This document shows positions 1 to 64,000 of a stretch of DNA of 64,000 nt, in pieces. Numbering within the stretch: the stretch's first letter is position 1; each line of letters opens with the position of its first letter. The translations under genes were made by a program, and so were the position numbers. The DNA comes from Hungatella hathewayi WAL-18680 (GTDB lineage: Bacteria > Bacillota > Clostridia > Lachnospirales > Lachnospiraceae). The DNA is taken from NCBI RefSeq assembly GCF_000235505.1, contig NZ_JH379027.1, positions 1,039,569 to 1,103,568 of the forward strand. Direction: 5' to 3'. The notes under the pieces were generated by a model. It did no database searches. It was not told the origin of the DNA and saw nothing but the letters and a program-made list of their open reading frames with translations.

Positions 1-288
1 CCGAAGTCTTGTATTTTGAGAGAATACAAAAAAATCAAAGAACTGACCGGCATCCCCCTGGTGATGCACGGCGGCTCCGGCATCAGCGTGGAGGACACCC
101 AGAAAGCCATCCGCTGCGGAATCCGCAAAATCAACTATTTCTCCTACATGTCCAACGCAGGAGTAAAAGCCGTCAAAGAACTGCTGACCACCCGCGAAGT
201 CAAGTACTTCCACGACCTCGCAAACGCCGCTGTAGCCGCCATGGAAGAGGACGCCTGCCGCGCTATGGAGATGTTTTCCCTGAAATAA
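1..288 (+). CDS. class II fructose-bisphosphate aldolase, C-terminal fragment
   Basis: The reading frame is open from base 1 and ends at a TAA, so only the last ~95 residues of the gene lie in the window. The segment PLVMHGGSGIS is the glycine-rich phosphate-binding and zinc-ligand (His) stretch of class II aldolases, followed by GIRKINYFSYMS, which matches the G-(I/V)-x-K-(I/V)-N substrate loop of that family. Class II aldolases cleave fructose-1,6-bisphosphate or related ketose phosphates in the cytoplasm; the missing N-terminus would be needed to separate glycolytic Fba from tagatose- or sulfo-sugar aldolases. An intrinsic terminator follows 20 bases after the stop. Confidence 0.85.
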   Translation, partial: PKSCILREYKKIKELTGIPLVMHGGSGISVEDTQKAIRCGIRKINYFSYMSNAGVKAVKELLTTREVKYFHDLANAAVAAMEEDACRAMEMFSLK

Positions 289-307
289 AAATAATAGAGC
301 AGCAAAC

Positions 308-338
308 AAAAACTGCCCCGGACGCCGGGGCAGTTTTT
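308..338. terminator. bidirectional intrinsic terminator
   Basis: A perfect 14-bp stem (308-321 with 325-338) with a 3-base loop is GC-rich in its core and flanked by A5 and T5 runs. It sits between the converging aldolase and MerR genes and can serve both strands. Confidence 0.9.
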
Positions 339-361
339 GACTGATAGGCTAAACATACCAT

Positions 362-1180
362 TTATTTCTTCTTCACCGGATAACAAATCTCCGTCACATA
401 CTCCTCCGGATTCTGGGTCTCGTGGGGGCTTACGTGGTATATCCAGAAGCAGGGGCCGTTGAATTCGTAGCCGTTCTGGGTAATCCAGTTGACGACGGCT
501 TCGTTGATGGGGGCAATCTGGTCGTAGCTTCCTTTGCAGGTGACGGACGCCATCTCCACGGCAGGGGCGGTTTTGAAGGTGACGTGCTCGGTGTCCTTGT
601 ATTGGCCGGTGACGGACATCTGGATTTCCACATCCACATCATTTTCCTTGAACTCCTTGTCGTGGAAGACGGCCATGGAATAGCAGGGGGAGGTCATCTG
701 GAGGTTCATGGCTGCCGTTTCCTGGGCCAGGAAGCCCCAGAGCATGCCCTCATTTTCGTAGGCGGGGATAATCTGGCGTACACTTGCCACATAGCGTTCC
801 GGTAATGTCTTTAAAGTCACATGATAATTCATAATACTTCCATCCTTTCTCAACCATTTGATTGTGCTGTCAAGAAGCCGCATTTTCTGCTGGAGGTTCT
901 GCTCCTGGTCTGCCAGTTCTTCTTTTTGAAGCAGGAGGAAACGCTCCAGCTCGTCCGGGTTTTCATACTTGGTCAGAACTTCTTTTATCATAATCAGGCT
1001 GAATCCCATATTCTTTAACACCTGAATCAATTCTGCCATGGGCAGCTGGCTGGCGCTGTAATAGCGGTAGCCGGTGTCCCCGTCCGTCTCCTCCGGGATG
1101 AGCAGGCCAATCTCGTTGTAATGGCGCAGCATCCGGATGCTGATTCTTGTCAGTTTCGAAAAATCTCCTATTTTTAACAT
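362..1180 (-). CDS. MerR family regulator with GyrI-like effector domain
   Basis: Predicted cytoplasmic one-component regulator of 272 aa. The N-terminus (MLKIGDFSKLT, then RMLRHYNEIGLLIP and GYRYY) is a typical MerR winged-helix DNA-binding domain, followed by a coiled-coil dimerisation helix around residues 75-115. Residues ~120-272 resemble the GyrI-like/AraC effector-binding domain (BmrR type), which binds small hydrophobic or cationic ligands. The start was set at 1180 because GAGGTAGAGAAC lies directly upstream; the frame stays open further upstream but that part overlaps the promoter. No target gene other than itself is evident: its own promoter has the 19-bp spacer and dyad used by MerR activators. 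Ligand unknown. Confidence 0.85.
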   Translation of the reverse strand: MLKIGDFSKLTRISIRMLRHYNEIGLLIPEETDGDTGYRYYSASQLPMAELIQVLKNMGFSLIMIKEVLTKYENPDELERFLLLQKEELADQEQNLQQKMRLLDSTIKWLRKDGSIMNYHVTLKTLPERYVASVRQIIPAYENEGMLWGFLAQETAAMNLQMTSPCYSMAVFHDKEFKENDVDVEIQMSVTGQYKDTEHVTFKTAPAVEMASVTCKGSYDQIAPINEAVVNWITQNGYEFNGPCFWIYHVSPHETQNPEEYVTEICYPVKKK

Positions 1181-1222
1181 GTTCTCTACCTCACATATAT
1201 GTGTATTTCTGAGCTCAAATGT

Positions 1223-1253
1223 AGTATAGAGCATACCATAATGGTAGAGTCAA
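1223..1253 (-). promoter_or_regulatory. MerR-type promoter with 19-bp spacer and operator dyad
   Basis: On the minus strand TTGACT (1248-1253) and TATACT (1223-1228) are separated by exactly 19 bp. The spacer holds a perfect dyad TACCAT-A-ATGGTA (1234-1246, plus-strand reading). A long spacer with a central dyad is the hallmark of promoters activated by DNA distortion by MerR proteins, which points to autoregulation of the gene at 362-1180. Confidence 0.8.
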
Positions 1254-1445
1254 GCAGATATGTAAAAATTTTAAAAATTCCCAAAGAAAATTACGTGCAA
1301 ATTCATTTCGCCGTGTTAAGAAAACGTAAAAAAATAAACCACGTCACCATAAAAATAGAATAATATTTCTAAAAAATCCCAGAAAAATTTTGTGAAATTT
1401 TCAATATCATAATGTAAACGTTATGAATTCATTAAAATTTTGTAT
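1254..1445. other. AT-rich intergenic DNA without a gene
   Basis: The gap between the MerR gene start (1180) and atpB (1538) is 357 bases. It holds the MerR promoter at one end and the atp promoter at the other. The middle is very AT-rich with several A and T tracts, and I see no open frame with a ribosome site, no RNA motif and no repeat in it. Confidence 0.6.
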
Positions 1446-1474
1446 TTGAAATGGGAAAAACAGGTGCCTATAAT
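1446..1474 (+). promoter_or_regulatory. sigma-A promoter of the atp operon
   Basis: TTGAAA (1446-1451), a 17-bp spacer and TATAAT (1469-1474) precede atpB by about 60 bases. The AT-rich stretch upstream, with A and T tracts, could act as an UP element. It is the only strong promoter seen before the eight-gene operon. Confidence 0.8.
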
Positions 1475-1537
1475 AAGCAGGATGATATCCAACCGGGTAT
1501 CCCGCAAAATAGGAATCAAGGGGAAAGGAGTGAGTAA

Positions 1538-2230
1538 ATGGATGGACTTGTGGAAGCGTTGATGGAAGAATTAAACTGCAATGTGGTATTTACCATCCCG
1601 CTGTTTGGCGGCATTGACGTGATGGAATCGGTAGTGGTCACCTGGATTATTATGGGTATTTTGATGGCGGCGTCCCTTCTTCTGGTCCGCGGGCTGAAAG
1701 TCCGGCGTATTGGAAAGAAGCAGGCGGCGCTGGAGAGTGCGGTGGCCTTCATCTATCAGTTTTTTGAGGACCTTCTGGGAAAGGACGGGACGGCGTACAT
1801 TCCTTATCTGATTACGGTGGTGGTCTATATCGGCGTGGCCAACATGATAGGTCTGCTGGGCTTTAAATCGCCGACCAAGGATTTGAATGTGACAGCCACG
1901 CTGGCGATTATGAGCATCGTGCTGGTGGAGGCGGCGGGCATTCGAAAGAAGGGAATCAAGGGCTGGCTGAAGAGTTTTACGGAGCCAATCGCCATTATCA
2001 CCCCCATCAACATTCTGGAGCTGGTGATACGGCCCCTGTCGCTGTGCATGCGGCTGTTTGGAAATGTGCTGGGAGCCATTGTGGTCATGGCGCTGATTAA
2101 ATATCTGGTGCCGTTAGTGATTCCACTGCCGTTCAGTTTTTATTTCGATATATTTGATGGAGTGATACAGGCCTACGTCTTTGTGTTCCTCACATCACTA
2201 TATATAAAAGAGGCAATTGAGACAGAGTAA
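1538..2230 (+). CDS. atpB: F1Fo ATP synthase subunit a
   Basis: Membrane subunit of Fo that forms the proton half-channels against the c-ring. The 230-residue protein has about five hydrophobic segments and the conserved helix RPLSLCMRLFGN, whose arginine (R in MRLFGN) is the essential residue facing the c-ring carboxylate. Start ATG follows GGAAAGGAGTGAGTAA. It is the first gene of the operon; no atpI precedes it in this window. Family assignment is secure from the helix motif and the synteny. Confidence 0.97.
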   Translation: MDGLVEALMEELNCNVVFTIPLFGGIDVMESVVVTWIIMGILMAASLLLVRGLKVRRIGKKQAALESAVAFIYQFFEDLLGKDGTAYIPYLITVVVYIGVANMIGLLGFKSPTKDLNVTATLAIMSIVLVEAAGIRKKGIKGWLKSFTEPIAIITPINILELVIRPLSLCMRLFGNVLGAIVVMALIKYLVPLVIPLPFSFYFDIFDGVIQAYVFVFLTSLYIKEAIETE

Positions 2231-2275
2231 ACAATTAAAAAATGAAAAAAGTAAATGGGAAGAGGAGAGAGAGTT

Positions 2276-2500
2276 ATGTCAGGATTAATCGCAATAGGAG
2301 CAGCAGTCGCAGTTATTACAGGTGTTGGAGCAGGAATCGGAATCGGTATGGCAACCTCCAAAGCAGTGGACGCCATCGCAAGACAGCCGGAGGCAGACGG
2401 CAAAATTACCAAGGCGTTACTGCTTGGATGTGCCCTTGCTGAGGCAACCGCGATTTACGGCTTCGTCATCGGTCTGTTAATCATTCTGTTCTTAAAATAA
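2276..2500 (+). CDS. atpE: F1Fo ATP synthase subunit c
   Basis: A 74-residue two-helix proteolipid forming the rotor ring. The first helix carries the glycine motif GVGAGIGIGMATS, the polar loop is ARQPEADGK, and the ion-binding carboxylate is the Glu in CALAEATAIY. Na+-binding c-subunits (Ilyobacter type) need Gln in helix 1 and Ser/Thr next to the Glu in helix 2; here these positions read Ile and Ala, so proton coupling is inferred. The start was placed at MSGLIAIG with GGAGAGAGTT upstream; an in-frame ATG seven codons earlier lies ahead of this ribosome site. Confidence 0.95.
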   Translation: MSGLIAIGAAVAVITGVGAGIGIGMATSKAVDAIARQPEADGKITKALLLGCALAEATAIYGFVIGLLIILFLK

Positions 2501-2523
2501 TTCGCAGGGAAAGGCGGCAGGAT

Positions 2524-3015
2524 ATGTTAAAGATTGATGTTTGGAATATCGCCTTCACGGTGGTGAACCTGCTGGTTTTGTACTGGTTTATGAAACGTTA
2601 TCTGCTGGGGCCGGTCACCGCGATTCTTTCGGAGCGCCAGTCCATGATTGAGCACGATTTGGACGCGGCGTCCGACGCAAAGAGCGAGGCGCTGGAGATG
2701 AAGAAGCAGTACGAAGCCTCCATGGGAAATGCCGACGAAAAGGCAGCTGAGATTGTGGCTGCCGCCCGCGCCAAAGCCGGTGAGGAGTACGATAAGATTC
2801 TGGAGCGGGCCAATGCGGACGCCGGAAAGAAACTGGAACAGGCCGAGAAGACCATTGCCCTGGAGCAGGAGAAATCCCTCCACGAGCTGGAAACCTCCAT
2901 CGCCGGTCTGGCGATGACGGCCGCGGCCAAACTGCTGGAGGAGACAAAGGACAGCGCCCAGGATAAGGCGGTTTACGACAGATTCTTAAAAAAAGCAGGT
3001 GAGAGCCATGACTGA
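2524..3015 (+). CDS. atpF: F1Fo ATP synthase subunit b
   Basis: Peripheral stalk subunit of 163 aa: one N-terminal transmembrane helix (residues ~8-28) followed by a long charged, Ala/Glu/Lys-rich coiled coil, the usual architecture of AtpF. It anchors F1 to subunit a. The end overlaps the start of atpH by 8 bases, suggesting translational coupling. Confidence 0.95.
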   Translation: MLKIDVWNIAFTVVNLLVLYWFMKRYLLGPVTAILSERQSMIEHDLDAASDAKSEALEMKKQYEASMGNADEKAAEIVAAARAKAGEEYDKILERANADAGKKLEQAEKTIALEQEKSLHELETSIAGLAMTAAAKLLEETKDSAQDKAVYDRFLKKAGESHD

Positions 3016-3541
3016 GCAGGCGGAGAAATTTGCGGTAGTTCTGTATGAGCTGAAGGTGCCGGCAGAGCAGGTTCACATGATGGCGGAGATATTTACCGGG
3101 AACCCGGAATTGACACGGGTTCTGGCAAGCCCTGTGGTGACACGGGAAAAGAAATGCCGGATACTGGAGCAGGTGCTGGCGAAGATGGAGATACGGGACG
3201 AAGAGCATCTGTTTCTGCATTTTCTGTGCAAGGTCTGTGACGACGGCTGCATCACGGAGATAGATGACGTGTTCCAGGCATGGCTTCGTTATAAGCATCA
3301 ACAGGAAGGCGTGCTGGAAGCGGAACTCTACTATGTGACGGAGCCGGAGGAGGCCCAGTTTAACGGATTCCGGGAGTTTCTGCGCCGGACGTATGACGGG
3401 AAGGAAGTTCTGCTCCGCGTGGAGCCACGGCCGGAACTGCTTGGCGGGTTCGTGTTGAAGACAGGAGACGTGGAGTACGATTACAGTCTGGCCGGCCGGA
3501 TGAGGAAGCTTCGCCGGGCCGTGGTGGAACAGCAGGCATAG
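3008..3541 (+). CDS. atpH: F1Fo ATP synthase subunit delta
   Basis: A 177-residue OSCP/delta-family subunit linking the b stalk to the top of the alpha3beta3 head. The N-terminal helical domain (AEKFAVVLYEL) and the C-terminal signature region (LLGGFVLKTGDVEYDYSLAGRMRKLRRAV) fit AtpH. The ATG at 3008 is preferred over an upstream GTG at 2999 because a usable ribosome site (AAAGCAGGTGAGAG) is spaced for it. It overlaps atpF. Confidence 0.93.
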   Translation: MTEQAEKFAVVLYELKVPAEQVHMMAEIFTGNPELTRVLASPVVTREKKCRILEQVLAKMEIRDEEHLFLHFLCKVCDDGCITEIDDVFQAWLRYKHQQEGVLEAELYYVTEPEEAQFNGFREFLRRTYDGKEVLLRVEPRPELLGGFVLKTGDVEYDYSLAGRMRKLRRAVVEQQA

Positions 3542-3583
3542 GAATCCGGAAGGATTCGAAATAAATGTGATAGGAGTCAGAAT

Positions 3584-5107
3584 ATGAGTACAATCAGTTC
3601 GCAGGAAATTATCTCCATCATCAAAAGCGAGATTGAGAACTACGACATGCAGCAGGAACAGGAGCAGGAAACAGGCTCCGTCATCTGGGTCGGCGACGGC
3701 ATTGCCATCGTATACGGTATCAACCACGCGATGTATGGCGAGATTGTAATATTTGAAAATGGTGTCAAAGGGATGGTCCAGGATATCCGAAAGGATGAAA
3801 TTGGCTGTATCCTCTTTGGAAAGGACACCGAGATTACGGAAGGGACGAAAGTCGTCCGCACAAAGAAAAAAGCGGGTATCCCGGTGGGAAATGGTTTCGT
3901 CGGCCGGGTGATCAACGCGCTGGGGGAACCCATTGACGGGTTCGGCCCGGTGAAGGAGGAGGATTACCGCCCCATAGAGCAGGAAGCGCCGGGAATCGTG
4001 GACAGAAAGTCCGTAGGTGTGCCAATGGAGACAGGAATCCTTGCTATTGATTCTATGTTTCCCATCGGCCGCGGCCAGAGGGAGCTGATAATCGGCGACA
4101 GGCAGACGGGAAAGACGTCGATTGCCATGGATACCATCTTAAACCAGAAGGGGAAGGACGTCATCTGCATCTACGTGGCGGTGGGCCAGAAGGCTTCCAC
4201 CGTGGCCAATCTGGTGGCGACGCTGAGAAAGCATGATGCTATGGATTACACCATCGTTTTGTCCTCCACGGCCAGCGAGCCGGCGCCCCTTCAGTACATT
4301 GCGCCCTATTCCGGCACGGCCATGGCGGAATATTTCATGCACCAGGGAAAAGATGTGTTGATTGTCTATGATGATTTGTCGAAACATGCGGTGGCCTACC
4401 GCGCCCTGTCCTTATTGCTGGAGCGTTCCCCGGGACGTGAGGCGTATCCGGGCGATGTGTTTTACCTGCATTCCCGGCTGCTGGAGCGTTCCAGCCGGTT
4501 AAACGACAGCTTGGGCGGCGGCTCCATCACAGCGCTGCCAATCATAGAGACCCAGGCGGGTGACGTGTCGGCCTATATCCCGACCAACGTCATCTCCATC
4601 ACCGACGGCCAGATATTTTTGGAGAGCGACCTATTCTTCTCCGGCCAGCGTCCCGCTGTCAATGTGGGACTGTCCGTATCCCGTGTAGGAGGTGCGGCAC
4701 AGACAAAGGCCATGAAGAAGGCGTCGGGAAGTATCCGGATTGACTTGGCCCAGTACCGGGAGATGGAAGTATTTACCCAGTTCAGCTCCGATTTGGACGC
4801 GGCGACGAAGGAACAGCTGGCTTACGGCAAACGCCTGATGGAGCTGCTCAAACAGCCCCTTGGAAGGCCGCTGAATCTCCACGAGCAGGTGATTACCCTG
4901 TGTGCGGCCACCGGCAAGGTGATGCTGGATGTGGAGGTCAGCCGGGTGAAGGAGTTCCAGATGGGAATGCTGGCCTGGTTTGATGACAAACACCCGGAGA
5001 TTGGCCGGGAACTGGAGGAATCCACCGTGCTGAGCGACGAGCTGAAGGAGCGCATCGTACAGGCGGCCGGAGAATATAAACAGAGCCTGCCATCTGCAAA
5101 GGGGTGA
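3584..5107 (+). CDS. atpA: F1Fo ATP synthase subunit alpha
   Basis: Non-catalytic nucleotide-binding subunit of F1, 507 aa, standard length. The P-loop GDRQTGKTS and the alpha signature [17 protein letters not shown] are present, together with the N-terminal beta-barrel and the C-terminal helical bundle. Preceded by AGGAGTCAGAAT. Part of the atpBEFHAGDC transcription unit. Confidence 0.98.
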
Positions 5108-5114
5108 GGAAGTA

Positions 5115-6008
5115 ATGGCGAGTGCAAGAGAGATTCAGGGCCGGATGAAAAGCATCCGTGACACCAGGAAAATAACAAATGCCATGTACATGATATCCTC
5201 CACAAAGCTGAAGAAGAGCCGGAAAATGCTGGAGGAGACGGAGCCCTATTTCTACACGCTCCAGACGCTGATTAAACGTGTCCTCCGCCACATGCCGGAG
5301 ATGGAGCACCGGTATTTCAGCACGAGAGCGGATGTGAAAGAGGAAGAGCGGACCCACGGCCTGATTGTCATCACCGGCGACAAAGGTCTGGCCGGCGCCT
5401 ACAACCACAACGTGTTAAAACTGGCGGAAGCCTGGATGACAGAGCATGAGAACCACCGCCTGTATGTGGTGGGCGAGTTGGGACGCCAGTATTTCACAGG
5501 AAAGAATATTCCGGTGGAGGAGGAGTTTCACTACACCGTGCAGAACCCCAGCATGCACCGGGCCCGGCTGATATCCATCCGGGTTCAGGAGGACTACGAG
5601 CAGGGGCTGTTGGACGATGTCAGTATATTGTATACAAGGATGGTCAACAGTCTGACCATGGAGGCGGAGATGGAGACGCTGCTGCCGTTAAAGCGGGAGA
5701 CCTTCAGCGATTTGGTGATACCCGCCGGCATTGTGCAGGAGGAAATGCAGATGCTGCCAAATCCGTCGGCGGTCATGGACAATATTGTGCCCAACTACCT
5801 GACTGGATTTGTGTTTGGCGCGCTGGTGGAGTCCTTCTGCAGCGAGCAGAATGCCAGAATGATGGCGATGCAGTCGGCCAGCGACAATGCCACAGCCATC
5901 TTAAATGATTTGTCCATTGAGTACAATCGGGTGCGCCAGGCGGCGATTACCCAGGAGATCACGGAGGTCATCAGTGGAGCCAAATCCCAGAAGAGGAAAC
6001 GCAGATAA
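5115..6008 (+). CDS. atpG: F1Fo ATP synthase subunit gamma
   Basis: Central rotor shaft, 297 aa. The N-terminal helix MASAREIQGRMKSIRDTRKI and the C-terminal helix with ITQEITEVISGA form the antiparallel coiled coil that turns inside alpha3beta3. A Rossmann-like middle domain (LIVITGDKGLAGAYN) is intact. It starts seven bases after atpA with GGGGTGAGGAAGTA as ribosome site. Confidence 0.96.
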   Translation: MASAREIQGRMKSIRDTRKITNAMYMISSTKLKKSRKMLEETEPYFYTLQTLIKRVLRHMPEMEHRYFSTRADVKEEERTHGLIVITGDKGLAGAYNHNVLKLAEAWMTEHENHRLYVVGELGRQYFTGKNIPVEEEFHYTVQNPSMHRARLISIRVQEDYEQGLLDDVSILYTRMVNSLTMEAEMETLLPLKRETFSDLVIPAGIVQEEMQMLPNPSAVMDNIVPNYLTGFVFGALVESFCSEQNARMMAMQSASDNATAILNDLSIEYNRVRQAAITQEITEVISGAKSQKRKRR

Positions 6009-7415
<1,407 letters not shown>

Positions 7416-7430
7416 AAAGGAGCCGTAGAT

Positions 7431-7847
7431 ATGGCGAAATTTTGGCTGAAAATCATTGCCAGTGACCATGTGTTTTACAATGGGAAATGCCAGATGCTGA
7501 TTGTGCCGGGACTGAATGGGGAGAAAGGCATCATGGCCCATCACGAGGCCATGATTATGGCAACCAGGGAAGGCACGGCCAGATTCCGGGACGAGGAAAA
7601 TGGCGAATGGACAAAGGCGGTTATCGGCCGCGGCATCGTTCAGGTGGCCAACAACCGGGTGACGGTGGTGGTGGACACGGCGGAGCGGCCGGAGGATATT
7701 GACGAAGTCCGGGCGAGAGAGGCCCTGGAGCGGGCCGAAGAGCAGATGCGCCAGAAGCAGAGTCTCCAGGAGTACAAGATGTCCCAGGCGTCCATGGCGA
7801 GAGCATTGTCCAGGCTGAAGGAACGGCAGTGGAAGGAACTGCATTAA
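7431..7847 (+). CDS. atpC: F1Fo ATP synthase subunit epsilon
   Basis: A 138-residue regulatory subunit: an N-terminal beta-sandwich (residues 1-85, with the IMAHHEAM and GIVQVANNRVTVVVDTAE stretches) and a C-terminal two-helix hairpin that can insert into F1 to inhibit hydrolysis. Last gene of the operon, ending about 60 bases before a strong terminator. Confidence 0.94.
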   Translation: MAKFWLKIIASDHVFYNGKCQMLIVPGLNGEKGIMAHHEAMIMATREGTARFRDEENGEWTKAVIGRGIVQVANNRVTVVVDTAERPEDIDEVRAREALERAEEQMRQKQSLQEYKMSQASMARALSRLKERQWKELH

Positions 7848-7852
7848 GAGAT

Positions 7853-7891
7853 GCATGAAAAAGTGTACGAGAAAGTGCATGAAAAAGTGTA
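7853..7891 (+). repeat. 15-bp direct repeat pair after atpC
   Basis: GCATGAAAAAGTGTA occurs at 7853-7867 and again at 7877-7891, a 24-base period, just after the atpC stop. The stretch has no open frame and precedes the operon terminator. It may be no more than replication slippage. Confidence 0.6.
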
Positions 7892-7908
7892 TAGAAAAAT
7901 CAGGATAG

Positions 7909-7963
7909 AAAAACAGGTGAAAGCAGACTGCCGGGATGGCAGGAGAGGCTTTCACCTGTTTTT
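7909..7963. terminator. atp operon terminator, bidirectional
   Basis: A 15-bp outer stem (7909-7923 with 7949-7963) ends in T5 on both strands. It encloses a second small stem CTGCC/GGCAG. It lies between the converging atp operon and the HAD phosphatase gene. Confidence 0.9.
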
Positions 7964-7970
7964 GGTATGG

Positions 7971-8020
7971 CGTATTAGAATGTATTAGAAAGTATCAGAT
8001 GGTATCAGAAAGTATTAGCT
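7971..8020. repeat. five tandem copies of a 10-bp unit
   Basis: The motif GTAT(T/C)AGA recurs at 7972, 7982, 7992, 8002 and 8012, an exact 10-base period over 50 bases, ending at the stop of the HAD gene. No coding role is evident. Confidence 0.75.
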
Positions 8021-8796
8021 TATATCAGGTTAAAATGCTTCAAAGCATTGTAGATACCATCGTGGTCCACGTCATCGGTGACGTAGTCGGCGGCCGCCTT
8101 CACGGAAGGGACCGCATTGCCCATGGCGACGGAAATGCCGGCGAACTCCATCATATCCAAATCATTTTCCCCGTCGCCGATCGCCATGATTTCTTCCCGT
8201 GGGATGTTGTAGTACTCTATCATTTTGCGGATGCCATTCTGCTTGCCGCCTTTGGCCGGGATAATGTCGATGGCAAGCTCGTGCCATCTGGTGGGCAGAC
8301 TGTTAGGCATCAGGGACAGAATGTGTTCCTCCTGCTCCGCTGTCACGTAGGGAATCAGCTGGTATATCTCCCGCTCCCCAACCCGGTTGATATCTCCAAT
8401 CTCCGGCAAAGGGGTCGATATGGCGTCCTGCACCATCTGCACATAATCGTCGTTGTAGTTGATATACATCCGGTCCTCCTCCACAAAAATGCAGGGATAG
8501 CGGTTCTGCTTAATATCCTCCACCATGGCCATTAAATCGCCCTTGTCGATAGGAAGGTCATAGATGACTCTCTCATTATTGTAGCAGTACTGGCCGTTGA
8601 GGGTGACGAAGCCCTCGAAATCGTCGATATTTAAGGGGAGCTTCTTCATCTCCGACGCGTGGCGGCCGGAGGCAATGAAGGTTTTGATGCCGTTTTGTTT
8701 CAGCATTTCAAGGGCCTTCAAAGTGGACTCAGGAACGTGGCAGCAGGTGTGGGAGAGCAGTGTCCCGTCTATATCAAAGAAAATTGCTTTTATCAT
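8020..8796 (-). CDS. Cof-type HAD-IIB sugar-phosphatase-like hydrolase
   Basis: Cytoplasmic haloacid dehalogenase superfamily phosphatase, 258 aa. Motif I is FFDIDGTLL (Asp8 nucleophile, Asp10 acid/base), motif II is the Ser in FIASGRHASE, and motif IV is AIGDGENDLDMM, with the C2-type cap between residues ~85 and 185. Members dephosphorylate sugar phosphates, FMN or similar small molecules; the substrate cannot be read from sequence. The start at 8796 is preferred over 8808 because GGAGGT overlaps the upstream codon and is correctly spaced for this ATG. Base composition matches the GC-rich flank, not the AT-rich block that begins next door. Confidence 0.85.
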   Translation of the reverse strand: MIKAIFFDIDGTLLSHTCCHVPESTLKALEMLKQNGIKTFIASGRHASEMKKLPLNIDDFEGFVTLNGQYCYNNERVIYDLPIDKGDLMAMVEDIKQNRYPCIFVEEDRMYINYNDDYVQMVQDAISTPLPEIGDINRVGEREIYQLIPYVTAEQEEHILSLMPNSLPTRWHELAIDIIPAKGGKQNGIRKMIEYYNIPREEIMAIGDGENDLDMMEFAGISVAMGNAVPSVKAAADYVTDDVDHDGIYNALKHFNLI

Positions 8797-8815
8797 AATG
8801 ACCTCCATGCGGTAG

Positions 8816-9691
8816 TTAATGTGAGTCTAACAGAGAGACAAATTTTTGAGCAGGCAGGCTCAGTGGGTGTTCTTTGCTGTATATTAGACTGATTTGCGTG
8901 TGGATTTTTGGAGATATCTTTACGATGGAGATATTGTTATTCGTAAGCTGCATAATAGGGTTCTGGGTTAACAGTGCGATACCTGCCCCCTTTTCTACTA
9001 ATGCAATGATATTCTCACTTCGTCTGCCAGTATAACCAACAATTGGCTCAAAACCAGCTTTTTTACATTTGTCAACACATAAGTGATACATAAATGTATC
9101 ACTGGACAATAGTAGCAGTGTTTCATTTGCCAATTCTTCCAGACCGATCGCATCTTTTTCGGCCAAAGGATGAGTGCGTGGCATAATGGCGGCAAGTGTA
9201 TCTTCAGCAAATAAGATTTGCTGGAACTGAGAACCAAGATCCTCACTGCTTCGAACAAAAGCGAGTTCTAGTTTGTTGTTTTCTATCATTTCGATTAATT
9301 GAATGGAGTCCTGTTCAATAAGGTTCAGGGTAAAATCCTGATACTCCTGCTGAAAACGGAAAAGAAGATCAATAATTTTATATTGTGACATGGAAGGGAT
9401 TGATCCGATGGATAAGGAGCCATGTGAACTTCTTTTGTAATTGAACAGAGCTTTTTGATATTTGGATTGAATCTGTGTGATCTCGCTGGCATAGGGGAGA
9501 AAGGTTTTTCCAAATTCACTGAGCGAGATATTTCGTGTAGTTCTATCAAAAAGCGGTATGCCAAGTTCTTCTTCCATAGATTTAATATGTCTTGAAAGAG
9601 AAGACTGTGACATAAATAGCTGGTCGGCTGCAGCCAGGTAATTGCCGACTTCTGCAAGTACCACAAATTCTCTTAGATAGTTGATTTCCAT
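8816..9691 (-). CDS. LysR family regulator of the divergent catabolic operon
   Basis: 291-residue LysR-type regulator. Residues 1-60 form the winged helix (MEINYLREFVVLAEVGNYLAAADQLFMSQSSLSRHIKSMEEELG), shown here only by its flanks, and residues ~90-290 the periplasmic-binding-like effector domain. AAAGGAG lies six bases before the chosen ATG. It is transcribed away from the operon starting at 9846, the standard LysR arrangement, and two inverted repeats lie in the shared intergenic region. Codon use is AT-rich like the operon and unlike the HAD gene 20 bases downstream. The inducer is probably the transported substrate or a breakdown product, which is inference. Confidence 0.88.
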   Translation of the reverse strand: MEINYLREFVVLAEVGNYLAAADQLFMSQSSLSRHIKSMEEELGIPLFDRTTRNISLSEFGKTFLPYASEITQIQSKYQKALFNYKRSSHGSLSIGSIPSMSQYKIIDLLFRFQQEYQDFTLNLIEQDSIQLIEMIENNKLELAFVRSSEDLGSQFQQILFAEDTLAAIMPRTHPLAEKDAIGLEELANETLLLLSSDTFMYHLCVDKCKKAGFEPIVGYTGRRSENIIALVEKGAGIALLTQNPIMQLTNNNISIVKISPKIHTQISLIYSKEHPLSLPAQKFVSLLDSH

Positions 9692-9729
9692 GTAGTCTCC
9701 TTTGAGCATTAAGAAACTGTAAAAATTGA

Positions 9730-9750
9730 TTTATGCACTCTTTGCATAAA
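9730..9750. promoter_or_regulatory. candidate LysR operator, perfect inverted repeat
   Basis: TTTATGCA-N5-TGCATAAA is a perfect 8-bp inverted repeat with the T-N11-A core typical of LysR sites. Its centre lies about 63 bases upstream of the predicted operon start, where LysR proteins bind their recognition site. Confidence 0.65.
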
Positions 9751-9767
9751 TTATAAATGAAAGCGGA

Positions 9768-9796
9768 TTGATTGTCAATTTCGCATAATATATAAT
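9768..9796 (+). promoter_or_regulatory. sigma-A promoter of the island operon
   Basis: TTGATT (9768-9773), 17 bp, TATAAT (9791-9796), 49 bases before the first gene. The strong -10 with a weak -35 fits an activator-dependent promoter. Confidence 0.7.
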
Positions 9797-9813
9797 TTAA
9801 AATACAAACAAAA

Positions 9814-9828
9814 GTGCAAAGGATGCAC
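9814..9828. promoter_or_regulatory. second short inverted repeat in the leader
   Basis: GTGCA-N5-TGCAC shares the TGCA half-site and 5-bp spacing of the repeat at 9730-9750 but lies just downstream of the predicted transcription start. It may be an activation or repression site for the same LysR protein. Confidence 0.45.
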
Positions 9829-9845
9829 AAAAGAGGAGCAGAAAA

Positions 9846-10886
9846 ATGATTATAGATTCAAACATGTATTGGTTCCCGGAAGAATTATTTGAGAATGATA
9901 GGCTATTGGAACAATTTCTTCAGGAAATACCAGAAGAATATGGCTGGTATGGTCACTGTGAAGAGATTGTGGGAACAGATGGCTTAAAGCAAATTGTTCT
10001 TGAAAAACCGAAAGGATTTCAAAATTTGAATTATGCGCAGCATGATTACATTCTGGAAGAGCAATTGAAGGATATGGATGCGGCAGGCGTAGATAAAGCG
10101 GTGCTGAAGGTACCTTGCTGTCAGGAATGGATGAGCGTTTCTATGTGTCGCTATTTTAACAATGAAATGCATAAGCATGCAGAAAAGAGTGGTGGCAGAA
10201 TGATACCATTAGGAATTGTTCCGCCATATGATACAAAAGAAAATATGGAGGAATTGATTCGGTGCTATGAAAAACTAGGTGTCAGGGCAATCCAGATGTC
10301 AGCACATTATGGTGATTCCTATTTAGACGATGAAAAGTTTTCGGCATTTTTTGAGAAGGTAAATGAATTAGAAATGACAGTTTATGTTCACCATACACCA
10401 GTGCCGGTTGAGTATGATTCCTTTTTTGAATATAATAATGTAAGAAGGTCCTATGGCAGGTGTGTAGACCAGGGGCTGGCAGTTGGACGAGAATTGTTTA
10501 GTGGATTTTTTACAAAATATCCAAACATTAAAATAATTCATTCCATGTTGGGTGGCGGCTTTTTTGCAGTCAGCAATATGATGTTTCCGAAGAAAGCAAA
10601 GGTGGAGACTATAAATCGTTTTAAATCTGACAACGAGAAAGTGGTAGAGCAGTTTAAAAATAATATGTTTTTTGAAATGTCCCATGCGCAGCCGTGGGGA
10701 AAATCCCAGCTCCTATGTGCCATAGAAAGTCTGGGAGCTGACCATATCATTTTTGGTACTTCTTATCCGGTTCGAAAAGAATGGTTATTAGAAGGGGCTG
10801 GCTTCGTAAAAGAGTTGGAGATTACAGAAGAAGAGAAAGAATTAATTTTAGGAAAAAATGCACAGAGCCTTTACGCGATTGAATGA
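9846..10886 (+). CDS. amidohydrolase-fold (ACMSD-like) protein with altered metal site
   Basis: 346-residue cytoplasmic TIM-barrel protein of the amidohydrolase-2 (ACMSD/gamma-resorcylate decarboxylase) superfamily, recognisable from the N-terminal MIIDSNMYWFP, the barrel strand VYVHHTPVP (His182-183), KIIHSMLGGGFF and the C-terminal GADHIIFGTSYP. Canonical members have D-x-H-x-H at the start and G-S-D-Y-P near the end; here the two His are Asn6 and Tyr8 and the Asp is Ser306, and the His before GG is Met234. These are the usual metal ligands, so either metal binding is lost or another chemistry is used. Family members are decarboxylases, hydrolases or lactonases. First gene of the island operon; its stop overlaps an upstream ATG of the next gene. 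Confidence 0.8.
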   Translation: MIIDSNMYWFPEELFENDRLLEQFLQEIPEEYGWYGHCEEIVGTDGLKQIVLEKPKGFQNLNYAQHDYILEEQLKDMDAAGVDKAVLKVPCCQEWMSVSMCRYFNNEMHKHAEKSGGRMIPLGIVPPYDTKENMEELIRCYEKLGVRAIQMSAHYGDSYLDDEKFSAFFEKVNELEMTVYVHHTPVPVEYDSFFEYNNVRRSYGRCVDQGLAVGRELFSGFFTKYPNIKIIHSMLGGGFFAVSNMMFPKKAKVETINRFKSDNEKVVEQFKNNMFFEMSHAQPWGKSQLLCAIESLGADHIIFGTSYPVRKEWLLEGAGFVKELEITEEEKELILGKNAQSLYAIE

Positions 10887-10897
10887 GAGGGATAAAC

Positions 10898-12190
10898 ATG
10901 TATCGATTAAATCAAAACGGTATTTTTGAAAAAGAGGTTGTGGAAGGCGTAGCAGAATCTTATGTCCAAATGGGATTTGATGCGCAGGCCATGTTCTATT
11001 ATCCGTCAAATGAAGCAGACATAAAATCTGTCGGTGTTATTTTAATGCATTGTGACCAGAATTATATGGCATTAAATATGGGCCCTCAGTTGGCAAAGCA
11101 GGGGTATCAGATATTGGCCTGTGATTCGGATTTTGGTGAAATTGAAAACAAATTTAAGATATTAAACAAAACTATGAAATTTTTGCGAAGTCTGCCGACC
11201 GTAGAAAAAGTAATACTAATGGGTCACAGTGGCGGAGCAACTTTGATGACAGCTTATCAGAGCATTGCAGAAAATGGTGCAGAGATATATAAGGGACCAG
11301 AGAAACTATACGCCACAACCATTCAGGAAGAATTGATTCCAGCAGACGGCATCATGTTAATCGATGCGAATTATGGAAATGCAGTGATGACATTGCTGAG
11401 TCTTGATCCGGCAATTGAAGAAGAAGGAAACGGAATCAAATTGAATCCTGAATTTGACATTTTTGACACTGCCAATGGATATGATCCGGAAGGAGCAAAG
11501 TATAGCGAAGCGTTTAAAGAAAAATACTTTAAAGCGCAGGCAGATAGAAATAAACGTCTTATTCAAAAGGCATTAGAGCGGCTGGCATTAATTGAGGAAG
11601 GGAAAGGTTCTTATGTAGATGATGAACCTTTCATTATTGCGGCAGCAAATCAGCCAAAGCCCAATAACCGGTTATTACCGGAGGACCTTCATCTTTTAAG
11701 CCATACAAAGAACGCTTATGACTTACTTCACGGTGATGGAACCATAACAAACGAAAGGATATATTGTGTTAGAACTCCTGAAATAGACCGCTGTTTTTCC
11801 TCAACCTATCATATGGGAGCCAACAAAAATACGGTAAGAAGTTTCTTGAGTTCCCAGGCAATTGAAACGACAGATGATTTTTGTGTGAAAGAAGACGGCA
11901 TCATTGGACTAAACTGGGATTCTTGTTATGCATCACCGATTGGTAATATTAAAGATATTCGTGTACCAATGTTAACAATGGGATTTACAGGCAGTTATGA
12001 ATATCTTGCAGCAGAAATGATTTTTGAAAGAGCAGTTATGGAAGAAAAAACGATTGTATTTGTGGAGGGTGCCGGGCATATGTTCACACCAAACCGTGAT
12101 GCAGAGCAAATACATGGCAGTTTTGGAGATACGGAAAAAATAATATATGATTATATGGGACAATGGCTGAACCGTTTTGTATCGAAATGA
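10898..12190 (+). CDS. alpha/beta hydrolase, function unknown
   Basis: 430-residue protein without a signal peptide. The nucleophile elbow ILMGHSGGAT (Ser111) and a late His in VEGAGHMFTPN (His394) support an alpha/beta-hydrolase fold with an intact Ser-His pair; an acid residue cannot be assigned. A ~200-residue insertion between them (residues ~130-330) is unusually large and probably forms a lid. Such proteins hydrolyse esters, lactones or C-C bonds. The start was set at ATG 10898, spaced by GAGAGGGATAAAC; the ATG at 10883 overlaps the previous stop and lies before the ribosome site. Same operon as the amidohydrolase and SDR. Confidence 0.75.
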   Translation: MYRLNQNGIFEKEVVEGVAESYVQMGFDAQAMFYYPSNEADIKSVGVILMHCDQNYMALNMGPQLAKQGYQILACDSDFGEIENKFKILNKTMKFLRSLPTVEKVILMGHSGGATLMTAYQSIAENGAEIYKGPEKLYATTIQEELIPADGIMLIDANYGNAVMTLLSLDPAIEEEGNGIKLNPEFDIFDTANGYDPEGAKYSEAFKEKYFKAQADRNKRLIQKALERLALIEEGKGSYVDDEPFIIAAANQPKPNNRLLPEDLHLLSHTKNAYDLLHGDGTITNERIYCVRTPEIDRCFSSTYHMGANKNTVRSFLSSQAIETTDDFCVKEDGIIGLNWDSCYASPIGNIKDIRVPMLTMGFTGSYEYLAAEMIFERAVMEEKTIVFVEGAGHMFTPNRDAEQIHGSFGDTEKIIYDYMGQWLNRFVSK

Positions 12191-12207
12191 GAGGAGGTGA
12201 TGAATCA

Positions 12208-12987
12208 ATGATGCTGGAAGGAAGAACGTGTGTATTTGCGGGTGCGACAGGGGGAGATGGTGTTGTAGCAGTCATAGAACTGTGCAGAGGCGGTATGAAT
12301 GTTGTAATGATGACTCACCAGATGGGACAGGCAGAAACGTTGATGAACAAAATCAATGGTATGCAGTTAAAGGGGAAATGCTTTGTTGTTCAGGATGGAG
12401 AATGCCAGACACCGGTCAAGACAGATGAAATAGTCTATCGTGAAATATATGAAAGATTTGGCTCTATCGACGTCGTGATCAGTAATACGGGAGATGATGG
12501 CTTTGAAGACAGCATCGACATGGTGGATACAAAAAATTTGTTAAGGGGGGTAGATCATCTGCTGGGGGGCAGTTATACCATGTTAAAAAATGCATTGCCT
12601 TATTTGCGGAAAAGTAAAGCGGCCAGAGTGATTTTTATGACAACAGTAGAAGGCGTAAAAGGAGGAGTCAATGAGAGCTTTGTCAATGCGGTTGCAAAGG
12701 GGGCAGTGCTTTCCCTGACGAAGAACTGTGCGGCGAGACTTGCTGTGGATAATATCAATGTAAACTGTATTGCAAAGGGGCCGATTGAACGGTTAAAACC
12801 GTTATTGGAAAGAGATAAAAGCTTACCACCGGTAAAAGATACAACAACATTTTTGGATGATGTTCCCATGGGAAGAATGGGAACTCCAGAAGATATTGCG
12901 CACGCAATTTGTTACCTGGCAAGTGAGGAATCCTCTTACATAACAGGAACTGTATTGGATGTAAGCGGCGGAATGAACGTAACGTAA
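12208..12987 (+). CDS. SDR-fold oxidoreductase lacking the YxxxK tyrosine
   Basis: 259-residue Rossmann protein. The glycine motif GATGGDG (residues 12-18), an acidic-free NAD(P) region and the C-terminal signature (NVNCIAKGPIER, then YITGTVLDVSGGMN) place it among classical short-chain dehydrogenases. The catalytic tetrad is not canonical: Lys164 is preceded by Asn160 where YxxxK has Tyr, and the usual Ser is Thr145/146. It may be a degenerate or non-redox SDR. The start at 12208 has AGGAGGTGA seven bases upstream. It begins 17 bases after the alpha/beta hydrolase gene and belongs to the same AT-rich operon. Confidence 0.75.
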   Translation: MMLEGRTCVFAGATGGDGVVAVIELCRGGMNVVMMTHQMGQAETLMNKINGMQLKGKCFVVQDGECQTPVKTDEIVYREIYERFGSIDVVISNTGDDGFEDSIDMVDTKNLLRGVDHLLGGSYTMLKNALPYLRKSKAARVIFMTTVEGVKGGVNESFVNAVAKGAVLSLTKNCAARLAVDNINVNCIAKGPIERLKPLLERDKSLPPVKDTTTFLDDVPMGRMGTPEDIAHAICYLASEESSYITGTVLDVSGGMNVT

Positions 12988-13027
12988 ACGATTTGAGCCA
13001 TAAATGGGCAAATATAAGGAGGTTACT

Positions 13028-14692
13028 ATGAGAGGGAAAAAGATTACAGCATTATTATTATGTGCAACAGTTACCATGTCTTTACTTGCAGGATGCGGCA
13101 GTTCTTCCAGTGAAGAGGCAGTTGTAACAGGTACCACAAGTGAACAGGAAAAAGTTGCAGCAGAAAATGCAGAGGCACCGAAAGTAGACACGACCAGAAA
13201 GACAACCGCAGATAGTGATGAGAGATATCAGAAGGTTTCTATTGGACTAATCAGTGATCCAAAGGATTTAAGTCCGACCGCTATGAATGGTGATAACAGT
13301 AAGTTATATATATATTATAATTTTTATGAAACATTATTTGATTTTAGAAACAATGAATACATACCCATTTTAGCAAAAGGTTATACAGAGGTTGATGAAC
13401 TGCATTGGGATGTTGAAATATATGATTACATTTATGATACGAACGGTAATCATATCACGGCTAATGATGTTGTTTTTTCCTTGAATCTTTTAAAAGAATC
13501 CGGAAATGCATTTAAGTTTGATAGTTTTGAGAGCGCTGAAGCAATGGATGATTACACAGTCAGATTTACATGGACATCTCCAATTGATTCCTTGGGAGCA
13601 TTGGAATGGCCATGGTGTAGAACCTGTATTATATCCCAGAAATCTTTTGAAGAAGGAAACTTTACAGATGCTCCGGTTGCAACCGGTCCTTATAAAGTAA
13701 CTGATTTTGTTTCTGGGTCTCACTGTATCCTGGAGGCCAACGATGATTACTGGCAGAAAGAGGAATTGCGTGATGCAGAACATCTGGCAAACGTTCAGAC
13801 GATAGAATATGATATTATTGCTGAAACATCGCAGCATGTAATCGCATTAAGTACAGGCCAGATTCAGTATTCCGAGTATATCCCTGCAGAAAACCTGGCA
13901 GATTTCAGTGATGGTGGACAGTATGCAGATGGAAATGATGTATATGTCTCACAGGGAAGCGGTCTTTACATGTTAATGTGCAACAATTACGGTGGTAAAA
14001 TAACAGAGGATGTCAACCTTCGGAAAGCAATTTACTGGGCATTAGACAATGAAGCTATTGAAAAAGCAACTGGAAATACGGTGGCAGCAAAAGCATTAGG
14101 AACAAGATTCTTTAGCGATTATCAGAGCTCCTGGGAGGAGAATCCTGAAAATTATATGGCATCCTGCAATCTTGATAAGGCAAAAGAATATTTGGAGAAG
14201 TCTGATTATAATGGGGAAACGTTAGTTTTATTGGCGCCAAGCGATGAAACAATCAAAACTATTATGACGATGATGCAGGCACTGCTGATGCAGGTTGGCA
14301 TCAATGTGGAAATCGTAGCAGAAGAAGCGGCTTTGGCTCAGACGGATATGCTTGACCCGGCCAAATGGGATTTGCTGATTAGCCAGATTGGCGGCGGCTC
14401 CCAGGTAGGTGAATGGAACCGTCCTATGAACAACAAGGAATTTGGCACAGAATATAACATGGCATTTATCGCGGATGATACCTTACAGGAAAAATTGTTA
14501 AATGTTATGTCATTAGCAGGACATACCGATGAAAATACGACAGATATGGTTGACTATATTCTGGAAAATGGGTATTACTATGCGCTCTGTTCGCCAGCAA
14601 CAAATGCAGTTTACAGCGAAGACTTTGCAAAACTTGTATATCGTGAAAGTGAATTCCTGCGTGCAGGTGCATGTGACTATTACCTAGATTAA
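13028..14692 (+). CDS. ABC transporter substrate-binding lipoprotein, family 5
   Basis: Extracellular lipoprotein of 554 aa. The signal peptide ends in a lipobox SLLAGC with Cys23 as lipid anchor, followed by a Ser/Glu-rich linker. The body is the SBP_bac_5 (OppA/DppA) fold, recognised from GLISDPKDLSPT, the ITANDVVFSLNLLK motif and ATGPYKVTDF. Family-5 proteins bind oligopeptides, nickel complexes or, in some bacteria, oligosaccharides. The gene context (GH3 enzyme and beta-phosphoglucomutase in the same operon) makes a glycoside or sugar-bearing ligand plausible. Start at 13028 has AAGGAGG six bases upstream. Confidence 0.88.
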   Translation: MRGKKITALLLCATVTMSLLAGCGSSSSEEAVVTGTTSEQEKVAAENAEAPKVDTTRKTTADSDERYQKVSIGLISDPKDLSPTAMNGDNSKLYIYYNFYETLFDFRNNEYIPILAKGYTEVDELHWDVEIYDYIYDTNGNHITANDVVFSLNLLKESGNAFKFDSFESAEAMDDYTVRFTWTSPIDSLGALEWPWCRTCIISQKSFEEGNFTDAPVATGPYKVTDFVSGSHCILEANDDYWQKEELRDAEHLANVQTIEYDIIAETSQHVIALSTGQIQYSEYIPAENLADFSDGGQYADGNDVYVSQGSGLYMLMCNNYGGKITEDVNLRKAIYWALDNEAIEKATGNTVAAKALGTRFFSDYQSSWEENPENYMASCNLDKAKEYLEKSDYNGETLVLLAPSDETIKTIMTMMQALLMQVGINVEIVAEEAALAQTDMLDPAKWDLLISQIGGGSQVGEWNRPMNNKEFGTEYNMAFIADDTLQEKLLNVMSLAGHTDENTTDMVDYILENGYYYALCSPATNAVYSEDFAKLVYRESEFLRAGACDYYLD

Positions 14693-14697
14693 TATAG

Positions 14698-14748
14698 ATG
14701 GCAGTATCTCGTTTGGAAACATCGTTGTGGAGAACTGGATACTGCCAT
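14698..14748 (+). other. intra-operon hairpin between binding protein and permease genes
   Basis: ATGGCAGTATC (14698-14708) pairs perfectly with GATACTGCCAT (14738-14748) across a 29-base loop. No real U-tract follows, so a partial terminator or an mRNA 3'-end stabiliser is more likely than full termination. Such elements raise the amount of binding protein relative to membrane components. Confidence 0.6.
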
Positions 14749-14779
14749 TTTATGAAGACCATATGAATGGAGAAATAAT

Positions 14780-15739
14780 ATGGGGAAATATATTGGCAAA
14801 AGACTGCTTTGGATGATTTTTATTGTAGTTGGGACAGCATTTGTAATTTTCACAATTCTTTATTTTACACCGGGTGACCCTGCGGTTGTAATCGCGGGGG
14901 GAAATGCCAAAGCTGAAGATGTGGAAAATCTGCGTCGTATGATGGGACTGGATCAATCCTATTTTGTGCAGTTAAAAGAATTTTTGTATCATACATTTTT
15001 TAAATTTGATTTAGGAACCTCATGGGTTTATGGAAAACCTGTTCTGGATGAACTGCTTATCAGACTTCCGAGAACCCTGATTATTGGATTAACGGCCATG
15101 GCTTTAAATCTTACAATTGGTTTACTGATGGGGATTTTTGCGGCAACACATGAAGGGAAGTGGAGTGATTCTCTTACCATGGGAATTGCAATGATATTTA
15201 TCTCCTGCCCGGATTTTTGGGTTGCATTGATGATGATATTACTGTTTTCATCAAAACTGGGCTGGCTTCCATCCTACGGTATTGGCGGCCCCCAGTATTA
15301 TATTATGCCTATTCTATGTAGTGCTTTAGGTGGCATTGCGGTAAATGCAAGGCAGACTCGTGCAAGTATTCTCGGTGTATTTCGAGAGGATTATATTACA
15401 ACAGCCAGAGCAAAAGGACAGAAGGAAAGAAGAGTTGTATTTGGACATATGCTTCCTAATGCATTGATGCCAATTATTACATCAATCGGAAATGGTTTTG
15501 CCCGCGTAGTTGCTGGTTCAGCAGTTATTGAAAGTGTATTTTCTATTCCGGGTGTGGGCCTTTATCTGCTAACGGCCATTAATAGCAGAGATTATCCGGT
15601 TGTACGTGCCTGTGTATTGTTCTTCGCGATATTTACGGCAGTTGCAATGTTAATAGTTGATCTTGTCTATGCATTTGTTGATCCGAGAATCAGAGCTCAG
15701 TATTCACATGCAAGAAAGGGGACGAAACATGAAAAATGA
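14780..15739 (+). CDS. ABC transporter permease, DppB/OppB type
   Basis: 319-residue membrane protein with about six hydrophobic helices. The N-terminus (MGKYIGKRLLWMIFIVVGTAFVIF region) and the EAA loop DYITTARAKGQKERRV with the downstream HMLPNALMP are diagnostic of the OppB/DppB permease family. It forms the translocation pore with the next gene product. The ribosome site GGAGAAATAAT precedes ATG 14780. Its end overlaps the start of the OppC-type gene by 11 bases. Confidence 0.92.
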   Translation: MGKYIGKRLLWMIFIVVGTAFVIFTILYFTPGDPAVVIAGGNAKAEDVENLRRMMGLDQSYFVQLKEFLYHTFFKFDLGTSWVYGKPVLDELLIRLPRTLIIGLTAMALNLTIGLLMGIFAATHEGKWSDSLTMGIAMIFISCPDFWVALMMILLFSSKLGWLPSYGIGGPQYYIMPILCSALGGIAVNARQTRASILGVFREDYITTARAKGQKERRVVFGHMLPNALMPIITSIGNGFARVVAGSAVIESVFSIPGVGLYLLTAINSRDYPVVRACVLFFAIFTAVAMLIVDLVYAFVDPRIRAQYSHARKGTKHEK

Positions 15740-16586
15740 AAAAAGAACCTCGCTTTTTGCAGAAACCATCCAGCGCATTTGGGCGAATATTGGTGCCAGG
15801 GCAGGACTTGTTTTATTGGGAATAATTGTATTGGCATGTATTTTTGCACCGTTGATTGCACCATATGGTCTAAATGAAATGGATTTGTCAAACATGTTTA
15901 AAGGACCAAGTGCAAAACATATCTTTGGTACTGACGGGATGGGGCGTGATTTGTTTAGCCGGTTATTGTATGGTGGACGTTATTCGCTTGCCTTGGGAAT
16001 CTGTGCAGCGATTGCTGGTTCTGCAATTGGTACTATCATTGGAAGTATCGCCGGATATTTCGGTGGAAAAGTAGAGACGATTATCATGCGCTTTATGGAT
16101 ATCTGGTCATCTCTTCCAAGCATGCTTTTGTGTATTTTGATTTCTGCTGTTTTGGGTGCCGGTTTTTTTAATACCGTATTGGCTCTTTCTGTGGGAAATG
16201 TTCCTATTGGCGTGCGTTTAATCCGAGGACAGATTTTATCGGAACGTTCTAAAGAATATTTGGAGGCAGCTGAATCTATCAATTGTTCAAAAATCAGTAT
16301 TATGTTCCGGCACTTATTACCAAATGTTATTTCACCAATTATCGTAGATGCTACTATGGGTATTGGTATGACGATTACTATGGCAGCGGCACTTTCTTAC
16401 ATTGGCTTGGGAGTTCAGCCACCTACACCAGAATGGGGAGCTATGTTAGCTGATGCACGTACTCATATTTTGAACTACCCATACTTAATTATGTTTCCAG
16501 GACTTTTTATTGCATTGACCGTAACAGCAATTAATTTAATTGGGGATGGACTTCGAGATGCCATGGACCCCAAATTACGGAAGTAG
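15729..16586 (+). CDS. ABC transporter permease, DppC/OppC type
   Basis: 285-residue partner permease. HIFGTDGMGRDLFSRLLYGGRYSL is represented by its core GTDGMGRD, the fingerprint of the OppC/DppC family, and the EAA loop reads EYLEAAESINCSK followed by FRHLLPNV. It has an N-terminal cytoplasmic segment and about six transmembrane helices. The start at 15729 follows AAAGGGGACGAAAC; the longer frame upstream lies inside the previous gene. It is coupled to the OppB-type gene by overlap. Confidence 0.92.
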   Translation: MKNEKRTSLFAETIQRIWANIGARAGLVLLGIIVLACIFAPLIAPYGLNEMDLSNMFKGPSAKHIFGTDGMGRDLFSRLLYGGRYSLALGICAAIAGSAIGTIIGSIAGYFGGKVETIIMRFMDIWSSLPSMLLCILISAVLGAGFFNTVLALSVGNVPIGVRLIRGQILSERSKEYLEAAESINCSKISIMFRHLLPNVISPIIVDATMGIGMTITMAAALSYIGLGVQPPTPEWGAMLADARTHILNYPYLIMFPGLFIALTVTAINLIGDGLRDAMDPKLRK

Positions 16587-16598
16587 GAGGAAGAATAA

Positions 16599-17573
16599 GT
16601 GAGTGAAGAGAAAAAATTTCTATCGGTACGAAATTTGGAAGTCATCTATACTTCCGGGAAAAAAACCGTGCAGGCAGTTAATAAAGTATCCTTTGACCTT
16701 GAAAAAGGCGAAACACTTGCGCTTGTTGGTGAAACCGGGGCAGGAAAAACAACAATTGCAAAATCTATTCTCGGTATTTTACCTAATCCTCCTTCAAAAG
16801 TTCTGGGTGGAGAAATATGGCTGGAGGGTGAAGAACTTCTGGGAATGCCAGAATCGAAGAAACTGAAAATCAAAGGCGAAAAAATTGCAATGATTTTTCA
16901 GGACCCAATGACAGCTTTAAACCCTTTGATGACAGTTGGAGACCAGATTGCAGAAGGACTTTTATTACATAATGATTATACAAAAGAAGAAGCAGTGAAA
17001 CAGTCAGAAGAGATGCTGGAAATGGTCGGTATTCCGAAGGCCAGATATATAGAATATCCGTTTGAATTCTCAGGTGGGATGAAACAGCGTGTTGTGATTG
17101 CCATGGCTTTAGCATGCAATCCATTATTGCTGCTGGCAGATGAACCGACAACAGCTTTAGATGTAACCATTCAGGCACAGGTCTTGGATTTGATAAAAGA
17201 ACTGAGAAACAGGCATAACACGTCTATGATTCTGATTACACATGATCTTGGGGTAGTAGCACAGACCAGCGATTATGTTGCGGTAGTTTACGCAGGTAGT
17301 ATTATAGAATATGCATCAAAAGAAAAGTTATTTTTGCATCCGGCCCATCCATATACAATTGGGTTGTTTGGCTCCCTTCCGAGCATGACAAGAGGGCAGA
17401 AGCGTCTGAAACCTATCGCAGGTTCACTGCCCGACCCTACCTGTCTTCCGGAAGGCTGTCCCTTTGCACCTCGTTGTTCTCAAGCAACGGAACTATGTAA
17501 ACAGGATATTCCTTTTGTGGAAGTGGAAGAAGGACATGTTTGCCGTTGCTGTAATCTGAAAGTGGAGGATTAG
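16599..17573 (+). CDS. ABC transporter ATPase, DppD/OppD type
   Basis: 324-residue nucleotide-binding subunit. Walker A is GETGAGKTT, the Q-loop is FQDPMTALNP, the signature is EFSGGMKQRVVIAMAL and Walker B is LLLADEPTTALD. The C-terminal extension has the oligopeptide-transporter motif with conserved cysteines (PEGCPFAPRCSQATELC), which in this subfamily binds an Fe-S cluster or metal. It uses a GTG start with TAGGAGGAAGAATAA upstream. It pairs with the following ATPase to drive import. Confidence 0.93.
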   Translation: MSEEKKFLSVRNLEVIYTSGKKTVQAVNKVSFDLEKGETLALVGETGAGKTTIAKSILGILPNPPSKVLGGEIWLEGEELLGMPESKKLKIKGEKIAMIFQDPMTALNPLMTVGDQIAEGLLLHNDYTKEEAVKQSEEMLEMVGIPKARYIEYPFEFSGGMKQRVVIAMALACNPLLLLADEPTTALDVTIQAQVLDLIKELRNRHNTSMILITHDLGVVAQTSDYVAVVYAGSIIEYASKEKLFLHPAHPYTIGLFGSLPSMTRGQKRLKPIAGSLPDPTCLPEGCPFAPRCSQATELCKQDIPFVEVEEGHVCRCCNLKVED

Positions 17574-17575
17574 AC

Positions 17576-18526
17576 ATGTCATTGATTGAGGTTCGTAATT
17601 TAAAAAAATACTTTAAGGTTCCTACCGGAACAAACCATGCGGTTGATGATGTCTCTTTTACCATTGAAAAGGGAGAAACATTAGGCGTTGTTGGTGAATC
17701 AGGATGTGGTAAGAGTACACTTGGCAGAACATTAATCCGGTTACAGGATGCGACAGATGGACAGATTTTATTAAATGGTCAGGACATTACCAAGGTCAAA
17801 GGCAATGAGTTAAAAAAAGTTCGTGAAAAAATGCAGATTGTATTCCAGGACCCATATTCCAGTTTGAATCCAAGAATTCGTATTGAATCTACAATTATGG
17901 AGCCATTAAAGCATTCTGGGTTATATAAGACAAAGAATGAACTGAAAGGGCAAACAAAGAGACTGATGGATTTAGTTGGCATTGATGAAAGACTAAGTCA
18001 ATCTTATCCACATGAATTAGATGGAGGCCGCCGCCAAAGGGTTGGGATTGCCAGGGCATTGGCTTTAAATCCTGAGTTTATTGTTTGTGATGAACCGGTT
18101 TCCGCATTAGATGTTTCTATTCAGGCGCAGGTATTAAATCTGCTTATGGATTTACAGGATAAAACTGGTATAGCCTATATGTTTGTTACGCATGACCTAT
18201 CTGTTGTCCGGCATATTTCTAATTCTATCTGTGTCATGTACCTAGGGCAGATGGTGGAAAAAGCTTCGACAGAAGATTTATTTAAACATACGCTACATCC
18301 ATATACAAAGGCTCTTTTATCGGCGATTCCATCAACAGATATTTATCAACCGATGCAGAGAGTGGAATTAAAAGGGGAGATAACGTCTCCTATTAATCCC
18401 AAGCCGGGATGTCGTTTTGCATTGAGGTGTCCGTATGCTACGGAAGCATGTTCCCAGCCTCAAAAATTAGAGGAAATAGAACCACATCATTTTGTGGCAT
18501 GTTGTAGAGTTCGTGAACTAAACTAA
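17576..18526 (+). CDS. ABC transporter ATPase, DppF/OppF type
   Basis: 316-residue second ATPase, starting three bases after its partner. Walker A is GESGCGKST and Walker B is FIVCDEPVSALD. The signature reads ELDGGRRQRVGIARAL where most family members have SGGQRQR, a known natural variant in this subfamily. The C-terminal Cys motif (KPGCRFALRCPYATEAC) is present. It completes a five-component importer in the order binding protein, B, C, D, F. Confidence 0.93.
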   Translation: MSLIEVRNLKKYFKVPTGTNHAVDDVSFTIEKGETLGVVGESGCGKSTLGRTLIRLQDATDGQILLNGQDITKVKGNELKKVREKMQIVFQDPYSSLNPRIRIESTIMEPLKHSGLYKTKNELKGQTKRLMDLVGIDERLSQSYPHELDGGRRQRVGIARALALNPEFIVCDEPVSALDVSIQAQVLNLLMDLQDKTGIAYMFVTHDLSVVRHISNSICVMYLGQMVEKASTEDLFKHTLHPYTKALLSAIPSTDIYQPMQRVELKGEITSPINPKPGCRFALRCPYATEACSQPQKLEEIEPHHFVACCRVRELN

Positions 18527-18536
18527 GGAGTACCAA

Positions 18537-20213
18537 ATGATACAAAACATTGATTTAGCGAAGCGGCCATTTTATTTAAATCAAGATCAGGAAGCCTGGG
18601 TGAAATGCAAACTGGAGTCCATGAATGAAAGACAGAAAGTTGGACAGCTTTTTTGTTTGATGGCCGGGGAGTACAGTGAAGAAGAACTGGAAAAACTGAT
18701 AAGTGAATATTATGTTGGGGGAGTGTTATTCAGACCAATTCATACGAAGGAAGAATTACAGGCAAAGTATGAACGGTTAGACCGAATCGCACCAATTCCT
18801 CTTTTAAAGGCTGCAAATTTGGAAGAAGGAGCAGCAGGCGGGTACTTAGGAGGTACAAAATTTGCATACCAGGAAGGAATCGCTGCAACCGGCAATCCTG
18901 ATATGGCAGAAAAATTTGCAAAAGTGACAGCAAAAGAAGGTCTGGAAGCGGGAATCAACTGGACTTTTTCACCGGTTGCGGATATGGATATTAATTTTAG
19001 GAATCCTATAACCAATATTCGGACGTTTGGAAGTGATTTTGCAACGGTTAGAGATTATACCCGGATTTTTGTAGAAACGATTCAACAATATGGGATGGCG
19101 GCTTGTGCAAAACATTTTCCAGGAGACGGTGTAGATTATCGGGACCAGCATCTTCATCCAACGTATAACACCTTGTCAGCACAGGAATGGTATGATACAT
19201 ACGGTCAGATTTATCGGAATATGATAGAGGGAGATCTTCTTAGTATTATGGTTGGGCATATTGTGCAGCCGGCTGTTGAACGGGATGTGAATCCGAATTT
19301 GACAGAGGAAGAACTACTGCCAGGTTCTCTCAGCAGGGAGTTAGTAACAGGTATATTGCGCCAAAGATATCATTTCAATGGAGTGATTACGACGGATGCA
19401 ACGATTATGGGTGGATATACTATGGCCATGGAGAGAAAAAAAGCAATTCCTGCAACCATTGCGGCCGGTTGCGATATGATTGTCTTTACGCCGGATTTTT
19501 ATGTGGATTATCAATTTATGCTGAATGGTTTGAAGGATGGGAGTGTTACAAAAGAACGTCTGGATGAAGCCGTGATCAGGATTTTGGCGTTAAAAGCTAA
19601 AGTGGCGTGTGAAAATCCGGTAAAACGGATGCAAGGAAAAGAGTTTGTTTGTAGTATGAGTGATGTAGTAAAGTATACGAACGAGTGCGCCGATGAGGCA
19701 GTTACACTGGTAAAGAACCATAGAGACATTCTTCCAGTCAGACCAGGAAAATATAAAAAAGTGAAGCTCATCAATGTAGGGAAAGAAGAAACGGTAGATG
19801 GTAATTTAAGTGACATTGTATCCGATTACCTGAAAAAGGAAGGCTTGAAAGTAGAACGGTATGATCCGTATGTAGAGGAACTTCACAGTTCAATATGTGT
19901 GAAACATGATGTTTTAACGATGTATATTTGTTGTAAAGAAGCAGAAAGTAATGTGACTACTGTCAGAATATCCTGGTGTATGAAACATGCATTAGATATA
20001 CCAAGATTTGTAAATGAAGAAGACAGTGTTTTTATTGCATTTGGAAATCCGTATCTTCTCCAGGACGTTCCAAGAATTCCGGTGTTTATCAATGCATACA
20101 CAGCAACAAAAGTTACAGTAGAAGCGGCACTTGATAAAGTGTTTGGTAAAAGTGAATTTAAAGGAATAAGCCCGGTTGATCCTTTTTGTGGATTACTGGA
20201 TACCCATTTATAA
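18537..20213 (+). CDS. GH3 family glycosidase or glycoside phosphorylase
   Basis: 558-residue protein without a signal peptide, so it acts on imported substrate. The GH3 N-terminal TIM barrel is clear: AKHFPGDG (192-198) followed by the Asp203-x-His205 dyad, and the nucleophile region NGVITTDATIMGGY with Asp287. The Asp-His dyad as acid/base is the NagZ-type feature; bacterial GH3 enzymes of that type include beta-N-acetylglucosaminidases and enzymes reported to act as phosphorylases. Residues ~370-558 form the GH3 C-terminal alpha/beta-sandwich region. Located between the importer and a beta-phosphoglucomutase gene, it probably releases a sugar or sugar-1-phosphate from the imported glycoside. 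Confidence 0.85.
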   Translation: MIQNIDLAKRPFYLNQDQEAWVKCKLESMNERQKVGQLFCLMAGEYSEEELEKLISEYYVGGVLFRPIHTKEELQAKYERLDRIAPIPLLKAANLEEGAAGGYLGGTKFAYQEGIAATGNPDMAEKFAKVTAKEGLEAGINWTFSPVADMDINFRNPITNIRTFGSDFATVRDYTRIFVETIQQYGMAACAKHFPGDGVDYRDQHLHPTYNTLSAQEWYDTYGQIYRNMIEGDLLSIMVGHIVQPAVERDVNPNLTEEELLPGSLSRELVTGILRQRYHFNGVITTDATIMGGYTMAMERKKAIPATIAAGCDMIVFTPDFYVDYQFMLNGLKDGSVTKERLDEAVIRILALKAKVACENPVKRMQGKEFVCSMSDVVKYTNECADEAVTLVKNHRDILPVRPGKYKKVKLINVGKEETVDGNLSDIVSDYLKKEGLKVERYDPYVEELHSSICVKHDVLTMYICCKEAESNVTTVRISWCMKHALDIPRFVNEEDSVFIAFGNPYLLQDVPRIPVFINAYTATKVTVEAALDKVFGKSEFKGISPVDPFCGLLDTHL

Positions 20214-20228
20214 GGAGAGGAACGGCAA

Positions 20229-20864
20229 GTGAATGCAATTATTTTTGATTTAGATGGGGTTATTTGTTTTACAGATCACTATCATTTTCTGGCATGGAAA
20301 CAGATTGCTGATAGCATTGGCGTGTATTTTGATGAACAGGTCAACGACAGACTTCGTGGTGTAAGCCGTATGGATAGTCTGGATATTATTTTGGAAAAAT
20401 CAAAAATAGAATATTCTCTGGAAGAAAAAAGAATATTGGCTGAAGAAAAAAATAAAAGATATGTTCAATTATTGAATCATATTTCCACTGCAGATTTGTC
20501 TGATGAAGTGAAGGATGTACTGCAGGAATTATGTAAGCGTGGCTATAAATTGGCGATTGGCTCAAGTAGTAAAAACACAAAATACATCTTAAAGCAAATT
20601 GGATTAGAACATTATTTTGATGCCGTTAGTGATGGCACCATGATTAAGAAATCAAAACCAGATCCGGAAGTATTCTTAAAAGCGGCAGAGATGTTGCAGG
20701 AGAGACCAGAATCATGCCTGGTTGTTGAAGATGCATTAGCTGGTGTGGAAGCTGCATGGCGGGGGGGCTTTTTCAGTGCAGGAATGGGGGAAGCAGCAAC
20801 CCATAAACATGTAACTTTTCCTATAAAAAGACTTTCGGATTTATTAATTATTATGAAGGAATAG
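20229..20864 (+). CDS. pgmB: beta-phosphoglucomutase
   Basis: 211-residue HAD-family phosphomutase. The N-terminus AIIFDLDGVI has the Asp7 nucleophile and Asp9 acid/base of beta-PGM, and the cap segment LRGVSRMDSLDIIL is the family's substrate-binding signature. The motif IKKSKPDPEVFL and the Mg-binding VVEDALAGVEAA complete the fold. It converts beta-glucose-1-phosphate into glucose-6-phosphate via a 1,6-bisphosphate intermediate. It uses a GTG start after AAGGAGAGGAACGGCAA. Its presence implies that the operon yields a beta-sugar-1-phosphate. Last gene of the AT-rich block. Confidence 0.9.
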   Translation: MNAIIFDLDGVICFTDHYHFLAWKQIADSIGVYFDEQVNDRLRGVSRMDSLDIILEKSKIEYSLEEKRILAEEKNKRYVQLLNHISTADLSDEVKDVLQELCKRGYKLAIGSSSKNTKYILKQIGLEHYFDAVSDGTMIKKSKPDPEVFLKAAEMLQERPESCLVVEDALAGVEAAWRGGFFSAGMGEAATHKHVTFPIKRLSDLLIIMKE

Positions 20865-20903
20865 AGAGAGAACCGTAGAATAAACTGCTTCCAGGTAAAT
20901 TTT

Positions 20904-20932
20904 TTTGCAGGATGGGAAAAAAGTGCTATGAT
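20904..20932 (+). promoter_or_regulatory. predicted sigma-A promoter of the LysR gene
   Basis: TTTGCA (20904-20909), 17 bp, TATGAT (20927-20932), 32 bases upstream of the LysR start codon. Confidence 0.55.
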
Positions 20933-20964
20933 AAAGCAAAAGTTTAGAGACAGAGGGGTAGTTT

Positions 20965-21846
20965 ATGGAATTATTACAATTGCGGTATTTTCTCACGGCG
21001 GCGGAGTATCAGCACATGACGAAAGCGGCGGAGCATTTACAGATTGCACAGCCGGCGCTGTCGCAGGCCATTCACAGACTGGAGCATGAGCTGGGGGTGT
21101 CCCTGTTTGACAGGAAGAGCAGGAGCATTGAGCTTAACGAGTCGGGGCGGCTGTTACAGAAGCGGCTGACGCCTATCATGCGCGCGCTGGACAGGATTCC
21201 GGGGGAACTGAGAGCGGGGCAGGATGTGGCGAACCACACCATCCACTTGAAGATTCTGGCCGCGTCTACCCTGGTGACCAACTGCATTATCGCGTACCGG
21301 GCCCTGCATCCGGATGTGAATTTCCAGCTGTATCAGTCGGATACCAATGAGGATTTCGACCTCTGCGTGACGGCCATCCGCTCGGACGTGCCCTGCGAGC
21401 TGGAGGATTACAGCGTGATGCTGGAGGAGGAGTTATACCTGGCCGTTCCGGCGAAATCCCAGTACGGGGGAAGAGACTCCATCAATCTGTCGGAGACGGG
21501 AAATGACGGCTATATCTGCCTGGCCGGTTCCAGGCCCATCCGCAAGATTTGCAACAGCTATTTTGCGGAGGCGGATTTTGTGCCAAATGTGATATTTGAG
21601 AGCGATACCACGGAGTCCGTGCGGAATCTGATTGCCGCGGGGCTGGGAATCGGGTTCTGGCCCAAATATTCCTGGGGAGACATGTCCACCAAACATGTGG
21701 TGCTGCTTCCCATCAAGGACCAGGTCTGCCGCAGAAGCATTATCCTGATTCAGTCACCGAGGGGGAAACAGCATCCTATCCTTGGGGATTTCTGCAATTT
21801 TTTTGACGGAAAATGCGAAGTGGCTGTAATGTTTTTTGTCTGCTGA
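20965..21846 (+). CDS. LysR family transcriptional regulator
   Basis: 293-residue LysR-type regulator. The winged helix occupies residues 1-60 (LLQLRYFLTAAEYQHMTKAA, then AQPALSQAIHRLEHELG), and the effector domain follows. GC content returns to that of the ATP synthase region, so it is not part of the AT-rich block. It is not divergent to any gene; the pgmB gene upstream and the DUF4474 gene downstream run in the same direction, so its target is unclear. Confidence 0.85.
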   Translation: MELLQLRYFLTAAEYQHMTKAAEHLQIAQPALSQAIHRLEHELGVSLFDRKSRSIELNESGRLLQKRLTPIMRALDRIPGELRAGQDVANHTIHLKILAASTLVTNCIIAYRALHPDVNFQLYQSDTNEDFDLCVTAIRSDVPCELEDYSVMLEEELYLAVPAKSQYGGRDSINLSETGNDGYICLAGSRPIRKICNSYFAEADFVPNVIFESDTTESVRNLIAAGLGIGFWPKYSWGDMSTKHVVLLPIKDQVCRRSIILIQSPRGKQHPILGDFCNFFDGKCEVAVMFFVC

Positions 21847-21938
21847 ATGAAGGCGGGAGATTTATCCAAAGCCTTGTACACCAAATCACAATCACAGGAA
21901 TAAGTTATAGTAACAACCGTTTAAGATAGGAAGGACTT

Positions 21939-23447
21939 ATGAATTGGATTGTGATTGCTGCCATAGTTATTGTGGTGCTGATACTGGCGGCTGTTTTGAT
22001 ATGGTTTATACGGATGAGACATTTTAAACCCACCAGGGATAAAAGAGTACAGCAGGATATGCTGAATCACGACCTGAAGGAAACCGGATTTGCCTATGAG
22101 CTGAGAGGAGATTATTTTTATTCACTGATGGATTGCTGGCAGCGGGAGATGGGGTATTGCAGGCTTTACGATGAAAATGCCCATCTGTTTAACATGATTA
22201 TGGACTGCGAGCCGGTGACATTTTCCTACGGAGGAAAGAAATGGCTGATTGAGTTCTGGAAGGGGCAGTATGGAATTACCACCGGAGCGGAAATCGGGAT
22301 TTATAATACGGTGGACGGAACCGTGGATACGGAGAAGTTCCAGGGAACGTTTTATGAGGCGGCCAATGACGGGGAGAGACTTCCCATGTCGTTTGTGCTG
22401 AAGAAGAACGGGAAAACGATCATGAAGAGGAAGGACGTTCACTGGTGGCTTACCGGATTTAAGCTGGGTGAGTTTACGGAGCCGGACGCCCTGACTATGG
22501 ATATTACGATGAAGTTCCCGGACAGGGGAATGTGTTTTGCATTTGTCAACGCCCTTCAGGAGATTGGGTATCAGAAGAGAGAGTACCGGGTGCGGAGAAA
22601 TGAAGTCAGAATCCATTACGGAAGACCTCATGGGACACAGCCGCTGGCGAACAACCATTTTCAGAGAGCACTGGTCCAGCAGACTAATGAGAATAACTGC
22701 GGATTGTATCGGGTGGCGACTATCCGGTTTAAGAATACGCTGGATAAACTGGAATTTATAAAGTCGTCCGTGCCGGAATTGTATGAGATTTTTGTGAATT
22801 CGCTGTATGGGAAGGGACTGTATGATTTGTTTGGATGGCTGTTGGATTTGATTCATGGTGGACACAGACCGGAACCGCCGGTGCCGCCAGAGCCGCCGTG
22901 CCCGGAGCCACCGGAACCGCCGTGCCCGGAGCCACCGGAACCGCCGTGTCCGGAGCCACCGGAACCGCCGTGTCCGGAGCCACCGAAGCCGCCATGCCGT
23001 CCGGAGCCACCGAAGCCGCCATGCCGTCCGGAGCCGCTGTGTCGTCCGGAGCCGCTGTGTCGTCCGGAGCCGCCGTGCCGACCGGAGCCGCCGTGTCGTC
23101 CGGAACCGCCATGCCGTCCGGAACCGCCGTGTCGTCCGGAGCCGCCGTGTCGTCCGGAGCCGCCGTGCTGTTCGAGGCCGCCGCATTTCCAGGGGATGCC
23201 GTACCGCCAGTATGGTTCGGACTTACCTTTTGGGGAGGCGCAGGAGAGAGGGATGGAAAACTACCGGAATCAGGAAGACAGTCAATATATGCCGTATGTT
23301 CCGGAAACGCAGCATGTTCCAGGGGTGCCGGATTATGAGGATTACCTGAATTACAAGCATGGTACCGTAAATGACTATCCCGATATGTCTGGGCAGTTTT
23401 CCGACAGCCCACAGGAGGAAGACCAGGACAACTGGGACTTCCGGTAA
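21939..23447 (+). CDS. membrane-anchored DUF4474 protein with Cys/Pro-rich repeat tail
   Basis: 502 aa. Residues ~3-25 form a transmembrane anchor (MNWIVIAAIVIVVLILAAVL). Residues ~45-300 match the DUF4474 pattern I know from clostridia (FYSLMDCWQREMGYCRLYDE, MIMDCEPVTF, WLIEFWKGQYGITTG). Residues ~310-411 are a repeat built from CPEPPEP and then CRPEPP units, rich in Pro, Cys, Glu and Arg. The C-terminal ~90 residues are polar and Tyr/Pro/Asp-rich. The function of DUF4474 is unknown. The tail could be an extended wall-spanning or disulfide-linked rod if it is outside the membrane. The metallophosphoesterase gene starts six bases after its stop, so the two are co-expressed. Confidence 0.75.
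   Translation: MNWIVIAAIVIVVLILAAVLIWFIRMRHFKPTRDKRVQQDMLNHDLKETGFAYELRGDYFYSLMDCWQREMGYCRLYDENAHLFNMIMDCEPVTFSYGGKKWLIEFWKGQYGITTGAEIGIYNTVDGTVDTEKFQGTFYEAANDGERLPMSFVLKKNGKTIMKRKDVHWWLTGFKLGEFTEPDALTMDITMKFPDRGMCFAFVNALQEIGYQKREYRVRRNEVRIHYGRPHGTQPLANNHFQRALVQQTNENNCGLYRVATIRFKNTLDKLEFIKSSVPELYEIFVNSLYGKGLYDLFGWLLDLIHGGHRPEPPVPPEPPCPEPPEPPCPEPPEPPCPEPPEPPCPEPPKPPCRPEPPKPPCRPEPLCRPEPLCRPEPPCRPEPPCRPEPPCRPEPPCRPEPPCRPEPPCCSRPPHFQGMPYRQYGSDLPFGEAQERGMENYRNQEDSQYMPYVPETQHVPGVPDYEDYLNYKHGTVNDYPDMSGQFSDSPQEEDQDNWDFR
22870..23172 (+). repeat. in-frame coding repeat, CPEPPEP and CRPEPP units
   Basis: About 300 bases of short GC-rich tandem units encode roughly four CPEPP(E/K)P units followed by about nine CRPEP(P/L) units. 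Codons vary little between copies (mostly TGC/TGT, CGT/CGG, CCG, GAG, CCG), as expected for recent slippage expansion. Confidence 0.9.
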
Positions 23448-23453
23448 GGGGCT

Positions 23454-24347
23454 ATGAAGACTTATGAGGACAGAAGATTAAACCAGGCATCCGAGACAGC
23501 AAAGGTACTGCCATACAATGACAGTTCCAAAATCGTTCTCATGAGCGACTGCCACCGGGGCCAGGGAAACGCGGCAGACAATTTTCTGCCCAACCAGAAC
23601 CTGTTTTTCGGGGCGCTGGAGTATTACAACCAGAATGGGTTTACCTATATTGAGCTGGGAGACGGCGACGAGCTGTGGGAAAACCGCAGAATGAAACCCA
23701 TCATCGAGCTACACAGCGATGCGTTCTGGATGATGAAGCAGTTTTATGAGGACGGCCGCTTCCATATGATATATGGCAACCATGATATCATAAAAAGCAG
23801 ACAGAAATACTGGGCGAAGCATTGCACCAGTTACTACTGTGAGTGTGAGAAAAAAGAGGTCACCCTGTTTCCAGATTTGGAGGTTTTGCAGAGCATGATC
23901 CTGGAGCATGAGGAGAAGAAGCACCAGATACTGCTGCTCCACGGCCATCAGGGGGAGATACTCAACGATATGCTGTGGCCGCTGGCGAGATTCCTGGTCC
24001 GGTATGTGTGGAGAAGTCTGGAGCTGGTGGGAGTCCTTGACCCCACCAGAGCCGGCCGCTCCCACAGGGTGAAAGACCGGATTGAAAACCGCCTGGACAC
24101 TTACGCCAGAGAGCACAACCAGCTGCTCATCGCCGGCCACACCCACCGTCCCTTCTTCTCCGAGCCGGGGAACGGCCACTACTTCAACGACGGAAGCTGC
24201 GTCCATCCTAGGTGCATTACCTGTATTGAGATAGAGGACGATAAGATATCCCTGGTCAAATGGGCTGTTGCTGCAAGGGAAGACCGCTCCCTCTATGTGG
24301 CAAGAACGGTCCTGGAGGGGCCGGAGGAGATTGATAGGTATTTCTAA
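23454..24347 (+). CDS. calcineurin-like metallophosphoesterase
   Basis: 297-residue cytoplasmic-looking phosphoesterase. All five motifs are present: DCH (Asp32, His34), GDGDE around Asp70, GNHD (108-111), the HGH in LLLHGHQGE, and GHTH near residue 228, which together bind two metal ions. The sequence resembles UDP-2,3-diacylglucosamine hydrolase-like or protein-phosphatase-like members, but the organism type makes lipid A processing unlikely. It is the second gene of a two-gene unit with the DUF4474 protein. Substrate unknown. Confidence 0.85.
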   Translation: MKTYEDRRLNQASETAKVLPYNDSSKIVLMSDCHRGQGNAADNFLPNQNLFFGALEYYNQNGFTYIELGDGDELWENRRMKPIIELHSDAFWMMKQFYEDGRFHMIYGNHDIIKSRQKYWAKHCTSYYCECEKKEVTLFPDLEVLQSMILEHEEKKHQILLLHGHQGEILNDMLWPLARFLVRYVWRSLELVGVLDPTRAGRSHRVKDRIENRLDTYAREHNQLLIAGHTHRPFFSEPGNGHYFNDGSCVHPRCITCIEIEDDKISLVKWAVAAREDRSLYVARTVLEGPEEIDRYF

Positions 24348-24359
24348 ATAAATATAGTC

Positions 24360-24389
24360 AGAGGAGACGTGACTGCGTCTCCTCTATTT
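24360..24389 (+). terminator. intrinsic terminator
   Basis: AGAGGAGACG (24360-24369) pairs with CGTCTCCTCT (24376-24385) across a 6-base loop, then ATTTTG. It ends the DUF4474 and phosphoesterase unit and also lies downstream of the converging rhodanese gene. Confidence 0.8.
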
Positions 24390-24423
24390 TGAATTGAATT
24401 TCAGTTAAATTTCAGCGGGCTTT

Positions 24424-25428
24424 CTATCGTACAACCGGGTATCCATTTCCAATCCAGCTTCGGGAATCACCGTCGATTCCGCCGGACAGGGTGTAGGATT
24501 CATAGCCCAGGAAGCGGAGGATGGTCATGACCTGGGAGGATATCTGGCCGGTCTGGCTGTAAACGACGATTGGCTTGTCTGTGGGCAGGGCGGAGAGCTG
24601 GGGGCTCATGGCATCGTCGAAGGGGATGTTGAGGGCCCCTTCGATGTGGCCGGCCTGGTAGGAGGCGGCGTCGCGGACGGAGAGGAGGGTGTAGGCGCCG
24701 TCATTTGCCTTCACGGACTTTAATAAGTCGGAGGCCGGGAAGTTGAAGGAGGAGTAGGTACTCTTGGCGGAGGCGGCGAAGTAATCGCTGGCGGCCGTTA
24801 AGAGCGCCGGGGAGACGGGATAACTGCCTTCCAGAATTCCGGACTGCTCCTGGCTGGTGTGTGCGGCGGCATTGTCAGCCAGGGAGATGCCGTTGTTCCA
24901 GCCGCCGTCAATGTTGGCGGCGTTTTTGCCGGCAAGGTTTAAGATTGCAGTCACCTGGGAGCCCAGCTGGCCGGTATAGCAGTTTACATAAATCGGAACA
25001 TCGTCAGGAATCAGCTCCAAAGACTGGACGATTTCCGGCCCATAGGGAACATTGTAGGCGCCCTCCAAGTGACCGCCCTTGTAGGCGTCGAACGCGCGGA
25101 CGTCAATGAGCACCATGTTTTCGTTGAGGTCCATTTTTTGGAATACCTCTTCGGGGGTTATCATGTGGTTGTCCTCCGGCAGATTTTCAAAATACATGGA
25201 AACAGCTTCCGATACACTGGTGTCAGGCGTTTGGGGGACATCCATGGAGTCCATAGAGTCCGTCTGCATGGAATCATCGCTGGAATTGGTGGCATCGGCT
25301 GCTGCGGGAGCGTCTGTCATGGAGTCTGTCTGCATGGCATCCATTTGATTCTGACCGGATGGCATGGAGGAACAGGCACTTAAAGACAGGATTGCACCAG
25401 CAGTTAAAAGAAAATATCTCAGTTTCAT
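24424..25428 (-). CDS. lipoprotein with two rhodanese domains
   Basis: 334 aa. The signal peptide ends in LSLSAC with lipid-anchor Cys19, so the protein is outside the membrane. A Met/Asp/Ser-rich linker spans residues ~20-75. Rhodanese domain 1 (~88-185) has an active-site Cys150 in YVNCYTGQLGSQ. Domain 2 (~230-334) has Ser291 in VVYSQTGQISSQ at the same place and cannot carry a persulfide. Single-Cys tandem rhodaneses move sulfane sulfur; substrate unknown. The start at 25428 has AAGGAGGTCTAT directly upstream. Its promoter is a perfect consensus overlapped by a palindrome, so it is expected to be strongly repressed until induced. Confidence 0.82.
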   Translation of the reverse strand: MKLRYFLLTAGAILSLSACSSMPSGQNQMDAMQTDSMTDAPAAADATNSSDDSMQTDSMDSMDVPQTPDTSVSEAVSMYFENLPEDNHMITPEEVFQKMDLNENMVLIDVRAFDAYKGGHLEGAYNVPYGPEIVQSLELIPDDVPIYVNCYTGQLGSQVTAILNLAGKNAANIDGGWNNGISLADNAAAHTSQEQSGILEGSYPVSPALLTAASDYFAASAKSTYSSFNFPASDLLKSVKANDGAYTLLSVRDAASYQAGHIEGALNIPFDDAMSPQLSALPTDKPIVVYSQTGQISSQVMTILRFLGYESYTLSGGIDGDSRSWIGNGYPVVR

Positions 25429-25462
25429 ATAGACCTCCTTGTGGGTATATGTAATTAGTGAC

Positions 25463-25483
25463 ATTACAGTTCATAACTGTAAT
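25463..25483. promoter_or_regulatory. operator palindrome over the rhodanese transcription start
   Basis: A perfect inverted repeat with half-site ATTACAGTT and a 3-bp spacer (25463-25483). A third half-site TTACAGTTA lies at 25492-25500, between the -10 and -35 elements. The position implies repression. The regulator is not identified. Confidence 0.75.
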
Positions 25484-25510
25484 TATATATGTTACAGTTA
25501 AATGTGTCAA
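25482..25510 (-). promoter_or_regulatory. consensus sigma-A promoter of the rhodanese gene
   Basis: On the minus strand TTGACA (25505-25510), exactly 17 bp, TATAAT (25482-25487): all twelve hexamer bases match consensus. Confidence 0.9.
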
Positions 25511-25589
25511 GAAGTTTTTTCGCTAGTTACCGGCTGGAATATTAAAACGTATGGATCAGTGATCCTTATATACTGATTATCTGAGTCAT

Positions 25590-25632
25590 AAAAAAACAAT
25601 CGACAAGTCGTTCACACATTGACTTGTCGATT
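25590..25632 (-). terminator. terminator of the XRE gene
   Basis: A 12-bp perfect stem (25598-25609 with 25621-25632) is followed on the minus strand by a run of T residues (A-run at 25591-25596 on the plus strand). Confidence 0.85.
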
Positions 25633-25638
25633 CTTCTT

Positions 25639-26079
25639 CTATTTCCAGACCTGAGCTAAGATATCTTTTAGTACCAGCCCGGCGTCTACATCATTGTACC
25701 CGTAATTCTTTTTCAGACTGTCCAGCATTTCCCTCAGTTTAGGTGTATATTCGTTAATATCAACTTCGTTCTGATATGTGGTGAGAATGGGATATTTTTT
25801 GCCCCAGACTTTGGTCCAGTCCACTTTCTTTTCGGTCTCTTCGCTGGTGTGCTCAATGACTTGTTCGATTTCTTTTAAATCAATATCAAATTCAATCAAT
25901 TCATCCAGACTCAAATGATACAAAAGCGCCAGCTTTTTCGACTGACAGATATCCGGCAGCGTTTCGTCTGTTTCCCAGTTCGAAATCGTCTGTCTGCTCA
26001 CGCCCAGCTTCTCAGCCACTTCCTCCTGGGATAATCCATTCTTTTTCCTTGCTTGAAATAAACTGTTTCCTAAATTCAT
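25639..26079 (-). CDS. XRE family helix-turn-helix regulator
   Basis: 146 aa. Residues ~3-60 form a Cro/C1-type helix-turn-helix (LFQARKKNGLSQEEVAEKLG, SRQTISNWETDETLPD). The C-terminal ~80 residues are charged with no recognised domain. The start at 26079 follows GAGAGGTGACGCTT; a GTG three codons upstream overlaps that site. It is divergent from eutH with 204 bases between the start codons, so eutH is a possible target. It has its own terminator and is separate from the rhodanese gene downstream. Confidence 0.85.
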   Translation of the reverse strand: MNLGNSLFQARKKNGLSQEEVAEKLGVSRQTISNWETDETLPDICQSKKLALLYHLSLDELIEFDIDLKEIEQVIEHTSEETEKKVDWTKVWGKKYPILTTYQNEVDINEYTPKLREMLDSLKKNYGYNDVDAGLVLKDILAQVWK

Positions 26080-26223
26080 AAGCGTCACCTCTCTGTTTGG
26101 TATAAAGTAAGTATAGAGGCTGCCGGTGAGAAAATCTACCCATTATGTTTTGCAGTTTTGCAATTGTTTTTAACATGATTTGATAGTTCAAATTTCTTTG
26201 TCGTATTTCATCATTTTTTTCTG

Positions 26224-26252
26224 TTGAGAAATTCAATCAATACCTATATAAT
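26224..26252 (+). promoter_or_regulatory. sigma-A promoter of eutH
   Basis: TTGAGA (26224-26229), 17 bp, TATAAT (26247-26252), about 30 bases before the eutH start. Confidence 0.75.
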
Positions 26253-26283
26253 AAAACCATTATGCACAAAAGAGGAGAGAGCC

Positions 26284-27393
26284 ATGGCTGTCAATGATGT
26301 GATCATGTGGATTATGGGAATCGGGGTGTTGATTGGGGGCGGGGACTGCCTGATTGGGAACCGGTTTGGGCTGGGGGAGAAGTTTGAGGACGGGTTTCGA
26401 TGTCTGGCTCCCATGGCGCTCAGTATGACCGGAATCATTGCCATCGCACCGGCAATTGCCAGGTGGCTGGGGCCGGCGCTGGTTCCGGCCTGCCAGGCGG
26501 TGGGGGTGGACCCGGCCATGTTTGGCTCCCTGTTTGCCATTGATATGGGCGGATATCCTCTGGCCATGGAACTGGCCGGAGATGCGGCGGTGGGATATTT
26601 CTCCGGCCTGATTGTGGCGTCCATGCTGGGCGTGACCATCACCTTTGCCATTCCCATGAGCCTGACTCTGCTGGAGGAGGCGGACCAGACGTATTTTGCC
26701 AGAGGGGTTATGATAGGACTGATTCCCATCCCGGCGGGGGCCTTTGTGGGAGGTCTGATGATGGGGCTTCCGGTACCGGTGATTGTCCGGAATCTTCTTC
26801 CCATCTGTGTGATCGCGGTGGCTCTCATTATCGGCCTTGTGAAGGCGCCGGAGAAACTGGTGCAGATATTTGCCAGGCTGGGCTTCGGCATCCGGGCCAT
26901 CACCTATGTGGGGCTGATACTGTCAGCCTTTGAGTATATGACGGGAATGACCCTGGTCAAGGGAATGACGCCGATTCTGGACGCGATTCAGGTTCCCTGC
27001 CGGATTGCCATCCTGATGCTGGGCAGTCTGCCTTTCATGACGATGGTCACAAAACTGTTCCGCCGCCAGTTCGCTGCTGTGGGACGTCTGTGCGGCATCA
27101 ATTCGGCGGCCGTGGGCGGTCTTCTCATATCCTGCGTCACCACAATCCCCGTTTATCGTTCCATGAAGGAAATGAACCCCAAGGGGAAAATTGTGGTGAC
27201 GGCCTGGATGGTCAGCGCCATCGGCGTGTTTACGTCCCATCTGGGTTATACCATGAGCGTAGACCCTGCTTTTTGCGGCCCGGTGCTGTCTGCAAAGTTG
27301 ATTTCAGCGGCCCTTGCCCTCTGTCTGGCCTGCATATTCCAGTCAGATTCAGGTGGGAAGGCGTCTGATGCGGGACGAACTACAATTATTTAG
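26284..27393 (+). CDS. eutH: ethanolamine permease EutH
   Basis: 369-residue polytopic membrane protein of about ten helices. IMGIGVLIGGGDCLIGNRFGLGEKFEDGF is represented here by GGGDCLIGNRFGLGEKF, a stretch conserved in EutH, and GVDPAMFGSLFAIDMGGYP also fits. EutH takes up ethanolamine for the eut pathway, chiefly when it is scarce or protonated. The start at 26284 follows GAGGAGAGAGCC. No other eut gene (lyase, microcompartment shell) lies in the window, so this is an orphan copy, and its substrate might differ. Confidence 0.88.
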   Translation: MAVNDVIMWIMGIGVLIGGGDCLIGNRFGLGEKFEDGFRCLAPMALSMTGIIAIAPAIARWLGPALVPACQAVGVDPAMFGSLFAIDMGGYPLAMELAGDAAVGYFSGLIVASMLGVTITFAIPMSLTLLEEADQTYFARGVMIGLIPIPAGAFVGGLMMGLPVPVIVRNLLPICVIAVALIIGLVKAPEKLVQIFARLGFGIRAITYVGLILSAFEYMTGMTLVKGMTPILDAIQVPCRIAILMLGSLPFMTMVTKLFRRQFAAVGRLCGINSAAVGGLLISCVTTIPVYRSMKEMNPKGKIVVTAWMVSAIGVFTSHLGYTMSVDPAFCGPVLSAKLISAALALCLACIFQSDSGGKASDAGRTTII

Positions 27394-27412
27394 TTGTGAT
27401 ATCAACAACATA

Positions 27413-27441
27413 TTGACTTTGGCTCGCGCCTGTGTTAGACT
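27413..27441 (+). promoter_or_regulatory. sigma-A promoter of the citrate synthase transcript
   Basis: TTGACT (27413-27418), 17 bp, TAGACT (27436-27441). The predicted start near 27448 leaves a structured leader of about 120 bases before the ATG at 27570. Confidence 0.7.
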
Positions 27442-27456
27442 ACAAACCATAACAAA

Positions 27457-27547
27457 CGGCAGAAATTCCCAACCGGAAGGGAAGCTGCCGCAGATAGGGT
27501 AACTTGCCAATGGGGGCAGCACAATTTTATTTGTGCTGTCATTTTTT
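27457..27547 (+). promoter_or_regulatory. structured leader with terminator and competing antiterminator
   Basis: Three mutually exclusive pairings are visible. First hairpin: CGGCAG (27457-27462) with CTGCCG (27485-27490), continued by TTCCC/GGGAA inside. Terminator: CAGCACAA (27517-27524) with TTGTGCTG (27531-27538), extended by one G-T and one G-C pair, then ATTTTTT. Antiterminator: GCTGCC (27484-27489) with GGCAGC (27515-27520), which breaks both others. This is the layout of a riboswitch or attenuator. I do not recognise the class. Confidence 0.65.
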
Positions 27548-27569
27548 AAAAAAGGGAAGAGGTAGAAAC

Positions 27570-28904
27570 ATGACAAGTAATTTTATTGCACAGTCCTATG
27601 GAAAATCTTTAAACTACACCAATATCCAGAACAGTCTGTTTAAAGAGTACGATGTGAAGAAGGGACTTCGAAATGAAGACGGCACCGGCGTGAGAGTCGG
27701 ACTGACGAGAGTGTCCGACGTAGTGGGCTACGATATTGTGGAGGGAAAAAAGACCAGTGTTCCTGGCGAGCTGTATTTCCGGGGGCTGCGTGTCAATGAT
27801 TTGGTGGAAGGAAAGGGAGATTCCCATTTCGGCTACGAGGAGACCTGCTTTTTACTGCTGTTCGGTTACCTGCCAAACAAGCAGGAGCTGCGGTCATTCT
27901 GCGACGTGGTCAGCAGTATGTATGAGCTCCCTCATGAATTTTTGGAAATGCGTCTGATGAGAATGCCGTCCCGCAATCTGATGAACTGCATCCAGCAGTC
28001 AGTACTCAGCCTGTACGACTATGATGACAATCCGGATGACGTGGACCCATATCATACCGTGCTGAAGGGGCTGAATATTCTTGCGAAGCTGCCGTCCATT
28101 ATCTGTTACGGGTATCACAGCAAGATGCATTATTACAACAAATCCAGTCTGTTTATCCATTATGCCAAGAAGGAGTACTCCATTGCGGAGAATATTCTGT
28201 ATATGCTGAGGGAGGACAGGAAATTTACGCCCAAGGAGGCGGAACTTTTGGATACCCTGCTGGTGCTTCACGCGGACCACGGCGGCGGAAATAACTCCAC
28301 ATTTACCAACGTGGTGATATCCTCCACGGCCACGGACTTATATTCCACCATGGTCGGTTCCATCGGCTCTCTGAAAGGACCGAAGCACGGCGGCGCCAAT
28401 GTCCGCTGCGCGGAAATGATGGAGGCGGTCATCAAGGAGATTGGGATTGACGCGGATGAGAAGGCCATCAGAGGCGTGCTGAAGAAAATTCTGGATAAGG
28501 ATTTCTATGACAATTCCGGTCTGATTTACGGCCTGGGCCATGCGGTCTACACCGAGTCCGACCCGAGAGCGGAGATTCTGCGCCAGTGCTGCAAGGATTT
28601 GGCTAAGGAGAAGAAGAGGGAGAAAGAGTTTGCGTTTATGGCAAGATTCGAGACTACGGCCCGTGATTATTTCCAGGAAGTGACAGGGCGCAGAGTGTCC
28701 AACAACGTAGACTTTTACAGTGGTTTCGCTTACGATATGCTGAATATTCCCAATGACTTGTACACACCGCTGTTCACCTGCAGCCGCACCATCGGCTGGC
28801 TGGCACACAACATCGAGAACAAGCTGTACGACGGCAGAATCATGAGACCGGCCACGAAATACGTGGGAGAATTGCAGGAATATAAGAAGATGGCGGAGCG
28901 GTAA
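27570..28904 (+). CDS. gltA: citrate synthase (or 2-methylcitrate synthase)
   Basis: 444 aa. The conserved active-site region LLVLHADHGGGNNSTFTN carries one catalytic His, GSLKGPKHGGANVR a second with the substrate-binding residues, and YGLGHAVYTESDPRA the third; the catalytic Asp lies in the C-terminal FETTARDYF region. It condenses oxaloacetate with acetyl-CoA in the cytoplasm. Sequence alone does not exclude propionyl-CoA as substrate. The start at 27570 follows GGGAAGAGGTAGAAAC and lies after the leader terminator. Aconitase follows after a terminator, giving the first two steps toward 2-oxoglutarate and glutamate. Confidence 0.88.
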   Translation: MTSNFIAQSYGKSLNYTNIQNSLFKEYDVKKGLRNEDGTGVRVGLTRVSDVVGYDIVEGKKTSVPGELYFRGLRVNDLVEGKGDSHFGYEETCFLLLFGYLPNKQELRSFCDVVSSMYELPHEFLEMRLMRMPSRNLMNCIQQSVLSLYDYDDNPDDVDPYHTVLKGLNILAKLPSIICYGYHSKMHYYNKSSLFIHYAKKEYSIAENILYMLREDRKFTPKEAELLDTLLVLHADHGGGNNSTFTNVVISSTATDLYSTMVGSIGSLKGPKHGGANVRCAEMMEAVIKEIGIDADEKAIRGVLKKILDKDFYDNSGLIYGLGHAVYTESDPRAEILRQCCKDLAKEKKREKEFAFMARFETTARDYFQEVTGRRVSNNVDFYSGFAYDMLNIPNDLYTPLFTCSRTIGWLAHNIENKLYDGRIMRPATKYVGELQEYKKMAER

Positions 28905-28932
28905 GAGCCCGAAAACATCCTGATAATGAGAG

Positions 28933-28972
28933 AAGCGCGGTGGTTGTGGTAACATGACAGGCCGCGCTTTTG
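28933..28972 (+). terminator. terminator after citrate synthase
   Basis: AAGCGCGG (28933-28940) pairs with CCGCGCTT (28962-28969) around a 21-base loop, followed by TTGG. The weak T run suggests some readthrough into the aconitase gene. Confidence 0.6.
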
Positions 28973-29080
28973 GATTTTGCCGGCCGGGTTTTAGCGGACA
29001 CAGCCACAATCCGCACTTGCATCCTGCCTCAAAAACAGGTAAAATGTAGAGAAAAGGAAGATGAAAGGAGTACACAGGCG

Positions 29081-31381
29081 ATGATAGAATTATATGATGG
29101 CGGGGCCTATCTGGTTCACGGCGACAGGCTTGTGAAAGAGGCGGACGCGGCAGAATTGGCGTCCCTGACAGGCGCACCTGTGAGTAAAGATGAGGCAAAA
29201 AAGGGCACGATAGCCTATTCCATTCTGGAGGCCCACAACACCTCCGGCAATATGAATCAGTTGAAATTAAAATTTGATGCGATGGCATCCCATGATATTA
29301 CCTTCGTTGGGATTGTGCAGACAGCCAAGGCATCCGGGATGACCCGTTTCCCACTGCCCTATGTGCTGACCAACTGCCACAACTCCCTGTGCGCGGTAGG
29401 CGGAACGATTAATGAGGACGACCATATCTTCGGTCTGACGGCAGCCAAGCGTTACGGCGGCATTTTCGTGCCTCCCCATATTGCGGTTATTCACCAGTAC
29501 ATGAGGGAAATGATGGCCGGCTGCGGGAAAATGATTCTCGGCTCCGACAGCCACACCCGCTACGGCGCGCTGGGCACCATGGCTGTGGGCGAGGGCGGCG
29601 GTGAGCTGGTGAAACAGCTGCTCTGCGACACCTACGACGTGGCATGTCCGGAGGTAGTTGCGGTTTATCTGGAAGGAAAACCGGGCCCTGGCGTGGGACC
29701 TCACGACGTGGCGCTGGCCATTGTGGGGGCTGTGTTTAAGAATGGTTATGTGAAGAATAAAGTGATGGAATTCGTGGGACCTGGCGTTTCGTCCATGGAT
29801 ACGGATTACCGGAACGGCGTGGATGTCATGACCACGGAGACCACCTGCCTGTCCTCCATCTGGAGAACGGATGAGGACACGAAAGCATTTCTCACCATGC
29901 ACGGCAGAGGGGACGAATATCAGGAACTGAATCCTGCCGATGTGGCTTACTACGATGGCGTGGTGAAGGTGGATTTGAGCACCATCAAACCGATGATTGC
30001 CCTTCCATTCCACCCAAGCAATACATACGAGATTGACGAGCTGATTGCAAATCCGGGCGATATCTTGAGAAGCGTGGAGAAAGAGGCGGCGAAAATCAGC
30101 GGAAGACCGGAAGGCGAGTTCAAGCTGACCGACAAGATCGTGAATGGAAAATTGACCGTGCAGCAGGGGATCATCGCAGGCTGCGCCGGCGGCAACTACA
30201 CCAGCGTGATGGCGGCGGCCCATATCCTGAAAGGAAAGGACTGCGGAAGCGATATCTTCACCCTGGCGGTTTACCCGTCCTCCCAGCCGGTATTTATGGA
30301 CCTGGTGAAGAAGGGGGCTATCTCCGATTTGATGGCGGCAGGCGCCACCGTAAAGACGGCCTTCTGCGGACCGTGCTTCGGCGCAGGCGATACACCGGCC
30401 AACAACACCTTAAGTATCCGCCACACCACGAGAAACTTCCCCAACCGGGAAGGTTCCAAACCGGGCAACGGACAGATGGCGGCCGTGGCTCTTATGGATG
30501 CCCGCTCCATCGCGGCAACCGCAGCCAATGGCGGCGTGCTGACCAGTGCGGCCACCGTGGCGGACGGCTATCAGATACCGGAATATGAGTTCGACGATTC
30601 CGCATACAGAAGCCGCGTTTACCAGGGCTATCAGAAGGCCGATGAGAACGAGGAAGTGGTCTACGGACCAAACATCAAGGACTGGCCGGAGATGAGTCCG
30701 CTGGCCGACAACATTTTGCTGAAGGTCTGCTCCAAGATTATGGACGACGTGACCACCACCGATGAGCTGATTCCTTCGGGCGAGACATCGTCCTACCGCT
30801 CCAACCCGCTGGGACTTGCCGAGTTTACCTTATCCAGAAGAGACCCGGCCTATGTGGGCAAATCCAAAGAGGTGGATGTCATAGAAAAAGCCAGAACCAG
30901 AGGAGAAAACCCGGAGAAGACGGCGCCGGAGCTGGCGGCTATCTTTGACACCATCCGCACCATTCCTGGAAATGAAGCCGTAAAGGCGGAGGACACCGAG
31001 ATCGGAAGCATGATTTACGCCAGAAAACCAGGCGACGGCTCCGCCAGAGAGCAGGCGGCCAGCTGCCAGAGAGTGCTCGGCGGCCTTGCCAACATCGCCA
31101 GAGAGTACGCCACAAAGCGCTACCGCTCCAATGTGATGAACTGGGGCATGCTGCCATTCCTGATGGATGAAGAGCCGGAGTTTGAAGTGGGCGACTACAT
31201 CTATGTGCCGGGGATTCTGAAGGCGCTGGATGGCACTATGGAAGACATCCCTGCTTATGTGGTAAAAGCGGATAGAGCGAGCAAGATTACGCTTCACATT
31301 GCCGATATGACGGAGGATGAGAAGAAGATTGTGAAGGCCGGTTGCTTGATTAACTATAACAGGAACCGTAATAACGCATAA
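29081..31381 (+). CDS. acnA: aconitate hydratase family protein
   Basis: 766-residue aconitase-superfamily enzyme. The three cluster-ligating cysteines are in [13 protein letters not shown] (in place of the usual GSCTNSS) and [10 protein letters not shown] (CxxC). [21 protein letters not shown] supplies substrate and cluster residues, and the C-terminal swivel domain is present ([15 protein letters not shown] onwards). It isomerises citrate to isocitrate with a [4Fe-4S] cluster. The divergence around the first Cys and the length (between AcnA ~890 and shorter clostridial hydratases) leave some doubt about the exact substrate. Start ATG 29081 follows AAAGGAG at a slightly long spacing. Confidence 0.8.
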
Positions 31382-31400
31382 ATTTATAAAATAAGGCGAG

Positions 31401-31457
31401 AAAACGCTGCCTGTCCTGCAAAGTACGAAGTATTTGCGGGGCGGCAGCGTTTTTTTA
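31401..31457. terminator. bidirectional intrinsic terminator
   Basis: AAAACGCTGCC (31401-31411) pairs with GGCAGCGTTTT (31443-31453), then more T residues. It lies between the converging aconitase and MFS genes. Confidence 0.85.
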
Positions 31458-31492
31458 AACTGTTTAAATGAATCGCACTTTCTATGCGGTTC

Positions 31493-32767
31493 CTATTTCT
31501 CTTTCTTCTGTTTCTTAATCACAGACAAAATATAACTGCTTAAGAAGAACCCAGCCGCCGCGAAGCCGGCCATCATGAGGAATACAATACGGTAGCCGCT
31601 GATACCCGGATTGCCATCCAGGATACTTCCGTAAACAGAGTACATAAATGCGCCTGGCAGGTAACCGATAAACGCTCCTAAGGACATGGCGGAGCCGGTA
31701 ATCTCACGGGGAACATCCACTTCGTCCATAGGTGCGAAGAAGATTGCCCGCATACTGAAGACACAGGCGCCGATACTCAATGTCATGACCATGCCAACGT
31801 ATACATTCATGCTGCCATGGGGCAGAAAAGTGAAGATGGCCAGCATCGCGCCGGTAATGACAAACACGACCTTCAAATACTTTGTGGCGGAATGGAATAC
31901 CTTATCCGTTAAGTATCCGCCAATAGGCCCGCCCAGCATTTTCAGCGCATATTGATTGATGATTCCGTAAGCGCCTACCAGGACCGCGGGGAGTGCATAG
32001 ACATCCTTTAAAAATGGAATAAAATATGTAAGGCCGCAGTATACGCAGTAAACGGCAAAGACGTTGAAGGAAACCAGCCAGATATTTCTGTTTTTTAGGG
32101 CGCGGATGACACCTTCCATGGCCGCTTTGTTTTTGCTGACGGCCGCACCGGTCTCACTGACTGTTTGAATTTCATCAGGTTCCAGAAGGAAATAGGAGAT
32201 AAATCCAATGACCAGTGGAACGATGGAGTAGAACAGGATGGCCGCCTTAAAACCGGCTACGGTGCTTCCCATGGCGGCGAAGATTCCTAAAGCGCCAAAG
32301 GCCACGAGAGTGTCCATCAGTCCACGGCCGGCTTCCAGGATACCGAACATTCGGCCCTGCTCCTCCTCCGTGCCTAACAGCCGCACGGTTTTTAACATGG
32401 TGGGCCAATAGAGCATGTCAGCGCAGATGGCCAGACCGCAGTAGATAAGTAAAAACATCCAGTATGGCGGAAAGGTTGAGAGACCGATTCCCATTAATCC
32501 TATTCCAATCAGGGAGACGGGAATCAATATTTTTTTGGAAACCCGGTCCGTTAAATAGATAGACACCAGAAACCCGAAGGTGGAAATAATTCCGGCCACG
32601 CTCATGGCGGTGCCAATCTGTGTGTGGGACAGCCCCATGAATTCCTGCATAGGCACGTAAAAAGCGTCTTTCAAAAATCCCAGTTTGTAGATGGTTCCGG
32701 CTCCCAGAACCAGGGTTCCGAAGGAGACCCATTTTTTTGAGTTACTGTTTGCTGCTTCTTTTGACAT
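31493..32767 (-). CDS. MFS transporter
   Basis: 424-residue major facilitator with about twelve hydrophobic helices and the loop-2/3 signature around STFGFLVSIYLTDRVSKK. It resembles organophosphate- or sugar-type MFS importers in overall pattern, but no specific substrate motif was recognised. The start was set at 32767 with AGGAG nine bases upstream; a TTG three codons earlier abuts that site. It is divergent from the DeoR regulator, and its promoter is overlapped by a pair of direct repeats. The divergent operon suggests it imports a compound processed by the phosphodiesterase or D-serine dehydratase, which is inference. Confidence 0.85.
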   Translation of the reverse strand: MSKEAANSNSKKWVSFGTLVLGAGTIYKLGFLKDAFYVPMQEFMGLSHTQIGTAMSVAGIISTFGFLVSIYLTDRVSKKILIPVSLIGIGLMGIGLSTFPPYWMFLLIYCGLAICADMLYWPTMLKTVRLLGTEEEQGRMFGILEAGRGLMDTLVAFGALGIFAAMGSTVAGFKAAILFYSIVPLVIGFISYFLLEPDEIQTVSETGAAVSKNKAAMEGVIRALKNRNIWLVSFNVFAVYCVYCGLTYFIPFLKDVYALPAVLVGAYGIINQYALKMLGGPIGGYLTDKVFHSATKYLKVVFVITGAMLAIFTFLPHGSMNVYVGMVMTLSIGACVFSMRAIFFAPMDEVDVPREITGSAMSLGAFIGYLPGAFMYSVYGSILDGNPGISGYRIVFLMMAGFAAAGFFLSSYILSVIKKQKKEK

Positions 32768-32841
32768 TTCACTCAACTCCTGTTCTTTTCTATTATTTTG
32801 TGTGGGTTTGAATACATCGGGCGCACCCGCCTTATGCAGTC

Positions 32842-32870
32842 AGTATATATGCAAAAATGTGTTAAATCAA
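32842..32870 (-). promoter_or_regulatory. promoter of the MFS gene
   Basis: On the minus strand TTGATT (32865-32870), 17 bp, TATACT (32842-32847). It overlaps the direct repeats that start at 32854. Confidence 0.75.
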
Positions 32871-32885
32871 GTGAAAATGTGTTAA
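32854..32885. repeat. two 12-bp direct repeats, candidate DeoR operator
   Basis: AAAATGTGTTAA occurs at 32854-32865 and again at 32874-32885, 20 bp apart (two helical turns). One copy lies in the MFS promoter spacer and the other just upstream of its -35. Binding there would block the MFS promoter. Confidence 0.7.
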
Positions 32886-32954
32886 TAAATGCAAAACTGT
32901 GGAAATAGACAAAAATATATGTGTGAATTTGTGCAAAAGTTTGGGGAAATATGG

Positions 32955-32983
32955 TTGATACAGTTGTGAAAGTGTGCTATAAT
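32955..32983 (+). promoter_or_regulatory. sigma-A promoter of the deoR-dsdA operon
   Basis: TTGATA (32955-32960), 17 bp, TATAAT (32978-32983), 70 bases before the DeoR start codon. Confidence 0.8.
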
Positions 32984-33052
32984 GTGTAAAACGTAGTAAA
33001 TATTGGGGATGAACTGAAATCTGAATATTTAGAAGGAAAGGAGAACGAGACC

Positions 33053-33838
33053 ATGTTGGTGGAAGAGCGGTATCAGAAAATATTGGACTTGATGAAGGAC
33101 ACCGGCAGCATACGAGGGGTGGAACTGCAGAAAAAACTGCATGTATCGTCGGAGACGGTGCGAAGGGATTTGGAGAATATGGAGGCGCAGGGGCTGATAC
33201 GGAGAGCCAGGGGCGGCGCGTTCCTCAAGGAGGAGGCGGAGCAGGATAATTCACACAACCGCTACACTCCATTTGGACTCCGGGGCCAGGAACATCCAGA
33301 CAGCAAGAATGAAATTGCGGAATTTGCGGTTACCTTTATTAAGGATGGGCAGTCCATCGCTTTGGATTCGGGAACGACGGCGTTTGCGCTGGCGAGAGCC
33401 TTGAAAAACCGTTTCAAAGATTTGACAGTAGTCACGAATTCTATGGCGATTGCCAATGAACTGGCGGATGCCAGGGGGATTACGCTGATTGTGACTGGCG
33501 GTGTGTACCGGCCGGAGGAGTCGGCATTTGTCTCCGATATTGCGGGCCTTATTTTTTCAAAATTAAATATTGATGTGTTTTTTCTGACTACCTGCGGCAT
33601 TTCCGTGGAGCGCGGGGTGACGTACCAGCGGATGGATGAGATTCTGGTTCAGGAGAAAATGATGGAGTCCTCAGACCAGACGGTTGTCATTGCGGACAGC
33701 AGCAAACTTGGGGTGAATTCCCTGGTGAAAATGTGTGATGTGGACAGAATCAGCCGGATTATCACGGATTCGTCCGCAAGCGCCGAACAGATAGAACCGT
33801 TTGTGAGAGCGGGAATACCGGTGGAAAAACCACAGTAA
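33053..33838 (+). CDS. DeoR family regulator
   Basis: 261 aa. The N-terminal winged helix contains the DeoR signature (RYQKILDLMKDTGSIRGVEL, then SSETVRRDLENMEAQGLIRRARGGAF). The C-terminal DeoRC sensor domain contains ALDSGTTAFALARAL and VVTNSMAIANEL, which in this family bind a phosphorylated sugar or similar effector. AAAGGAG precedes the ATG. It is the first gene of an operon with the phosphodiesterase, AGCS symporter and dsdA, and it is divergent from the MFS gene, so it probably represses both units. Confidence 0.88.
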   Translation: MLVEERYQKILDLMKDTGSIRGVELQKKLHVSSETVRRDLENMEAQGLIRRARGGAFLKEEAEQDNSHNRYTPFGLRGQEHPDSKNEIAEFAVTFIKDGQSIALDSGTTAFALARALKNRFKDLTVVTNSMAIANELADARGITLIVTGGVYRPEESAFVSDIAGLIFSKLNIDVFFLTTCGISVERGVTYQRMDEILVQEKMMESSDQTVVIADSSKLGVNSLVKMCDVDRISRIITDSSASAEQIEPFVRAGIPVEKPQ

Positions 33839-33849
33839 GGAGAAGAATT

Positions 33850-35163
33850 ATGATGGAGAAGAACAGACCAAGCGTTTTATTAGTATCTGTGGATGCGTTA
33901 AAGCCTGAATTTGTGTTTGAGCAGAAGAGGCTGGGGATATCGCTGCCCAATATCAGCCGGTATTTTGTAGAAGGAGGGGCCTGCGCCAGAGGCGGTGTGA
34001 AGAGCGTATTTCCTACCTTTACATATCCATGCCACCAGAGCATCATCACGGGTGTCTGCCCGGCCACCCATGGCACTTATAATAATGGAGTCTTTGATCC
34101 GATGGGAGACCATTTAGGGGCGTGGCATTGGTTTGCCAACCGGAAGGTCAAGACGTTGTGGGAAGCTGCAAAGGAGAACGGATATGTGTCGGCGAGCGTG
34201 GCATTTCCCACATCCGTAGGCGCGAAGGGGGATTATGTGGCGCCGGAGTTTTGGTGGGATGGCAGTGAGTTTGACAGTCTGCTTCTGGATGCGGTGGCAA
34301 AGCCCCAGGGCATGATACTGGAGATGGAAGAGGAGATTGGAAGATATGCCGGCGGCCTGGATTTGACGGAGGAGGGGGACCGGCAGCGGTTCAAAGCGGC
34401 CATGTGGGTGCTAGAGCATAAGATTGCGCCGGAATGCTCTGAAAAACCGTTCTTTCTGTCGGCCTACTTTGCATCCTTCGATGAGACGGCCCATCAGCGG
34501 GGCGTGTACAGCAAAGAAGCGGCCGGGGCGCTGGAAAAGATTGATTCCATGCTGGGTGAGATGATACAAAAGGTCCATGAGATGACAAACGGTCATGTAG
34601 TGGTCTGTGTCTGCTCCGACCACGGAACGCTTGACAATCAGTACAACATCAGTCCCAATGTGAAGCTGAAAGAGGCGGGGCTGATTGACACGGATGAATA
34701 TGGCCGGGTGACTTCGTGGCGGGCCTGGTCCCAGAGAGCCGGAGGTATGTCGGAAATCAGACTGAAGGACCCGGAGGACGAGGAGGCGAAATCATGCCTG
34801 AAGAACGTGATGGAACAGCTGGCTTTGGAGGAAGACAGCGGCATCCTGGAAGTAGTGGACCGGGAAGGCGCCCGTGCCAGAGGAGGATTTCCGCTGGCCG
34901 AGTATGTTCTGGTTTCCCAAAAGGGATATGAGATACGTGATAATGTAAACGGTCCTTACTGCACAACAAAACTTCACCAGAAGGCACAGCACGGTTACAG
35001 TGAGAATTTTGAGGAAATGCGTGCTTCCTTTATGCTGGAAGGCGAAGGCATACAGGCGGGCGATGACCTGGGGGCCATGAACCTGATTGATATTGCGCCC
35101 ACACTGGCAGCGCTTATGAGTTTTGAACTGCCTGATGCAGAGGGAACATGTGTGTTAAAGTAA
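33850..35163 (+). CDS. type I phosphodiesterase / nucleotide pyrophosphatase family enzyme
   Basis: 437-residue alkaline-phosphatase-superfamily enzyme. Asp15 (SVDALKPEF), nucleophile Thr58 in FPTFTYPCH and Asn79, 21 residues later as in NPP enzymes, are visible, and CSDHGT supplies later metal ligands. It lacks a signal peptide, so it acts in the cytoplasm. NPP-type enzymes hydrolyse phosphodiester or pyrophosphate bonds. In this operon a plausible substrate is a phosphodiester carrying an amino acid or amino alcohol, but this is inference. It starts 12 bases after the DeoR gene with AAGGAGAAGAATT. Confidence 0.82.
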   Translation: MMEKNRPSVLLVSVDALKPEFVFEQKRLGISLPNISRYFVEGGACARGGVKSVFPTFTYPCHQSIITGVCPATHGTYNNGVFDPMGDHLGAWHWFANRKVKTLWEAAKENGYVSASVAFPTSVGAKGDYVAPEFWWDGSEFDSLLLDAVAKPQGMILEMEEEIGRYAGGLDLTEEGDRQRFKAAMWVLEHKIAPECSEKPFFLSAYFASFDETAHQRGVYSKEAAGALEKIDSMLGEMIQKVHEMTNGHVVVCVCSDHGTLDNQYNISPNVKLKEAGLIDTDEYGRVTSWRAWSQRAGGMSEIRLKDPEDEEAKSCLKNVMEQLALEEDSGILEVVDREGARARGGFPLAEYVLVSQKGYEIRDNVNGPYCTTKLHQKAQHGYSENFEEMRASFMLEGEGIQAGDDLGAMNLIDIAPTLAALMSFELPDAEGTCVLK

Positions 35164-35176
35164 ATGGGGAATGCCT

Positions 35177-36541
35177 ATGAAGGTAGTGGAAGGTTTGTTT
35201 GGTGGCTTGGCGGATATCCTGTGGGGAAACTGGATGCTGTATCTGCTGGTGGGGCTTGGAGTTTTTTATACGGTGGTGACGAAAGGAATCCAAATTCGCT
35301 CGGTTCCCTGGATGATTCGGGAGTTTGGGGGGCGGGATAAAAAGAAAACGAAGGTTCCGGGGCAGGATGGCGGACAGGGGACGCTCTCCTCTGTCCAGGC
35401 GCTCTGTACGGCCATTGCGAGCTGTGTGGGCAGCGGCAATATCGTGGGGGTGGCCACGGCGCTGATTGCCGGCGGTCCCGGTGCGCTGTTCTGGATGTGG
35501 ATTGCGGCATTCTTTGGAATGGCTACGAAATATGCGGAGATTGTGCTGGGCCTGCTTTACCGGGAGAAGACGGAAGAGGGGATGTACCAGGGCGGTCCGA
35601 TGTACTATATTGCCCATGGACTCCACGCGCCATGGCTGGGAGTGGTGGCGGCAATGCTGCTGTTTCTTCAAAATGCAGGCGCCACGCTGATACAGTCCAA
35701 CACCATTTCTTCGGTACTGTCAGATATTGGCCATGTGCCGAAGCCGGTTACCGGGATAGTTCTGGCGATAACGATGTCTTTTATTATCCGCGGAGGGCTA
35801 AAACGGCTGGCCCATGTGGCACAGCGGATTGTACCGGTGATGGCCGGACTTTATATCATCGGTGGAACTGTGGTGGTGTTGTCCAGCCTGGACAGTTTTC
35901 TGCCTATGCTTTCGAGCATTGTGCGGGGAGCATTTTCCCTGGAAGCGGGGATGGGAGCGGTGGCCGGTGTGACCATGAAGGAGGCTATGCGGTTTGGCGT
36001 GGCAAGGGGGCTGTACTCCAACGAGGCCGGTGAGGGCTCCGCGGCGGTGATTCACTCGTCCGCCAATGTGGACCATCCGGCAAGGCAGGGGTTTTACGGC
36101 GTGGTGGAGGTGTTTGTGGATACGATTGTTATTTGCAGCACGACCGGCTTTGCCATTCTTTCCAGCGGCATTCCCATGGAGGGGGCCAGTGCGGCTTCGC
36201 TGGCGGCAGCGGCATTTGGAACCGTGTTTCCGGCCTTTCGGTATATTGTATCCGTCAGCCTGGTTCTGTTTGCGGCCACGTCGATTATGAGCCAGTGGTA
36301 TTTTGGTCATGTGAGTCTTGTGTACATAAAAAGTAAAAGAGGAACTATCATCTATCGGGTGTTGTTTCCGGTTCTGATTTTGTGCGGAAGTTTAAGCACA
36401 GTCGGCCTGGTTTGGTCTATTCAGGATTGTATGCTGGGGCTTTTGATTATTCCCAATGTAATCGCGTTGTTTGTCATGTCGCCGGAGGTTTCGCGGGCGA
36501 CCAAGGAATTTTTTATCAAGAGGAGAAATGATGATGAATGA
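35177..36541 (+). CDS. sodium:alanine/glycine symporter (AGCS family)
   Basis: 454-residue membrane protein with about ten to eleven helices. The AGCS signatures are present: [22 protein letters not shown] and [17 protein letters not shown] are shown by their cores NIVGVATA and NEAGEGSA. The family imports alanine, glycine or D-alanine with Na+ or H+. The next gene encodes D-serine dehydratase, so D-serine or a mix of small neutral D-amino acids is a likely cargo. The second ATG (35177) has the better ribosome-site spacing. The end overlaps the start of dsdA by 11 bases. Confidence 0.9.
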
Positions 36542-37850
36542 GAAGATAAAAGGATATATGGAGCAGATTCCCGCAGTAAAGGACGCGGCAGCCGGAACAG
36601 AGACCTTCTGGCTGAATGACAGAAAATGTCCTGAGAGTATGCAGGGGGAGAAGAAGGTTTCCACAGAGCAGATTGAGGATGCTAGAAAGCGGCTGGAGCG
36701 TTTTGCACCTTACCTGGCGCTTGTGTTCCCGGAGACGGCGAAGGACAATGGAATCATTGAGTCGGAGCTGCGGGAAATCCGTGCCATGAAACATGAGCTG
36801 AATGAGAACTGGGACGCAGGAATTGAGGGGCAGCTGTTCTTAAAGATGGACAGCCATCTGCCAATCTCCGGCTCGGTGAAGGCCCGCGGTGGGATTTATG
36901 AGGTCTTAAAGCATGCGGAGGAGCTGGCCATGGAGGCCGGACTTTTGACCGAGGAGGACGATTACAGGAAGCTGGCCCAGCCGGACATGCAGGAGTTTTT
37001 CCACAAGTATACGGTGCAGGTAGGCTCCACGGGCAATCTGGGATTAAGTATTGGCATTATGAGTGCAAAGCTGGGATTTCGCGTGATTGTCCACATGTCC
37101 GCCGATGCGAAGCAGTGGAAAAAGGATTTGCTCAGGAGCAAGGGCGTGACAGTTGTGGAGTATGAGTCAGACTACTGTGCCGCGGTGGAGCAGGGAAGAA
37201 AGAATTCCGATTCAGACCCCATGAGTTATTTTGTGGACGATGAGAATTCCGTCAATTTATTTCTGGGATACGCGGTGGCAGGAGAGCGGGTCAGAAAGCA
37301 GCTGGAGGAGAAGCATATCACGGTAGATGCAAAGCATCCTCTGTTTGTCTACCTGCCCTGCGGCATCGGCGGTGCGCCGGGCGGCGTGGCCTACGGATTA
37401 AAGGAAATCTATGGTGACCATGTGCATTGCTTCTTCATGGAACCGACACAGGCATGCTGCATGCTGCTTGGAATGGCCACCGGCGAGCATGACGGCGTGT
37501 GTGTCCAGGATTTCGGTATCGGTGGGAAAACCGATGCGGATGGCCTGGCTGTGGGACGTCCGTCGGCATTTGTCGGAAGGGTTGTGGAAAAACGATTGAG
37601 TGGAATCTGCACAATCGAGGATAAGAAGCTGTATGATTTGATGAGAAGCCTGCTGAAGACGGAGGACATCTTTATTGAACCGTCCGCCTGTGCGGCATTT
37701 GCGGCATTTCTGCAGCCGGATGTATTGAAAGAATATGCAAGGAAAGAAGGTCTTACGGACTGTATGGGTAAGGCCACACACATTGCCTGGGCGACCGGTG
37801 GGAACATGGTGCCGGAGGAGATGGTCAAGAAGTATCTGGAGACCAGGTAA
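36531..37850 (+). CDS. dsdA: D-serine dehydratase
   Basis: 439-residue PLP enzyme, close to the 442 aa of E. coli DsdA. The PLP lysine is in [18 protein letters not shown] (Lys117), the phosphate cup is [12 protein letters not shown], and WATGGNMVP lies at the C-terminus. It deaminates D-serine to pyruvate and ammonia in the cytoplasm. Three ATGs in a row follow AGGAGAA; 36531 is chosen by spacing. It overlaps the AGCS gene and ends the operon at a strong terminator. Confidence 0.93.
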
Positions 37851-37889
37851 AACGGTCTGCCTGCCTGTGACGGGTAAGCGTGTTTATAG

Positions 37890-37915
37890 AAAAAGGGAGC
37901 CGGGCTCCCTTTTTT
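37890..37915. terminator. bidirectional intrinsic terminator
   Basis: GGGAGC (37895-37900) pairs with GCTCCC (37904-37909) over a 3-base loop, with A5 before and T6 after. It sits after dsdA and downstream of the converging ABC gene. Confidence 0.9.
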
Positions 37916-37977
37916 GATGTGCTGGGAATGGAATCTTCAAGTTGTGTGGAATTCTGTCTGCCGGGAAGCGGCAATAT

Positions 37978-38736
37978 TCAGATTCCGGTGTTTCTCATCC
38001 GGACCAGTATCTGCTCCACCCGCTTTTCGTGGTCTTCCTTCCGGTAGGCAGGAAAATCCAGCCTTCCGGCGATTGTGCCGTCACTCATGAACATGACCCG
38101 GCTGGTTCTGGCGGCCACCTGGGCATCGTGGGTGACCAGTAGGATGGCAGTGCCATTTCGGTTAATCTGCGCCAGCAAATCCATGACTTCTCTGGCCGAC
38201 TGGGAGTTTAGCGCTCCGGTCGGCTCGTCACCGAAGATAATATCCGGCTGGCACATCAAAGCGCGGCAGATGCCTGCCCGCTGAAGTTGTCCGCCGGAAA
38301 CCTGGGTGATATCACGTGACGCCAGGTCTCCGATTCCCAGCTGTGCCATCAGCATGTTCGCCCTGCCGGCAAGCTGGTCCGCCTCTTTCGGGTGGTCCCG
38401 CATCAGCGGCAGGATGATATTATCCAGAAGATTTAAATTCTTTAGCAGGGCTGGTTGTTGAAACACGAAGCCCATTCTGGTTCTGCGCAAGTCAGAGCGC
38501 TGTCTGTCTGACAATTCCGTTAAGTTCTGTTCCTCAAAAAGCACCTGACCGCCGTCAATCTCATCCAGCCCGCCTAGGGCGTAGAGCAGTGTGGATTTTC
38601 CGGAGCCGGAGGGGCCCATCACGGATACAAATTCGCCTTTGGCAATCTCTAAGGATACCTGGTTTAATACGGTTCGCGTTTCCGCGCCGGTGCGAAATGA
38701 TTTTACAATTTTTCTGCCGGTTACGATTGGTTTCAT
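37978..38736 (-). CDS. ABC transporter ATPase, MacB/LolD type
   Basis: 252 aa. Walker A GPSGSGKST, Q-loop FVFQQPALL, signature VSGGQLQRAGICRAL and Walker B IIFGDEPTGALNS are those of the MacB/LolD/FtsE group. It energises the FtsX-type permease encoded immediately upstream in the same operon, starting two bases after its stop. Systems of this type in Firmicutes handle antimicrobial peptides, lipids or other amphipathic compounds. Regulated by the TetR protein at the head of the operon. Confidence 0.92.
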   Translation of the reverse strand: MKPIVTGRKIVKSFRTGAETRTVLNQVSLEIAKGEFVSVMGPSGSGKSTLLYALGGLDEIDGGQVLFEEQNLTELSDRQRSDLRRTRMGFVFQQPALLKNLNLLDNIILPLMRDHPKEADQLAGRANMLMAQLGIGDLASRDITQVSGGQLQRAGICRALMCQPDIIFGDEPTGALNSQSAREVMDLLAQINRNGTAILLVTHDAQVAARTSRVMFMSDGTIAGRLDFPAYRKEDHEKRVEQILVRMRNTGI

Positions 38737-38738
38737 GA

Positions 38739-41057
38739 TTACTCCTTTATGGATTCACGGATGGACACATCCCCCGCCCGGCCGGTTCCCCATACGGCGG
38801 CAGCCAGAGCGGCGGCCAGCAGGATGAGCGGCGACAGAAGATAGGTGGACAACGGGTTTATTTGAAAATGAAAGGCGGCCGCGCCGAAACTGGAGATGGC
38901 CAGGCCGGCCAGCTGCTCGCCCAGCGTGTTGGCCAGGATGGTTCCAGCGAGGATTCCGGCCGTCAGCACAGTTACCGCCCGCCAGATATACTGGCTGCGG
39001 ATATCGGAGCCGGTGAAGCCAAGGGCTCTCATGACAGCGATGGAATAGCGGTCTTTGGAAATCAGCATTTTTGTGAACAGCAGTGTCACCAGCAGGGTAA
39101 TGAAGGCTGCGGCCAGGATGGCAATCTGGGATGCGGACTTTACGGAGTGCAGGGTCTGGCCGAAGGTCTGTGCCACATAGTCATCGATACCGGATATTTT
39201 GGCATATGGGAAATCTGCCTGATAGCTGGCGATTTTTTCGTCGAGTATACCCTGATCAGTCAGGGTGGCGCAGATGGTAGTCCAGGCCGTTGGAGTGGCG
39301 GTATCGTCAAAGGATGCCTTGGCTGTTTTTCCACCGTTGGTGATGTCCGGGTAAATGCCACAGACCGTAAGCGTCTGCTCCCCATGGTCGGTAATAATGG
39401 TCATTGTGTCGCCGACCATCTTTTCTAAATCCTCCGCACTTAGCACGGATAAGGCGATGTCCCGGTCCGTATTCGGCATATGGCCTTCTGTGTACTGAAG
39501 CGGATAGACGGTGTGGTCGCCCAGCTCAATTTTCAGAGTTTCCTTGCTTCCGTCATTTAACTTTGCGGAAAAAATCTTGGTGGTAAACCGTGCATACAGG
39601 GAAATGTCCCGGTCCTGTTCCAGACGGTCTTCGACAGCGGCGGCCTTCTCGTCAAGCTGTTCCATCTGCTGGAGATCCAGGCGCAGGTCGCAGGTGCCGA
39701 CTCCCATGTAGGTGACAAATTCAGGGTCCGATATGGTGTGGTACAGATTCTGGGGCACAATCATGATAAAACCTGCCAGAATGATTACCGCCAGCATGGT
39801 GGAATATAGTTTTTTCCTGGACAGGACATCCCGAATAGCCAGCAGCGGGCTGAGGGGAAGTCTTCTGTTTTTGGCCAGTGAAAAGATTCCGGTAGAGCCG
39901 CCATTTCCCTGCTCCATGCCAAACCGGATGGCCTGCACCGGGGAGATCGTCCGAAAACGTCTCAGCTGGGCGGTGACGTAGAGCAGCACCAGCAGAACAA
40001 TAAGAACCGCGGCGGCTATGCCAACCAGGATAGAGAGGGCGGGATTTCCGCTGTCTCCAAAGTTCAGCCGTATCTGCGCCTGCATCTGCTCTCTGACTGG
40101 GAGGGATAGTAAAAATCCCAGGGCACCGCCGGTCACTGCCATGGCGGCATAGATGGCCAGATAGAGATTGCGGATATCTGTCACCCTCATGCCGATTGCT
40201 TTCATCACTCCGATTTCCCGGTAATCGTCCTCAATTTTTGCCTGGAGGGTGAACCGGATGCAGAGCAGGGCAATGATGATAACCAGGAGACTGATAAGGA
40301 GGATAACCGCGATGAGGATTCCGTCGGAGACCGCGTTGATCATACGAAACAGCGGCCAGGTCAGGCTGGGACCGTTGGCCGGAAGCCCCGCATTGCGGTA
40401 TTCCGTTTCAAACGCGCCAAGTTTGGATAAGTCACGGAGACGAAATTCAATCAGATATTCCACCGTGCCAGAGGATGCTAACTGACGGTAGTCGTCTTCA
40501 TTGACCAGAAAACGCTTGGAGGAAGCCAGCGTGGAATTCATCTGGGAATCCCGGATAAAACCGGCCACGGTAAAGGGGATGCCTCCTACCATGGCCGTAT
40601 CTCCTGCCCTGGCGGTTCCATCCTTTAGATAGCAGATGGGGACATATAATTCCCCTTTCGCCGGTTTTGCCGGTCTCTGGTCCAAATCAAGGAGAAAATC
40701 AAACTGGCTGCTCTGGGTGCACAGACCGTTGTCCTGAAGACTGCCGGTGAGCGTGTGTTCCCCCAGAATGATGTTGGAACCGTCCAGATTGAGGAATTTC
40801 AGTATCTGAAAATCGTCGACATTGTCATTCTGAGCGGCAAATGTCTCCAGCCCGCCGGTGGAAAAGTCTCCGGAATGCATTTGCATGAAATGGGGCGCTT
40901 TGGCGTCCTCCATCAGCCGGTCGATGGAGCCGGTGAGACTGATGGCCAGACCGGCGGCCAGGGACACCAGCATGGCGGCCGCGGCGATGAACAGGACGGT
41001 GACAGCGGTGATGACTTTGTTTCTGGAAATATCACTCAGGATAAACTTTAACTTCAT
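38739..41057 (-). CDS. ABC transporter permease with two FtsX domains
   Basis: 772 aa. One N-terminal helix is followed by an extracellular region (~45-230), a three-helix FtsX block near residues 255-375, a further helix near 420, a second extracellular domain (~445-610) and a C-terminal FtsX block. The motif YREIGVMKAIGMRVTDIRNLYLAIY is shown by its core EIGVMKAIG, which is typical of FtsX, and SIAVMRALGFTGSDIR repeats it. It forms a mechanotransmission or efflux pump with the adjacent ATPase. Its start overlaps the MFS gene stop by 4 bases. Confidence 0.9.
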   Translation of the reverse strand: MKLKFILSDISRNKVITAVTVLFIAAAAMLVSLAAGLAISLTGSIDRLMEDAKAPHFMQMHSGDFSTGGLETFAAQNDNVDDFQILKFLNLDGSNIILGEHTLTGSLQDNGLCTQSSQFDFLLDLDQRPAKPAKGELYVPICYLKDGTARAGDTAMVGGIPFTVAGFIRDSQMNSTLASSKRFLVNEDDYRQLASSGTVEYLIEFRLRDLSKLGAFETEYRNAGLPANGPSLTWPLFRMINAVSDGILIAVILLISLLVIIIALLCIRFTLQAKIEDDYREIGVMKAIGMRVTDIRNLYLAIYAAMAVTGGALGFLLSLPVREQMQAQIRLNFGDSGNPALSILVGIAAAVLIVLLVLLYVTAQLRRFRTISPVQAIRFGMEQGNGGSTGIFSLAKNRRLPLSPLLAIRDVLSRKKLYSTMLAVIILAGFIMIVPQNLYHTISDPEFVTYMGVGTCDLRLDLQQMEQLDEKAAAVEDRLEQDRDISLYARFTTKIFSAKLNDGSKETLKIELGDHTVYPLQYTEGHMPNTDRDIALSVLSAEDLEKMVGDTMTIITDHGEQTLTVCGIYPDITNGGKTAKASFDDTATPTAWTTICATLTDQGILDEKIASYQADFPYAKISGIDDYVAQTFGQTLHSVKSASQIAILAAAFITLLVTLLFTKMLISKDRYSIAVMRALGFTGSDIRSQYIWRAVTVLTAGILAGTILANTLGEQLAGLAISSFGAAAFHFQINPLSTYLLSPLILLAAALAAAVWGTGRAGDVSIRESIKE

Positions 41058-42379
41058 GGGCGCCTCCCATTTCCCGCCGATTCCAGTTGACGGATGGGTT
41101 TCATGGAGAACAGGAAGACAGATGTGGCACAGAGCAGCAGTCCCGCCAGTACAATCAACAGGCCGATACCCCGCCCCTGCCCGGTGCCCAGGATACGTCC
41201 CACGCTGGCAGACAGGATTCCACCAGGAAGCAGAAGCGGTGTGAACAGATAATCTGCCAGCACACCGGACAGGGCGTAGGCGGCCACATAGCCCAGCTGG
41301 GAGATAAGGCCGATGAGTCCCCAGGCCCGCCCCTGGACCTGATTGTCGATATTGGTGCGTAGCAGATAGTCAAGGCTGGCATTCGCGAAGGGCAGCATGG
41401 CGAAAAAGAGGAAACCGAAGACCCCGATAAGCAGGAGATTCTCCCGCAGTCCAAAGAGAGCCATGGTGACGCCTGCCCCAAACAGGGAGAGGGACAGTAG
41501 ATTTGCGTAGGAGGTCCTGATGGAAATGCTGCCCAGCAAAAGGCTGGATGCCAGCATTCCCGTGGCGGCAGCCGTCATGATGGTTCCAAGGGATGCGCTG
41601 TCAGAGAAACTGAGTATCATGGGCGAGGCCAGGGTCTGAATAAAGCCCAGGCAGAAGGTAATCAGCGAACCCATGATTACCAGGGGGAGAAGCCCCTTCT
41701 TCTCAGTCAATGCCCGCCAGCCGTCTCTCAGTTCCAGGAGGAATGAGTGATGTTCCGCGGATGCCTGGCTGGCGATATCGATGCTGCGGCGGACCACAAG
41801 GGTGGTAGACACTGTTACGAAAAAGGTACAGATATCGATAAGCAGCAGGAGACGGATATCGGATATGGTGAGCAGAAAACCGGCAAGTACGGGAGAAATC
41901 AGGTATTTTGCTGAGCCTGCTATCTGTACCATGCCGCTGGCTTTGCTGTACTGCTCAGGAGTGAGCATGTCTGTGATAGTTGCCTTGTAGGCGGGCTCCA
42001 GCAGGGAGGAGAAGACGGAGCTGATGGTGACGCCAATGCATATCTGCCACACGCTGGCCTGCCCGGACATCAGACAGATCAGGATAAACACCAGGCCGAT
42101 AGCCGAGAGACTGTCCCCAAGCACCATCAAAAGCCGGCGGTCATAGCGGTCCGCCAGCACGCCGGTGGGAGCGCCAAGAAGCAGGGATGGCAGGAAGGCC
42201 AGCAGGGTGACCAGGGCCATATAAGACGCCCGGCCGGTCTGCTGGAAGATGTATACACCCAGACCAAAGGAGGTCAGGCCGCTTCCGATCGCGGAGACGA
42301 AATCCCCCGACCACAGGATTAAAAATTTCCCAAAGGAGTGTTCTGTACAAGCTGTGTATCGGTTCCCATATTTCATCAC
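41054..42379 (-). CDS. MFS efflux transporter (macrolide-efflux type)
   Basis: 441-residue major facilitator with twelve hydrophobic segments. FLILWSGDFVSAIGSGLTSFGLGVYIFQ and the signature GAPTGVLADRYDRRLLM are like the MefA/tetracenomycin-type DHA3 group. That group exports drugs or peptides with protons. It lies between the TetR gene and the ABC pump and overlaps both by 4 bases, so a primary and a secondary transporter share one transcript. Confidence 0.88.
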   Translation of the reverse strand: MMKYGNRYTACTEHSFGKFLILWSGDFVSAIGSGLTSFGLGVYIFQQTGRASYMALVTLLAFLPSLLLGAPTGVLADRYDRRLLMVLGDSLSAIGLVFILICLMSGQASVWQICIGVTISSVFSSLLEPAYKATITDMLTPEQYSKASGMVQIAGSAKYLISPVLAGFLLTISDIRLLLLIDICTFFVTVSTTLVVRRSIDIASQASAEHHSFLLELRDGWRALTEKKGLLPLVIMGSLITFCLGFIQTLASPMILSFSDSASLGTIMTAAATGMLASSLLLGSISIRTSYANLLSLSLFGAGVTMALFGLRENLLLIGVFGFLFFAMLPFANASLDYLLRTNIDNQVQGRAWGLIGLISQLGYVAAYALSGVLADYLFTPLLLPGGILSASVGRILGTGQGRGIGLLIVLAGLLLCATSVFLFSMKPIRQLESAGNGRRP

Positions 42380-43014
42380 GATTCTCCTAACATTGTTTGG
42401 ATAAGGCTAAACTGCCCGGGTTTCGCGCCGAGCATCCGTTCCATGAGGAAGAGAAAGGCCTGGATTTTTGTAGTGCGCTGTTCGGGTGTCAGTTCCAGGA
42501 TGTCGTCGTCCAGCACCGTATTCAGATAGGTAACTGCGATCTCCATCGCTTCCAGCGGATAAGACGTGTCAATCACGCCCGCCGCAATTCCGTCCTCCAA
42601 AATCCCGGCCAGGATGGCAGGCACCTGCCCTAAAAGGATGCGCTGTGTCTTCTGGTGCATCAGGGCATTCTGGGGATTGTGTAAATGTTGAATCATTTCC
42701 TGCCCCTCCCCATGTTCCGTCACCTCCACATGAAGCGCCATGATAGTCTGTACCATCCGCTCCTCCACAGAACCGCTCTTATCCTCCGCAGCCTCTCTGG
42801 CCCGCGCCAGCAAACGGTTCGTCTGCCGCTCAATCAGAGCGTCCATAATATCCTCTTTCGACTTAAAATGATGATACAGCGTCCCCCTGGCAATCCCCAC
42901 CACGTCCAAAATATCGTTCGTGCTGGTACTATCAAATCCCTTTTCCCCAAACAACGCCGCCGCCGCGTCCAGAATCTCGTTTTTTCGAACTTCCGCTTCT
43001 TTTACTACTCTCAT
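42376..43014 (-). CDS. TetR family repressor of the efflux operon
   Basis: 212 aa. The N-terminal helix-turn-helix reads EILDAAAALFGEKGF, then ILDVVGIARGTLYHHFKSKEDI, a textbook TetR domain. The C-terminal ~150 residues are the all-helical ligand domain. The start at 43014 has AAAGGAG nine bases upstream. It is the first gene of the operon, and a perfect palindrome lies just upstream, so it presumably represses itself and the pumps until a toxic ligand binds. Confidence 0.9.
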   Translation of the reverse strand: MRVVKEAEVRKNEILDAAAALFGEKGFDSTSTNDILDVVGIARGTLYHHFKSKEDIMDALIERQTNRLLARAREAAEDKSGSVEERMVQTIMALHVEVTEHGEGQEMIQHLHNPQNALMHQKTQRILLGQVPAILAGILEDGIAAGVIDTSYPLEAMEIAVTYLNTVLDDDILELTPEQRTTKIQAFLFLMERMLGAKPGQFSLIQTMLGES

Positions 43015-43038
43015 GATTTTCACTCCTTTTATGAATAG

Positions 43039-43055
43039 ACCGACAGTCTGTCGGT
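43039..43055. promoter_or_regulatory. TetR operator palindrome
   Basis: ACCGACAG-T-CTGTCGGT is a perfect 8-1-8 palindrome between the predicted transcription start and the TetR start codon. Repression by roadblock or occlusion is likely. Confidence 0.8.
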
Positions 43056-43069
43056 TGCCTCGTGACATA

Positions 43070-43098
43070 ACAATAACATGGGAATACAGGAATGTCAA
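43070..43098 (-). promoter_or_regulatory. promoter of the TetR efflux operon
   Basis: On the minus strand TTGACA (43093-43098), 17 bp, TATTGT (43070-43075). The transcription start would fall near 43063, just before the palindrome. Confidence 0.7.
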
Positions 43099-43127
43099 GT
43101 ATAATCATAATAGAAATCAAAAGAGCG

Positions 43128-43277
43128 ATGGGCATATATAAAAGGCTAGAAATCGCCCTAACCAAGGTATATACTAAAGAAAAAGATAAATTCAGTTAAA
43201 CGGAGGTATATGTCCAGATAGCGACTCACATTCTGGAGGGCTGCACCGTCCGTATGAACGAAATTTTAGGAGAATAA
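43128..43277 (+). pseudogene. possible relic of a short gene with an internal stop
   Basis: The gap between the TetR start and the hydrogenase operon (43015-43371) is 357 bases. It holds the TetR promoter and operator, this 50-codon stretch and a terminator. From ATG 43128 a frame of 23 codons ends at TAA 43197; the same frame continues with 25 more sense codons to a second TAA at 43275. No ribosome site precedes the ATG, and a GGAGG lies after the first stop. I do not recognise the translation, and chance is a fair alternative. Confidence 0.2.
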
Positions 43278-43313
43278 ACTCACAAACCAATTTATGATTC
43301 CGGATATAAAAAG

Positions 43314-43358
43314 AAACCCGATACAATGACCATCGTCAAAGTATCGGGTTTTTTTTAT
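43314..43358. terminator. bidirectional terminator after the hydrogenase operon
   Basis: AAACCCGATAC (43314-43324) pairs with GTATCGGGTTT (43341-43351), with T8 on the plus side and TTTCTTTTT on the minus side. It ends the leftward hnd operon. Confidence 0.9.
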
Positions 43359-43371
43359 CCAATCTACTTAC

Positions 43372-45120
43372 TTAAATCTCATTAATCCGTCTCTTCACAT
43401 AAGTCGTATGCAGCAGATGATGTGCCATCTCACTGCCTGGTCTGCCAAGATAGGTATCATACAGCTCTTTAATCGCCGGATTCTCATGAGACTTTCTGAT
43501 AGGATTGTTCTTATCAGAGTCATAGAGAACCTGGGCGCGGAGCGCTCTGACATCCACGGTGTTGCGTACCGGGCCTGGCTGTTGTGGCTGGCCGCCGCCG
43601 TTGACACATCCGCCTGGACAGCCCATAATCTCGATGAAGTGGTAGTCCGCCTCGCCGGATTTCACTTTGTCAAGCAGCTTCTTCGCGTTGCCAAGGCCGG
43701 AGGCCACAGCAACTTTGACATCCATTCCGGCAACCGGGTAGGTGGCCTCCTTGATGCCTTCCATGCCGCGGACATCGGTGAAGTCCAGAGCCGCCAGCTC
43801 TTCCCCGGTCAGTGTCTCCACTGCGGTACGAAGGGCCGCCTCCATAACACCGCCGGTAGCGCCGAAGATGACAGCCGCACCGGTGCCAAGACCGAGAGGC
43901 GCGTCAAATTCTTCGTCAGGCAGCTCGTTGAAACGGATGCCCAGCTTCTTTATCATTCTTGCCAGCTCCCTGGTGGTCAGAGAGTAGTCCACATCCGGCA
44001 CGCCGTTGGCGGCCTGGTCGTTTCTGCCAATCTCGAACTTCTTGGCGGTACATGGCATGATACTTACGGATACGATATCCTTCGGCTTTAAGCCCTGTTT
44101 CTCCGCATAGTAGGATTTGGCGATGGCGCCAAACATCTGCTGTGGGGATTTACAGCTGGACAAGTTCTCGGTCATATCCGGGAAGTAGTGCTCGCAGTAT
44201 TTAATCCATCCTGGAGAACAGGAGGTAATCATCGGAAGCACCCCGCCGTGCTGTACTCTTTCAATAAACTCGTGGGCCTCCTCCATAATGGTTAAGTCCG
44301 CACTGAAGTTGGTGTCAAATACCTTGTCAAAGCCGATTCTTCTCAGAGCCGCGGCCATCTTGCCTTCCACATTGGTTCCAATCGGATAACCGAATTCTTC
44401 CCCAAGTCCGGCACGGACAGCAGGAGCGGTCTGTACAATCACATGTTTGTCCGGGTCCGCGATGGCAGCCAGAACATCGTCAATGTAATCCTTCTCGCGA
44501 AGAGCGCCGGTTGGGCAGACTGCGATACACTGACCACAGGATACACAGCTGGTCTCGCCCAGCCCCATCTTGAAGGCAGAGCCGATATTGGTGTCAAATC
44601 CACGGTCATTGGCGCCGATCACGCCGATGCCCTGAACCTTCTCGCAGACAGCCACGCAGCGGCGGCAGAGGATACATTTGCTGTTGTCGCGAATCATGTG
44701 GGCCGCGCTGTCATCCGGGCAGGACTGTGTCACAGCGCCATCATAGTACGCCTCGTCCTCCACACCCAGCTCCTTGGCTAAGGTCTGTAACTCACAGTTG
44801 CCGCTTCGCACACAGGAGAGACATTTTCTCTCATGGTTGGAGAGCAGAAGCTGCAGAGTCTTCTTTCTGGAATCCAGTACTTTTGGGGTGTTGGTAAATA
44901 CTTCCATCCCCGGGTTGATTGGGTATACACAGGAAGCCACCAGGCTTCTTGCGCCCTTTACCTCTACCACGCACATACGGCAGGCGCCGATTTCGTTAAT
45001 CTCTTTGAGGAAACAAAGCGTCGGAATCTCAATATGTGCGATTCTGGCTGCCTCAAGAATGGTAGAGCCTTTTGGAGCACTGACTTCTGTGCCGTTAATT
45101 TTAATTGTAATATTCTCCAT
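43372..45120 (-). CDS. hndD: NADH-dependent bifurcating [FeFe] hydrogenase, catalytic subunit
   Basis: 582 aa. An N-terminal [2Fe-2S] ferredoxin fold (Cys36, Cys47, Cys50, Cys64), a His-Cys3 [4Fe-4S] site (HERKCLSCVRSGNC), two more [4Fe-4S] sites (CILCRRCVAVC, CVSCGQCIAVC) and the H-cluster domain follow in order. H-cluster motifs are TSCSPGW (301 region), MPCTAKKFE (Cys357) and EIMGCPGGCVNGGGQP (Cys501, Cys505). The C-terminal small-subunit-like helical domain is present. With HndA-C it couples NADH and ferredoxin oxidation to H2 formation, or runs in reverse. L1 has Ser302 where many hydrogenases have the second Cys. Last gene of the operon. Confidence 0.94.
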   Translation of the reverse strand: MENITIKINGTEVSAPKGSTILEAARIAHIEIPTLCFLKEINEIGACRMCVVEVKGARSLVASCVYPINPGMEVFTNTPKVLDSRKKTLQLLLSNHERKCLSCVRSGNCELQTLAKELGVEDEAYYDGAVTQSCPDDSAAHMIRDNSKCILCRRCVAVCEKVQGIGVIGANDRGFDTNIGSAFKMGLGETSCVSCGQCIAVCPTGALREKDYIDDVLAAIADPDKHVIVQTAPAVRAGLGEEFGYPIGTNVEGKMAAALRRIGFDKVFDTNFSADLTIMEEAHEFIERVQHGGVLPMITSCSPGWIKYCEHYFPDMTENLSSCKSPQQMFGAIAKSYYAEKQGLKPKDIVSVSIMPCTAKKFEIGRNDQAANGVPDVDYSLTTRELARMIKKLGIRFNELPDEEFDAPLGLGTGAAVIFGATGGVMEAALRTAVETLTGEELAALDFTDVRGMEGIKEATYPVAGMDVKVAVASGLGNAKKLLDKVKSGEADYHFIEIMGCPGGCVNGGGQPQQPGPVRNTVDVRALRAQVLYDSDKNNPIRKSHENPAIKELYDTYLGRPGSEMAHHLLHTTYVKRRINEI

Positions 45121-45135
45121 CTTGATTCTCCTCCA

Positions 45136-46926
45136 TTATTTCTTGTAAATAGCGCCGAATTTACATTTCTCCATACAAGCGCCACACTTGATACACTTAT
45201 CCTGGTCAATGACATGAGGATTCTTAACCGTACCGACGATCGCGTTGTTTGGACAGTTTCTGGCACACAAGGTACATCCCTTACATTTATCCGGGTCGAT
45301 GTTGTAGGACATGAGAGCCTTACAAACGCCGGCCGGACATTTCTTATCCCTGATATGAGCTTCATACTCATCGCGGAAGAAGCGCAGGGTGGAGAGAACC
45401 GGGTTCGGTGCTGTCTGGCCTAAGCCGCACAGTGCATTTTCCTTAATATAGTAGCAGAGCTCTTCCAGCTTATCCAAATCTTCCATGGTAGCTTTGCCTT
45501 TGGTAATCTTGTCGAGAATCTCCAGCATACGCTTGGTTCCTACACGGCATGGGGTACATTTACCGCAGGATTCCTCCACGGTGAACTCCAGGAAGAACTT
45601 GGCGATATCCACCATACAGTCGTCCTCATCCAGAACAATCAGACCGCCGGAGCCCATCATGGAGCCGATGGCAATCAGGTTGTCATAGTCAATCGGAATG
45701 TCGAAGTGCTCTGCCGGGATACATCCGCCGGAAGGTCCGCCGGTCTGAGCCGCCTTGAACTTCTTGCCGTTTGGAATGCCGCCGCCGATTTCTTCGATGA
45801 CTTCCCGGAGGGTTGTTCCCATGGGAACCTCCACCAGTCCGGTGTTATGTATCTTGCCGCCCAGAGCGAATACCTTGGTGCCCTTGGACTTCTCCGTACC
45901 CATGGATGCGAACCACTCCGCACCGTTTAAGATAATCTGAGGAATATTGGCATAGGTCTCCACGTTGTTTAAGATGGTTGGCTTGCCAAACAGACCCTTC
46001 TGGGCTGGGAACGGAGGTCTCGGTCTTGGCTCACCGCGGTTGCCCTCGATGGAGGTCATGAGAGCGGTCTCCTCACCACACACGAACGCGCCGGCGCCCA
46101 GTCTCAAGTCGATATCGAAGGAGAAGTCGGAGCCGAAAATGTTGTTGCCCAAAAGTTCCATCTCTCTGGCCTGGCTGATGGCAATTTTCAAACGCTCAAC
46201 GGCGATCGGGTACTCCGCACGAACGTAGATGTAACCCTGGGAAGCGCCGATGGCATAGCCTGCGATAGTCATAGCCTCCAACAGTGCATGTGGGTCACCT
46301 TCCAGCACGGAACGGTCCATAAATGCACCAGGGTCGCCCTCGTCGGCGTTACAGCAGACATACTTCTGGTCCGCGTCATTGCCCTTGGCCAGCTTCCATT
46401 TGAGGCCAGTGGAGAAACCGCCGCCGCCGCGTCCGCGAAGACCGCTGTCCAACAGAGTCTGGATTACGTCATCCGGAGTCATCTCCGTGAGAACCTTGCC
46501 AAGCGCTGCATATCCGCCGGTACCGATGTACTCCTCGATAACCTCCGGGTTGATAACACCACAGTTGCGCAGGGCAATCCGGTGCTGCTTTTTGTAGAAG
46601 TCAGTGTCACTTAAGGCTTTCACGCCGCCGCCGGCAGTGACGGTCTCCTGGTAGAGAAGTCTGGTGACAACTCTTCCCTTTAACAGATGCTCGGATACGA
46701 TTTCAGGAATATCACTTACCTGAACCATAGAATAGAAGGTTGCATCCGGGTAGATAATCATAATCGGGCCCAGTGCACAGAGGCCGTGGCAGCCTGTCTG
46801 AACGACGGCAACTTCCTCCGTGAGGCCGTTTTTCTGGATTTCTTCTTTTAATGTTTCCAATATCTGCTGGCTTCCGGAGGAAGTACATCCTGTTCCGCCG
46901 CAAACTAATACATGTGAACGATACAT
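45136..46926 (-). CDS. hndC: bifurcating hydrogenase flavin subunit, NuoF-like
   Basis: 596 aa. An N-terminal thioredoxin-like [2Fe-2S] domain has cysteines in CGGTGC and TGCHGLC. The FMN/NADH module follows (GLRGRGGGGFSTGLKW; NADEGDPGAFMDRSVLEGDP, shown by its core). A [4Fe-4S] site is at ESCGKCTPCRVGTKRM, and the C-terminus carries two ferredoxin-type clusters (CKGCTLCARNC and CIKCGACMEKC). It oxidises or reduces NAD(H) and houses the bifurcating flavin of the complex. Its gene is 12 bases downstream of hndB and 15 bases upstream of hndD. Confidence 0.94.
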   Translation of the reverse strand: MYRSHVLVCGGTGCTSSGSQQILETLKEEIQKNGLTEEVAVVQTGCHGLCALGPIMIIYPDATFYSMVQVSDIPEIVSEHLLKGRVVTRLLYQETVTAGGGVKALSDTDFYKKQHRIALRNCGVINPEVIEEYIGTGGYAALGKVLTEMTPDDVIQTLLDSGLRGRGGGGFSTGLKWKLAKGNDADQKYVCCNADEGDPGAFMDRSVLEGDPHALLEAMTIAGYAIGASQGYIYVRAEYPIAVERLKIAISQAREMELLGNNIFGSDFSFDIDLRLGAGAFVCGEETALMTSIEGNRGEPRPRPPFPAQKGLFGKPTILNNVETYANIPQIILNGAEWFASMGTEKSKGTKVFALGGKIHNTGLVEVPMGTTLREVIEEIGGGIPNGKKFKAAQTGGPSGGCIPAEHFDIPIDYDNLIAIGSMMGSGGLIVLDEDDCMVDIAKFFLEFTVEESCGKCTPCRVGTKRMLEILDKITKGKATMEDLDKLEELCYYIKENALCGLGQTAPNPVLSTLRFFRDEYEAHIRDKKCPAGVCKALMSYNIDPDKCKGCTLCARNCPNNAIVGTVKNPHVIDQDKCIKCGACMEKCKFGAIYKK

Positions 46927-46938
46927 TGGGGCTCCTCC

Positions 46939-47316
46939 TTATTTGATGTCTGCTGAACTTAATGTGTAGTTTTCCACAACATGACCACCAATCAGATGAC
47001 GCTCTACAATTTCTTCTGCTTTTTCTGGTGTCATTTTAATATAGGTAACTTTTTCCTTGCCAGGTTCCAGTACTTCGACGATTGGCTCGTATTGGCATAA
47101 GCCGATACAGCCTGTCTGGGTAACGGATACTTTGTTTGTCAGTCCACGTTCCTGAACCAGGTTTGACAAGGTGGTGAGCACAGGTCTGGCTCCACTTGCG
47201 ATTCCACAGGTTGCCATGCCGACTACTACACGGGTGTGCGCATGGTCTTCTCCGCGCATGCTGACCTGACTCTGCATCTTCTCGCGGATTGCCTTTAATT
47301 CTTCAAGAGTTTTCAT
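46939..47316 (-). CDS. hndB: hydrogenase-associated thioredoxin-like [2Fe-2S] protein
   Basis: 125 aa. It has the four-Cys thioredoxin-like ferredoxin pattern (VGMATCGIASGA and VTQTGCIGLCQYEP). This matches the HndB subunit of HndABCD complexes and the N-terminal domain of HndC. It probably passes electrons within the complex. It lies between the ATPase-like gene and hndC. Confidence 0.88.
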   Translation of the reverse strand: MKTLEELKAIREKMQSQVSMRGEDHAHTRVVVGMATCGIASGARPVLTTLSNLVQERGLTNKVSVTQTGCIGLCQYEPIVEVLEPGKEKVTYIKMTPEKAEEIVERHLIGGHVVENYTLSSADIK

Positions 47317-47350
47317 GATTATTCCTCCAATTTAGGATGCCTTACTATGG

Positions 47351-47908
47351 TTAATACTGGGCACCGCCGTCAGTTTCTAATTTATTTTCCTGTAAATACT
47401 CCATGATGTATGAGGAAATCTCCGGCGTGTCAAAGGGGATGTCCCCAATCACCTCGCGAAATTCCCTGGTGTCCAGTGTAAATGTGTTATCGTTGTACTG
47501 GTAGTGATAGACGAATTCTGTCTCCGGATGATACACAATCAGCGTGTGAATCGTGCTGGAAATGTCTCCGAGAGGCATGCGGTCTATATGGGAAAGTACG
47601 AATACCGCGGTAACGGTAGTTCCGATACCGACCTGGGATTCAATGGTAAAGCTGCCACCGGTGCTCTCTGCCGCGTACTTGAAAAACGGAACGCCGAGCC
47701 CCACCTTACGGGTGGTTCTGCTGGTGAAGAAGGGGTCTGTCACCCTCTCAATCTGTTCTTCGCTCATACCGCAGCCGTCATCTTCAATGATGATAGTAAG
47801 CCTGTCCGCGTTAAAATCGGCCGCTACCGTGATGGTAACTAACTTCGCGCCGGCTCTGGTGGAGTTCTCTGCCACATCCAGGACATTTAAGGAAATCTCC
47901 GTCATCAT
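47351..47908 (-). CDS. GHKL ATPase-domain protein inside the hydrogenase operon
   Basis: 185 aa. The histidine-kinase-like ATPase fold is seen from the N box (LNVLDVAENSTRAGA), the G1 box (IIEDDGCGMS) and the G2 stretch (TRKVGLGVPFFKYAA). No phospho-acceptor His domain, transmembrane segment or sensor is present. It is not a catalytic hydrogenase subunit. It may act as a regulatory kinase or anti-sigma-like switch together with the RsbW-like protein of the divergent operon. It starts five bases after the hndA stop, with no clear ribosome site, so translation is probably coupled. Confidence 0.8.
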   Translation of the reverse strand: MMTEISLNVLDVAENSTRAGAKLVTITVAADFNADRLTIIIEDDGCGMSEEQIERVTDPFFTSRTTRKVGLGVPFFKYAAESTGGSFTIESQVGIGTTVTAVFVLSHIDRMPLGDISSTIHTLIVYHPETEFVYHYQYNDNTFTLDTREFREVIGDIPFDTPEISSYIMEYLQENKLETDGGAQY

Positions 47909-47912
47909 AGGC

Positions 47913-48407
47913 TTATCGGTACTTCGCTAAGATACCGGGAATATCGTCAGGAACCAGTCTGCCATAAACCTCATCATTCACCATCATGACAGGGGCAAGT
48001 CCGCAGGCGCCTACACAACGGCAGGAGTCTAAGGAGAACTTACCGTCGGGAGTACACTCCCCGTTGGTGATTCCAAGCAGTTCTTCCAATTTGGTAAAGA
48101 TTGCGCCGGAACCCTTTACATAGCAGGCAGTTCCCAGGCATACGGAAATTTTATATTTGCCTTTTGGCTGCAGGGCGAACTGGGCATAGAAAGTAGCCAC
48201 CCCATAAATCTTCTCTAACGGAACTCCTGTTTCATCGGAAATCATGGTCTGTACTTCAATAGGAAGATAACCATATATTTCCTGTGCCTTCTGCATAATT
48301 GGCATCAGGGCACCTTTTGTGTCTTTTAGCTCAGCAATCGCTTCTTTTAAAGCAGCTTCCTGCTCCGCTGTTCCGCTAAAAGGAACACCTTTTTGTTTGC
48401 AAGCCAT
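47913..48407 (-). CDS. hndA: bifurcating hydrogenase subunit, NuoE-like
   Basis: 164 aa. A helical N-terminal part is followed by a thioredoxin-like [2Fe-2S] domain with four Cys in VCLGTAC and DSCRCVGACGLAP. This is the 24-kDa (NuoE) subunit of complex I-like and Hnd hydrogenases and works beside the NuoF-like subunit. It is the first gene of the operon, with AGGAGGG upstream of the ATG and a promoter at 48441-48469. Confidence 0.93.
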   Translation of the reverse strand: MACKQKGVPFSGTAEQEAALKEAIAELKDTKGALMPIMQKAQEIYGYLPIEVQTMISDETGVPLEKIYGVATFYAQFALQPKGKYKISVCLGTACYVKGSGAIFTKLEELLGITNGECTPDGKFSLDSCRCVGACGLAPVMMVNDEVYGRLVPDDIPGILAKYR

Positions 48408-48440
48408 CTTAAACCCTCCTCTTTGTGTTTATATGCAATG

Positions 48441-48469
48441 TATATAACATTTTACCATGTTAATGACAA
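48441..48469 (-). promoter_or_regulatory. promoter of the hnd hydrogenase operon
   Basis: On the minus strand TTGTCA (48464-48469), 17 bp, TATATA (48441-48446), about 34 bases before the hndA start codon. Confidence 0.75.
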
Positions 48470-48495
48470 AAAATCCACATCTTGCCTGGATTATT

Positions 48496-48513
48496 TTGTA
48501 AAAAAATTAACAA
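48496..48513. promoter_or_regulatory. near-consensus Rex box
   Basis: TTGTAAA-N4-TTAACAA differs from the Rex consensus TTGTTAA-N4-TTAACAA at one base. Rex senses the NADH/NAD ratio and controls fermentation and hydrogenase genes in clostridia. The site is about 70 bases upstream of the predicted hnd start and ~58 bases upstream of the -10 of the divergent operon, so it could act on either. Confidence 0.7.
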
Positions 48514-48570
48514 TGCCAATTTGGCTTTTTGAAAGATTGTAAAGTCAATGAATTCCGTATGCTTTCGTTG

Positions 48571-48598
48571 TTGCACAAATAAAAGTTTCATGTATAAT
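48571..48598 (+). promoter_or_regulatory. weak predicted promoter of the sensory operon
   Basis: TATAAT (48593-48598) is clear. The best -35 is TTGCAC (48571-48576) at 16 bp, matching only half of the consensus. Confidence 0.4.
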
Positions 48599-48697
48599 TG
48601 TATGTAGAAGTATATTGGTAACAAAAAGTTTTGGTGAAATGAGCAGGAAACCGTATCAGGAATAGGAAACACATAGGGAATGTGAGGAGATGGACAT

Positions 48698-49045
48698 ATG
48701 ACAGTAAAAGATGTAATGGACGTTCTGGGAGCTAGAGTTTTAACCGGGGAGGAGTATCTGGACAGGGAAGTGAGGAGCGCCTGCGGCTCTGATATGATGA
48801 GCGATGTGCTGGCATTTTCCAAGGACCACTCCATATTGCTGACAGGGCTTTGCAATCCGCAGGTGATCAGGACGGCGGAGATGCTGGATATTGTTTGTGT
48901 AATTTTTGTCAGAGGCAAGAAGCCGGATGAGACGATTCTCGAGATGGCCAAAGAGAGAAATCTGGTGATACTGGAGACCGGACACAGGATGTTTTCCGCC
49001 TGTGGAATGTTATATGAAGCCGGGTTACATGGAGGTGCGATTTAA
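48698..49045 (+). CDS. DRTGG-domain protein
   Basis: 115 aa, a stand-alone DRTGG-type domain (TVKDVMDVLGARVLTGEEYLD and later VCVIFVRGKKPDETILEMA). DRTGG domains occur in phosphotransacetylase and CBS proteins and are thought to bind nucleotides or acyl phosphates, which is general family knowledge. It is the first gene of an operon with an RsbW-like ATPase, a sensory hydrogenase, a second DRTGG protein and a PHP protein. Its stop overlaps the next start (TAATG). Confidence 0.75.
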   Translation: MTVKDVMDVLGARVLTGEEYLDREVRSACGSDMMSDVLAFSKDHSILLTGLCNPQVIRTAEMLDIVCVIFVRGKKPDETILEMAKERNLVILETGHRMFSACGMLYEAGLHGGAI

Positions 49046-49467
49046 TGGCGGATGTCATCACGTTAACGTATCACATCTCGCCGGATGATTTCACCCGGGC
49101 GGGGGAAGCCAGCAGTGATGTGAAGAGTAAATTAAAGCAGATGGGGGTATCCCCGGAGGCAGTCAGAAAGGTTGCCATCGCCATGTATGAGGGCGAAATC
49201 AATATGGTCATCCATGCGGAGGGTGGAGATATCACGGTTGAGATATCGCCCCAGTGCATCCGCATGGTTCTGGCGGATAAGGGTCCTGGAATTCCCGATG
49301 TGGACCAGGCTATGCAGGCGGGGTGGTCCACGGCGCCGGATGAGGTACGCTCCCTGGGATTTGGAGCGGGGATGGGGCTGCCCAATATGAAGAAATATAC
49401 GGATACCATGAAGATTGATACCGTTCTGGGAGTTGGAACGACCATTGAGATGGTGGTGAACCTGTAA
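49045..49467 (+). CDS. RsbW-like anti-sigma factor / serine kinase ATPase
   Basis: 140 aa. GHKL ATPase fold: KVAIAMYEGEINMVIHA as N box, VLADKGPGIPD as G1 box and FGAGMGLPNMKKYTD as G2 box, as in RsbW/SpoIIAB-like switch kinases. It lacks any sensor domain. It may act on a partner of the sensory hydrogenase encoded next. Its ATG overlaps the stop of the DRTGG gene by one base. Confidence 0.82.
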   Translation: MADVITLTYHISPDDFTRAGEASSDVKSKLKQMGVSPEAVRKVAIAMYEGEINMVIHAEGGDITVEISPQCIRMVLADKGPGIPDVDQAMQAGWSTAPDEVRSLGFGAGMGLPNMKKYTDTMKIDTVLGVGTTIEMVVNL

Positions 49468-49509
49468 CGGGAGAAGGAAAGATTATTTAGGAGAGAAAGG
49501 GGTGTGGGG

Positions 49510-50898
49510 ATGGACAAATTTTACCATTCGGTGAGGTTGGACCCGGCCCTTTGCAAGGGGTGCATCAACTGCATCAAGCGGTGTCCCACGCAGGCAATCC
49601 GCGTGAGGAACGGCAAGGCGCAGATTAATGGAAAATTTTGTATTGACTGCGGAGAATGTATCCGCGTCTGTCCGCATCACGCCAAGCATGCCACCTATGA
49701 CAAGCTGGACGTGATGAAGCAGTACGAGTACACGGTGGCCCTGCCGGCGCCGTCGCTGTACGGCCAGTTTAACAATCTGGATGATGTGAATATTGTGCTG
49801 AACGGTCTGCTGCTCATGGGATTTGACGATGTGTTTGAGGTGGGAGCCGCGGCGGAGATTGTGTCGGAGGCCACCAGAAGCTATCTGACGGAGCACGAGG
49901 ACCAGTTGCCGGTTATCAGCACGGCCTGCCCGTCGGTGGTCCGTCTGATCCGGGTGCGTTTTCCAAACCTGATACCGCATTTACTGCCGCTCAATCCACC
50001 GGTGGAGGTGGCGGCCTGTATGGCGGTGGAGCGGGCGATGAAGAAGACCGGGCTTGCGAGAGAGAAGATAGGCATCATTTTCATTTCCCCATGTCCGTCC
50101 AAGGTGACGTATGTGAAGTCGCCGCTGGGCACGGAGAAGAGCGAGGTGGACCATGTGCTGGCCATCAAGGAGGTATATCCCCAGCTCCTTTCCTACATGA
50201 AAGTGGTGGGGGAGGATGGACCGGAGATTGGCACCTCCGGAAAGATTGGAGTCAGCTGGGGACGGAGCGGCGGCGAGGCCAGCGGTCTGTTCACGGAGAA
50301 CTATCTGGCGGCGGATGGCATTGAGAATGTGATTCGGGTGCTGGAGGATTTGGAGGACCAGAAGCTGCCCAGCTTGAAGTTTGTGGAGTTAAACGCGTGC
50401 AGCGGCGGCTGTGTCGGCGGCGTGCTGACGGTGGAGAACCCTTACGTGGCCGAGGTGAAATTAAAACGCCTCCGCAAATACATGCCGGTGGCCAGAAGCC
50501 ATATGGAGGCGGATGCCGTTGATTGTGTTCCCTGGACCACAGGCGTCCAGTTTGAGCCGGTGTTCCGGCTGGGGGACAATATGATGGAGAGCTTTTCCAG
50601 ACTGGAACGGGTGGAGCGGCTGTGCAAGAAGTTCCCGGGGCTGGACTGTGGCTCCTGCGGAGCGCCTACCTGCAAGGCTTTGGCGGAGGATATTGTCCGC
50701 GGGGAAGCCAGCGAGAAGGACTGCGTCTATTTCCTCCGGGATAATCTCCACAGTCTGTCCCAGGAGGTGGCCATACTGGCGGATGACCTGGCGGACGGAG
50801 ACAAGGGAGGCACGGAGACGCTGAACATTCTGAAAGAGTATATTCAGCGCATCTCGGATGAGATGACAGTGCTGGACAGCAAGGTGCGGGAGAAATAA
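49510..50898 (+). CDS. hydS: sensory-type [FeFe] hydrogenase homologue
   Basis: 462 aa. Residues 10-60 carry two [4Fe-4S] ferredoxin sites (CKGCINCIKRC, CIDCGECIRVC). The H-cluster domain has altered motifs: L1 is STACPSV with Ala139 at the proton-transfer Cys position and Cys140 retained, L2 is SPCPSK (Cys195, Met replaced by Ser193), and L3 is NACSGGCVGG (Cys297, Cys301). An extra Cys cluster follows (LDCGSCGAPTCKAL...DC), and the last ~60 residues form a coiled coil. Loss of the proton-transfer Cys is the mark of sensory groups C and D. No PAS domain is seen. ATG 49510 is preferred over GTG 49504 by ribosome-site spacing. Confidence 0.85.
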   Translation: MDKFYHSVRLDPALCKGCINCIKRCPTQAIRVRNGKAQINGKFCIDCGECIRVCPHHAKHATYDKLDVMKQYEYTVALPAPSLYGQFNNLDDVNIVLNGLLLMGFDDVFEVGAAAEIVSEATRSYLTEHEDQLPVISTACPSVVRLIRVRFPNLIPHLLPLNPPVEVAACMAVERAMKKTGLAREKIGIIFISPCPSKVTYVKSPLGTEKSEVDHVLAIKEVYPQLLSYMKVVGEDGPEIGTSGKIGVSWGRSGGEASGLFTENYLAADGIENVIRVLEDLEDQKLPSLKFVELNACSGGCVGGVLTVENPYVAEVKLKRLRKYMPVARSHMEADAVDCVPWTTGVQFEPVFRLGDNMMESFSRLERVERLCKKFPGLDCGSCGAPTCKALAEDIVRGEASEKDCVYFLRDNLHSLSQEVAILADDLADGDKGGTETLNILKEYIQRISDEMTVLDSKVREK

Positions 50899-50930
50899 TG
50901 TGCCGGAAAGCTGGAAAGGAGAATACGTTT

Positions 50931-51266
50931 ATGACAGTAAAGGAACTGGCGGAGTGTGGGAAATTCCGTGTGATTAATATGGGGGATAACCCGGAGCGGG
51001 AGATTACAAAGCCATTCTGCTGTGATCTGCTCAGCATTGCCATGGGGAAGGCGCCGGAGGGCGGCGCGTGGGTGACGGTGATGGGCAATATGAACACGCT
51101 GGCGGTGGCGTCCCTGGCGGATGTGGCCTGCGTAATTATGGCGGAAGGGGCGGTTCTGGATGAGGTGGCGGCCGGGAAGGCGAAGCAGCAGGAGATCACG
51201 GTGCTGGCCACGGAGGAGCCTATTTTTGAGGCGGCTCTCGCCATCCATGAGATGATACATGGCTGA
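50931..51266 (+). CDS. second DRTGG-like domain protein
   Basis: 111 aa, similar in layout to the protein at 48698 (TVKELAECGKFRVIN at the start, VACVIMAEGAVLDE later). The start at 50931 follows AAAGGAGAATACGTTT. Its end overlaps the PHP gene by 8 bases. It is probably a small ligand-binding partner in the hydrogenase sensory operon. The assignment is by resemblance only. Confidence 0.7.
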   Translation: MTVKELAECGKFRVINMGDNPEREITKPFCCDLLSIAMGKAPEGGAWVTVMGNMNTLAVASLADVACVIMAEGAVLDEVAAGKAKQQEITVLATEEPIFEAALAIHEMIHG

Positions 51267-51975
51267 ATTATACTATGATTTACATATTCATTCCTGCCTG
51301 TCCCCATGCGGGGATGATGATATGACGCCGGCCAATATTGTGGGAATGGCGGCCATCAAGGGCTTGGACGTGATAGCGGTGACGGACCACAATTCCTGCC
51401 GGAACTGTCCGGCGGTGATGAGGGCGGCGGAGGAATACGGGATTCTGGCGGTTCCGGGGATGGAGATTAACACCTCGGAGGAGGTTCACGCGGTGTGCCT
51501 GTTTCCCACACTGGAGCGGGCCCTGGAGTTTGACGCCTATGTGTACGAAAAGCTGGTGAAGTTTCCCAACAACGAGGCTGTCTTCGGAAAGCAGCAGATG
51601 TATGACGAGGAGGACAATGTCTGCGGCACGGAGCCCAATCTGCTGATTAACGCCACGGAGATATCCTTTGATGAGCTGTGGACACTGGTCAGGGGATACG
51701 ACGGGGTCATGTTCCCGGCCCATATTGAAAAGTCAGCCAACAGCCTGATTGCCAACCTGGGATTTATCCCGCCGGACAGCCAGTTTCGGACGGCGGAGAT
51801 GAAGGATTTGAAGAAACTTCATGAGGTGAAGCGGGCGAACCCGTATCTGGAGAATTGCCGGATCATCAGCAATTCCGACGCCCATTACCTGGAGCATATA
51901 CAGGAGCCTGAGCTGACGCTTCACGTGGAGGAGCGGACGGTAGCGGCGGTGATTCAGGCGCTGCTGGAAGGATAG
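51259..51975 (+). CDS. PHP-domain phosphoesterase
   Basis: 238 aa. The PHP metal-site motifs are present: DLHIHSCLSPCGDDDMTP (HxH), AVTDHNSC (DH), PGMEINTSEEVH (E and H), PAHIEKSANS (H) and SNSDAHYLE (DxH). It is predicted to hydrolyse a phosphoester, with a trinuclear metal centre. As the last gene of the sensory hydrogenase operon, it could dephosphorylate a protein or a small signalling molecule in the H2-sensing pathway. That role is inference; relatives occur next to [FeFe] hydrogenase genes in clostridia. Confidence 0.85.
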   Translation: MAELYYDLHIHSCLSPCGDDDMTPANIVGMAAIKGLDVIAVTDHNSCRNCPAVMRAAEEYGILAVPGMEINTSEEVHAVCLFPTLERALEFDAYVYEKLVKFPNNEAVFGKQQMYDEEDNVCGTEPNLLINATEISFDELWTLVRGYDGVMFPAHIEKSANSLIANLGFIPPDSQFRTAEMKDLKKLHEVKRANPYLENCRIISNSDAHYLEHIQEPELTLHVEERTVAAVIQALLEG

Positions 51976-51995
51976 CGTTATAAAATTCAAAAAAT

Positions 51996-52037
51996 AATGG
52001 CAGTGTACCATCCGTAAAGAGAAGGTACACTGCCATT
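51996..52037. terminator. bidirectional terminator
   Basis: AATGGCAGTGTACC (51996-52009) pairs with GGTACACTGCCATT (52024-52037). It lies between the converging PHP and 5'-nucleotidase genes. Confidence 0.85.
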
Positions 52038-52051
52038 TGTGTTAGGATGCC

Positions 52052-53977
52052 CTATGAAGCCGGCAACTCCAGCAGCTGGTCCACATAGATGATATTCGGG
52101 TTGGCGATTCTTGACTTGTTCAGCGCATAAATCTCCGGCCACCGCCCGCCGTCGCCCAGCTTCTTATTGGAAATCTTCCACAGCGTATCGCCGCGGATCA
52201 CCCTGTAAATTGATGCCGCCTTCTGAAGCTCCGGGGAACCGGTCTCCGGAAGCTCGGTCACCTGGTTGGCGCCCCTGACATAGATGCGGGCCGCCGGCTG
52301 ACCGTACTGCTCCGCCGTGATCACGCCCTTCAAGGCCGTGGTGGTGTAGTCAATCAGCGCATCCTCCAGGGACACTCCGGTCACGTAACCATTTTCCTGA
52401 TAGGCATCCTTGAAGGAATAGTAGGTGTCGCCGCCCGCGGCGGTAAAGTCGTTGGTTGCTATGGTGTAGGTCCGCTCCAAATCAAGGGGAACGCCGCCCA
52501 CCATCACATTTTTGACGCGGGTTCCCGGATTGGCGCAGCGATAGTAGGTGCCGTAGGCTTCCCCGTTCTTGTAGGGCTTGGACGTATCCAGGGTAAAGGT
52601 AATCCCCGATACCTGCGGAAATGCTCCCAGCGCCGCCGGCGCCGCGTAGGTGGCGGCTTCCAGCGCTTCCAAAAGCTCCTGTCCGGTTAGCTCCATGACA
52701 GCCACCTGGTTGCCAAAGGGGAAGACCGTCTTCATATCCAGCATGGAAATGTCTCCCGCTGGGATGGATTCCCGGATGCCGCCGCCGTTGGTGATGGCCG
52801 CGTCCACGGTCCCGCCGATGGACTTGTTGGCGCTCCACCGGATGGCGTCCGCCGCGAAGTCACCCAGATTGGTCTCCTGTGTCCGGTTGCCCGGCTCGCG
52901 CTCCCCGTTTAACATCACTTCTGTTTTGGCAAATACCTTGCCAAGCTCTTTGTTAATCTCATCGTTTTTCGCCTTGACAGCCGCTTCCACGGTTTTGTCT
53001 TTTCCCGTATAGACATCGGCGGAAACCAGCTGGGAGGATAGCTCCTTTGTGTTCGTATCGTAGAGAACCACCCCGGCGTTGGCCAGGTTGGAACCAGTGC
53101 TGACGATGAGGGTATCGCTGTTATTGCGGAAGGATGGATAGGACGCTTTATCAACCGGCGCGCCATTTTCCATAACCGTATGGCTGTGGCCGTCGATAAA
53201 CAAATCGATGCCGGTCACATGGTTTACCACGTCCACGGAGCGGCTGCCTGAGGCGGCGCTCTCCTCATCGATGCCCAGATGGCCGAGGGCCACAATCAAA
53301 TCACAGCCGGACGCTTTTAACTGGTCCACCTGATTCTGGGCGCAGGCGTAGAGCTCTTTGCCCTGGAGAAATTCCAGCCCCTTCATCTTGTCCGGGCTGG
53401 CCTTGGTGGCCGTCTCCGGGGTGTCCAGTCCGAAGACGCCGACCTTCAGACCGCTTTTCGTGGTAAAAATACGTTTTGAGTCAAAAACGACGGATTTGTT
53501 GTTCTTGTATACAATGTTGGCGGCCAGAACCGGGAATTTGGCGTCCTTTATCAGGGCTTTTAGGTTGTCCACGCCCCAGTCAAACTCGTGGTTGCCGGGA
53601 CACATGGCATCGTAGCCGGCCAGATTCATAAAGGCGATGGCGTCCGCTCCCTGGGACTGGTTCACCAGAGCTGTCCCCTGACAGGCGTCCCCTGCAGAAA
53701 GCAGAAGAGTGTCGGCCCCTGCCGCCTCGTAGTCCTTCTTTAGCTGGGCAATGGCTGCCGTTCCCAGCACGCCGTCGTCTGCCATATCGCGTCCATGTGT
53801 GTCGTTGGTATGGATGATAACCAGTTTGCCGCTCACGTCACCGATGGTAAAAGCCGCGCCGCTTTTGGCAGCCGCCATGGCTGGAATGGCGGGCATCGCT
53901 GTCATCATGACCAGCGTAAAGGCAAGGAGCAGTGATATGTATTTTGAGTGTTTCAGTCTTAACTGAAGCTGTTTCAT
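52052..53977 (-). CDS. secreted 5'-nucleotidase with C-terminal LysM domain
   Basis: 641 aa. A signal peptide ends near PAMAA (residue ~36). The metallophosphatase domain has IIHTNDTHGR, GDACQGT, GNHEFDWG and the GHSH in LFIDGHSHT; the C-terminal 5'-nucleotidase domain has ITNGGGIRESIPAG. The last ~50 residues (YRVIRGDTLWKISNKKLG) are a LysM wall-binding domain. It releases nucleosides and phosphate from extracellular nucleotides at the cell wall. LPETG at 576-580 is internal and not a sorting signal. The start at 53977 has GGAGGTGAATACTTC upstream. Confidence 0.92.
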   Translation of the reverse strand: MKQLQLRLKHSKYISLLLAFTLVMMTAMPAIPAMAAAKSGAAFTIGDVSGKLVIIHTNDTHGRDMADDGVLGTAAIAQLKKDYEAAGADTLLLSAGDACQGTALVNQSQGADAIAFMNLAGYDAMCPGNHEFDWGVDNLKALIKDAKFPVLAANIVYKNNKSVVFDSKRIFTTKSGLKVGVFGLDTPETATKASPDKMKGLEFLQGKELYACAQNQVDQLKASGCDLIVALGHLGIDEESAASGSRSVDVVNHVTGIDLFIDGHSHTVMENGAPVDKASYPSFRNNSDTLIVSTGSNLANAGVVLYDTNTKELSSQLVSADVYTGKDKTVEAAVKAKNDEINKELGKVFAKTEVMLNGEREPGNRTQETNLGDFAADAIRWSANKSIGGTVDAAITNGGGIRESIPAGDISMLDMKTVFPFGNQVAVMELTGQELLEALEAATYAAPAALGAFPQVSGITFTLDTSKPYKNGEAYGTYYRCANPGTRVKNVMVGGVPLDLERTYTIATNDFTAAGGDTYYSFKDAYQENGYVTGVSLEDALIDYTTTALKGVITAEQYGQPAARIYVRGANQVTELPETGSPELQKAASIYRVIRGDTLWKISNKKLGDGGRWPEIYALNKSRIANPNIIYVDQLLELPAS

Positions 53978-54065
53978 GAAGTATTCACCTCCGTGTAGGT
54001 TTGTCACAAACGGTTTTATTCGCACCCTCATATTATCATAATTCTGGGGAAAAGCCTATCTTTTT

Positions 54066-54123
54066 TGGGAAAATTCCCAGGATTTTTCGCTTTCTTGAAC
54101 CTGAGGGGCGGATATGGTATGAT
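54066..54123 (+). promoter_or_regulatory. promoter of the sirtuin-like gene with upstream inverted repeat
   Basis: TTGAAC (54095-54100), 17 bp, TATGAT (54118-54123). Upstream lies a perfect inverted repeat TGGGAA-AA-TTCCCA (54066-54079), a possible regulator site. Confidence 0.6.
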
Positions 54124-54204
54124 GGGAAGAGACATGGCACAAGATAGGAACCTGGCTCTGTCATGTGAGAAGACGAAGAGAAAAAATAATGGAGAAGAAT
54201 AGCT

Positions 54205-54825
54205 ATGAATGATAAGACAGAACAGATAAAAGCCCGCCTGGCGGACTGCGGAAAGGTGCTGGTAGGCATCGGAAAAGAGTGGAAGAAGGAGGGAAATGAC
54301 GACGTGATGGCCGCCTACGAGGCCCTGCACCAGCTCATCAAGGATAAGGACTATTTTATCGTCACCACCAACACGGACGGAGCCATCTGGGACTCCTCCC
54401 TGGATGATAGCAGAATCACCGCACCCTGCGGAAATGTGAACTGGCGGCAGTGTTCCAAAGCCTGCACAAAGGACATCTGGGAGGCCGGCGAGGTGCCGGA
54501 CGACATCTGTCCCCACTGCGGCGCCCCTCTGACCGGCAATACGGTGGAGGCGGAGACTTATATAGAAGAAGGATACCTTCCGTCCTGGAACGCCTACACC
54601 AAATGGCTGACCACCACGCTCAATAAAAATCTGGTGGTGCTGGAACTGGGGGAGGGATTCAAGACGCCCACAGTCATCCGGTGGCCCTTTGAAAAGACCG
54701 TATTTTTCAACCGGAAATCCTATCTCTACCGGGTAAACGGGACATTTTCCCAGATATCGGAGGAGATAAAGGAGCGGGCGGAAGGAATTGCGGAGAATTC
54801 CGTGACGTGGATCACGCAGCTGTGA
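54205..54825 (+). CDS. divergent sirtuin-like protein
   Basis: 206 aa. The middle resembles the Sir2 fold: DYFIVTTNTDG (51-59), a zinc site with Cys83, Cys87, Cys102 and Cys105 (RQCSKAC ... ICPHC), and LVVLELGEGFKTPTVIRWPFEK near the C-terminus. The N-terminal GAGxS NAD-binding loop of sirtuins is absent, and the catalytic His position appears to be Cys75 (APCGNVNW). It might bind NAD-like ligands or have another role. No neighbour suggests a function. The assignment is by motif pattern, and a structural comparison would settle it. Confidence 0.55.
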   Translation: MNDKTEQIKARLADCGKVLVGIGKEWKKEGNDDVMAAYEALHQLIKDKDYFIVTTNTDGAIWDSSLDDSRITAPCGNVNWRQCSKACTKDIWEAGEVPDDICPHCGAPLTGNTVEAETYIEEGYLPSWNAYTKWLTTTLNKNLVVLELGEGFKTPTVIRWPFEKTVFFNRKSYLYRVNGTFSQISEEIKERAEGIAENSVTWITQL

Positions 54826-54829
54826 TGAT

Positions 54830-54876
54830 AAAATGGCCGCCCGGTCAGTTTTGTAAACTGTCCGGGCGGCCATTTT
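54830..54876. terminator. bidirectional intrinsic terminator
   Basis: A long GC-rich hairpin: 54830-54844 pairs with 54862-54876, with an inner CAGTTT/AAACTG extension and T5 at the end. It lies between converging genes. Confidence 0.9.
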
Positions 54877-54890
54877 TCGCTGCATAAATT

Positions 54891-56090
54891 TTATTTTGTA
54901 TAATTGTCAAAGTATCCCTGAATATAGATAACCGGGGTCCCCTTGTCGCCGGAGCCGGAGGTCAAATCACAGAGCGAACCGATCAGGTCGGTCAATCGTC
55001 TCGGCGTGGTTCCCTGGGACGCCATATCGCCCACCAGGTTGTCCGCCTTGTTGCGGATGCGCTCGGAGATGGCAGCCTTCAATTCCTCACCGCTCAAGTC
55101 CGCGAAATCATTGTCTGCCAGATATTTTAACTTAATCTCGTTTGGCTGTCCGTTGAGACCCGGTGTGAAGGCCGGGGATACGCAGGGGTCAGCCAGCTCC
55201 CAGATTTTGCCGATAGGGTCCTTGAAGGCGCCGTCGCCGTAGACCATAACCTCGATTTGTCTGCCGGTGCGCTCCTTCATCATCTGCTGAACCTGGTTCA
55301 CGAACGGCTCGCAGTCTCTTGGGAACAGCTTGACCGTGTCCTCGGTGGCCTTGTTGGAGCCCAGCAGGCCGTAGTTTTCGTTGTATCCGCTGCCGTTTAC
55401 CGGGGCAGTTAAAATGTCATCCAGGCCGTACACGGTTTTGGCGCCGGCGGCCAGCAGACGGCGTTTCGTTCTGGCGCGGGAGTGGATGTCGCAGCAGAGT
55501 ACACTGTCGGTGTAGTCAAGAATCGTGCGGCAGTCGTTGGCCAGCACCACCTCCACCTCGGCGCCCTGCTCGGTGATCAGCTCTTTATAAACTTCGATGT
55601 AGTCCACACCGGTAAATTCATGTTTTTTGTATCCAAATAATTCCCGGTAGCGCTCCTCCGACAGCACGTCAGACCATGGATTCACTCCCTTTTCATCCAG
55701 CTCGTCCTCGTCAACCAGATGGTTGCCCACCTCATCCGATGGGTAGGACAGCATGAGTACAATCTTTTTCGCGCCTTTTGCGATTCCCTTTAAGCAGATG
55801 GAAAAACGGTTTCTGCTGAGAATCGGGAAAATGACGCCGATGGTGGAGTCTCCGTATTTGGCCTTTACATCGGCGGCAATATCGTTGACGGTGGCATAGT
55901 TGCCCTGGGCTCTTGCGACAACGGCCTCTGTGACAGCCAGCACGTCCATATCACGGACGGTAAATCCCTCGTCATTGTCTGCGGCAGCTGCCAGCACGGA
56001 ATCCACAACGATTTGTGCCAGGTTATCTCCTTCGCGGATGATTGGTGTACGTACCCCTCTGGATATCGTTCCGACTAAACGTTCCCCCAT
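54891..56090 (-). CDS. coenzyme F420-0:L-glutamate ligase-like protein
   Basis: 399 aa. It resembles CofE/FbiB-type ligases (GVRTPIIREGDNLAQIV near the start, DMDVLAVTEAVVARAQGNY next), which add glutamate to F420-0 using GTP. It is longer than archaeal CofE (~250 aa) and has an extra C-terminal domain (~250-399). F420 biosynthesis is not expected in a clostridium of this type, and no other cof or fbi gene is in the window. It may therefore ligate another acceptor. It is a single-gene unit with its own promoter and terminator. Confidence 0.7.
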   Translation of the reverse strand: MGERLVGTISRGVRTPIIREGDNLAQIVVDSVLAAAADNDEGFTVRDMDVLAVTEAVVARAQGNYATVNDIAADVKAKYGDSTIGVIFPILSRNRFSICLKGIAKGAKKIVLMLSYPSDEVGNHLVDEDELDEKGVNPWSDVLSEERYRELFGYKKHEFTGVDYIEVYKELITEQGAEVEVVLANDCRTILDYTDSVLCCDIHSRARTKRRLLAAGAKTVYGLDDILTAPVNGSGYNENYGLLGSNKATEDTVKLFPRDCEPFVNQVQQMMKERTGRQIEVMVYGDGAFKDPIGKIWELADPCVSPAFTPGLNGQPNEIKLKYLADNDFADLSGEELKAAISERIRNKADNLVGDMASQGTTPRRLTDLIGSLCDLTSGSGDKGTPVIYIQGYFDNYTK

Positions 56091-56156
56091 ATCTTGATTC
56101 TCCTTTGACTGTTATTTTATTTGCATGGTTTTGCATCTTTTGGTATTTCCTACTAC

Positions 56157-56185
56157 ATTATAGAGGAAAACTGCAAAAGTTACAA
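56157..56185 (-). promoter_or_regulatory. promoter of the F420-ligase-like gene
   Basis: On the minus strand TTGTAA (56180-56185), 17 bp, TATAAT (56157-56162). Confidence 0.7.
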
Positions 56186-56217
56186 ATGGTTTTCAAAACT
56201 TGTAATGATTTACGCAT

Positions 56218-56246
56218 TGTGTGAGCGGGCGGGTTGTGATAAAATA
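56218..56246 (+). promoter_or_regulatory. predicted promoter of hisH-hisF
   Basis: TTGTGT (56218-56223), 17 bp, TAAAAT (56241-56246), about 40 bases before hisH. Confidence 0.55.
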
Positions 56247-56284
56247 ATGACAAAAAGGTGTATCAGCTGACAAAAAAGGATGGG

Positions 56285-56899
56285 ATGCGTGTGATAGCGA
56301 TAATCGATTATGATGCAGGAAACTTACGGAGCGTGGAGAAAGCGCTGACGGCGCTGGGGGAGAAGCCGGTGATTACCAGTGACAGCCATGAGATTCTCTC
56401 GGCGGACAAGGTGATACTTCCGGGAGTCGGCTCCTTCGGGGACGCCATGGGACGGCTGCATCAGTACGGGCTGGTCGACGTCATCCGCCAGGTGGCGGAC
56501 CAGGGAACGCCGTTTCTTGGTATCTGCCTGGGACTTCAGCTGATGTTTGAGAGCAGTGAGGAGAGTGTGGGTGTGGAAGGCCTGGGACTGCTTCGCGGGA
56601 CCATTAAGAAGATTCCCGACTGTCCGGGACTTAAGATTCCCCATATGGGGTGGAATTCCCTGGATATCACGCCGGGAGCCAGACTCTTTCAGGGCGTGGA
56701 GCAGGGAGCGTACGTGTACTTCGTGCATTCCTACTATCTGGAGGCGGAGGACGAAAAAATCGTGGCGGCTTCCACCCAGTACAGCACCAGAATCCACGCG
56801 TCGGTGGAGTCCGGCAACGTGTTTGCCTGCCAGTTCCATCCGGAGAAGAGCAGCAGTGTGGGGCTTCAGATTCTGAAGAACTTTATTGAGATAAACTAG
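56285..56899 (+). CDS. hisH: imidazole glycerol phosphate synthase, glutaminase subunit
   Basis: 204 aa class I glutamine amidotransferase. The nucleophile elbow is GICLGLQLM (Cys), and the His-Glu of the triad is in CQFHPEKSS; LPGVGSFGDAM fits HisH. It supplies ammonia to HisF in histidine biosynthesis. ATG 56285 was chosen (AAAAAGGATGGG upstream); a GTG two codons on is an alternative. hisF follows 31 bases later; the rest of the his pathway is outside the window. Confidence 0.94.
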   Translation: MRVIAIIDYDAGNLRSVEKALTALGEKPVITSDSHEILSADKVILPGVGSFGDAMGRLHQYGLVDVIRQVADQGTPFLGICLGLQLMFESSEESVGVEGLGLLRGTIKKIPDCPGLKIPHMGWNSLDITPGARLFQGVEQGAYVYFVHSYYLEAEDEKIVAASTQYSTRIHASVESGNVFACQFHPEKSSSVGLQILKNFIEIN

Positions 56900-56930
56900 A
56901 ACCTAACATCATGATTTCCAGGAGGCGGCC

Positions 56931-57692
56931 ATGCATACGAAGAGAATTATTCCATGTCTGGATGTACATAACGGCAGAGTAGTGAAAGGTGTCAATTTTG
57001 TGAACCTGCGGGACGCGGGGGACCCGGTGGAGATTGCGGCGGCCTACGATAAGGCCGGTGCGGACGAACTGGTATTTCTGGATATCACGGCTTCCTCCGA
57101 CGCCAGAAACACGGTGGTGGACATGGTGCGCCGGGTGGCGGAGAAGGTGTTTATTCCCTTTACGGTGGGCGGCGGAATCCGCACGGTGGATGATTTCCGG
57201 ATGCTGCTTCGGGAAGGGGCGGACAAGATATCCATCAATTCCTCGGCCATCAATACGCCGGAGCTGATATCGGAGGCGGCGGACAAGTTTGGACGCCAGT
57301 GTGTGGTGGTGGCTATTGACGCGAGAAGGCGGGAGGACGGCTCCGGCTGGAATGTGTACAAGAACGGCGGCCGGATTGACACGGGGCTTGATGCCCTTTT
57401 GTGGGCGGAGAAGGCGGACCGTCTGGGAGCGGGGGAGATTCTCCTCACCAGCATGGACTGCGACGGCACCAAGGCGGGATATGACAACGAGCTGACCGCT
57501 CTGATTGCGGAGCATGTCTCAGTCCCGGTGATTGCGTCCGGCGGGGCCGGAACCATGGACCATTTTTATGATACCCTGACAAAAGGGAAGGCGGACGCGG
57601 CTCTGGCTGCTTCGCTGTTTCACTATAAAGAACTGGAGATTATGGAGCTTAAGAGATATCTGGCGGGGCGCGGGTTATCCATGCGCCTGTGA
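56931..57692 (+). CDS. hisF: imidazole glycerol phosphate synthase, cyclase subunit
   Basis: 253 aa TIM barrel, normal length. [19 protein letters not shown] holds the catalytic Asp of strand 1, [10 protein letters not shown] and SINSSA the phosphate sites, and [13 protein letters not shown] the second catalytic Asp. It closes the imidazole ring to give IGP and AICAR. AGGAGGCGGCC precedes the ATG. It forms a heterodimer with HisH. Confidence 0.96.
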
Positions 57693-57740
57693 TGTTGGAA
57701 GACTGGAAGGAAAAGTACGAATGAGGAGGGAACATCAGAT

Positions 57741-58418
57741 ATGGGAATGATAGAGAATGACTGGCTGCAGGCCGTTGGCGGAGAATTTCGGAAACCTTAT
57801 TATAAGGAACTGTACGAGTTTGTGAAGCAGGAGTACAGCACAAGGGTGATCTATCCGCCGGCAGATGATATTTTTAACGCGCTTCATTTTACACCGCTAA
57901 AAGAGGTGAAGGTGCTGATACTGGGGCAGGACCCTTATCACAACGAGCACCAGGCCCACGGACTCAGCTTTTCGGTGCTGCCGGAGCAGAAGGAGATTCC
58001 ACCGTCTCTGCAGAACATTTACCAGGAACTCCACGACGATTTGGGCTGCTACATACCCAACAACGGGTATCTGGAGAAATGGGCGAGACAGGGCGTTCTG
58101 ATGCTGAACACGGTGCTGACCGTCCGGGCCCATCAGGCCAACTCCCACCAGGGGAAGGGCTGGGAGAAGTTTACGGACGCCATTATCGAGGCGGTGAATG
58201 AGCAGGACAGACCGATTGTCTACATGCTGTGGGGGAGACCGGCCCAGAACAAGATTCCGATGTTAAACAATCCGAAGCATCTGATATTGAAGGCGCCTCA
58301 TCCCAGCCCGCTGTCTGCTTACCGGGGATTTTTCGGCTGTCAGCATTTCAGCCAGGCCAATGAATTTTTGAAGGCTCATGGGGTAGAGCCGATTGACTGG
58401 CAGATCGAGAACTTATAG
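57741..58418 (+). CDS. ung: uracil-DNA glycosylase
   Basis: 225 aa family-1 UDG. VLILGQDPYHNEHQAHGLSFSV has the catalytic Asp in GQDPYH, and HPSPLSAYRGFFGCQHFSQAN has the catalytic His and the minor-groove Leu loop. It removes uracil from DNA as the first step of base excision repair. The second in-frame ATG at 57747 is possible. It lies 48 bases after hisF and may be co-transcribed. Confidence 0.95.
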   Translation: MGMIENDWLQAVGGEFRKPYYKELYEFVKQEYSTRVIYPPADDIFNALHFTPLKEVKVLILGQDPYHNEHQAHGLSFSVLPEQKEIPPSLQNIYQELHDDLGCYIPNNGYLEKWARQGVLMLNTVLTVRAHQANSHQGKGWEKFTDAIIEAVNEQDRPIVYMLWGRPAQNKIPMLNNPKHLILKAPHPSPLSAYRGFFGCQHFSQANEFLKAHGVEPIDWQIENL

Positions 58419-58464
58419 GACATCCGGAATCTTTTAGAACAGCACACAAAGAGAGGGGAGAAAC

Positions 58465-59307
58465 ATGGCGACATTTATAGAGATTTTGAAGGTTCTGGTG
58501 TTCGGAATCGTGGAAGGATTTACGGAATGGCTGCCAATCAGCAGTACGGGACATATGATTCTGCTGGATGAGATTATTCCGCTGAGTGTATCGACAGAAT
58601 TTAAGGATATGTTTATGGTAGTGATCCAGCTGGGCGCGATTCTGGCTGTGGTAGTGCTGTATTTCCATAGATTGAATCCGTTTTCACCGTCGAAAACGGA
58701 GAAACAGAAGAGGGCGACAGTTCGCCTTTGGACGAAGATCCTGGTGGCCTGCATTCCGGCGGCCGTCATCGGTCTGCTGATCGATGATTGGATGGAAGCC
58801 CATCTGATGAACGGTTATGTGGTGGCGGCGACCCTGATTATCTACGGTGTCCTGTTTATCGTGATTGAGCGGTACAACGAGGGGCAGAAGCCTATCGTGG
58901 AGAAGGCGGGAAATATTACGTACCGGCTTGCGTTCTGCATCGGCCTCTTTCAGGTATTGTCCCTGGTGCCGGGAACCTCCCGATCGGGAGCAACCATACT
59001 GGGAGCCATCCTGTTAGGCTGTTCCAGAGGCGTGGCGGCGGAGTTCTCCTTCTTCCTTGGAATTCCGGTGATGTTCGGAGCCAGTCTGCTGAAGATTGTG
59101 AAATTTGGACTGGGAAATTTCAAGGGGATTGAAGTGTTTTACCTGTTGTTTGGAATGGTAGTGGCATTCCTGATTTCCGTGTATTCCATCAAGTTTCTGC
59201 TGGATTATATTCGGAAAAATGATTTCACGGTGTTTGGATTTTACCGGATTGGGCTGGGAATCGTGGTGCTGATTTATTTCGCGGTCACCAGGCTGATGGC
59301 GGGATGA
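58465..59307 (+). CDS. uppP: undecaprenyl-diphosphatase
   Basis: 280 aa membrane phosphatase with about seven to eight helices. EGFTEWLPISSTGH and PGTSRSGATI are the two catalytic motifs of UppP/BacA. It recycles the lipid carrier for peptidoglycan and gives bacitracin tolerance. AGAGGGGAGAAAC precedes the ATG. A terminator follows. Confidence 0.96.
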   Translation: MATFIEILKVLVFGIVEGFTEWLPISSTGHMILLDEIIPLSVSTEFKDMFMVVIQLGAILAVVVLYFHRLNPFSPSKTEKQKRATVRLWTKILVACIPAAVIGLLIDDWMEAHLMNGYVVAATLIIYGVLFIVIERYNEGQKPIVEKAGNITYRLAFCIGLFQVLSLVPGTSRSGATILGAILLGCSRGVAAEFSFFLGIPVMFGASLLKIVKFGLGNFKGIEVFYLLFGMVVAFLISVYSIKFLLDYIRKNDFTVFGFYRIGLGIVVLIYFAVTRLMAG

Positions 59308-59340
59308 GAAATAATGGGTTATTATATCGCCCTTAGACGA

Positions 59341-59386
59341 AAAACAGAGTGTTCTCCGAAAGGAAAGCACTCTGTTTTGCATTTTT
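59341..59386 (+). terminator. intrinsic terminator after uppP
   Basis: AAAACAGAGTG (59341-59351) pairs with CACTCTGTTTT (59368-59378), followed by GCATTTTT. Confidence 0.85.
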
Positions 59387-59451
59387 ATGAGATCAATACG
59401 GGAGGGCGGCAAGGTGTATAGAATTTCGGATATTATGATGGAACAGCCACA

Positions 59452-59480
59452 TTATAAGAGGCGTCGTCATTTGCTATAAT
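59452..59480 (+). promoter_or_regulatory. predicted promoter of the sugar ABC operon
   Basis: TATAAT (59475-59480) with TTATAA (59452-59457) at 17 bp. The -35 is weak, as expected for an activated promoter. Confidence 0.5.
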
Positions 59481-59531
59481 TCCGTTAAAGGAACTGAAAG
59501 ACAGGTTCACAAATCACAAGGAGGAATATGG

Positions 59532-60845
59532 ATGATGGGGAAACATGGATGGAGACGGGCGCTTAGCATGGTGTGTGCGGGGGCCATGGCAGTGTCAATG
59601 GCAGGCTGTGGGCAGAAGACGACGGCCAAGGGAGAGGAGAAGGTGGAGATATCCATGCTGGACTTTTTCATTCCCGGCGAGGGCGTGACAAAGGCCATGA
59701 AGCCGCTGATGGAGCAGTATTTGGCGGAGCATCCCAATATTGTGCTGGATGAGGAATCGGTATCTAACGCAGATTTGGCTACCAAAGTACAGACGTTAGC
59801 CGCAGGAGATGAGCTGCCGGATGTGTTTATGTTAAAAGGGCAGATGGCTCAGGCATTTGTGGAAAACGGAAAATTGTATGCCCTCAATGATGTGCTGGAT
59901 GCGGATACGGAGTGGAAAGACAACTTTAAAGAGGGAGTGTTCTCCAACTTTACAATTAACGAGAAGATTTATGCCCTGCCGTTCCAGGTGACCAATACCT
60001 GTGTCTTTTACAATACGGAGTTGCTGGCCCAGGCGGGAATTACGGAATTTCCAAAAACATGGGACGAACTGATTGGGATTATCCCGGATTTAAAAGCCCT
60101 GGGTGTGACGCCTATCGTACTGGGGAACAAAGAGAAATGGAATGCGGAGTCTGTCATCATGAGTACTCTTGGAAACAGGGTAACTGGGGATGACTGGTAT
60201 CAGAGCATCCGTGATAACAGCGGAGCGAAATTTACGGACCCGGAGTTCGTGGCATCTCTTCAGGCTCTCAGCGACTTAGCGGAGGCGGGAGCATTTAACG
60301 AGGATGTAAACAGTATTGACGGAGCGCAGCAGAGACAGATGTATATGAACGGCAAAGCGGCTATCACGATTGACGGAAGCTGGGCAATTGCCAACTTTGA
60401 TGAAAACTGCCCGGATGAGGTGAAAAATGTAACCGAGATGGCGGCTCTTCCTATGGTGGAAGGTGGCAAGGGCGACCCGGAGGCGATTACCGGAGGAGCA
60501 GGCTGGGCGATTGCGGTTAGCGCGAAGATTACACCGGAAAAGCTGGCGGTAGTGACGGATATGTTGAAAGCCATGACAGGACCGGCATACGGAACCGCGG
60601 CCATCAAAGAGGGAACTCTGACTGCTGTCAAACCAGGGGAAAATGTGGAGATTACCAGTACTATCGCTGCGAAATTTGATCAATTTGCGGAGGGCAGACC
60701 GTTTATTCCGGTATATGACCACCAGCTCAGCTCCGGCGTGATTGACGTGATGCAGGGCGGGCTTCAGGAACTGCTGATCGGACGTGTGACCCCTGAGGAG
60801 CTGGCGCAGAGAATCCAGACGGAGTATGAGAATAACGGAAAGTGA
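59532..60845 (+). CDS. sugar ABC transporter substrate-binding lipoprotein
   Basis: 437 aa. The signal peptide ends in SMAGC (lipid-anchor Cys near residue 23). The body is the family-1 extracellular solute-binding fold (SBP_bac_1), recognised from ELPDVFMLKGQMAQAFVENGKLYAL, shown by the core DVFMLKG, and ALPFQVTNTCVFYNTELLAQAGI, shown by YNTELLAQAG. Members bind oligosaccharides outside the membrane. It is the first gene of a CUT1-type operon with two permeases; no ATPase gene is present, so a shared MsmK-type ATPase elsewhere is expected. AAGGAGGAAT lies upstream. Confidence 0.9.
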   Translation: MMGKHGWRRALSMVCAGAMAVSMAGCGQKTTAKGEEKVEISMLDFFIPGEGVTKAMKPLMEQYLAEHPNIVLDEESVSNADLATKVQTLAAGDELPDVFMLKGQMAQAFVENGKLYALNDVLDADTEWKDNFKEGVFSNFTINEKIYALPFQVTNTCVFYNTELLAQAGITEFPKTWDELIGIIPDLKALGVTPIVLGNKEKWNAESVIMSTLGNRVTGDDWYQSIRDNSGAKFTDPEFVASLQALSDLAEAGAFNEDVNSIDGAQQRQMYMNGKAAITIDGSWAIANFDENCPDEVKNVTEMAALPMVEGGKGDPEAITGGAGWAIAVSAKITPEKLAVVTDMLKAMTGPAYGTAAIKEGTLTAVKPGENVEITSTIAAKFDQFAEGRPFIPVYDHQLSSGVIDVMQGGLQELLIGRVTPEELAQRIQTEYENNGK

Positions 60846-60855
60846 GTGAGAGATT

Positions 60856-61743
60856 ATGAGTAAAGCGCTGAGACCTAAAAACGCGGTAATCTACGGACTG
60901 CTTGCCCCGGGACTTATCATCTTTGCCATCTGCTGCATCATGCCGCTGTTTGTGGCGGTGTATAACAGCTTTTTCGACTGGAATGGCGGCCCGGAGAAAA
61001 CATTTATCGGACTGCAGAATTATGCGGAATTAATCGGGGATAAAGCATTTTGGAGTGCGTTTATGAACAACCTGACCTTTATCTTTTGGACTGTGCTTGG
61101 TCAGATTGGAATTGCCTTTATCATAGCCATGCTTTTGCAGTCCAGAATCTTGAAATTTAAGAATCTGCACAGGACAGTCATCTTCTTTCCCGTCGTTTTG
61201 TCGGCGGTGGTTGTGGGATTCCTGTGGAGAATCATGTATAACTCGGAGTACGGCATTGTTAACACGGTTATGAGAGGTCTGGGATTGGAGCGGTATATCC
61301 AACTTTGGCTGGACAATCCCGGCATCGTAATCGGTTCCCTGGCGGTTCCCAAGGTGTGGCAGTTTATCGGGTATTATCTGATTATCCTGCTGGCGGCCAT
61401 CCAGGGGATTGACCAGAGCGTGCTGGAGGTGGCGGAGCTGGACGGAGCCACCGGGTGGAAGAAATCATGGTATATCGTGATGCCTTTGATCAAGAATACG
61501 CTGATGGTGACCGTGATGCTGTGTATCTCCGGCAATATGAAGACCTTTGACCAGATTTTCGTCATGACGGGAGGCGGTCCTGGCACCAGCTCGGAGGTGG
61601 TGGCTCTCTACGCCTACAATGTATCCATGAACCGGATGCGGTACGGGTACGGCAGTACGGTGGCCATAGGAATCCTGATACTGAGCTTGCTGCTGATTCT
61701 GATCAGCAAAATTGTGGGAAGGAAAAAGGAGGAGGAAGCATGA
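60856..61743 (+). CDS. sugar ABC permease, MalF/UgpA type
   Basis: 295 aa, six predicted helices. The EAA loop is EVAELDGATGWKKSWYIVMPLIKN (core VAELDGATGWK), which fits carbohydrate CUT1 permeases. It begins 11 bases after the binding protein gene, and its stop overlaps the next start by four bases. It pairs with the MalG-type permease to form the channel. Confidence 0.93.
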   Translation: MSKALRPKNAVIYGLLAPGLIIFAICCIMPLFVAVYNSFFDWNGGPEKTFIGLQNYAELIGDKAFWSAFMNNLTFIFWTVLGQIGIAFIIAMLLQSRILKFKNLHRTVIFFPVVLSAVVVGFLWRIMYNSEYGIVNTVMRGLGLERYIQLWLDNPGIVIGSLAVPKVWQFIGYYLIILLAAIQGIDQSVLEVAELDGATGWKKSWYIVMPLIKNTLMVTVMLCISGNMKTFDQIFVMTGGGPGTSSEVVALYAYNVSMNRMRYGYGSTVAIGILILSLLLILISKIVGRKKEEEA

Positions 61744-62573
61744 AGAAGACCGTGAAAATGGTGAAGGCCGTGGCTGCCAATATGCTGGTAGCCGTGTTCT
61801 CCATCACCTGCATTTTTCCGATTATATGGATGCTCTACTCTTCCTTAAAGACAGACAAGGAGTTTTCCCTGGATATCTTAAGCCTGCCCAAACATCTGAT
61901 GTTTGAAAACTACACGAGGGCAATCGCGGAGGGAAACATTGGCACTTACTTTGTAAACAGTATGTTTAACACGGTGATCACCGTGTGCATCGTGATCGTC
62001 ATATCGTTTGTGACGGGGTACTGCCTTTCCCGGTTTAAATTCCGGGGCAGAACTTTTGTGTACTATATGTTTTTGTCGGGAATGCTGATTCCCATCTACG
62101 CGCTGCTGATTCCGATTTTCACGGAGTTTAAGACGCTGGGGCTTCTGAATAAGAAGTACACCCTGATTCTGCCTTACATCGCTTTCGCCCTTCCGGTGGG
62201 AGTGTTCCTGGTGGAGAGCTCGGTGGCAAGCGTGCCCATTGAGATTGAGGAGGCGGCGTGCATTGACGGAAGCTCCTTTTTACACACCATGTTTGCTATT
62301 GTGATGCCCATGTGCAAGCCGGTGCTTTCCACCTGTGCGATTCTCACATTTTTAAACACATGGAATGAATTTCCGCTGGCGCTGGTGCTGATCAGAAGCA
62401 ACGCGCTCAAGACCATGCCCATCGGACTCACAAACTTTGTGGGAAGCTACACCGTGAATTATCCGCTGATGCTGGCGGCCCTGGTGGTCTCCACACTTCC
62501 GGTGGTAATCATGTATTTATTGTTTTATAATCAGATTATGAAGGGCATGATGGCGGGAGCTGTCAAAGGCTGA
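61740..62573 (+). CDS. sugar ABC permease, MalG/UgpE type
   Basis: 277 aa, six predicted helices. The EAA loop is IEEAACIDGSSFLHTMFAIVMPM (core EEAACIDGSS), the usual MalG-family motif. It starts within the end of the previous gene (ATGA overlap) and is followed by a terminator. The substrate follows from the binding protein and is unknown. Confidence 0.93.
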   Translation: MKKTVKMVKAVAANMLVAVFSITCIFPIIWMLYSSLKTDKEFSLDILSLPKHLMFENYTRAIAEGNIGTYFVNSMFNTVITVCIVIVISFVTGYCLSRFKFRGRTFVYYMFLSGMLIPIYALLIPIFTEFKTLGLLNKKYTLILPYIAFALPVGVFLVESSVASVPIEIEEAACIDGSSFLHTMFAIVMPMCKPVLSTCAILTFLNTWNEFPLALVLIRSNALKTMPIGLTNFVGSYTVNYPLMLAALVVSTLPVVIMYLLFYNQIMKGMMAGAVKG

Positions 62574-62580
62574 TGAATAC

Positions 62581-62627
62581 CGCATATCAGACAGGCTGTT
62601 TTTATGGCTTGTCTGATATGCGTTTTT
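62581..62627 (+). terminator. intrinsic terminator after the ABC operon
   Basis: A perfect 13-bp stem (62581-62593 with 62610-62622) ends in GTTTTTG. The sensor kinase gene starts 20 bases later, so part of its expression may come from readthrough. Confidence 0.85.
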
Positions 62628-62646
62628 GGGGATGAAAGGAGACAGG

Positions 62647-64000
62647 ATGAAAACTTTGTGGAAAAATGTGTTTGGCAGCCTGCAAAAAACGATTTTTGCG
62701 GTGATATTGGTGCTGATTGTGGTGCCGACCACCCTGCTGGGGGTGATTTCCTACGGGCAGTACCGGAAGATTATCACGGCCAATGCCAGGACGCTGAACT
62801 TGAGCAACACCTCCCAGATTGCTTCCAATATTGAGGGGATTTTAAAGAATATCCGCAACAGCTCCCTGTCCTTTTATCAGAATGACATGGTCAGGGACTA
62901 TCTGCTGGCGAAGGAGCCAAGACAGGTGGAGGACGCATGGTACAGTTTAAACCAGTATACCCTGAACCAGCTGGCTTACGAGGAGTATATCTATGCCGTG
63001 GATTTTGTGAGGATGGACGGGCAGCAGTACAGCTCCAGCTCCGTCACGGAAGGAATCAGTGAGGAGGTACGGGAAATCCTTCTTGCAAAGGACGGGGGAG
63101 CCGTATTCCGCACGGATGTCCGCGTGGCTGATTATGGGGACTTGAAGAGTGACGAACTGTACGGCTATGCCAGGTGCATCCATGATATCAATGATATCGG
63201 GACGCCCATTGGATTCCAGCAGATTTATCTAAAAAAGCAGGAACTGTTAAGACTGTTAAATGATTACCGGGCTGACGGGGAAGAGTATTATATTGTGGAG
63301 AATGGTGATGTCATCATATCCACGGATGAGGAGACCGTGGGGATGCCTGTGACTTCCGTATTTCCCAAGCTGAATTTATCGGAGGAGTACTCCAGCCAGC
63401 AGATGAAGGTGGACGGGGCCATGGTGATGACTGCCTGTGCCAGAGTGAAATATCCGGGATGGTATGTGGTGAAGCAGATTTCGTTAAGCGAGATAGACGG
63501 GGAGACGGCAGTGGTGCGCCAGCTGTTAATCTCGGCGGGAATTCTGGCGGTGGTGCTGTGTGCCATGGCAGGATTTTTTCTGTCCAGGTTTGTAATCCGA
63601 CCATTAAAGGAGCTGGAGTCCTCCATGAAGCATATCGAGGAGGACAATTTCAAGCGGAAACTGCCGGAGGAGGGTTACCAGGAACTCTCCCTGCTGGCCA
63701 GGGCATTTAACCGGATGAGCACCAGGCTGGATGAACTGGTAAACCGGGTATATCTGGCGGAAATCCGGGAAAAGGATGCCCAGATACGGGCAATGCAGGC
63801 GTATATTAATCCCCATTTCCTTTACAATACTCTGGACACCATCTGCTGGATGAGCCGGATGGAGCAGGCGGGGGAAACCTGCAAGCTGATCGAGGCGTTG
63901 TCCAAGCTGTTCCGGGCGTCGGTGAAGGATACGGGGAAGACTACCACCGTGGCGGCAGAGTTAGAGCACATCAGAAATTATATTATGATACAGGAGTGCC
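62647..64000 (+). CDS. YesM-type sensor histidine kinase, 5' part
   Basis: The frame is open to the window end (451 codons), so the C-terminal ATPase is missing. Residues ~13-35 and ~290-312 are transmembrane helices around an extracellular Cache-like sensor domain. A HAMP domain (~315-365, FVIRPLKELESSMKHI) is followed by the His_kinase domain, with the phospho-acceptor His390 in AYINPHFLYNTLD. YesM/LytS-type kinases usually pair with an AraC-type response regulator and control neighbouring sugar ABC transporters. AAAGGAG lies before ATG 62647. It probably senses the sugar carried by the preceding operon. Confidence 0.93.
   Translation, partial: MKTLWKNVFGSLQKTIFAVILVLIVVPTTLLGVISYGQYRKIITANARTLNLSNTSQIASNIEGILKNIRNSSLSFYQNDMVRDYLLAKEPRQVEDAWYSLNQYTLNQLAYEEYIYAVDFVRMDGQQYSSSSVTEGISEEVREILLAKDGGAVFRTDVRVADYGDLKSDELYGYARCIHDINDIGTPIGFQQIYLKKQELLRLLNDYRADGEEYYIVENGDVIISTDEETVGMPVTSVFPKLNLSEEYSSQQMKVDGAMVMTACARVKYPGWYVVKQISLSEIDGETAVVRQLLISAGILAVVLCAMAGFFLSRFVIRPLKELESSMKHIEEDNFKRKLPEEGYQELSLLARAFNRMSTRLDELVNRVYLAEIREKDAQIRAMQAYINPHFLYNTLDTICWMSRMEQAGETCKLIEALSKLFRASVKDTGKTTTVAAELEHIRNYIMIQEC

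Follow-up and report, generated by a model that had tools for sequence, protein, structure and literature searches.

When a GH3 enzyme is encoded directly ahead of a beta-phosphoglucomutase (beta-PGM), is its substrate cleaved by water or by phosphate? The question is raised by a gene pair in the window, as the whole 64-kb stretch of DNA analysed here is called, for which a sequence-only reading had proposed phosphorolysis, pointing to an Asp203-x-His205 dyad in the GH3 protein and to pgmB 15 bases downstream. Both features are present as described: the dyad reads Asp203-Gln204-His205 within KHFPGDGVDYRDQH, and a gap of 15 bases separates the GH3 gene from a pgmB whose product matches TIGR01990 end to end. 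Together with eight upstream genes, the pair looks like one operon (9846-20864) that would be co-transcribed, and the locus is laid out as follows.

8816-9709, minus strand: LysR-type regulator, from direct reading of the sequence; divergent from the operon
9846-10886, plus strand: amidohydrolase-superfamily protein; nearest solved relatives are 5-carboxyvanillate decarboxylases, with key positions altered
10883-12190, plus strand: alpha/beta-hydrolase-like protein, probable esterase; GHSGG motif, no Pfam match at 0.001
12163-12987, plus strand: short-chain dehydrogenase/reductase (SDR); the listed ORF overlaps the previous gene
13004-14692, plus strand: solute-binding lipoprotein, family 5 (PF00496, 186 bits); lipobox-like LLAGC read in the translation
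14780-15739, plus strand: ABC permease of the Opp/Dpp/Nik type, from family matches
15657-16586, plus strand: ABC permease of the Opp/Dpp/Nik type; the listed ORF overlaps the previous gene and the true start is probably further in
16599-17573, plus strand: ABC ATPase of the OppD type, from family matches
17576-18526, plus strand: ABC ATPase of the Opp/Dpp type, the second of two; 10 bases separate it from the GH3 start
18537-20213, plus strand: GH3 protein, putative BglP-type beta-glucoside phosphorylase, from homology, motifs, tree and model
20229-20864, plus strand: pgmB, beta-phosphoglucomutase, from TIGR01990, PDB beta-PGM matches and motifs
20965-21846, plus strand: LysR-type regulator just downstream of pgmB; operon membership uncertain

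The gap between the divergent regulator gene and the operon holds promoter-like sites, with a 12/12 match on the minus strand (9778-9750) and a 10/12 match on the plus strand (9768-9796); such sites number 38 against 35.3 expected, which makes any single site no more than suggestive. High-ranking solved relatives of the lipoprotein (13004-14692) include the agrocinopine-binding AgaA and AccA. The structural model of the esterase-like protein is weak (pLDDT 61), and its structure match supports only the description 'alpha/beta hydrolase'. At the His of GHMGE and the Asp of DYP in 5-carboxyvanillate decarboxylases, which we take to be catalytic or metal positions, the amidohydrolase (9846-10886) aligns Met and Ser, a variant kept by its relatives in L088 and L098, two loci with similar GH3 genes; a decarboxylase role for the window protein is not borne out by this residue-by-residue comparison. 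Downstream of the second LysR-type gene, an ORF at 21939-23447 contains a long low-complexity Pro-Glu-Pro-Pro/Cys repeat (about 22830-23350) that is open in several frames.

The GH3 protein and its closest solved relative

The GH3 ORF (18537-20213, plus strand) is complete and encodes 558 aa, with a match to Pfam PF00933 of 196 bits against a cut-off of 27. Its N terminus has no hydrophobic signal visible on direct reading, so the protein is read as cytoplasmic, and the nucleophile is assigned to Asp287 in TTDATIM. The pgmB ORF (20229-20864, plus strand) is likewise complete, with a GTG start and 211 aa, and an AAGGAG ahead of it overlaps the GH3 stop codon. PgmB scores 237.3 bits against TIGR01990 (cut-off 189.4) over model positions 1-187 of 187, and it carries DLDGV at 7, HFLAW at 19, RLRGVSR at 41, GSSSKN at 111, SKPDPE at 142 and VVEDA at 165, which we take to be the catalytic motifs of beta-PGM.

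The top solved relative of the window GH3 is BglP (PDB 5VQD/5VQE, named BglX in the entry; AUG44408.1), a protein of metagenome origin matched at 434 bits over residues 7-557, with the runner-up at 129 bits. In a Foldseek search with an AlphaFold2 model of the window protein (pLDDT 89.6, from the 20-row alignment A1), 5VQE/5VQD rank first (TM 0.91-0.92, about 40% identity), and ranks 3-17 are NagZ/N-acetylglucosaminidase-type entries (TM 0.73-0.81). The two proteins share full-length homology, one fold over the whole length, an identical KHFPGDGVDYRDQH, the Asp-Gln-His acid/base motif and Asp nucleophile, and a clade of the tree described below, although they are about 40% identical and BglP is not the window's nearest branch. 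The solved NagZ-type beta-N-acetylglucosaminidases 3SQL and 3BMX also share the Asp-x-His dyad and the fold, but their Asp-Ser-His is not found in the window GH3, which has Asp-Gln-His instead, and their KHFPGHG is replaced by KHFPGDG; moreover, the window protein stays below the NCBIfam NagZ cut-off (NF003740, 108 bits against 207). By its full-length match to BglP and the clade common to both, the window GH3 is, as far as homology can place it, a further member of the already known BglP kind of enzyme.

PMC8950772 describes BglP, obtained through functional metagenomics, as a GH3 phosphorylase that acts on beta-glucosides with retention and uses beta-Glc1P and beta-GlcNAc1P as donors in the reverse reaction, and it attributes the entry of phosphate to the His/Asp dyad. 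The other GH3 phosphorylase given there is Nag3 of Cellulomonas fimi (PMC8950772).

The dyad had also been offered as an argument for phosphorolysis in its own right, and here the sequence-only reading holds in part: the dyad is there, but taken alone it is weak evidence. LpqI and RmNag3, as NagZ-type enzymes, presumably carry the same Asp-x-His dyad. Both are reported as hydrolases with phosphate present and without phosphorylase activity (LpqI, PMC6572805; RmNag3, PMC6987092), and the phosphorylase status of GH3 enzymes with a His acid/base is disputed in the same sources. These NagZ-type hydrolases rule out the dyad alone as proof, and because of them it is the specific relationship to BglP, not the dyad, that carries the case.

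Linkage of GH3 genes to beta-PGM genes

The window's own genome contains 16 GH3 genes and four beta-PGM genes above the cut-off. By coordinates, two of the 16 lie within about 2 kb of such a beta-PGM gene, namely the window gene (15 bases) and C3:93224 (about 2.0 kb, opposite strand), and none lies within 10 kb of the remaining 14. Two of the four beta-PGM genes are near a BglP-clade GH3 (the window and L047), and the other two stand beside GH65 (L050, L051).

A GH3 search at E <= 1e-90 in 200 genomes of the window's family gave 40 matches in 26 genomes; the 40 family genes examined consist of 39 of these (G161:C206 was left out) and one further GH3 gene in L081. From 572 GH3 relatives in named genomes, the best 80 by similarity make up the named loci. 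Nearby beta-PGM genes were sought with a profile of the own genome's four copies, and a locus is called linked when one lies within 6 kb; this limit and the clade cut of 395 bits against the window protein were both chosen after the data had been seen. Linkage was found for 13 of the 17 family genes scoring at least 395 bits versus none of the 23 scoring lower, with L047, whose pgmB lies about 2 kb off on the opposite strand, counted as linked. Among the named loci (best 80 of 572), 49 of 80 are linked, or 32 of the 44 in which both flanks reach 6 kb, and beta-PGM lies within 100 bases of the GH3 gene or overlaps it in 27 of the 80. The linked named loci include beta-PGM fragments at contig ends (L090, L095) and inside a contig (L122). 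Linked loci come from Vibrio (L111), Bacillus (L102), Neobacillus (L108), Paenibacillus (L122), Treponema (L132), the Acholeplasmatales (L126) and an actinomycetote MAG (L121, where the listed start of the beta-PGM ORF runs into the GH3 gene), and GH3-beta-PGM linkage thus recurs beyond the window's family, in other families and phyla. In L162, a second, sister-like GH3 lies 3.0 kb from a beta-PGM gene that is closer to the clade GH3 of the same locus.

Four of the 17 family clade loci are unlinked (L053, L054, L055 and L060), full flanks being present in L060 only. The same holds for 31 of the 80 named loci (best 80 of 572), 12 of them with full flanks (L088, L101, L113, L115, L116, L118, L123, L124, L128, L143, L145 and L156). 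At the level of whole genomes, beta-PGM was detected at 1e-50 in 31 of the 200 family genomes: in all 13 with a BglP-clade GH3 and in 18 of the 187 others (Fisher p 2e-12, uncorrected for relatedness), the latter comprising 3 of 13 genomes with only lower-scoring GH3 relatives and 15 of the remaining 174. It is also present in genomes whose clade GH3 locus shows none nearby (G191, G197, G147, G007).

The split between linked and unlinked genes is also seen in a 74-row tree built by a quick LG+G4 method, made up of the 40 family genes, 30 hand-picked loci of the 80 named ones (the other 50 were left out), BglP, two NagZ-type chains and the GH3 half of a fusion protein; the run warned of long outgroup branches. 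One clade of 48 rows (SH-aLRT 95) holds the window, BglP and every beta-PGM-linked row of the tree, and its sister clade of 23 rows holds no linked row, a split that agrees with the 395-bit cut. When rows with short flanks are omitted (33 linked and 25 unlinked rows), the linkage label changes 6 times on the tree versus at least 14 times (mean 19) in 200 shuffles. The nearest row to the window GH3 is L047, the second copy in its own genome (62%). Arg66, Asp151, Thr159, Asn160, Ser471, Asn472, Thr474 and Tyr506 are kept in the BglP clade and not in the sister clade. Some linked clade members (L052, L087, L135) carry His as the middle residue of the dyad, so Gln at this position is not strictly tied to linkage. 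The sister clade (L048, L049, L066-L074, L076-L086), none of whose 23 family genes has beta-PGM within 6 kb, carries Asp-x-His in which x is Gln, Ala or His.

Proposed reaction and competing explanations

A route consistent with these data would begin with a beta-glucoside, perhaps a plant phenolic and possibly acylated, being imported intact by the Opp-type ABC transporter. The cytoplasmic GH3 would build a covalent glucosyl intermediate on Asp287, and His205, paired with Asp203, would protonate the leaving aglycone; because no carboxylate base would stand beside the sugar, phosphate rather than water would attack and beta-D-glucose 1-phosphate would be released with retention. PgmB would turn this product into glucose 6-phosphate, so that the sugar could enter glycolysis without a kinase step, and the upstream esterase-like, amidohydrolase-like and dehydrogenase proteins may act on the acyl group or the aglycone. 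Judged from sequence, this combination of import, phosphorolysis by GH3 and conversion by PgmB is highly probable as a whole. We infer the reaction, the sugar (glucose) and the direction; least certain are the nature of the aglycone and what the upstream enzymes do. Phosphorolysis to beta-glucose 1-phosphate, as the sequence-only reading had proposed, is the best-supported reading, through homology to a characterised phosphorylase and clade-wide beta-PGM linkage; the GH3-pgmB pairing itself is real and recurrent, and phosphorolysis explains it most simply. The clade-wide coupling to beta-PGM provides an independent, genome-based argument for a phosphorylase in one clade, which it separates from the sister clade, and the survey names loci, named isolates included, where phosphorolysis could be checked. 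Among the literature matches listed, subscription papers being outside their scope, none connects GH3 glucoside phosphorylases to beta-PGM or tannase pathways, or this clade to phenolic-glucoside genes.

It appears unlikely that the GH3 is an ordinary NagZ-like hydrolase whose adjoining pgmB serves another enzyme, for example a GH65 phosphorylase elsewhere. GH65 phosphorylases act on alpha-glucosides with inversion. Operons of GH65 with pgmB follow the same logic as the window, a phosphorylase yielding beta-glucose 1-phosphate with beta-PGM nearby, whereas the window GH3 would act on beta-glucosides with retention (PMC8950772). NagZ-type GH3 hydrolases do exist according to the LpqI and RmNag3 papers cited above (PMC6572805; PMC6987092), the two other over-cut-off pgmB genes of the own genome adjoin GH65, and at nine loci GH65 lies within 8 kb of a clade GH3 with no beta-PGM within 6 kb (L053, L089, L096, L103, L104, L106, L110, L116, L118). 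However, the closest solved relative is a characterised phosphorylase and not NagZ, and a GH65 match was found nowhere in the 64-kb window. Of the 49 linked named loci (best 80 of 572), only L091 and L097 have GH65 within 8 kb, and of the 13 linked family loci none does, which rules GH65 out as the cause of the adjoining pgmB in the other 47 and in all 13.

Somewhat more improbable is a phosphorylase for a sugar other than glucose, such as N-acetylglucosamine, accompanied by a PgmB of relaxed specificity. The end-to-end match of PgmB to TIGR01990 speaks against it, as does Gln204, which is common to the window and BglP where 3SQL and 3BMX have Ser. In the BglP study, exchange of a key Gln for Ser reportedly moved preference from glucoside to N-acetylglucosaminide, and this Gln probably occupies the position of Gln204 in the window protein. 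What favours another sugar is the His in the middle of the dyad in the three linked loci noted above, along with the use of both beta-GlcNAc1P and beta-Glc1P by BglP as reverse-reaction donors (PMC8950772). A synthetic direction, in which PgmB would make beta-glucose 1-phosphate and GH3 would glucosylate phenolics for detoxification, is very improbable, even if glycoside phosphorylases are reported to run in reverse in vitro (PMC8950772). The operon encodes a binding-protein-dependent ABC importer, which argues against synthesis. The beta-PGM equilibrium, which strongly favours glucose 6-phosphate, does so as well.

Substrate context and other partners of beta-PGM

With phosphorolysis of a beta-glucoside as the preferred reading, clues to the substrate were found in the loci grouped as closest to the window (n=16: L052, L087-L099, L119, L147). 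Thirteen of them match feruloyl-esterase-like (BD-FAE) or tannase-like queries and nine have UbiD (within 10 kb), versus none and two, respectively, of the other 80 clade loci and none of either in 22 sister loci. With a score of 340, the L087 esterase exceeds the cut-off of 300 for NCBIfam tannase B, and the BD-FAE-type protein of L091 has no NCBIfam match at 1e-30. The solved proteins nearest to the UbiD of L087 are decarboxylases of 3,4-dihydroxybenzoate (681 bits) and protocatechuate (648 bits), and the UbiD proteins of L087 and L119 fall under the VdcC cut-off (473 and 450 against 650).

The window itself stands outside this phenolic cluster, with both tannase/BD-FAE and UbiD absent within 10 kb of its GH3; it holds esterase-like and amidohydrolase-like proteins where the closest loci have tannase/BD-FAE and UbiD. 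Elsewhere in its own genome there is a tannase (599 bits over joined pieces, cut-off 300), and the genome gave no VdcC match. The closest loci without tannase/BD-FAE (L088, L095, L119) have the amidohydrolase-like, esterase-like or SDR protein of the window. The two gene sets do overlap in places: L098 combines an amidohydrolase relative with BD-FAE, and UbiD is present in L119 as well. From this pattern we infer that the window's upstream genes may do a comparable job by other means. The context of the closest loci suggests phenolic glucosides as substrate, which for the window is a lead only.

Altogether, the type of enzyme is already known, and the recurrent beta-PGM coupling and the phenolic genes of close relatives hint at its purpose. 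We tentatively propose, with slightly more doubt than belief, that the subclade of the window GH3 provides the phosphorolytic step in the breakdown of acylated phenolic glucosides, for example galloyl- or hydroxycinnamoyl-glucosides. In such a pathway, esterases would deacylate, GH3 would phosphorolyse the phenol (even 1-O-acyl) beta-glucoside, PgmB would bank glucose 6-phosphate and a decarboxylase would remove the phenolic acid. Such a context, if true, would add an energy-saving route to plant phenolic deglycosylation, and the pathway would supply a natural role for GH3 phosphorylases and tie the deglycosylation of tannin-type compounds in anaerobes to energy saving.

The family sample contains 47 beta-PGM genes, of which 14 lie within 6 kb of a BglP-clade GH3, one is fused to a NagZ-like GH3, 22 have GH65 in the stretch examined and 10 have neither partner. 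The ten with neither GH65 nor an intact BglP-clade GH3 in that stretch (L174, L175, L177-L180, L183, L184, L189, L198) may mark further enzymes that form beta-glucose 1-phosphate; L183 has its beta-PGM beside a GH78-like gene, and the short contig that carries L174 ends in a GH3 fragment.

The fused gene (L169:7488-9767, minus strand) encodes a single protein of 759 aa, with a NagZ-like GH3 domain ahead of a complete beta-PGM (TIGR01990, 230 bits, cut-off 189). Its GH3 half has Asp-Ser-His, KHYPGFGASPVDSH and an Asp in LIITDS, is distant from BglP and scores 84 bits against the window GH3; a search of 398 genomes at 1e-60, run with no positive control, gave no relatives of this half. By its predicted domains, L169 is a separate case of a His-type GH3 domain tied to beta-PGM. 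Further beta-PGM frames of about 785-825 aa, in four other genomes, were considered as fusions and rejected, since L221, L222 and L223 are adjacent but separate GH3 and pgmB genes and L220 is beside GH65; after these frames (L220-L223) had been read, L169 is the only GH3-beta-PGM fusion seen. A fusion of another kind occurs in L064 (6947-9076, minus strand), where pgmB is joined to an alpha-rhamnosidase-like domain (GH78) and immediately adjoins a BglP-type GH3 gene, arranged as if for rhamnosyl-glucosides.
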